A stretch of DNA of 23,937 nt from a virus, in IMG/VR virus record IMGVR_UViG_3300021185_000080, positions 1 through 23,937 of that record; one strand, given 5' to 3'. Made by a program: the position numbers and the translations under genes. Positions 1-23,937 of the stretch are shown here, in pieces (the stretch's first letter is position 1; every line of letters begins with the position of its first letter). The notes under the pieces were generated by a model. The model was not told the DNA's origin and did no database searches. It worked only from the letters and a program-made list of their open reading frames with translations.

Positions 1-146
1 ATCCGTTTTTAAGGCTCAATGATAATACGTCTCAAAACTCTGCGGCAGACTACATTGACCCTGATAACAGCGGCTTCATTGTCACTGGAGCTAATAGTCC
101 GACAAATCAAAGTGGCGACAATTACATCTTCTACGCAATTGCATAA
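1..146 (+). CDS. Partial CDS: C-terminal end of a phage tail structural protein
   Basis: An open frame enters from the left edge (reading frame 3) and stops at the TAA at 144-146, leaving about 47 residues. The tail end, with GFIVTGANSPTNQSG and then YIFYAIA, resembles the C-terminal repeat seen in many marine phage tail proteins, where a buried residue pattern 'N-x-SG-x-x-YIY-x-A-x-A' closes a beta-sandwich (the DUF7483-type ending, by my recollection). It lies directly before the tail assembly chaperone, which fits a tail fibre or tail appendage role. The start and most of the protein are outside the window, so the role is inferred from the last residues and position only. Confidence 0.6.
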   Translation, partial: PFLRLNDNTSQNSAADYIDPDNSGFIVTGANSPTNQSGDNYIFYAIA

Positions 147-175
147 CTCAACAGCATCACGAAAGGATCACTCTG

Positions 176-673
176 ATGGCTGAATATCGACACACTACAA
201 CAGGCGAAGTTAAAACGCAGGGGCAGTGGCGAGCGCACTACAGCAACGTCTCTCTGCCCCGTGTATGGAAGGCTGCAACACTTGCTGGCCTTAACCTAGA
301 GGCTGTCCTACGCAGCCCAGCGGCTACAACAACAGCGTATCAAACGTCTGTGCGTGATGGCGTTGAGCAAGACGCAAACGGCAACTGGGTCGAGAAGTAT
401 GTTGCCCGTGATATGTTTGCTGATACGACTGAGGATGGCGTAACTACCACTAAGGCAGAGCATGAGGCTGCGTATCAAGCAACACTGGATGCAGCTACCG
501 CCACAGCTAACCGCACCAAGCGTGATGGGTTGCTGGCTGACACTGATTACTTTGCGTTGACTGACGTGACTATGGACGCAGCTATGACAACTTATCGTCA
601 GGCTTTGCGTGACATTACTGCGCACGCTGACTGGCCTAACCTAGAAGATGCCGATTGGCCGACTAAGCCTTAA
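176..673 (+). CDS. Phage tail assembly chaperone-like protein (Phage_tail_APC type)
   Basis: A 165-residue protein starting at the ATG after an AAAGGA ribosome site. The C-terminal third carries the signature of the tail assembly chaperone family: 'KRDGLLADTDYFALTDV', then 'YRQALRDIT', then a terminal 'WPTKP'. That arrangement (R-x-x-LL-x-x-TD, YRQALRDI, WP-x-x-P at the very end) is characteristic of small proteins encoded beside tail fibre or tape-measure genes. In that family the protein helps assemble or cap tail proteins and may not stay in the virion. The N-terminal half (residues 1-100) is less typical and may contact the neighbouring tail protein. Its position directly behind a tail protein C-terminus supports the call. 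Confidence 0.72.
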   Translation: MAEYRHTTTGEVKTQGQWRAHYSNVSLPRVWKAATLAGLNLEAVLRSPAATTTAYQTSVRDGVEQDANGNWVEKYVARDMFADTTEDGVTTTKAEHEAAYQATLDAATATANRTKRDGLLADTDYFALTDVTMDAAMTTYRQALRDITAHADWPNLEDADWPTKP

Positions 674-688
674 AGGGGGAGAAGGCAC

Positions 689-2167
689 ATGCCGTTAATC
701 CCACTCAATATCCCAGCAGGGCAATACCGCAACGGCACTGAGTATCAATCTCAGGGCCGCTGGCGCGATGCAAACTTAATCCGCTGGCATGAGGGTGCGT
801 TGCGCCCAGTCGGCGGCTGGCGTCAGCGCGGAAGCGTTGATCTGGACGGCGTAACCCGCACGATGATCGCGTGGGAAGACAACAGCGGTGGCCGACGCGT
901 GGCGTTCGGAACGTACAATAAGTTGTACGCCATGACATCTGGCAACACTGTTAGTGACATCACACCCTCTGGCTTTACCGCTGGTCGCGTTGATGCCACA
1001 TCCTTTACCAGCTATGGCGGCGGCGTTTACGGCAATAGCCTTTACGGTTTACCCTCAGAGGACTCCGGCACTATTTTCCCAGCAACAACTTGGAGTCTGG
1101 AAAACTGGGGCGAATACTTGCTGGCCAATACGGCTGACGACGGCAAAATATACCAGTGGCAGCTTAACGCCGCAACACCAGCGGCAGTATTGTCAAATGC
1201 TCCAACGGACTGCTCCGGCATGATGGTGACTGAAGAGCGCTTTGTGTTTGCGTTTGGCGCGGGCGGCAACCCTCGCAAGATCTCATGGTCAGACCGTGAG
1301 GATAACAACACTTGGACCCCAGCGGCGACTAACGAGGCTGGTGACATTGAAATCCAAACCAACGGCACAATCCTGAAGGGCTTGCGCACACGCGGTCAAG
1401 CAATAATTCTCACGGACCAAGACGCCCACACAGCCACATACAGCGGCCCTCCATTCGTTTATGGCTTTGAGCGTGTAGGTACATCATGTGGTTTGATTGC
1501 TGCCAACGCAGCTGCGTCAATTGACGAGGGCGTAGTGTGGATGGGTCAGCGCTCATTCTTTATTTATGCTGGCGGCTCTGTGCGTGACTTGCCGTGCGAG
1601 GTTGCGGATTACGTTTTCAGCGACATGAACAACGACCAGCGGTCAAAGGTTCACGCCGTAGTCAACAGTCGCTTCAATGAAATCTGGTGGTTCTACCCAA
1701 GCGCCACCTCTACAGAGTGCGACAGCTACGTTGCATTTGACTACGCAGAAAACATTTGGACCACTGGCACGATTGATCGCACAGCTGGCGTGGATCGCGG
1801 CGTATTCCGCCAGCCATTCTGGATTGCTGCCGACGGTGTTTTGTACGAGCAAGAGATTGGCTTTGACTACGGCGGTCAGTCCCCATTTGCCGAAACAGGC
1901 CCAATTGCGCTGGGCGTAGGTGAGAACGTGATGGCTGTGCGCGGCATGATCCCAGACGAGAACACGCTGGGTGACGTTAATGCCACATTTAAGACACGTT
2001 TCTACCCGACAGATACTGAGCGTGATTACGGCCCATATAACATGGCTAACCCAACAAGCCTGCGGTTTACCGGGCGTCAGATCAGAATGCGCGTCACAGG
2101 CAACACTGACTCCGATTGGCGTGTTGGCATTATGCGGCTTGATGCAGTGGCGGGCGGACGCAGATGA
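689..2167 (+). CDS. Large tail structural protein, possible nozzle / DNA-stabilisation analogue
   Basis: A 492-residue protein with an RBS (GGGGGAGAAGG) just upstream. It has no signal peptide or membrane segment and is rich in Gly, Trp, Tyr and Asp, with many short 'W-x-x-NT-W'-like beta-strand blocks such as 'GGWRQRG' and 'WSDREDNNTW'. This looks like a beta-propeller-type virion protein. Proteins beginning 'MPLIPLNIPAGQYRNGTEYQ' are common next to tail genes in marine podovirus-like genomes. Podoviruses carry beta-rich tail hub or nozzle proteins of comparable size (T7 gp12, P22 gp10), and by size and position this could be the equivalent, although I see no diagnostic motif. The stop overlaps the next start as ATGA. 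The structural role is fairly secure; the exact part of the tail is inferred. Confidence 0.6.
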   Translation: MPLIPLNIPAGQYRNGTEYQSQGRWRDANLIRWHEGALRPVGGWRQRGSVDLDGVTRTMIAWEDNSGGRRVAFGTYNKLYAMTSGNTVSDITPSGFTAGRVDATSFTSYGGGVYGNSLYGLPSEDSGTIFPATTWSLENWGEYLLANTADDGKIYQWQLNAATPAAVLSNAPTDCSGMMVTEERFVFAFGAGGNPRKISWSDREDNNTWTPAATNEAGDIEIQTNGTILKGLRTRGQAIILTDQDAHTATYSGPPFVYGFERVGTSCGLIAANAAASIDEGVVWMGQRSFFIYAGGSVRDLPCEVADYVFSDMNNDQRSKVHAVVNSRFNEIWWFYPSATSTECDSYVAFDYAENIWTTGTIDRTAGVDRGVFRQPFWIAADGVLYEQEIGFDYGGQSPFAETGPIALGVGENVMAVRGMIPDENTLGDVNATFKTRFYPTDTERDYGPYNMANPTSLRFTGRQIRMRVTGNTDSDWRVGIMRLDAVAGGRR

Positions 2168-2817
2168 GCCGAATACTCCCACCCATTACGGTAAATATAA
2201 ACCAGTGGGCCGAGAATATGCGGCGCTACCTTGGCCGAGCTTTGGACCAGCTCGGTTTTAAGGAAACGTATTCGTCTGCGTCTGAAAATGGTGTGATGCT
2301 GTGGGATAACGTGAATGAATACCCTGTTGTTTCAAAGAATGGCGAGTGGCGTCAGATTGTGCTGGAGGATGGTCACGGCGACTTTTACATTGCCGCAGAT
2401 GTAACGGCGGCAAGCGCAAGCACAGCTTATAAGTTGACTTACACAGCGGGAGCCACAAACGATGGTATCACTTTAGGCACTCCAGCGAGCAGGATTGTGT
2501 TTGAAGAGGCTGGTGAGTACGTCATATCCTTTTCCGCGCAGATTTCATCAACGTCATCAAGCACTGTGCATTTCTACTTTTGGCCTAGCGTCAACGGCAC
2601 AGATATTAACAACAGCGCAATGACCACTGCCTTGCATCAAAACAACGCAACGCTAGTGACTTCTCGGACGCAGATATTTACGGTTGCAGCCAACGATTAC
2701 CTTGAGGTCAATTGGATGACTGACAGCACTAGCGGCTTTCTTAACGCCACAGCCGCTGCATCACCTGTGCCGAATATTCCAGCCTCAACTTTGTCGATAA
2801 CGAGGTTGCATGGATAA
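2164..2817 (+). CDS. Tail-associated protein with C-terminal jelly-roll-like domain
   Basis: A 217-residue protein translationally coupled to the gene before it (ATGA overlap). Residues 1-35 form a probable helix with 'NQWAENMRRYLGRAL'. Residues about 100-215 are beta-rich, with 'IVFEEAGEYVISFSAQIS', a Ser/Thr-rich turn, 'VHFYFWPSVNGTDI' and 'YLEVNWMTDSTSGF'. This is the alternating pattern of C1q/TNF-like jelly rolls found in phage tail appendages, which often mediate trimerisation or glycan contact. Head-fibre or tail-appendage roles are both possible. The fold is inferred from the strand pattern; no catalytic motif is visible. Confidence 0.6.
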   Translation: MSRILPPITVNINQWAENMRRYLGRALDQLGFKETYSSASENGVMLWDNVNEYPVVSKNGEWRQIVLEDGHGDFYIAADVTAASASTAYKLTYTAGATNDGITLGTPASRIVFEEAGEYVISFSAQISSTSSSTVHFYFWPSVNGTDINNSAMTTALHQNNATLVTSRTQIFTVAANDYLEVNWMTDSTSGFLNATAAASPVPNIPASTLSITRLHG

Positions 2818-3172
2818 AGAGCTAGAAAGATGCAAGCCTTGGATTGAGGCAGCCCTAATCTACAGCGGCGGTACGCATGACTTTGATGATGTGGTTGTTG
2901 GCTTGCAAAAAGGTATGCTGCAACTGTGGCCTACGCCAAGGGGGTGCATAGTCACTGAAATAGTGGTATATCCGAAGAAACGCGTGTTAAACGTATTTCT
3001 AGGTGGCGGTGAATTGGACCAGATTTTAGATATGCACGATGATGTGATAGAATGGGGCAAGGCTCAAGGTTGCAGCGCTCTAACAATGTCCGGCCGGTAT
3101 GGCTGGAAAAAACCATTAAAGGCACACGGCTGGGAAGCTCAGCACGCCTCGTATGTTAAGGAGTTTGAGTAA
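2810..3172 (+). CDS. Small GNAT-like protein of the tail/internal virion cluster (T7 gp13-like position)
   Basis: A 120-residue protein overlapping the previous gene by 8 bases. The central block 'GCIVTEIVVYPKKRVLNVFLGG' is followed by a helix and then 'GCSALTMSGRYGWKKPLKAHGW'. This matches the beta4-alpha3-beta5-'G-W/F' core of acetyltransferase-fold (GNAT-like) proteins. Many podoviruses have a degenerate GNAT-like protein at this place, between tail and internal virion genes (T7 gp13 is the known example, needed for virion morphogenesis). The acetyl-CoA P-loop (Q/R-x-x-G-x-G/A) is not evident; 'FLGGGELDQ' sits there instead, so enzymatic activity is doubtful. The stop and the next start share one base (TAATG). 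Confidence 0.55.
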   Translation: MDKELERCKPWIEAALIYSGGTHDFDDVVVGLQKGMLQLWPTPRGCIVTEIVVYPKKRVLNVFLGGGELDQILDMHDDVIEWGKAQGCSALTMSGRYGWKKPLKAHGWEAQHASYVKEFE

Positions 3173-4785
3173 TGTCAGGCGGAAAAGGTGGATCAACATC
3201 CTCAACGGTTGAAATTCCTCAGTACATTGAGGACGCGGCAAAGCGCAATCTAGCCCGTGCGGATACAATATCTCAAATTGGTTACACGCCATACTACGGC
3301 CCAGACGTTGCTGCGTTTACTCCAATGCAAGAGGCTGCGTTTCAAACTACAGCTGACGTTGCAAGTGCGTTTGGCACGCCCGGTGGTAGCATGTCCCAGC
3401 AAGATATAATGGGCGGAATGCCCGCCCCAACAACATACGCTGGCGGCGTGCGTGGATACTCTTCTGCGCCAATGTATGAGCAAGCTATGGCGGAGCTTGC
3501 TACGCGCCGTCCGGGTCAGAAAACGCTTATTGATAGCTTGTTTATTGATCCATACTCAGGTGTTGCTGGTGCAAATGTTGGCTCCCCAGTAGATTACGGG
3601 GACACTCGCACTCCCGGCGACTTGGGCGGCGGGTCAGTTGGCGGCGGTGGCGGTGATCTTGTTTCATACCCCGGCACGGGTGGCGGAAATGGCTCTGCCT
3701 TGAGCGATACTGAGATAGCAGACTACAGCCAAGTTATTGCCGACTCAGTGGGGCTTGATACTTTTGACCCAAGTACGACTGCGGAAGATCAAATGACGCC
3801 AGATCAGTATGCTGATTATGTGTCTCAGCCTATGAGCGATCCAGCTCAATTAGCTGCTGATAATATTTACATGAACAATCTCGGCAACGCAAACAGCAAC
3901 ATTGTGGATACGGCTAAAGGTCTGCTAAACATTGAGCCTTCCTTTGATAGCCCGTCTAGCGCAGGCTCGTACGGCGGGTCGCTGGTTACTGGTGGGTTGA
4001 GCGGCAATCTGACAGGCATTCCCGGATTTGCTGGAAACATAGCTGATAACATATTAAGCAGTGTTGCCCCGGAATATGCAATGGACTTGCAAGGCAAAAA
4101 CTTTGCTGAGTCTGGTGGATCAACTTACGATCCAAACATGGTTATTACAAACCCAATGACAGGCACGACGACAACTGGCGGGTATGATTTTGATCCCAAT
4201 GCGTTTAGTGCGGATTATGGAAGTTCAAAAATTAAACTTTCCGATTCTCTTGAAGCAATGCCGGACTTTTCTATAGATAAAACAGCTGAGCGCTATACAC
4301 CCTCAGACATGCCAAGCACAGGCATGACCGCCACACCGGCCCCAGCACCTACGACCTTTGTAAATGATTACTCAGACCCAGCCACGCTAGCGCAATACAA
4401 AGCCGACAGAGCGCCGGGCGGAATATTTTACGAAAGTTCAGGCTCGCAACGACGCGAAGCTGAACAAATAGCGGCTGTAAAAGCTAAAGATGACACATTA
4501 GCCCAAACCGTTGACACTTCAGAGGTGATAAACCTAGCAAAAAGCAAGGATTCGGCTCAGCAATGGCTCAGGGATAACGGCTATGGGAATTATGACAGAG
4601 ATGATGCAACAGACGTTCTTCGGAGCAAAGTGGCTGATATTGAAAAGTCTCAGTTGCAGCAAGGTTTAAAAGACGGCGTTGTTAAGGAAAATGATCGCTT
4701 CAGTGTTTACGTCGATGGGAAAGTAATTTCCAACCCCAAGAAGAAAAAAGAAGCTGAGGCAAAACTCAAGGCGGCGACGGGTTAA
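3172..4785 (+). CDS. Gly/Ser/Thr-rich virion protein, candidate internal virion (ejection) protein
   Basis: A 537-residue protein beginning with 'SGGKGGSTSSTVEIPQYIED', an N-terminus I associate with marine phage structural proteins of unknown function. Residues about 20-65 are helical and include 'RNLARADTISQIGYTPYYGP'. The middle is low complexity, with a strongly glycine-rich linker around residues 145-170, then Gly/Ser/Thr/Asp-rich stretches. The last 80 residues are Lys-rich and probably helical. No signal peptide or enzyme motif is visible. Long, flexible, low-complexity proteins between tail genes and the portal are typical of internal core or ejection proteins. The assignment rests on context and composition, not on a recognised domain. 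Confidence 0.5.
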   Translation: MSGGKGGSTSSTVEIPQYIEDAAKRNLARADTISQIGYTPYYGPDVAAFTPMQEAAFQTTADVASAFGTPGGSMSQQDIMGGMPAPTTYAGGVRGYSSAPMYEQAMAELATRRPGQKTLIDSLFIDPYSGVAGANVGSPVDYGDTRTPGDLGGGSVGGGGGDLVSYPGTGGGNGSALSDTEIADYSQVIADSVGLDTFDPSTTAEDQMTPDQYADYVSQPMSDPAQLAADNIYMNNLGNANSNIVDTAKGLLNIEPSFDSPSSAGSYGGSLVTGGLSGNLTGIPGFAGNIADNILSSVAPEYAMDLQGKNFAESGGSTYDPNMVITNPMTGTTTTGGYDFDPNAFSADYGSSKIKLSDSLEAMPDFSIDKTAERYTPSDMPSTGMTATPAPAPTTFVNDYSDPATLAQYKADRAPGGIFYESSGSQRREAEQIAAVKAKDDTLAQTVDTSEVINLAKSKDSAQQWLRDNGYGNYDRDDATDVLRSKVADIEKSQLQQGLKDGVVKENDRFSVYVDGKVISNPKKKKEAEAKLKAATG

Positions 4786-4838
4786 TATGGCAATGATATA
4801 TAAAACTCTAATATGTTCAGCGGAAAAGGACGTGTAAA

Positions 4839-5987
4839 ATGGCAGGCGGAACAGGAATGCCTATGGGCGCGCTAGCAGGCGCAGCACTCGGCGGCAGCGG
4901 GGCTGCACCACAAAGATTCAATACGCAGTCCCCTGCTTTTTCTAGGCAAACGGGCGTTCAGGGCGATTACGGGCAATCTCTGCGGGAAGCTAATCACAGA
5001 GTTGACCGTCCAGACCCAACAAATTCAGCAAATTCGCGTTCAAATTTTGTTCAATACCAAGACCAGTTTCCTCGCCAGATTGGGCCAACAGTGGCGGCGC
5101 AGCCTACTGCACAGCCTAACGCAACATACCAGCCCGCTCCAATGGCTCCGCAGCCGGGTTTTAACGTAAACCAAGCTGCCGCCGGAGCCTTGCAGGGCGC
5201 AATTGGCGGCACTCAGCGGGCCATGCAGGGTCCACTGCAAGTTGGCGCTTATGCCAACCCATACACAAGCGCAGTCATTGACCGCACTCAGCAAGACATT
5301 GAGCGCCAGCGCCAAATGGCCACAAACACTATGGGCGCTCAGGCAACTGCCGCTGGAGCGTTTGGCGGCTCACGTCATGGCGTTGCCGAGGGTGTGACGG
5401 CTGGCGAGTATGGCCGCATGGCAGGCGATATGGCAGCGCAGCAGCGTCAAGCCAACTACAGCCAAGCATTGCAGGCTGCGATGGCTGACCGTCAGGCTCG
5501 ACTTGGCGCAGCATCCCAGCTCGGCGGCTTGGGCCAGCAGGCGTTTAACACAGGTCAAACAATACAGCAAAACCAGCTCCAGCAAGGTCTGTTGCAGCAA
5601 GGTATGCAGCAAGCTCTTATTGATGCAGCGAAAGGGCAGTACGCTGGCTATACCGCATCACCAATGCAGTCCTTGTCAGCGCCATTGGCGGCGTTGGGTG
5701 CAACGCCCACTCCTCAGACTACTACGCAAACGCAAAAGCCCGGCCTATTTAATTACTTGCAGCTTGGCGCAAGTCTTTGCTGGGTCGCCCGTGAGGTTTA
5801 CGGCGAGGATAATCCAAAGTGGCTGCAATTCCGCGAGTGGGTTATTGGTTACTCACCAAACTGGTTCTATAAAGCGTACAGCAAATATGGCGAAAAAGTG
5901 GCAAAGGTTGTGGCAAAAGTGCCAGCGCTTAAACTTGTCATTCGCCCGTTTATGGACGCTAAGCGCAAGGCAATGGGGTATAAGTAA
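4839..5987 (+). CDS. Ala/Gln-rich internal virion-like protein with C-terminal CWVAREVYG domain
   Basis: A 382-residue protein. The start follows an AAAGGA site about 10 bases upstream. Residues 1-30 are a Gly/Ala/Met-rich hydrophobic stretch, and 30-120 are Pro/Gln-rich and disordered. Residues 120-285 are Ala/Gln-rich helices with 'GAFGGSRHGVAEG', a motif that recurs in phage internal proteins. The last 70 residues form a separate, Trp- and Lys-rich module starting 'CWVAREVYGEDNPKWLQFR' (Cys314). It resembles the C-terminal Cys-box module ('CFIATAAYG'-type) found at the ends of many bacterial and phage proteins, whose function is uncertain. The protein is probably a core or ejection protein whose terminal module engages membrane or partner proteins. 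The virion role comes from context. Confidence 0.55.
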   Translation: MAGGTGMPMGALAGAALGGSGAAPQRFNTQSPAFSRQTGVQGDYGQSLREANHRVDRPDPTNSANSRSNFVQYQDQFPRQIGPTVAAQPTAQPNATYQPAPMAPQPGFNVNQAAAGALQGAIGGTQRAMQGPLQVGAYANPYTSAVIDRTQQDIERQRQMATNTMGAQATAAGAFGGSRHGVAEGVTAGEYGRMAGDMAAQQRQANYSQALQAAMADRQARLGAASQLGGLGQQAFNTGQTIQQNQLQQGLLQQGMQQALIDAAKGQYAGYTASPMQSLSAPLAALGATPTPQTTTQTQKPGLFNYLQLGASLCWVAREVYGEDNPKWLQFREWVIGYSPNWFYKAYSKYGEKVAKVVAKVPALKLVIRPFMDAKRKAMGYK

Positions 5988-7118
5988 ATGGTTATGAATC
6001 CGCAGCAGCCAAGTCAACCGCGTGGCGGTCTCCTCGGCTTATTTGATAAAGCCATGAAGACTAACGAGGACACTGGCCTTAGCCCGCTGCAAAACTTTGC
6101 TGCGGCGCTTGACCCGTTAATTCTGAAAGACTTGCGCGGCGGCGAAGGCATACGCCAGCAAGGCGTGCAGCGTGCGGCAAGCATGTCGAAAAACAAAACT
6201 GTTGACATGCTGCGTAAACAGGGGCGGGGCGATTTAGCCGATGCTGTGATGAATAACACAATTGGCGCAAGAGAAGCGTTTAGTGTTTTGCAAAGTGAAA
6301 AGGCTGCTGACTTGGCGTTTAGGCGTCAGCAGTCGCTTGCAGGCGCAAGAACAAAAGACACTGCCTTAATGCGTAGAGCAGTAGCCGCTGGATTGACGCC
6401 GGGGACGGACGAATACAAAAAATTCATGCTTACTGGTGGTAATGCTTACGCACCGGGCGCGCCTGTTGAGTTTGGCACTCTTGATAAAGGCACTATGATG
6501 GTGCAGGGCCGAGACGAGCAGGGAAATATTACATATAAGGTTATGCCAATTCCGGGGTCTCAGGCTGCGGCTGATGTGGAGCAGGCGGCAGCGGCAAAAG
6601 ATGCGGCAAGGGAAGGCGGAATCAAAACAGCCGGAGTTGTGCTGACAAATATAGACGAAGCTCAAAGAGTAATAAAAGAATCCAAGCTTCCTACATCTGG
6701 TTTCGTTGGCAGCTATCTAAAGAAAATTCCGGGTACTTCCGCCACTGACGTTAGCGCTTTAGTTAACACAATTAGGGCCAATATTGGCTTTGATAAGTTG
6801 CAAGCTATGCGAGACGCAAGCCCCACTGGCGGGGCATTGGGTCAAGTGTCAAACCAAGAGATTGATTTCTTGCAATCTACGCTTAACAACTTAAATCAAA
6901 ATCAAAGCCAAGATCAGTTTAACAAGCAACTCCAAATACTTGAAAACCAATACCTGCAAACAATTGCAAAGTTTAACGCATACCCAGAAGAGGCCAAGGC
7001 TGCTGCTGGATATATAGATATTGGCACGGGTTCTTCGGGGGGCGATCAAGGCGCTGGGGTAAATGCTACCCCGCAGACAACTGTAATAGATGGCTACACT
7101 ATTCGGCAAAAAAATTAG
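5988..7118 (+). CDS. Candidate internal virion / DNA ejection protein with LQAMR..SPTGGALG motif
   Basis: A 376-residue soluble, mostly helical protein starting immediately after the previous stop (ATG at 5988; an alternative ATG lies at 5994). Residues about 255-315 contain 'GFDKLQAMRDASPTGGALGQ', then 'VSNQEIDFLQSTLNNL', then a Gln/Asn-rich helix. This block (L-Q-x-M-R-x-x-S-P-T-G-G-A-L-G-x-V-S-x-x-E) is shared by many phage proteins encoded between tail and portal genes and is probably a helical bundle. Residues 1-110 are basic/Gln-rich, and the C-terminus ends in a short strand after a Gly/Ser linker. No catalytic signature is visible. The ejection role is an inference from position among the four large proteins before the portal. 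Confidence 0.5.
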   Translation: MVMNPQQPSQPRGGLLGLFDKAMKTNEDTGLSPLQNFAAALDPLILKDLRGGEGIRQQGVQRAASMSKNKTVDMLRKQGRGDLADAVMNNTIGAREAFSVLQSEKAADLAFRRQQSLAGARTKDTALMRRAVAAGLTPGTDEYKKFMLTGGNAYAPGAPVEFGTLDKGTMMVQGRDEQGNITYKVMPIPGSQAAADVEQAAAAKDAAREGGIKTAGVVLTNIDEAQRVIKESKLPTSGFVGSYLKKIPGTSATDVSALVNTIRANIGFDKLQAMRDASPTGGALGQVSNQEIDFLQSTLNNLNQNQSQDQFNKQLQILENQYLQTIAKFNAYPEEAKAAAGYIDIGTGSSGGDQGAGVNATPQTTVIDGYTIRQKN

Positions 7119-7127
7119 GACTGACTT

Positions 7128-8702
7128 ATGCCTACCTTTGAAATAACAGCTCCAGATGGCAAAAAGTATGACGTTACAGGCGACAATGCTGAGGGAGCGT
7201 ACAACGCTTTAATCAGTATGCTTGGGGGCGATCAGGCAGAGCAAGCACCAGAACCAACCCCCACCCCAACCGAGCCATACGTTGATGAGCAAGGCGTAAC
7301 TCGCTACCCAAACTTGCAGCAAGTTGGGAGTAGCGCGGCTGATGATATTGTTAAATCTGGACTTGCTGGCATTGCGCGCGGGATTACCAGCATACCAGAG
7401 GGCGTAGAAATGGCCGCTAGGTTGCCGGGTTATGCTGCGGATCGACTGGGCGATTTAGCTGATTACGCCCTTGGCGTTGATACATCAAAGGCTCGCTACG
7501 GAGAAAAAGGCCCTAGAGGGGTATTTGATACTGTGAGCGGCAAAGTTGTTTCCGCAGCTACTGAGGCTCTTGGTGTTGACGAGGCTCTCGCCTACAAGGG
7601 CGAAAGCACGCCAGCGCAGTTTGCAGGTACTATAGGTGAGTTTGTTGGACCCGGAGGAATATTGGGTGGCGGTAAAAAACTAATGCAGGCCTCTGTTGCT
7701 GCTGGCGCTGGCAGCGAGGCTGCTGGTCAAGCGACTGAGGGTACGGACCTTGAACCTTATGCAAGAATTGCTGGCGCTCTAATTTCACCTTACGCGGCAA
7801 ACAAGACGCTATCTGCGTTTCAAAAAAAGAACGTGACCTCACCTACGCTTCCAACATTAAAGGCAGAAAAAAACTCCGCGTATGATCTTTTAAAGTCAGA
7901 GGGAACTGGCTTAACAGGTACGCAGACAGCATATTTGGTGCAGGATATGAGAAACGTCCTAAACATGGACGACATCATACTATCAGCAAAGCCGTCTGTT
8001 GAAAAAGCTCTGGCCCTTGTTGATGAAGTTGAAAAGTCTGGGGCAATGAATTTGTCAAAGTTTAACGAGCTTCAAAAGGCTTTGGGGAAAATATACAAGA
8101 CAGCGCCGGACGCGCCAGAGGTCTTGTCGATGCTGAAGAAAATGGACGACGTTCTTGCCGACGGAAGTAAAGATGCTGCGCTTATGCAGGCTGCGAAAGC
8201 AGCAAATTCTAAATACGCAAAAGCCCGGATGCTAGATAAGTACTTTACGCAGGCAACTCGAAACGCAAAAAAAGGAAATTTAATACCTAAAACAGGTGAG
8301 GCGTTTCAGGCCGCTGCTACCAAAATACTCAACAACGACAGGGCCGCTGCGTTTTGGTCGCCCGATGAGTTAGCCGCTCTGAAAAAGGTTGCGGACGGCA
8401 CGATAGGCAGCAAAGTATTAGCGACGATTGGCAAGTTGGCCCCTACATCTAACGGTTTAACCTCTGGGATGAGTATTGCCCTTTTGTCTATCCCCGGCAA
8501 TTTCGCCTATGAAATCATGGGCATGACGGCAGCCTCTTTTGCGAAGTTGGGCTACAACGCTAAAATCAAAACCTCTCGCAAGGCTCTTGAAGATTTAGTT
8601 CGCTCTGGCGGCGTTGCAGAGCCTTCAAAAGTTGTAACCAAAGAATTAGTCCAAGACATAGTTGCTAGATTAAGCGGCTTGCAGGCTCAGGAGCAGCAAT
8701 AA
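7128..8702 (+). CDS. Candidate internal virion / ejection protein with N-terminal PDGKKY domain and Gly-rich hydrophobic core
   Basis: A 524-residue protein. The RBS AGGA overlaps the upstream stop. Residues 1-33 form a small beta-alpha unit, 'MPTFEITAPDGKKYDVTG', seen at the start of several phage virion proteins, followed by a Pro/Thr linker (40-50). Residues 70-250 contain small-residue-rich hydrophobic stretches such as 'GTIGEFVGPGGILGGG' and 'AGAGSEAAGQATEG', which could insert into or cross a membrane. Residues 250-420 are Lys/Ala-rich helices, and 430-475 form another hydrophobic segment with 'GMSIALLSIPGNFAYEIMG'. This resembles podovirus ejection proteins, which are large, helical, partly membrane-active and encoded beside the portal. 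I see no transglycosylase motif. The stop shares one base with the portal start. Confidence 0.5.
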   Translation: MPTFEITAPDGKKYDVTGDNAEGAYNALISMLGGDQAEQAPEPTPTPTEPYVDEQGVTRYPNLQQVGSSAADDIVKSGLAGIARGITSIPEGVEMAARLPGYAADRLGDLADYALGVDTSKARYGEKGPRGVFDTVSGKVVSAATEALGVDEALAYKGESTPAQFAGTIGEFVGPGGILGGGKKLMQASVAAGAGSEAAGQATEGTDLEPYARIAGALISPYAANKTLSAFQKKNVTSPTLPTLKAEKNSAYDLLKSEGTGLTGTQTAYLVQDMRNVLNMDDIILSAKPSVEKALALVDEVEKSGAMNLSKFNELQKALGKIYKTAPDAPEVLSMLKKMDDVLADGSKDAALMQAAKAANSKYAKARMLDKYFTQATRNAKKGNLIPKTGEAFQAAATKILNNDRAAAFWSPDELAALKKVADGTIGSKVLATIGKLAPTSNGLTSGMSIALLSIPGNFAYEIMGMTAASFAKLGYNAKIKTSRKALEDLVRSGGVAEPSKVVTKELVQDIVARLSGLQAQEQQ

Positions 8703-10786
8703 TGGAACTTAAACCAAAATCACGCAGCGAAATCGAAGGCATTGTGCAGGACGCAATCTCTGATGCGGTGGACTTTGTTGAGGGCGAGATCAGCGAAGAC
8801 CGCATTAAGGCGCAGCGCTACTATGACGGTGAAGTTGACCTTGGTTACGAAGAGGGTCGAAGCAAAGTTGTGGCCACAAAGGTACGAGATACTGTACGTT
8901 CTGTGAAGCCAAGCCTGATGCGCATATTCCTCAGCACAGCCAAGCCTGTTGAATTTGTGCCGCGCGGTGCAGAGGACGTGGCGATGGCAGAGCAGGCCAC
9001 TGAGTTTATGCACCATGAGTTTATTCGGCTAAACGGATACCGCGTTCTTAACGACGCCTTCCAAGATGCGCTGGTCAAGAAGCAAGGTATCGTGAAGGCA
9101 TACTGGATGACGTATCCAGAGGCCGAGATTTACACGTTCACAGATCTTTCAGACGACGAATATACATATCTGGTGGCCGATGACAGCGTGTCTGTGCTTG
9201 AGCATACTGTTGAAATGTCCATTGAGATTGACCCAATGGGCATGGAAATGGAAATGCCTACTCACAGCGTTAAGCTCAGCCGACAGAAAGAAATGGGCGA
9301 GCTGTGCATTGAGAGCGTACCGCCGGAAGAGTTCTTCATTAACCGTGACGCTCGCTCGCTTGAGGACGCTTACGTTGTAGCCCACCGCACAGATATGCGC
9401 GCTGGCGACTTGATTGCGATGGGCTTTGACCCAGACGTAGTGCTTAACTTGGATAGCTTTGAAAGCGGCTCTGACATGACAGAGGCCGAGATGTATGAGC
9501 GACGTGGCTATGACATGGATACGTCTGATGACGATGAGCAAGACCCGTCCATGCGAAATGTTGCCGTGACTGAAGCGTATATGCGCATTGACGTTGACGG
9601 CACTGGCGTACCTGTCCTGCACAAAATCATCTGCGGCGGTACATCATACGAAATGCTGGACTTTGAGCCATGCGATGAGCTGCCGTTTGCCAAGTTTGAG
9701 GTAGACCCAGAGCCGCACACATTCTATGGCCGCTCACTGGCCGAGATTGTTATAGATGACCAAGACGCTGCCACGTCTGTGCTGCGCTCAATCCTTGACA
9801 ACGTGGCGATGACAAACAACCCGCGCCTTGGCATTGTCGAGGGTGCAGTCAACATTGACGACGTGCTTAACAACGAAATCGGCGCGATTGTGCGTATGCG
9901 CGCTCCCGGCTCAGTCCAAGAATTATCCGTTCCATTTACTGCGGGGCAAACACTTGGCGCGCTGACATACCTAGATGGCCTCGTAGAGAGCAAGACAGGT
10001 GTGTCACGGGCCTCAATGGGCCTAGACCCTGATGCAATGCAGTCAACTACAAAGGCAGCTGTACAGGCTACTGTGCAGGCCGCAGCGGGTCAGGTTGAGG
10101 TTATGGTTCGCAACCTTGCCGACGGTATGCGTGATCTATTTGGTATCATGCTGCGCTTGATGAGCAAGAATGTTGACGAAGAGCAAATGATGCGGATGAA
10201 CGGCATGTTCGTTCCGGTTGATCCACGCGTCTGGGACCAGTCGATGGATGTGAGCATTAATGTGGGCCTCGGCACTGGCCGTGAGGAAGAGAAGGCAATG
10301 GCGCTCAACCAAGCCCTCCAGATGCAAACGATGGTCTACCAGAACTACGGCCCGATGAACGGCTTGGTCAGCTTAACTAACATCCGCAACACGCTGGCCG
10401 ACCAGCTGGCCGTTTCTGGCATACGCAATGCTGACCGTTACTTTGCGCCAATCACGCCAGAGATTGAAATGCAGATGTTGCAGATGCAGCAACAAGCACA
10501 AGCACAGCAAGGTCAGGCGGCTGATCCAAACGCTGCGTTCTTGCAGGCAGAGCAAATGAAAGCTCAAACAAAGGCTCAAACCGACATGGCCAAGTTGCAG
10601 CTAGAAATGCAGAAGGCAGCGGCCAATGACGATCTCAAGCGGGATCAGATGGCGCAGGACTTGATGGTAGACGCGGCAAAGATCTATGGCGAATACGGAA
10701 CCGCTGTGGATGTGGCCCGTGTTCAAGCCGAGCAAGATAAGATGCGCATGATTGGCGGCATGGCTCAAGGGACACCACAACAATGA
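8702..10786 (+). CDS. Portal protein (podovirus / P22-type)
   Basis: A 694-residue protein, the right size for P22/SU10-like portals. The N-terminus has acidic helices followed by 'AQRYYDGEVDLGYEEGRSKV', 'RDTVRSVKPSLMRIF' and 'FVPRGAEDVAMAEQATEF', the typical start of podoviral portals. Residues 205-330 have 'PPEEFFINRDARSLEDA' and 'FEVDPEPHTFYGRSLAE', and residues 330-400 the long crown/stem helix region with 'MTNNPRLGIVEGAVN'. The last 115 residues are Gln/Met/Ala-rich ('MQMQQQAQAQQGQA'), a barrel-like C-terminal helix. Twelve copies form the head vertex through which DNA is packaged and ejected. The neighbours downstream are scaffold and capsid, as expected. A single base is shared with the gene before and 4 bases with the gene after. 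Confidence 0.9.
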   Translation: MELKPKSRSEIEGIVQDAISDAVDFVEGEISEDRIKAQRYYDGEVDLGYEEGRSKVVATKVRDTVRSVKPSLMRIFLSTAKPVEFVPRGAEDVAMAEQATEFMHHEFIRLNGYRVLNDAFQDALVKKQGIVKAYWMTYPEAEIYTFTDLSDDEYTYLVADDSVSVLEHTVEMSIEIDPMGMEMEMPTHSVKLSRQKEMGELCIESVPPEEFFINRDARSLEDAYVVAHRTDMRAGDLIAMGFDPDVVLNLDSFESGSDMTEAEMYERRGYDMDTSDDDEQDPSMRNVAVTEAYMRIDVDGTGVPVLHKIICGGTSYEMLDFEPCDELPFAKFEVDPEPHTFYGRSLAEIVIDDQDAATSVLRSILDNVAMTNNPRLGIVEGAVNIDDVLNNEIGAIVRMRAPGSVQELSVPFTAGQTLGALTYLDGLVESKTGVSRASMGLDPDAMQSTTKAAVQATVQAAAGQVEVMVRNLADGMRDLFGIMLRLMSKNVDEEQMMRMNGMFVPVDPRVWDQSMDVSINVGLGTGREEEKAMALNQALQMQTMVYQNYGPMNGLVSLTNIRNTLADQLAVSGIRNADRYFAPITPEIEMQMLQMQQQAQAQQGQAADPNAAFLQAEQMKAQTKAQTDMAKLQLEMQKAAANDDLKRDQMAQDLMVDAAKIYGEYGTAVDVARVQAEQDKMRMIGGMAQGTPQQ

Positions 10787-11025
10787 CAACAGAAATACGC
10801 ATAGAGGCCGATGAGGCCCGCCGTTTGAAAAACGACACTGCATTTAAGCAGTTTATGCAGAGTGTGCGCGAAAACCAAATGCAGGTTTTTGCGAGCAGTG
10901 GGGCAGCTGACGTGGTTGCCCGTGAAGAGGCGCACGCGATAATCCGTGCGCTTAACCAGATCGAAGTGGCACTCGACGCTGCACTTGCAGCAGAGACGCT
11001 TTTGGATCGCAAACAAAGGACGTAG
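10783..11025 (+). CDS. Small helical protein between portal and scaffold, unknown function
   Basis: An 80-residue protein coupled to the portal by an ATGA overlap. It is almost wholly predicted helix, with 'EADEARRLKNDTAFKQFM', then 'REEAHAIIRALNQIEVAL', and a short basic tail. There is no membrane segment and no Cys. Tiny helical genes between portal and scaffold occur in related marine phages and may be assembly cofactors. I do not recognise a named family. The tight coupling and conserved place suggest a head-assembly role, which is inference. Confidence 0.6.
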   Translation: MTTEIRIEADEARRLKNDTAFKQFMQSVRENQMQVFASSGAADVVAREEAHAIIRALNQIEVALDAALAAETLLDRKQRT

Positions 11026-11030
11026 CACCG

Positions 11031-12017
11031 ATGGAATCGACTACCCTAGATGACGCAGTAGAAAGCCTACTCGCACCCTCGGAGGAAACTTCTGAGGACA
11101 ATAATTTTGACGAAGCTGTGGACGCAATGATTGAGCCTGATGACGATCAGTCTGAAGAAATTGAGGTTGCAGACGACGAGCAAGATGACGTTGAAGCATC
11201 CAGCGAAGACCAAGACGATGATCTTGGTGATGTAGAAATTGACGACGAAGACCTAGTAGAAGCACCAGCTGAAGACACCAATGTCTTCTCCGTTAAAGTT
11301 GACGGCAAGGAAGAACAATGGACACTGGATCAGTTAAAGCAATCTGCTGCGGGACAAGCGGCAATTAATAAACGGTTCCAAGAAGCTGCCGAGGCGCGAA
11401 AGCAAATCGAACAGCAGGCAGCCGTATTGCAACAGCAGCAACAGCAAGTCGCTGCTTTGTATCAGCAAGCACAAAATGGTGGACTGCAAGCTCCAACCCC
11501 GCCAACACGCGAGTTGTTTGAAAGTGACCCAATTGGGTACATGGAAGAAAAGCTCAAGTATGACGAGGCCAAGGCACAGTTTGACCAAAACATGTTCCAG
11601 CTTCAGAATGTGCAGAAACAGCGCATGCAAGCCCAGCAAGAGGCTCACCAGTCCTACCTTGCAGAGCAGGCAGAAGTGCTGACTAAGCATATCCCTGAGA
11701 TTGCCGACCCAGAAAAAGGTGAAGCAATCAAAAACGCATTGGTTCAAACAGGCATTGATTACGGCTTCAGCGCCGAGGAAATGCAAAATGTGACCGATGC
11801 TAGATATGTGCGGGCGTTAAATGACGCGCGTAAATATCGCCAGCTGGTAGCAAAACGCAAATCAGCGCAAGCTAAGGGTGAGAAAGCCCGGCCTGTGGTG
11901 AAGTCTGGTGCAAAAAAGCGTGTTGATAGTAATGCTGCAACTCGTAAAAAAGCGCAACAGCGCTTGCAGAAAACTGGCTCTATGGAAGACGCATTGAGCC
12001 TGATCTTAAATCAGTAA
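11031..12017 (+). CDS. Capsid scaffolding protein
   Basis: A 328-residue protein directly before the major capsid gene, the standard place for a scaffold. Residues 1-85 are extremely acidic (long Asp/Glu runs such as 'DDDLGDVEIDDEDLVE'). Residues 90-110 contain a short conserved strand-helix, 'VFSVKVDGKEEQWTLDQLKQ', that recurs in phage scaffolds with this layout. Residues 120-225 form a long Gln-rich coiled coil. The C-terminus is basic (residues about 270-312, 'KRKSAQAKGEKARPVVKSG'), as expected for a region that binds the inner face of coat protein. Scaffolds direct procapsid assembly and then leave. The acidic-to-basic charge gradient and gene order make this a confident call. Confidence 0.85.
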   Translation: MESTTLDDAVESLLAPSEETSEDNNFDEAVDAMIEPDDDQSEEIEVADDEQDDVEASSEDQDDDLGDVEIDDEDLVEAPAEDTNVFSVKVDGKEEQWTLDQLKQSAAGQAAINKRFQEAAEARKQIEQQAAVLQQQQQQVAALYQQAQNGGLQAPTPPTRELFESDPIGYMEEKLKYDEAKAQFDQNMFQLQNVQKQRMQAQQEAHQSYLAEQAEVLTKHIPEIADPEKGEAIKNALVQTGIDYGFSAEEMQNVTDARYVRALNDARKYRQLVAKRKSAQAKGEKARPVVKSGAKKRVDSNAATRKKAQQRLQKTGSMEDALSLILNQ

Positions 12018-12037
12018 GTCTTTGAAAGGACACACTA

Positions 12038-12985
12038 ATGGCACAGCCAACCAACACATTTGATACCTATGATTCCGTGGGTATCCGTGAAGACCTCAGC
12101 AATGTTATCCACAACATTTCGCCAGAGGAAACACCCTTCTACAGCAAGTCTGCTAAAAAGGCCGCAAAAAACACTTTCGTAGAGTGGCAAACAGACAGCC
12201 TCCGCGCTTCTGCTGCAAACGCTCATATCGAGGGTGATGCAACCACTGCCGAGGCTCGCACAGCGACAACTCGTTTGGGCAACTACACGCAAATCTTCAA
12301 AAACGCCGTTGTCGTATCCGACTCCGACGATAATGTTGATAATGCAGGTCGCGCAAAAGAGATTGCATATCAAACCTTGAAAATCGCCAAAGAGCAAAAA
12401 TTGGACATCGAAAAAGCACTTTTCGACAACAATGCTCGCGCAGCTGGCTCTTCCTCAGTTGCTCGTGAGCTTGCAGGCGCACCAGCTTGGATGACAACCA
12501 ACACTGTAGCAGGTTCCGGCGGTGCAGACCCAACCGGGGACGGTACAGATGCCCGTACAGACGGCACGCAAGCTGCTTTCTCACAAGCCAACTTTGACAC
12601 TGTTATGCAGTCAATCTGGGTTGCTGGTGGTAAGCCTGACACAGTGTATCTGTCTGCATTCCAAATGAATGTAGCTCTGGGCTTCACTGGTAACAACAAC
12701 CAGCGTTCCAGCGTACAAGCTGGCGACGAGCGCGTTGTTAAGTCCTTGGCAGTATATGTAACCCCTTGGGGAAGCGTAGAATTTATGCCAAGCCGTGAAA
12801 ACCGTTCGCGCGACGTGTTCATCATGCAAGATAACATGTGGGAAGTTGCTTCCTTGCGTGGCACGAAAAACGTGGCATTGGCCAAAACTGGCGACAACAC
12901 TACTCGCCAAGTTGTGACAGAACTCACACTCTGCGCCAAAAATGAAGCTGCAAACGGCATCATTGCCGACTGTACAACTTCATAA
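12038..12985 (+). CDS. Major capsid protein (SU10-like, HK97 fold)
   Basis: A 315-residue protein after a clear AAAGGACAC ribosome site. The N-terminal block 'VGIREDLSNVIHNISPEETPFYSK', given here as its first half 'VGIREDLSNVIHNISP' and then 'ETPFYSK', is diagnostic of the SU10/DUF5309 major head protein family. It continues with 'VEWQTDSLRA' and 'NYTQIFKNAVVVSDS'. The second half has 'DTVYLSAFQMNVALGF' and 'YVTPWGSVEFMPSRENRSRD', the family's P-domain and A-domain elements. It forms the icosahedral shell. The gene is followed by a strong stem-loop, and the preceding gene is the scaffold. The length is at the short end of, but consistent with, the family. Confidence 0.92.
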   Translation: MAQPTNTFDTYDSVGIREDLSNVIHNISPEETPFYSKSAKKAAKNTFVEWQTDSLRASAANAHIEGDATTAEARTATTRLGNYTQIFKNAVVVSDSDDNVDNAGRAKEIAYQTLKIAKEQKLDIEKALFDNNARAAGSSSVARELAGAPAWMTTNTVAGSGGADPTGDGTDARTDGTQAAFSQANFDTVMQSIWVAGGKPDTVYLSAFQMNVALGFTGNNNQRSSVQAGDERVVKSLAVYVTPWGSVEFMPSRENRSRDVFIMQDNMWEVASLRGTKNVALAKTGDNTTRQVVTELTLCAKNEAANGIIADCTTS

Positions 12986-12990
12986 TCTAA

Positions 12991-13025
12991 AAGATGGGGG
13001 CGGGAGACTGCCCCCATTTTCCTTT
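12991..13025 (+). terminator. Rho-independent terminator after the major capsid gene
   Basis: An 8-bp perfect GC-rich stem, ATGGGGGC (12994-13001) pairing with GCCCCCAT (13010-13017), with an 8-base loop and an immediately following TTTTCCTTT. It sits 9 bases after the capsid stop. It could stop or attenuate transcription so that capsid mRNA is made in excess over the downstream head and lysis genes, a common arrangement after phage coat genes. Confidence 0.8.
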
Positions 13026-13039
13026 AAGTGGAGACTAAT

Positions 13040-13294
13040 ATGACAAAAGCTACAGTGACCGTTGCAAATGTATTCACATCTGCTGGCAAGTTTTTCAAAG
13101 GCGACGTGGTTAACCTTCCCGCTGACGAAATAAAAGCAATCAACGAAATTCGCGCTGGTGCGCTTGAGGCTGAAAAGCCAGCGGCCAAAGCAAAAGTTCC
13201 GGCAAAGAGAAAACGCGCTCGCAACGAAAACGGCACGCTGCGCGCTGACAATCCGTCAACCATTCACATTAACGAGGCTTGGGTAAATGATTAA
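13040..13294 (+). CDS. Small basic protein downstream of the capsid, possible head/connector component
   Basis: An 84-residue protein. I choose the ATG at 13040 rather than the GTG at 13028 because GTGGAG at 13028-13033 is the only plausible ribosome site and lies 6 bases before that ATG. The N-terminal half, 'GKFFKGDVVNLPADEIKAI', is a short beta unit seen in small phage head proteins. A Lys/Ala-rich hinge follows (residues 45-60, 'KPAAKAKVPAKRKRAR'), and the C-terminus is 'GTLRADNPSTIHINEAW', a tail motif shared by other small phage proteins. The next gene starts 8 bases before its stop. A connector or decoration role is possible from position; no firm family is recognised. Confidence 0.65.
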   Translation: MTKATVTVANVFTSAGKFFKGDVVNLPADEIKAINEIRAGALEAEKPAAKAKVPAKRKRARNENGTLRADNPSTIHINEAWVND

Positions 13295-13592
13295 TACATC
13301 AACCAAGATTTCGGAAAATATCTCGTTTGATGGCGATGACAACATGGTTATCAAGCGGACCTTTGACGCATCACACATGCTCAAGGACGCTGCACAGGCC
13401 CGTGAGGTAACGAAGAACAGCTTTGCCTCAGACTACAAGCACGTTGGCAATGTTGACATGGGCTTGCTTGGCGTATGGCTCAAGGAAGCTGGCGTGGATT
13501 GGACCGATACACAAGCGGTCAAAGATGTGTTAAAACGTAAGCTAATGAGCAACGAATTTAGCGCCCTTCGGGTTTGGGAAGGCAGTTACTAA
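13287..13592 (+). CDS. Conserved marine phage protein of unknown function, head region
   Basis: A 101-residue protein overlapping the gene before it by 8 bases. It contains 'SFDGDDNMVIKRTFDASH', 'FASDYKHVGNVDMGLLG', and ends 'EFSALRVWEGSY'. I recall near-identical sequences directly behind capsid genes in marine podovirus-like genomes, always unannotated. It is soluble, has no Cys and no signal peptide, and has a mixed alpha/beta pattern. The fixed position behind the capsid and translational coupling suggest a structural or assembly role, but this is inference. Confidence 0.65.
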   Translation: MINTSTKISENISFDGDDNMVIKRTFDASHMLKDAAQAREVTKNSFASDYKHVGNVDMGLLGVWLKEAGVDWTDTQAVKDVLKRKLMSNEFSALRVWEGSY

Positions 13593-13593
13593 A

Positions 13594-13827
13594 ATGGAAA
13601 TGGACGCGATCTTGAATATACTATTCGGAGTTGTAATCGCTGGCATTGGCTGGTGGTTAAAGACGCAACGCGAAGAGCTAGATCGCCTCCGCATCTTACT
13701 CAACCGCACTCGCGAAGAAATGGCCAAAGAGTATGTCACGAAGTCGGACAGCTCTGAAGTCTTGTCGCAGATTATGAACAAGTTTGACCGCCTTGAAGAA
13801 AAAATAGATCGACTGATGGAGCGGTAA
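13594..13827 (+). CDS. Single-TM coiled-coil protein, lysis cassette candidate
   Basis: A 77-residue protein. Residues 4-22, 'DAILNILFGVVIAGIGWWL', form one N-terminal membrane segment. The rest is a charged heptad-like helix with 'TQREELDRLRILLNRTREEM', 'YVTKSD' and a C-terminal 'FDRLEEKIDRLMER'. This membrane-anchor plus coiled-coil plan is shared by XhlA-like proteins and by many small phage proteins beside holins; inner-membrane spanins are longer. It may be an accessory holin or a spanin-like inner component. It starts 2 bases after the previous stop and begins the run of membrane genes. Confidence 0.6.
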   Translation: MEMDAILNILFGVVIAGIGWWLKTQREELDRLRILLNRTREEMAKEYVTKSDSSEVLSQIMNKFDRLEEKIDRLMER

Positions 13828-13828
13828 C

Positions 13829-14299
13829 ATGGACCCGGTAACGTGCATAGCCGCCGCGAGCGCTGCGTACAAGGGTATCAAGAGAGCCGTGGACTTTGGC
13901 AAAAGCGTCCACGAAATGTCTGGCACTATATCGCAATTCGCTAAGGCCGCGTCTGATCTGGACTTTTTAGAGAAAAAGTCTCAGAAGCCGCCGCTATACA
14001 AAATGTTTAGCGACAATGAGGCCAACGCCCTTGAGATATGGTCGCAGAAGCAAAAGCTGGCTGAATATCGCGAGGATTTACGAAGCCATATTTCTTGGCA
14101 TTATGGCCCATCGGCTTGGGAGGCAATCGTAAAAATCGAGGGCCAACAGCGCAAACGCCAGCAAGAGCTGGTGTACAAAAAGCAAGAATTTATCGACAAC
14201 TGTATCAGCTGGGCGGTTGGCTTAGCGCTGGTGTTCTGCGGGTTTGGCGCGTTGATCGTCGTCCTGTATTTTTTAGGCGTTAAGCATGGGAAGTTTTAA
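13829..14299 (+). CDS. Helical protein with C-terminal membrane anchor, unknown
   Basis: A 156-residue protein with a GGAG site 7 bases upstream. It starts 'MDPVTCIAAASAAYKGIKRA', an N-terminus I recognise from many marine phage genomes without a function. Residues 20-125 are charged helices, including 'HYGPSAWEAIVKIEGQQRKR'. Residues about 126-150 form one strong TM segment ending in a short basic tail. The C-tail-anchored topology is unusual for a classical holin and would place the helical body in the cytoplasm. Its place inside the membrane/lysis cluster suggests lysis or host-membrane modification. Confident as a gene, not as to role. Confidence 0.6.
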   Translation: MDPVTCIAAASAAYKGIKRAVDFGKSVHEMSGTISQFAKAASDLDFLEKKSQKPPLYKMFSDNEANALEIWSQKQKLAEYREDLRSHISWHYGPSAWEAIVKIEGQQRKRQQELVYKKQEFIDNCISWAVGLALVFCGFGALIVVLYFLGVKHGKF

Positions 14300-14464
14300 A
14301 TGTACTTATTGCTTTGGTTCCAACTAACTTCGCAGGTCATACACTTTGAGGTGGGCCAGTATGGTAGTGAGAAAGAGTGTTTTGACGCTCTCAATAAAGC
14401 GTCCGTTTTAGTAACTAAAAATAACGAATATCTGCAATGTTTTAAGATTGGAGTTAGCCAATGA
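14300..14464 (+). CDS. Cys-containing mini-protein (54 aa), paralogue of the gene at 15101
   Basis: A 54-residue gene that exactly fills the gap between its neighbours. The ATG comes immediately after the previous TAA, GGGAAG lies 7 bases upstream, and the stop overlaps the next start as ATGA. Residues 1-15 are hydrophobic (MYLLLWFQLT), then 'FEVGQYGSEKECFDALNKA', then 'LQCFKIG'. The two cysteines (27, 47) and the terminal 'CFKIG' match the 62-residue protein at 15101, which has 'AECQADAMNFA' and 'YCFKVG'. A secreted or membrane-attached peptide with one disulphide is plausible. It is too short for many gene callers, but the exact stop/start coupling on both sides argues that it is real. Confidence 0.7.
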   Translation: MYLLLWFQLTSQVIHFEVGQYGSEKECFDALNKASVLVTKNNEYLQCFKIGVSQ

Positions 14465-14760
14465 CTGAGTATGACCTTAATGGAAACGGCAAGATTGACC
14501 TAGATGAGCGAGAGCTTATGCTTGAGGATCGACGCCTCCGCATGGAAGACGCCGACCACAAGCGAGATGCGCAGCTGCGCATGACGTGGTTTGCTTTGTT
14601 TGGATTGCTGATCTACCCGTTTGGGATAGTTGCGGCTGACATCTGGGGCTATGACACAACAGGGCAGCTTTTAGCTACAATCGCCCCCACATATTTCATA
14701 GCCATATCTGGCCTTGTCGCTGCGTTCTTTGGATTTAGCGCAATGGGGGCTAAGAAATGA
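14461..14760 (+). CDS. Putative holin with N-terminal EF-hand loop and two TM segments
   Basis: A 99-residue protein. Residues 4-15, 'DLNGNGKIDLDE', form a complete 12-residue EF-hand calcium loop: D at 1, N at 3, N at 5, G at 6, I at 8, E at 12. A charged helix with 'RELMLEDRRLRMEDADHKRD' follows, then two membrane segments: about 40-60 'MTWFALFGLLIYPFGIVAAD', and about 72-95 'IAPTYFIAISGLVAAFFGFS'. A small two-TM protein in the run leading to the endolysin fits a holin. The same EF-hand/two-TM plan recurs in marine phages. Calcium could gate or stabilise it, which is inference. It overlaps both neighbours by 4 bases. Confidence 0.65.
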   Translation: MTEYDLNGNGKIDLDERELMLEDRRLRMEDADHKRDAQLRMTWFALFGLLIYPFGIVAADIWGYDTTGQLLATIAPTYFIAISGLVAAFFGFSAMGAKK

Positions 14761-15101
14761 TCGGACAGATAATCGGATCACTCGGCGGCTTAGCTGCGAG
14801 CTATATTGACGGCAAGACTGCCGTGAAGAAAGCGGAAGCTGAGACCAAGATGAAAATTGCTACTGGCGAGATCAGCTGGGAGCAAGCCGCCATAGAGGCC
14901 AGCAATAATTCGTGGAAGGATGAGGCGTGGACATTGTGCTTTATTTTCATAGTCTTAGGCAGCTTCATACCGGGCATACAGCCCTATATGGCGCAGGGTT
15001 TTGCTAATCTTAATGCTGCGCCTCAGTGGTTTCAGTGGGCGATGTATGCAAGCATTGCGGCTAGCTTTGGCATACGCACAGTAAAGGGGTTGAAAAAGTA
15101 A
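14757..15101 (+). CDS. Holin, gene-transfer-agent 3TM type
   Basis: A 114-residue protein coupled by ATGA to the EF-hand gene. An N-terminal Gly/Ala-rich amphipathic segment, 'MIGQIIGSLGGLAASYIDGK', precedes a basic/acidic helix, then 'SWEQAAIEASNNSWKDEAW'. It then has a TM segment, 'TLCFIFIVLGSFIPGIQPYM', and a second, 'WFQWAMYASIAASFGIRTV', ending in KGLKK. This order ('W-K-D-E' before the first strong TM, 'W-x-x-G/A-x-A-x-S-F-G-x-R' near the end) matches the GTA_holin_3TM family used for inner-membrane permeabilisation before endolysin action. The two adjacent membrane genes may act as a holin pair. Confidence 0.7.
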   Translation: MIGQIIGSLGGLAASYIDGKTAVKKAEAETKMKIATGEISWEQAAIEASNNSWKDEAWTLCFIFIVLGSFIPGIQPYMAQGFANLNAAPQWFQWAMYASIAASFGIRTVKGLKK

Positions 15102-15289
15102 TGTTCCTCGCGGCCCTCCTGATATGCTCAACATTAGAAGCGCAATCTTGTGTGGTGGTCGCAAACACGAACAATATATGGTACAACGAAGCTGAATGTC
15201 AGGCAGACGCAATGAACTTTGCGCTTGAATTGGTTGACAAGGGCTTTGCCGTAAGGCCGTATTGCTTCAAAGTTGGAGAAAACACATGA
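15101..15289 (+). CDS. Secreted Cys-rich mini-protein (62 aa), paralogue of the gene at 14300
   Basis: A 62-residue protein sharing one base with the holin stop (TAATG). Residues 1-12 are hydrophobic, 'MFLAALLICSTLEAQSC', consistent with a signal or anchor. Four cysteines lie at 9, 17, 33 and 55. The segment 'NEAECQADAMNFALELV' and the ending 'YCFKVG' align with the 54-residue protein at 14300. The pair brackets the EF-hand and GTA-type holins. Small outer-membrane spanins are similar in size and place, but a clear lipobox is not present, so a spanin call is only one option; a periplasmic regulator of lysis is another. Confidence 0.6.
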   Translation: MFLAALLICSTLEAQSCVVVANTNNIWYNEAECQADAMNFALELVDKGFAVRPYCFKVGENT

Positions 15290-15546
15290 GTAGAGCTACA
15301 CCAGCGAAGGGCAAAGCCCGCGTTAAAGTTACCTCAAGCGGACGTAAAGTGAGCTACGGTCAAGCGGGTAAAGCGAAGGGCGGTGGCCCACGGGTTAAAC
15401 CCGGCACGGCTAAGGGCGATGCGTATTGCGCACGTTCTGCCGCGCAGAAGAAAAAGTTTCCCAAGGCGGCAAAAGATCCAAACAGCCCGCTAAATCTTTC
15501 ACGCAAGCGCTGGAAGTGCAGCGGCACTAAATCGAAGAGGACTTAA
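15286..15546 (+). CDS. Basic DUF6321-like protein
   Basis: An 86-residue, strongly basic protein. I start it at the ATG of 15286, which overlaps the previous stop as ATGA with GGAGAA 5 bases upstream; the open frame extends further up but without a ribosome site. Conserved blocks are 'KGDAYCARSAAQKKKFPKAA' and 'DPNSPLNLSRKRWKC', which I associate with the DUF6321 family of marine phages. The two Cys (about 49 and 80) and many Lys/Arg suggest a nucleic-acid- or cell-envelope-binding role. It lacks any membrane segment despite lying in the lysis cluster. Confidence 0.7.
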   Translation: MSRATPAKGKARVKVTSSGRKVSYGQAGKAKGGGPRVKPGTAKGDAYCARSAAQKKKFPKAAKDPNSPLNLSRKRWKCSGTKSKRT

Positions 15547-15550
15547 TGAA

Positions 15551-15700
15551 ATGGGACTGTACTCAAACATTCACAAAAAACGTGCGCGCATTAAAGCCGG
15601 AAGCGGAGAGAAAATGCGCAAGCCCGGCGCAAAAGGAGCGCCAAAGGCCAGTGCATTTAAAGCGGCCGCCAAGACAGCAAAGAAAAAGGCTAAAAAATGA
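15551..15700 (+). CDS. Very basic 49-aa protein, DUF6321-like partner
   Basis: A 49-residue protein reading 'MGLYSNIHKKRARIKAGSGE', then 'KMRKPGAKGAP', then an Ala/Lys tail. The block G-L-Y-S-N-I-H-x-K-R-x-R-I-x-A-G-S-G-E-x-M-R-K-P-G is one I recognise as conserved next to or within DUF6321 proteins. The gene starts 5 bases after the previous stop and its own stop overlaps the endolysin start as ATGA. A longer open frame in another phase covers the same DNA (15546-15752), but its product is low-complexity and would run into the endolysin, so I take this shorter frame as the real gene. Charge suggests nucleic acid binding. Confidence 0.72.
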   Translation: MGLYSNIHKKRARIKAGSGEKMRKPGAKGAPKASAFKAAAKTAKKKAKK

Positions 15701-16317
15701 GCAAGGCAATGGCAACGCTCCAAGCCAAGATCGGCGCAACAGCCGATGGTGAGTTTGGCCCAAATACAGCGCGAGCAATCGCAAAGCATTTCAACCTATC
15801 CCCGGCGCGTGGCGCTCACTTGATGGGTCAGGCGTCACACGAAAGCGGTGGCTTTAAGCGCACCCGTGAAAGCCTGTACTATAGCACGCCAGAACGCATC
15901 CAAGCCGTGTGGCCATCGCGCTTCCCAACCGTTGAAGATGCAGAGCCGTATGCCAAAAACCCAACCGGGCTTGCTGGCAAGGTCTACGCTGGCCGTATGG
16001 GCAATGAGAACGAGGCACAGGCCAGTCTGTACATTGGCCGTGGATTTCTTCAGCTCACCGGGCGGAATAATTACCGCTCGTTTGCTTCGGACATGGGCGT
16101 GCCAAAGGTTATGACTGACCCAGACTTGGTGGCTGACGAATACGCCTTTGAGACTGCGCTGTGGTTCTTCAACAAGAATGGATTGTTTGACATTGCTGAC
16201 GAGGGTGTAACGGATGACGCCATCAAGCGCATAACTCGGCGCGTGAATGGCGGCTATCATGGCTTGGATGATCGAAGCAACCAGAGCAAGAAAATCCACA
16301 CTTGGCTCATGGCCTAG
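15697..16317 (+). CDS. Endolysin, glycoside hydrolase family 19
   Basis: A 206-residue protein. Residues 6-31, 'ATLQAKIGATADGEFGPNTA', look like a peptidoglycan-binding half-repeat fused to the catalytic domain. The GH19 core has 'HLMGQASHESGGF' with the expected general acid Glu49, then 'RESLYYSTPERIQAVWPSRF', 'VYAGRMGN', and 'YIGRGFLQLTGRNNY' (residues 112-126), a hallmark of GH19 lysozyme/chitinase enzymes. It ends 'ITRRVNGGYHGLDDR', another family block. It cleaves the glycan backbone of peptidoglycan to release progeny. No signal peptide is present, so release depends on the upstream holin(s). Confidence 0.93.
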   Translation: MSKAMATLQAKIGATADGEFGPNTARAIAKHFNLSPARGAHLMGQASHESGGFKRTRESLYYSTPERIQAVWPSRFPTVEDAEPYAKNPTGLAGKVYAGRMGNENEAQASLYIGRGFLQLTGRNNYRSFASDMGVPKVMTDPDLVADEYAFETALWFFNKNGLFDIADEGVTDDAIKRITRRVNGGYHGLDDRSNQSKKIHTWLMA

Positions 16318-16318
16318 T

Positions 16319-16341
16319 TTAGCTAAGTTAAGTTAGCTAAG
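16319..16341 (+). repeat. Tandem TTAGCTAAG repeat before the nuclease start
   Basis: Two copies of TTAGCTAAG (16319-16327 and 16333-16341) separated by TTAAG; each contains the palindrome TTAGCTAA. The array lies exactly between the endolysin stop and the GTG start of the next gene, the last G of the second copy being the first base of that start. It could be a protein-binding site or simply a slippage-made spacer. Confidence 0.6.
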
Positions 16342-16724
16342 TGCAGGTTCAAGATCAAAAGGCCAGCGCGGCAGTTGGACGGGCCGGGGAGCATTTAGCG
16401 CTCGCCCGGCTTTCCCTTGCGGGCTATCTCTGCACCTTGTGCCAGATCAGAGACCACGACGCGTATATACAGACGGATACACGCACGCTCACATTGCAGG
16501 TAAAAAGCGCCAGCAAAACGCATGGAATAAGCCAAAGGTACAAATTCCACACAATTAAAGGGAGCGGTCCAAGGTCGGACGTTTACGCCTTTGTCGCTGT
16601 TGATCTGGATGCTGTGGTCTTTTGCCGGGGAGACGAAATCCTCAAGACGACAACATATGTATCCGAGGCAGAGTTTCTAAACGAAAGCCAATCAATGCAA
16701 AAAACTCTGGACAGCTTTAAATAA
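16341..16724 (+). CDS. Small PD-(D/E)XK-type endonuclease
   Basis: A 127-residue protein starting at GTG (no clear ribosome site, so the start is less sure). Motifs in order are 'AAVGRAGEHLALARLSLAG' with Glu17, 'RDHDAYIQT' with Asp40, and 'LTLQVKSA' with Gln53 and Lys55. This is the E...D...(E/Q)xK layout of restriction-fold nucleases similar to PDDEXK_5-like and Holliday-junction-type proteins. The third acidic residue is replaced by Gln, which occurs in active members of the superfamily. Lying at the end of the late strand, it may trim branched DNA before packaging or degrade host DNA. The function is inferred from motifs. Confidence 0.65.
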   Translation: MQVQDQKASAAVGRAGEHLALARLSLAGYLCTLCQIRDHDAYIQTDTRTLTLQVKSASKTHGISQRYKFHTIKGSGPRSDVYAFVAVDLDAVVFCRGDEILKTTTYVSEAEFLNESQSMQKTLDSFK

Positions 16725-16842
16725 TCTCTTGCGGCTGCGTGAGGCTTTGATTAGAAAGTTTGAGTGGGTGGCTCAACCGTAACCTTTGTTTATTGGTTTT
16801 GCGTTACCGAATGTGCCAACATCACGCCACCCACACGATTAC
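16725..16842. other. Convergent intergenic region with long-range inverted repeat
   Basis: The plus-strand late genes and the minus-strand early genes end facing each other here. It holds no gene that I can support. A perfect 9-bp inverted repeat, GTGGGTGGC (16764-16772) and GCCACCCAC (16826-16834), encloses 53 bases that themselves contain a 5-bp inverted pair GTAAC/GTTAC. Neither strand has a clear T-tract after the repeat, so it is not a classical terminator. A shorter hairpin, ACTTAG (16841-16846) with CTAAGT (16854-16859), overlaps the stop codon of the minus-strand gene. Confidence 0.5.
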
Positions 16843-17154
16843 TTAGTATTCAACTAAGTTTAAATTATTTTTGAGTTTGTTTTCTAAGTCGGCCTCTTTA
16901 ATAGAGTTTGGCCCTCTTGTACCCCTAAAAACTATGTTGTGGATTGATCCAGTTGCGCCTCGTCTTTCTGCAAGAAGAACACCAGCCTGATGGTTCACAA
17001 TACATAAGTCATCTTTGGAAGTGTTTGATGGATCGACCAGCTCATCACAAAATGTTTGTGCTTTTTTTCGTATCGCCGTGTCAAGCTCGCTTGCGTCTTT
17101 AAATGTCTGTGCCTCAATATCAATAACGATAACGGCTCTTAAAGGTTTTCCCAT
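16843..17154 (-). CDS. Unknown 103-aa protein
   Basis: The open frame extends to 17211, but I place the start at the ATG of 17154 because GAGAGGGA lies 8 bases before it on the minus strand; earlier codons have no such site. The product begins 'MGKPLRAVIVIDIEAQTFKD', with a hydrophobic beta strand followed by helices. It continues 'CDELVDPSNTSKDDLCIVNH', then 'VLLAERRGATGSIHNIVFRG', then a Lys/Asn-rich tail. The strand-rich core with two Cys suggests a compact alpha/beta fold, but I recognise no family. It lies downstream of the terminator at 17221-17254, so it needs either readthrough or its own promoter; a possible promoter is listed separately. Confidence 0.55.
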   Translation of the reverse strand: MGKPLRAVIVIDIEAQTFKDASELDTAIRKKAQTFCDELVDPSNTSKDDLCIVNHQAGVLLAERRGATGSIHNIVFRGTRGPNSIKEADLENKLKNNLNLVEY

Positions 17155-17183
17155 TTTGTTCCCTCTCTGGTTATGAGGCTTAA

Positions 17184-17211
17184 TAAATACACCAGTTAAA
17201 ATATTTTGCAA
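17184..17211 (-). promoter_or_regulatory. Possible promoter for the gene at 16843-17154
   Basis: On the minus strand TTGCAA (17211-17206) and TATTTA (17189-17184) are separated by 16 bases, a moderate sigma70-like match in an AT-rich stretch 30 bases before the gene start. It lies just after the terminator at 17221-17254, so it would restart transcription for the terminal gene. The match is imperfect. Confidence 0.35.
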
Positions 17212-17220
17212 GTATGTTTA

Positions 17221-17254
17221 TTTAAAGAAAACCCCCGAACCGAAGTTCGAGGGT
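17221..17254 (-). terminator. Rho-independent terminator (minus strand)
   Basis: On the minus strand ACCCTCGAAC (17254-17245), a CGAA-type tetraloop position (minus TTCG, 17244-17241), and GTTCGGGGGT (17240-17231) form a 10-bp stem with one mismatch (plus C opposite A), followed by TTTCTTTAAA. A UUCG loop is the most stable tetraloop and common in terminators. The T-tract is on the minus side only, so this ends leftward transcription of the early operon or of the short RNA proposed at 17222-17287. Confidence 0.75.
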
Positions 17255-17287
17255 ATGTTCACTTAGCTCTGGGGTTAGTAAAGCCCC
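17222..17287 (-). ncRNA. Candidate phage small RNA between its own promoter and terminator
   Basis: A promoter with a perfect TTGACA box lies just to the right (17294-17323), and a UUCG-capped terminator lies at 17254-17221. No ORF with a ribosome site lies between. The predicted transcript starts near 17287, is about 65 bases long, and has two hairpins: GGGG(CTTTACTAA)CCCC on the minus strand, then the terminator stem. Its single-stranded middle, 'CAGAGCTAAGTGAACAT', could be a pairing region. The alternative is a leader with attenuator controlling the gene at 16843-17154. No known RNA family is recognised. Confidence 0.4.
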
Positions 17288-17293
17288 TTTGAA

Positions 17294-17323
17294 TATATAA
17301 TTATATAATAATCGCGCTGTCAA
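17294..17323 (-). promoter_or_regulatory. Sigma70-like promoter with consensus -35 box
   Basis: On the minus strand TTGACA (17323-17318) is followed after 18 bases by TATATA (17299-17294), within a very AT-rich stretch. A second TATAAT lies at 17305-17300 but only 12 bases from the -35, too close to be used with it. The promoter lies just beyond the stop of the 36-residue gene and points at the terminator, so transcription would be very short unless the terminator is read through. Confidence 0.55.
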
Positions 17324-17331
17324 CACGATTA

Positions 17332-17442
17332 CTAGAATATAATGCCCACCAGCGCCATCAAACCAGCGCCGCTGATGAAGCCAAAGATGGCTCCGATCAG
17401 ACCTGCTGCGTTTATCATGCGCTCAAGTTCTTTGTCAGTCAT
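17332..17442 (-). CDS. 36-residue single-TM membrane peptide
   Basis: Translation reads 'MTDKELERMINAAGLIGAIF', then 'GFISGAGLMALVGIIF', then TAG. The start overlaps the stop of the upstream regulator by one base (TGATG), the usual coupling in this operon. Residues 1-9 are charged, and residues 11-36 form one uninterrupted hydrophobic segment with small residues Gly/Ala/Ser spaced as in a helix-packing motif. It resembles small phage or toxin-like membrane peptides. It is last before the terminator region in the early operon. It could disturb or modify the host membrane, but there is no direct evidence. Too short for standard gene calling. Confidence 0.6.
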   Translation of the reverse strand: MTDKELERMINAAGLIGAIFGFISGAGLMALVGIIF

Positions 17443-18209
17443 CAATCATCATCCTCAAAGCAGTTATTCAGCGGCTGAATAGGTTGCTTGCTGAACACCC
17501 ATCGCCATTGGCGCTTGGTGTAGCCCGGCACTTCAACAAAATCACGCACGCGATAGACCTTGTTGGCCTCCCACATTTTCTTGAGATAGCTTGACGTGCG
17601 CGGCACACTATCGCCTAGAAGCTCTGCGGCCTCTGCTGCCGTCACACGCTGGTCATACGGGATCAAAGAAAACAGGCGCTTGCCTTGTTCAATGCTGTGC
17701 TGCTTGCTTGCATCGGCTGCACGGTGCATAGATGGGGACATTGTGGTCGGCCTGCGTGGACCAGACGGCAGGGCTTCACGTTTGCGCTGGCGATACATGA
17801 GCGTTTCAAACTCCCATAGGCAGTGGCCGTATGTAATCTCAAAGCGCTCATGCTTATCCGTCACACCTTCCAGCTTCAGCCTCAATCGCTCGGCTGCGTC
17901 TTTTGCATCTCGCGCTTTAGTACGTCGAGAAGCGCTTGCTGCTCTTCCAGCCGCTGCTTCAAGTTTGGCCTCATCGCTGTCTTCTGCTCCGTCAGCATTA
18001 TGCTGTTGTTCCGCTCCAGCCTTTTTATAATAATCTGAGTTTGGTCCGTATTCACGCTTTTTCCTTTCTAGCTTTATGTTTGCCGCCGAGCATATGCGAT
18101 GTATTGTTGACGGTGATACGCGCAGCAATTCGGCAGTTTCAATTTGCGACATGCCTTGCTCTGCGCAGGCAAGAACGTGGCGGGTGAGGGCTTCGGGGTC
18201 GTATTTCAT
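17442..18209 (-). CDS. DNA-binding protein with N-terminal HTH and C-terminal winged-helix-like region
   Basis: A 255-residue protein coupled by ATGA to the zinc-ribbon gene. Residues 15-46, including 'EQGMSQIETAELLRVSPSTI', make a clean helix-turn-helix of the AraC/resolvase-like kind. Residues 55-110 are a charged Ala/Glu/Lys linker. Residues 185-240 ('RVTAAEAAELLGDSVPRTSS', then 'YLKKMWEANKVYRVRDF') look like a winged helix with a beta-hairpin wing, followed by a Trp-rich 'KRQWRWVF' and an acidic tail. The two DNA-binding ends and a location behind the primase-helicase suggest a replication initiator/loader or an early gene regulator. Confidence 0.6.
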   Translation of the reverse strand: MKYDPEALTRHVLACAEQGMSQIETAELLRVSPSTIHRICSAANIKLERKKREYGPNSDYYKKAGAEQQHNADGAEDSDEAKLEAAAGRAASASRRTKARDAKDAAERLRLKLEGVTDKHERFEITYGHCLWEFETLMYRQRKREALPSGPRRPTTMSPSMHRAADASKQHSIEQGKRLFSLIPYDQRVTAAEAAELLGDSVPRTSSYLKKMWEANKVYRVRDFVEVPGYTKRQWRWVFSKQPIQPLNNCFEDDD

Positions 18210-18373
18210 TCGTCTTCCTCCAAGGGGTCAATCTGGCCTATGCCGCTGCAAACTTCACATTCTTCCATGTGGCTTCCGAAGTCGCCGTGCCAAGTTGAGC
18301 TTTGGCGGACCCAAACATCGCGCTCAACCTCACCTTCGCCATCGCATTCTGGGCAGTTTATCCAATCTTCCAT
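18206..18373 (-). CDS. 55-aa zinc-ribbon (DnaJ-like CxxC) mini-protein
   Basis: I start it at the ATG of 18373 because AAGGAGGAAGACT lies directly before it, one of the strongest ribosome sites in the window; the frame is open further up without one. The product has 'CPECDGEGEVERD' and then 'CEVCSGIGQID', i.e. two C-x-x-C-x-G-x-G knuckles about 30 residues apart, the pattern of a DnaJ-type cysteine-rich zinc domain reduced to one metal site. Such mini-proteins occur beside phage replication genes and may bind a partner protein or nucleic acid. The stop overlaps the next start as ATGA. Confidence 0.7.
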   Translation of the reverse strand: MEDWINCPECDGEGEVERDVWVRQSSTWHGDFGSHMEECEVCSGIGQIDPLEEDE

Positions 18374-18384
18374 AGTCTTCCTCC

Positions 18385-20292
18385 TTATACGTTTTTGCAT
18401 TTGCCTTCGTTGTCAGTGAACCACACATGGCCATCGTTTATAACCATATGGCCAGCGCCAATAAGAGCGTCAACAGCTTGCTTGTATGTAGAGCGTGGAT
18501 TTGCGGCTGAGGACACCTTGCCTATGAAGTGGTCTTTCAGCGTCTCCTCAGCAATAACCCAATGCGTTCTCGGCTCTGGCCACCCAACCCCTCCGGGGTT
18601 TGGTTGCCCGACGCCCTCACCGCGCAGCTGAGTAAACACCTTGCGAATTAAGACTTGGTTCTTTCCCTTAATGCGCGGCTTGTTGGCCTCTTCAATCTCG
18701 CTCTCAGTGGCCTGCATAACAGTACAAGTAGTCACGCTGTCACCATCCTCATCGACGCCAAGCTCAATGACATTTAGCTTGAACTGAAATATAACGCCCG
18801 TTTCCATGTCGCGCTGTTTCGTGGCTTTGGCTGTGCGCAGGCCAGTGTTCTCATCGTAATCAAGCTCAATCTCTGTGTCGGTCGCGGCGCGCAAACTCGA
18901 ATGGCCACGCGCACCAGCCGCTTTATCCTTGCCGGAGTGGTGAACCACGTCCAAATGTGCGCTGGTTATCTCGCGCAGCTTATCGCAATTGCCGATAAAC
19001 TTTGTCATGTCCTCTGGCGAGTTTTCATTTCCGCCAGCCATTGATCGGCTGAGCGTGTCAACAAATATGCACTTCACTTGACCGTGCTTCTTTGAAACCT
19101 CGCGGCACAGTTTCTCAAGCACAGCCATGTCAACTTCGCCGTCAAGCAAGTTGACCGGGGCCGGACGCACAGCCAGCTTCACATTCTTATGCTCTGGGTA
19201 TTTCTTTTTCAGCGCAACCACGCGATTGTGGAATGCCATGCCACCCTCGGTTGCGAGGTATAAAACAGAGCCGCCAATAACCTTGTGGCCATTCCACTCC
19301 TCACCGCAGGCAATGTGCCAAGCAAGGTCAAGCGCAAAGAACGATTTGCCCACGTTTGACGGGCCGTAGATCACAGACATTTGACCCTCGCCAAGCCAGC
19401 CCTTCACAAGATAGTTTCGGCTGAGCTGTGGGATAGCCTCGTCCGGCATAAAGATTTGATCCATGACGCTCTGCACGGTCAATGCTTTCTTTGCCGCTGC
19501 CGGGCCTTGGTTCACCCACACGTCAGAATAATCCCAGCCCTCAATGTCGGGCAGGATGTATTCAACGCCCAGCTCAGAGAAAGCGCGCTCGCACTCTTTG
19601 CGTCCGGCGTCGTCGTTGTCGCCTGCAATAACCAGCTCTGCATCTGGCTTGGCTTGTTGCAGGTTGTCAATCACGGCTAAAATATTGCCTGCATTTAAAG
19701 CGAACACGCATGGCTTGCCCGTGGCCTCATGCACAGTCGCAGCTGTGGCCCAGCCCTCTGCAACATATGCAAACTCACGAATGGGTCCGCCTATGACGCT
19801 GAAATTGCCAATCACGGGCAGCTGGTAGGAAAACTTTTTCTTGCCGTCGGCGTCAATGAACTGCGCGCCAACGCGCCTGCCCTTCACGTCAATGATCGGT
19901 ATGGTCAGAGTGTCGCCGTCAACCTTGGCGTTGTGCAGTTTGATCTTTTTCTTTTCGAGGTACGGGTGGTCGCTCATGGCGTCACGCTCTGGCCAATCAA
20001 TGTCAACTCTTGCCACCTCCATCTTTGGCGTATGTCCGGGCTGTGGCCACAATGACATATCGCGCAGTCTGTCCTTGATTGATTTGTAGTCATTGCACTT
20101 GCGGCAATTAACCATAACCTCGCCGTGAAACTCTTTGATCCAAAACCGATCCGTGCCAGCACATGATGGGCATGGGCCGTGATACTCACCCTGCGCAGTC
20201 TTTTTCAACTCAAGATTGCGTATGATGCTGTGGCCGAACTCGCTCCAAAGAGCGGCTGGAAACTTGCTTTCACGGCTAAGATCGGCTACCAT
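18385..20292 (-). CDS. Primase-helicase (Zn finger + TOPRIM + RepA/RecA-type helicase)
   Basis: A 635-residue protein. The frame opens with GTG at 20346, but that codon is inside a stable hairpin; I choose the ATG at 20292, which has TTGGAG 9 bases upstream. Numbered from there: a Zn ribbon C41/C44/C63/C66 ('CPSC...CRKC'), a TOPRIM primase core with Glu179 in 'VAEGWATAATVHEATG' and D225-x-D227 in 'IAGDNDDAG', and a RecA-like motor with Walker A 'YGPSNVGKS' (310-317) and Walker B 'CIFVD' ending at Asp412. The sensor region is 'VVHHSGKDKAAGARGHSSLR'. A C-terminal winged-helix-like segment ends the chain. It unwinds and primes phage DNA. The fusion of TOPRIM primase and RepA-like helicase is the expected replisome core of such phages; the polymerase is outside the window. 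Confidence 0.88.
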   Translation of the reverse strand: MVADLSRESKFPAALWSEFGHSIIRNLELKKTAQGEYHGPCPSCAGTDRFWIKEFHGEVMVNCRKCNDYKSIKDRLRDMSLWPQPGHTPKMEVARVDIDWPERDAMSDHPYLEKKKIKLHNAKVDGDTLTIPIIDVKGRRVGAQFIDADGKKKFSYQLPVIGNFSVIGGPIREFAYVAEGWATAATVHEATGKPCVFALNAGNILAVIDNLQQAKPDAELVIAGDNDDAGRKECERAFSELGVEYILPDIEGWDYSDVWVNQGPAAAKKALTVQSVMDQIFMPDEAIPQLSRNYLVKGWLGEGQMSVIYGPSNVGKSFFALDLAWHIACGEEWNGHKVIGGSVLYLATEGGMAFHNRVVALKKKYPEHKNVKLAVRPAPVNLLDGEVDMAVLEKLCREVSKKHGQVKCIFVDTLSRSMAGGNENSPEDMTKFIGNCDKLREITSAHLDVVHHSGKDKAAGARGHSSLRAATDTEIELDYDENTGLRTAKATKQRDMETGVIFQFKLNVIELGVDEDGDSVTTCTVMQATESEIEEANKPRIKGKNQVLIRKVFTQLRGEGVGQPNPGGVGWPEPRTHWVIAEETLKDHFIGKVSSAANPRSTYKQAVDALIGAGHMVINDGHVWFTDNEGKCKNV

Positions 20293-20332
20293 TTTATCAT
20301 ACTCCAAGCAGGGGGGTGTTCGCGTATCTATT

Positions 20333-20369
20333 GTATAGCCCGACACTTTTGTGCCGGGCTATACTTTTT
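20333..20369 (+). terminator. Strong hairpin with plus-strand T-tract, upstream of the primase-helicase
   Basis: GTATAGCCCGACAC (20333-20346), loop TTTT, then GTGCCGGGCTATAC (20351-20364): a 14-bp stem with one position not Watson-Crick (A opposite C on plus, G-U on minus), followed by TTTTT at 20365-20369. As a terminator it faces plus-strand transcription, against the local operon. On the minus strand it has no T-tract and lies between the ssDNA-binding gene and the helicase gene, where it may act as a processing or stabilising hairpin. Confidence 0.7.
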
Positions 20370-20370
20370 C

Positions 20371-21012
20371 TTAAAACGGAATTTCGTCGTCAAGGCCAGC
20401 ATGTGCTGATGACGGTGTTGGCACTGGCATTGCGAATGGGTCATCCACGGCTGCCGCTGGTGTCGCTGTGATGCTGGATGTAAACCCGCCAGACACAGTA
20501 TCGAACGGATCATCCGAACCCTGCATCTCCGCAAGCTCCAAGACCTGCACAGCTCTGAGACGCAGTGACACGCCGTTCAAGCTACCTGTGTTATACGGCA
20601 CAACAACGACTGCGACGTTGACCTTGCTTCCGCTGGTCAGCATGAAGTCGTCCGGCAATTTATTGCGCTGAGCATCAACTTGCTTGGGCGGCTGTGTCTT
20701 GTCACCACCGTAAGCGCCTTTCAGCTTGCACTTGCCGATAACCTCACCGTCATCGTTGCGTTTGTATGGAAGCATTGATGGCTTCTCTGGCCATTTGCGT
20801 TTTGTATCCAGCGCCGCAGCGTTAGAATATGCCTCCATGCAAATGCGATGAAGCTCTTTTGCCTTCTCGTCGGACATTACGAAGCTCATCTCATATGCTG
20901 CACCGTCGTCAAACGCATCGCATTTCACTGATTTGTTCTCGTAAGTATCGAACTTGTAGGTGGAATTTAGACGCGGGTAACGCGCGGTGACTTCTGTAAT
21001 CATGTGTTGCAT
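20371..21012 (-). CDS. ssDNA-binding protein, T7 gp2.5-like with acidic C-tail
   Basis: I place the start at the ATG of 21012, 7 bases after GAGAGGAG; the frame is open to 21042. The 213-residue product has a beta-rich core with 'TARYPRLNSTYKFDTYENKS', 'WPEKPSMLPYKRNDDGEVIG', 'KLKGAYGGDKTQPPKQVDAQ' and 'VNVAVVVVPYNTGSLNGVSL'. These match the phage OB-fold ssDNA-binding family that includes gp2.5 and DUF2815-type proteins. A Ser/Ala/Pro linker leads to 'GLDDEIPF', the acidic, aromatic-ended tail through which such proteins recruit polymerase and helicase. It sits between exonuclease and primase-helicase genes and may also support annealing with the exonuclease. Confidence 0.8.
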   Translation of the reverse strand: MQHMITEVTARYPRLNSTYKFDTYENKSVKCDAFDDGAAYEMSFVMSDEKAKELHRICMEAYSNAAALDTKRKWPEKPSMLPYKRNDDGEVIGKCKLKGAYGGDKTQPPKQVDAQRNKLPDDFMLTSGSKVNVAVVVVPYNTGSLNGVSLRLRAVQVLELAEMQGSDDPFDTVSGGFTSSITATPAAAVDDPFAMPVPTPSSAHAGLDDEIPF

Positions 21013-21059
21013 TGTGCAACTCCTCTCAATGTTGTGCAGCACCCCTGCACTGGGATAGG

Positions 21060-21857
21060 TTAAAACGCCTCTTCACTGTCCATCCATGCGGGCAGGTGAA
21101 TAGTGTTTAAGTCTGGCCACTTTGTGCCGTATTCCTCTGTTTCGACCGCCTGCTTTATGTCAACCAATGCAGAAAGCATACGGTTGTGAGCGTGGCGCAA
21201 ATACATCTCAGAAAGCTCGTGGCACGCTGTGACGTGTGGCGCGTCCTTTTCGATACAGAGGAAGATAAAGTTCTCCACGCGAATACCGTTCAGTTTCAAG
21301 ACGTGCATGTAGAATGCAGCCTGCAAATCATATCCGAACTGACGCACAGAACGCTCAAAACCTCGTGGTGATGCGTCTTGGGTCGTTTTGATGTCCAGTA
21401 CAATGCCTGCGTTGCGCAGGAGGCCATCTGGGCGCGTCTTTAGGTCAATGTCAATGTCTGGGTCAGTGGCAAAGAATGAGGCCTCGGCCAGCATGTCAGG
21501 GTTTGTCAGCAAATGATTTGCCATGCGGTTCTTCATGCAAGCATCTGCCATGTCGTTTGCCAGAGAGTAATCAGCCTCGGTCAGCAATATCTTGCCAGCA
21601 GCATCGCATTCATCTTTCAAGTCGGACCATGCCTTGCCGCGCCGGGTCTCAGGACCACGCACAACAAGATCTTTCTCTGGCTCAAGCAAGTAAGCGTGAA
21701 CCGCACTGCCCAATGCAAATGCCGGGCTGTCCTTGCGTTCAGCGCCGAACAAGTGCGCAATGCTTTTATTTGCTGCGGTCTTGATTGACGTTGAGCCAAA
21801 CGCATGATGAGCGTGATACTCTTCGTTTGACATGTCTTCCGATTTGATGATTGTCAT
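21060..21857 (-). CDS. RecE-like exonuclease (PDDEXK_1 / DUF3799 type)
   Basis: A 265-residue protein. The N-terminal 'MSNEEYHAHHAFGSTSIKTA' and 'AFALGSAVHAYLLEPEKD' (with His54) are hallmarks of the exodeoxyribonuclease VIII/RecE-type family. Catalytic residues in order are Glu125 in 'MLAEASFF', Asp144 in 'RPDGLL', and Asp155-x-Lys157 in 'GIVLDIKTTQDASP'. The QxxxY-type motif follows at 179-183 ('DLQAAFY'). It degrades one strand of a DNA end to leave a 3' tail for the ssDNA-binding/annealing partner, for recombination-dependent replication. Coupled by ATGA to the gene before it. No RecT-type annealase is visible in the window. Confidence 0.85.
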   Translation of the reverse strand: MTIIKSEDMSNEEYHAHHAFGSTSIKTAANKSIAHLFGAERKDSPAFALGSAVHAYLLEPEKDLVVRGPETRRGKAWSDLKDECDAAGKILLTEADYSLANDMADACMKNRMANHLLTNPDMLAEASFFATDPDIDIDLKTRPDGLLRNAGIVLDIKTTQDASPRGFERSVRQFGYDLQAAFYMHVLKLNGIRVENFIFLCIEKDAPHVTACHELSEMYLRHAHNRMLSALVDIKQAVETEEYGTKWPDLNTIHLPAWMDSEEAF

Positions 21858-22138
21858 TGCAATACCCTCTTTTTATTTGCTTGGAGCTTGTCATAGTAAT
21901 TCCTGCCAGCCTCAAGACATGCTCGGTAATTTCTTTCTGCGTCCCCATAAACATCCTGCAATACGTCTATCTGGGCTATATCGCCACCAACCCAGCGAGG
22001 GTTAACGATAAGGCAACCCTCAACACTCTCTATATTAGCAAGCGCAAGACCAACCAGCACAACGCCATCAGGAAGCTCAATGTCAATCTTTTGCTCGATA
22101 AGGTCGTACTCAACGTCCTTTTCCCAATCATATTCCAT
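21854..22138 (-). CDS. Acidic 94-aa protein of the replication operon, unknown
   Basis: The start is set at the ATG of 22138, preceded by GGAGGAAAAC, a strong ribosome site; the frame is open to 22192 but overlaps the promoter. The product begins 'MEYDWEKDVEYDLIEQKIDI', continues with beta-strand-like 'ELPDGVVLVGLALANIESVE', and ends in a helix 'RNYRACLEAGRNYYDKLQAN'. It is acidic at the N-terminus and basic at the C-terminus, with two Cys. As the first gene behind the regulatory island, it is expressed early. I do not recognise a family; it may accompany the exonuclease, to which it is coupled by ATGA. Confidence 0.6.
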   Translation of the reverse strand: MEYDWEKDVEYDLIEQKIDIELPDGVVLVGLALANIESVEGCLIVNPRWVGGDIAQIDVLQDVYGDAERNYRACLEAGRNYYDKLQANKKRVLQ

Positions 22139-22171
22139 GTTTTCCTCCGTTTCCTCATTGTTCGCATATGT

Positions 22172-22199
22172 ATTATATATACACAAGCACAAAGCGCAA
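22172..22199 (-). promoter_or_regulatory. Early promoter of the replication/recombination operon
   Basis: On the minus strand TTGCGC (22199-22194) and a perfect TATAAT (22177-22172) are 16 bases apart, about 34 bases before the start of the first operon gene. The -35 box lies inside one arm of an 11-bp inverted repeat (22191-22231), so a bound repressor or activator would directly control it. Confidence 0.65.
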
Positions 22200-22231
22200 C
22201 TAAGATTAAAAAAAGTTTTCAGTTGCGCTTT
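22191..22231. promoter_or_regulatory. Inverted repeat overlapping the early promoter (operator candidate)
   Basis: AAAGCGCAACT (22191-22201) and AGTTGCGCTTT (22221-22231) are perfect reverse complements, 19 bases apart. Centre-to-centre spacing is 30 bases, about three helical turns, so two protein dimers could bind on one face. One arm covers the -35 box. On the plus strand the second arm runs into TTTTGTT, so a weak terminator function in that direction is also possible. Confidence 0.6.
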
Positions 22232-22235
22232 TGTT

Positions 22236-22270
22236 AAGGGGGTAATGACTTCGTGAAGTTGTTACCCCTT
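22236..22270. terminator. Long hairpin upstream of the early promoter, possible bidirectional terminator
   Basis: AAGGGGGTAATGACTT and AAGTTGTTACCCCTT fold around a CGTG loop into a nearly continuous stem of about 15 bp (one bulged G, two G-U pairs). The plus side runs into CTTTAG and the minus side into CTTAAC, so T-tracts are short. It lies between the upstream winged-helix gene and the operon promoter and may insulate them. Confidence 0.5.
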
Positions 22271-22274
22271 TAGC

Positions 22275-22314
22275 GGACAGGCTGGACGTGTCCGGGCTTT
22301 GTCCGTGTCTGTCC
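22275..22314. repeat. Helically phased TGTCC repeats with inverted GGACA copies
   Basis: TGTCC occurs at 22289, 22300 and 22310 (steps of 11 and 10 bases), and the reverse complement GGAC(A) at 22275 and 22284. The outer copies, GGACAG (22275-22280) and CTGTCC (22309-22314), are a perfect inverted pair. The element begins 2 bases beyond the stop of the winged-helix gene and precedes the hairpin and promoter. Spacing at one helical turn suggests a cooperative protein-binding site. Confidence 0.6.
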
Positions 22315-22315
22315 A

Positions 22316-22807
22316 TCACACCACCTCAATAAATGTTTTAGCCGCAGCGGCCCACAATATAATCGTCGGACGTTGCTGGCCCACGCGGTTAAACACGTCT
22401 GCCTTGGCAATTTTGCCAGAGTTGAACAAGCGCTGAGCCGCGTTTCCTGCGGTCTTGTGGTCAAGCTCAAAATAATCCGCCAGCTCTGCCGTTGTATGAT
22501 ACCCGCCCGCAAGAATGTATGTGAGCATTTCAGCATCAAGCGCTTCATTATTTAATGTTTGCGAATTATCTATGATTGCTTTTTCGCAAACTTCATTACT
22601 GCGCTGCAACTTCACTGCTTGCCATGGCGTGCCTTTGTCTGACTTGTCTTGATAGTTAGGCACAAGAACAGCCTCTATCTCATCGCCCGGCGCAAGGTCA
22701 AAGCCCTCGGCAATGTGAATTGGGATAAATACTTGGCCTTGAGTTTCCATATCGCAGGCAAATGCAAAGCCGTGAGCGTGCGCGTTTGTTATGATAATTT
22801 TGTTCAT
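22316..22807 (-). CDS. Cold-shock-like (OB) plus winged-helix protein, probable regulator
   Basis: A 163-residue protein; start at the ATG of 22807 (AAAGGAAAG just upstream, ATGA overlap with the previous gene). Residues 4-65 look like a cold-shock/OB domain: 'AHGFAFACDMETQGQVFIPI', then 'GFDLAPGDEIEAVLVPNY', then 'TPWQAVKLQ'. That order corresponds to the 'GFGFI...DVFVH...GDEV...A' layout of cold-shock domains. Residues 90-155 ('EMLTYILAGGYHTTAELADY', then 'FELDHKTAGNAAQRLFNSGK') form a winged helix with a recognition helix. A nucleic-acid-binding regulator is likely. It sits just before the regulatory island and is a good candidate to bind it. Confidence 0.55.
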   Translation of the reverse strand: MNKIIITNAHAHGFAFACDMETQGQVFIPIHIAEGFDLAPGDEIEAVLVPNYQDKSDKGTPWQAVKLQRSNEVCEKAIIDNSQTLNNEALDAEMLTYILAGGYHTTAELADYFELDHKTAGNAAQRLFNSGKIAKADVFNRVGQQRPTIILWAAAAKTFIEVV

Positions 22808-23313
22808 TTGCTTTCCTTTAGTTTTATGTTGCGGGCAATGCCCCACAATTTTTCCAGTGGCAATAGGTTTTCTTGATCCATTGCCCAGCCTTTGCCGTGG
22901 CCAAGGTCAATCTCGTAAGCCTGATCTAAAAAATGCGTCTTGGGTATGTAGCCCACAACGTGCATACGGTCAGGCGCTTGCTGGCATACCAGAATAGAGC
23001 AGTCAGCCTTGAATGCCTCGCGCTTCTTGAACAAAAGCCGCCCTGTGGTGTAAAACGTGGCTTTCACGTCAACAGAAATATTATCTAGCCATACGTCTCG
23101 GCCATCATCCACGCCTATGGCGTGGATGTGGTCGAGATCAAACACCTTAGACACGGCAAGCTCTGCCTTTACGCCCAACAAATCCAAGTCAGCGTCAGAC
23201 CTGCCCTTGTCCCGGCGCTGATTAACAACGCCAGAAGCGCGAGCCAATTGCCAGCGCATCGCGGCGGCCTGATTGCATTGCGCAACCTCTTTTTGCGTCA
23301 GGTGTACGAGCAT
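22804..23313 (-). CDS. PD-(D/E)XK-like nuclease
   Basis: A 169-residue protein with GAAAGG 9 bases upstream of the ATG. Motifs are 'LDLLGVKAELAVSKVFDLDH' with Glu51, 'VDDGRDVWL' with Asp73, and 'ISVDVKATFYTTGRLLF' with Asp82-x-Lys84. These reproduce the E...D...(D/E)xK layout of the restriction-fold superfamily. The N-terminus is helical (residues 1-40). A C-terminal beta/alpha part includes 'DRMHVVGYIPKTHFLDQA', similar to sequences in other marine phage nucleases of this kind. A role in host DNA breakdown or recombination is likely; no substrate is shown. A hairpin lies just upstream of its ribosome site. Confidence 0.65.
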   Translation of the reverse strand: MLVHLTQKEVAQCNQAAAMRWQLARASGVVNQRRDKGRSDADLDLLGVKAELAVSKVFDLDHIHAIGVDDGRDVWLDNISVDVKATFYTTGRLLFKKREAFKADCSILVCQQAPDRMHVVGYIPKTHFLDQAYEIDLGHGKGWAMDQENLLPLEKLWGIARNIKLKESK

Positions 23314-23331
23314 AGTTTGTTACCTTTCTAC

Positions 23332-23364
23332 GTCAGACAAAACCTATTTGGGGTTTTGTCTAAC
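23332..23364. promoter_or_regulatory. Hairpin next to the nuclease ribosome site
   Basis: GTCAGACAAAACC (23332-23344) and GGTTTTGTCTAAC (23352-23364) form a 13-bp stem with one non-Watson-Crick position and a 7-base loop. On the minus strand it ends 3-4 bases before GAAAGG, the ribosome site of the nuclease gene, and has no T-tract. It may modulate translation or mark an RNA processing site. Confidence 0.55.
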
Positions 23365-23367
23365 ACA

Positions 23368-23511
23368 CTAAAATGGCGGTTCTTGGTCCGGGTGTGCCGG
23401 AACCCAACCCACGACAGGCTCCGGCACACTATTGGTTTGAGCATCCCGCAACGCTACAACGGGGCCGAACATTTGCATCAAGAACGTCGGCAGATGCTCA
23501 GACCAAATCAC
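23368..23511 (-). CDS. 47-aa protein, GTG start, unknown
   Basis: The GTG at 23511-23509 overlaps the stop of the previous gene (GTGA), the same coupling used throughout this operon. The frame runs 47 codons to TAG. Product: 'MIWSEHLPTFLMQMFGPVVA', then 'LRDAQTNSVPEPVVGWVPAH', then 'PDQEPPF'. It is Pro- and Trp-containing and acidic at the end, with a short hydrophobic start. It fills nearly all of a gap that would otherwise be the largest on this strand. No family is recognised. The GTG start and lack of a strong separate ribosome site keep confidence moderate. Confidence 0.5.
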   Translation of the reverse strand: MIWSEHLPTFLMQMFGPVVALRDAQTNSVPEPVVGWVPAHPDQEPPF

Positions 23512-23765
23512 TTGCGAGCCTTTGCGGCAGCTCGCGCAATTACATCGTCAGCGGCTTGGGCTGCGCGCTCATCCTTGCGCATGTCAACCTCAAGCATGAT
23601 ATTTAAAACGCCCTCACAAATATGGGCGCGTTCTTCATGGTCAAGATCGAATGACTCGAATATTGTGCAGACAATAGCGCCCAAGTCGATACCCTTTATA
23701 TTTTTAGGAAGGGCAACCAAAAAATCCTTGGTGCATTCGGCAATTTGATTCTGGCGTTCATTCAT
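23508..23765 (-). CDS. Small helical protein of unknown function
   Basis: An 85-residue protein with GAGGAGCAGGGGTT directly before the ATG. It is probably all helix: 'MNERQNQIAECTKDFLVALP', 'LGAIVCTIFESFDLDHEERA', 'HICEGVLNIMLEVDMRKDER', ending in an Ala/Lys/Arg-rich helix. There are three Cys without a C-x-x-C pair. No membrane segment or DNA-binding motif is clear. It is coupled by ATGA to the partial gene on its right and by GTGA to the small gene on its left, as part of a single early transcript. Confidence 0.6.
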   Translation of the reverse strand: MNERQNQIAECTKDFLVALPKNIKGIDLGAIVCTIFESFDLDHEERAHICEGVLNIMLEVDMRKDERAAQAADDVIARAAAKARK

Positions 23766-23937
23766 AACCCCTGCTCCTCTTTCTCCAGAACAATGCTGAT
23801 GATTGACCTATGAATGCCTGTGTCGCCATTCAAATCAAGCCCATCCTTCACAAGCGCTGCGTGTATCTTGCGCCGGGCTGAAACAGATGCGCGGCTCAAT
23901 CGCGTGTTCTGCGGGTGTGACCATTCCCAAAACTGAG
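23762..23937 (-). CDS. Partial CDS entering from the right edge, C-terminal end
   Basis: An open frame on the minus strand continues from the right edge and ends at TGA (23764-23762), overlapping the next start. About 57 residues are visible: 'FWEWSHPQNTRLSRASVSAR', then 'RKIHAALVKDGLDLNGDTGI', then 'HRSIISIVLEKEEQGL'. The basic, helical 'RLSRASVSARRKIHAALVKD' could be part of a DNA-binding region, but too little is present to name a family. Confidence 0.55.
   Translation of the reverse strand, partial: QFWEWSHPQNTRLSRASVSARRKIHAALVKDGLDLNGDTGIHRSIISIVLEKEEQGL

Follow-up and report, generated by a model that had tools for sequence, protein, structure and literature searches.

What does a small block on the minus strand of a viral contig (17221–17323) do, given that it combines a promoter-like site, a hairpin and an intrinsic terminator ahead of a small gene? 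An earlier note, made from the sequence alone, had read this layout as that of a small RNA, or alternatively as an attenuated leader for the gene at 16843–17154. The window, meaning the whole stretch of DNA analysed, is a linear viral contig of 23.9 kb. Its rightward genes encode structural proteins (portal, scaffold, capsid) and lysis functions; its leftward genes encode an exonuclease, a single-stranded DNA-binding protein and a primase-helicase. The nearest isolates by primase-helicase were Roseobacter phages (60% over 55% of the protein), and the nearest isolate by portal protein was Octadecabacter Antarctic DB virus 2 (49.5%). The source phage is marine and podovirus-like, probably with a roseobacter as host. 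The window was not placed among the CRP-822-type roseophages; this group was the nearest by helicase but not by portal protein. The block is found where the leftward early operon ends, between a 36-aa ORF and a 103-aa gene, in the following arrangement.

17332–17442, minus strand: 36-aa membrane-type ORF, the last early gene ahead of the cassette
17320–17331, minus strand: left copy of the boundary repeat, the cassette edge, directly following the stop codon of the 36-aa ORF (TAATCGTGTTGA in the window, TAATCGTGTGGA in most relatives)
17318–17323, minus strand: −35-like hexamer TTGACA (TGGACA in every relative with the block)
17294–17299, minus strand: −10-like hexamer TATATA after an 18-nt spacer (TGTATA, TGTATG or TTTATA in relatives)
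17268–17284, minus strand: hairpin 1, GGGG-CTTTACTAA-CCCC (GAGG/CCTC in four aligned relatives)
17221–17254, minus strand: intrinsic terminator with a 10-bp stem, UUCG loop and T-tract (CUCG loop in L004 and L007)
17155–17212, minus strand: conserved 5' flank of the 103-aa gene, with promoter-like CTTGCA-17-TATTTA, an inverted repeat (AACTGGT/AACCAG) and a ribosome site
16843–17154, minus strand: 103-aa gene, the cassette cargo, no assigned function (39% G+C)
16764–16841, minus strand: structured element TAATCGTGTGGGTGGC...GCCACCCAC that closes the early operon, far arm at 16764–16772

Occupied and empty cassette sites

Comparison with related marine phages identifies the block as the front part of an imported single-gene cassette, made up of the block and the 103-aa gene. 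In relatives with an empty site (e.g. L036, L037, L014 and L054), the stop of the 36-aa ORF was followed directly by TAATCGTGTGGGTGGC. In occupied relatives, TAATCGTGTGG, or a one-base variant of it as in the window, occurred twice and flanked the block and the 103-aa gene. The right copy of this repeat is the 5' arm of the structured element (16764–16841). Occupied and empty sites were found in three backgrounds. After the 36-aa ORF, the cassette was present in the window, L004–L007 and L013, and absent from L036, L037, L014, L028 and L054. After a helix-turn-helix gene ending in PRK, it was present in L010, L011 and L002, the last of which had lost the left repeat copy, and absent from L108, L194 and L209. 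Where the preceding gene ends in V(V/A)RK, L008/L009 were occupied and L137 was empty. The G+C content of the gene (39%) and of the block (36%) was below that of the window (51%), with 2 of 473 windows being as low. The insertion, its repeats, the predicted strong terminator and its linkage to the gene can be read from the sequences.

The absence of the 103-aa gene from close relatives suggests that it is dispensable. No family match was found for its product, nor any relative in a scan of bacterial genomes; a distant relative was present in Roseobacter phage CRP-13 (41.5% identity). Its structure was modelled with AlphaFold at poor quality (pLDDT 56 for the 103-aa protein).

Two further genes were observed around the cassette site. 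In L158 (3133–3535), a different gene of 121 aa lay between two copies of TAATCGTGTGGGT, in the same place as the window cassette and without a promoter–terminator block of its own. The helix-turn-helix-like protein of L002, L010, L011, L108, L194 and L209 (108 aa, ending QAVTQ.KNRY.LPRK) represents another interchangeable last early gene that adjoins the site.

Terminator, leader and promoter-like site

The strong stem-loop with a T-tract at 17254–17221, which the earlier note had recognized, was confirmed and lies far beyond chance. The stem-loop ACCCTCGAAC-TTCG-GTTCGGGGGT (17254–17231), followed by TTTCTTT, forms 10 pairs with a predicted folding energy of −16.2 kcal/mol (z −4.5; 0 of 200 shuffles as good). 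Sites of this grade, taken as stems of 9 or more pairs, with 6 or more of them GC, that carry a T-tract, numbered four in the window (overlapping registers counted apart) versus 0.15 expected from Markov-resampled sequence. The exact 22-nt stem-loop CCCTCGAACTTCGGTTCGGGGG recurred in L093, L095, L096 and L097, unrelated phage contigs in which its surroundings were different, as expected of a generic terminator. Three unrelated terminators were found at the same place upstream of the 103-aa gene: the one in the window and two others, in L003 and in L012/L221 (with one mismatch in the L221 stem). L002 had kept the terminator of the window and lacked the promoter and leader. Ahead of the gene in L008/L009 a terminator was not found, and a T-tract terminator was not seen 3' of the 103-aa gene.

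Promoter, leader and terminator together were carried by seven aligned sequences, including the window. Variable columns were compared in six of these, L013 being omitted since its gene was cut. The promoter (11 of 32 columns) and the leader (12 of 37) drifted at a neutral rate, like the fourfold-degenerate sites of the gene (9 of 31). The terminator alone was below the neutral level (2 of 24), although its lower variability was not significant individually (Fisher p = 0.09).

The second hairpin described in the leader, GGGG-CUUUACUAA-CCCC, was present. Its folding energy of −6.1 kcal/mol was no better than that of shuffles (z −0.14). The whole predicted RNA was more stable than shuffles (z −2.5). 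Stem covariation had been proposed as a check of the block, and it was encountered weakly among the seven sequences. In hairpin 1, GGGG/CCCC changed to GAGG/CCTC, which is one compensatory G-C/A-U pair; this pair splits the set 3 to 4 and therefore probably reflects a single event. The terminator stem showed a one-sided change and no compensatory one. The loop core UUACUAACC of hairpin 1 was invariant. A pseudoknot of the preQ1/SAM type was considered and set aside: UUACU and AGUGA could form five pairs, and as these pairs never vary they give no covariation signal for or against it.

In agreement with the earlier reading, the leader contained no ORF with a ribosome site. It lacked an ATG frame, and its one 14-codon GTG frame, which extends through the terminator, had no convincing ribosome site in the relatives. 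A search of the block against Rfam with cmscan, run at curated and at relaxed thresholds, yielded no hit close to a gathering score; the matches were weak and terminator-like, the best being MicC (22.5 bits versus 90 needed), and the leader matched no riboswitch or known aptamer family. An antisense match of at least 11 nt was not found in the window beyond the block itself. When the viral collection was scanned by DNA pattern, every leader found stood ahead of the 103-aa gene.

The hexamers TTGACA and TATATA are indeed located at 17323–17294 on the minus strand, although their description as a consensus promoter needs to be qualified. Matches of 10 out of 12 promoter bases occurred four times in the window versus 4.4 expected by chance, so that the match by itself is no better than chance. 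The perfect −35 hexamer was unique to the window phage among the relatives with the block, and it overlaps the left boundary repeat (17320–17331). A perfect TATAAT is also present (17305–17300, minus strand), but at 12 nt it is too close to the −35 hexamer to be suitable as a −10. A conserved dedicated promoter, as would mark a small RNA gene, was not found in the relatives, which had TGGACA, a poor −10 and columns varying at the neutral rate.

In at least five settings (L002, L003, L008/L009, L012 and L221), the 103-aa gene lacked the leader, and in all of them its 5' flank of approximately 58 bp was retained, L003 being the most diverged. The flank contains a promoter-like signal (CTTGCA or TTTACA, 17 nt, TATTTA). 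A scan with the flank core found it only ahead of the 103-aa gene; further matches look like chance.

Readings of the block

We favour, with moderate confidence, the reading that the block supplies a phage moron with an insulating terminator at its front, the start signals of the gene lying downstream of that terminator. Phage morons are accessory genes that have entered between neighbours conserved in related phages (PMC4378225, PMC2629481, PMC3851460). In the proposed scheme, a moron cassette would have entered the junction between the last early gene and the structured element with which the early operon closes. The working part of the block would be the intrinsic terminator, which would halt RNA polymerase arriving from the early operon and any that initiated at the weak promoter-like site ahead of the terminator. 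Since it would stop upstream transcription, the 103-aa gene would be insulated, and its expression would depend on signals in the conserved 58-bp 5' flank that follows the terminator. The promoter-like site may give an RNA of approximately 62 nt as a by-product. We infer from the sequence that the terminator is active in vivo, that it has an insulating role and that the 5' flank holds a promoter. Four observations argue against this scheme. L008/L009 carry the gene with no terminator found ahead of it, so insulation would not always be needed; the low variability of the terminator does not reach significance by itself; the compensatory change in hairpin 1 is not needed by a pure by-product; and the signal in the 5' flank is promoter-like only.

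Alternatively, TTGACA/TATATA could make a stand-alone two-hairpin RNA of approximately 62 nt that would act in trans via the CUUUACUAA loop or the single-stranded GCUAAGUGAACA. Promoter, hairpin and terminator do stand in the right order and spacing for such an RNA, and the stability of the whole RNA, the compensatory pair in hairpin 1 and the invariant loop core are consistent with it. Nevertheless, the promoter match at chance level, the perfect −35 in the window phage only, the drift of the leader at the pace of fourfold-degenerate sites, its confinement to the 103-aa gene in the viral collection, its absence with the promoter from L002 despite the terminator there, and the lack of an Rfam match above threshold or of an antisense match of 11 nt or more in the window make this unlikely. 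Of the small RNA layout, the promoter hexamers, hairpin 1 and the terminator are real, and such an RNA may be made in the window phage, in which the −35 became perfect; as a conserved function it is not supported. The same elements could instead form an attenuated leader, in which the promoter would drive the 103-aa gene and the terminator would be conditional, opened by a ligand, a protein or a ribosome. Leader and terminator lie at a near-constant distance from the gene in all leader-bearing loci, hairpin 1 might be the control element, and the pseudoknot with its invariant pairs could take part. No antiterminator fold competed with the terminator in the four versions tested, and because its non-formation costs 17–19 kcal/mol, attenuation by refolding is unlikely. 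There is also no leader peptide with a ribosome site and no riboswitch match. This alternative of the earlier note was further weakened by the gene occurring without the leader, with unrelated terminators or none, yet always with its own 5' flank, and we consider it quite improbable. The block could finally be a plain end-of-operon terminator of the early genes, unrelated to the gene downstream; it does come after the last early gene, and its exact stem-loop is shared with unrelated phage contigs. Relatives that share this last early gene and have no cassette also lack the terminator, and elsewhere it accompanies the cassette behind other upstream genes, which makes this very unlikely.

The structured element and known phage systems

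The element that adjoins the cassette lies between convergent operons in the window. At least 119 stretches contained its 16-nt arm, some of them as chance matches in coding sequence, and the complete element with the far arm was present in 70 distinct sequences from marine phage, in short and long forms. Approximately a dozen unrelated last genes have their stop at the start of the element. The closing arms covary, with GTGGGTAGC/GCTACCCAC in L218, CAGGGTGGC/GCCACCCTG in L021/L024 and GCGGGTGGT/ACCACCCGC in L025; as the search demanded perfect complementarity, this shows that covarying copies exist and does not give the frequency of pairing failure. The inner hairpin varies, with pairing mostly kept. 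Consensus energies were similar for both strands, and no Rfam family matched the element. In another phage type (L110, L116, L129, L168, L179 and L185), a form of the element was followed by a same-strand gene, so the element is not confined to convergent junctions.

An attachment site was considered as a reading of the element; almost all CRP-822-type roseophages are without an integrase (PMC12629253). The element is possibly a hotspot of gene acquisition. A bolder proposal, which we make tentatively and regard as less likely than not, is that it represents a new kind of element, acting as RNA or DNA, with a 5' arm at which gene cassettes repeatedly land. The window cassette, with a promoter-like site derived partly from the repeat and a structured leader RNA, would then be one product.

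A moron has been defined as usually a single coding region flanked by a promoter and a terminator and lying between two genes that are direct neighbours in related phages (PMC4378225). The window cassette resembles morons as a single inserted gene, placed between genes adjacent in relatives in three backgrounds, with a deviant base composition (39% and 36% versus 51% G+C), putative expression signals of its own (the promoter-like CTTGCA/TTTACA-17-TATTTA of the conserved flank) and an associated, predicted intrinsic terminator. In contrast to morons, the terminator is located upstream of the gene with no T-tract terminator seen after it, and the edges of the insertion share a short repeat that is an arm of a conserved structured element. 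The classical role of morons in lysogens need not apply to the window phage.

Phage small RNAs such as lambda OOP, P22 sar and DicF (reviewed in PMC12197685) are short RNAs that end at an intrinsic terminator, as predicted here from the sequence. Known phage genes are the antisense targets of OOP and sar, whereas the block has no known target or conserved promoter. The P22 ant moron contains the antisense RNA sar (PMC2629481, PMC12197685), so an RNA within a moron has a precedent. With attenuators and riboswitch leaders the block shares the order of promoter, hairpin, terminator and gene, but it lacks a competing antiterminator, a leader peptide and a family match, and its leader is not kept with the gene (absent from L002, L003, L008/L009, L012 and L221).

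Read as a small RNA, the block would be just another unproven candidate. The moron reading is more useful because the insertion is visible as occupied and empty sites in three backgrounds, with an edge repeat and a second cargo (L158). Moron acquisition has been called mysterious, and a comparison of accessory regions recognized no common recombinase target (PMC4378225); here an arm of a conserved structured element forms the cassette edge, so that the way in which morons are acquired becomes testable.
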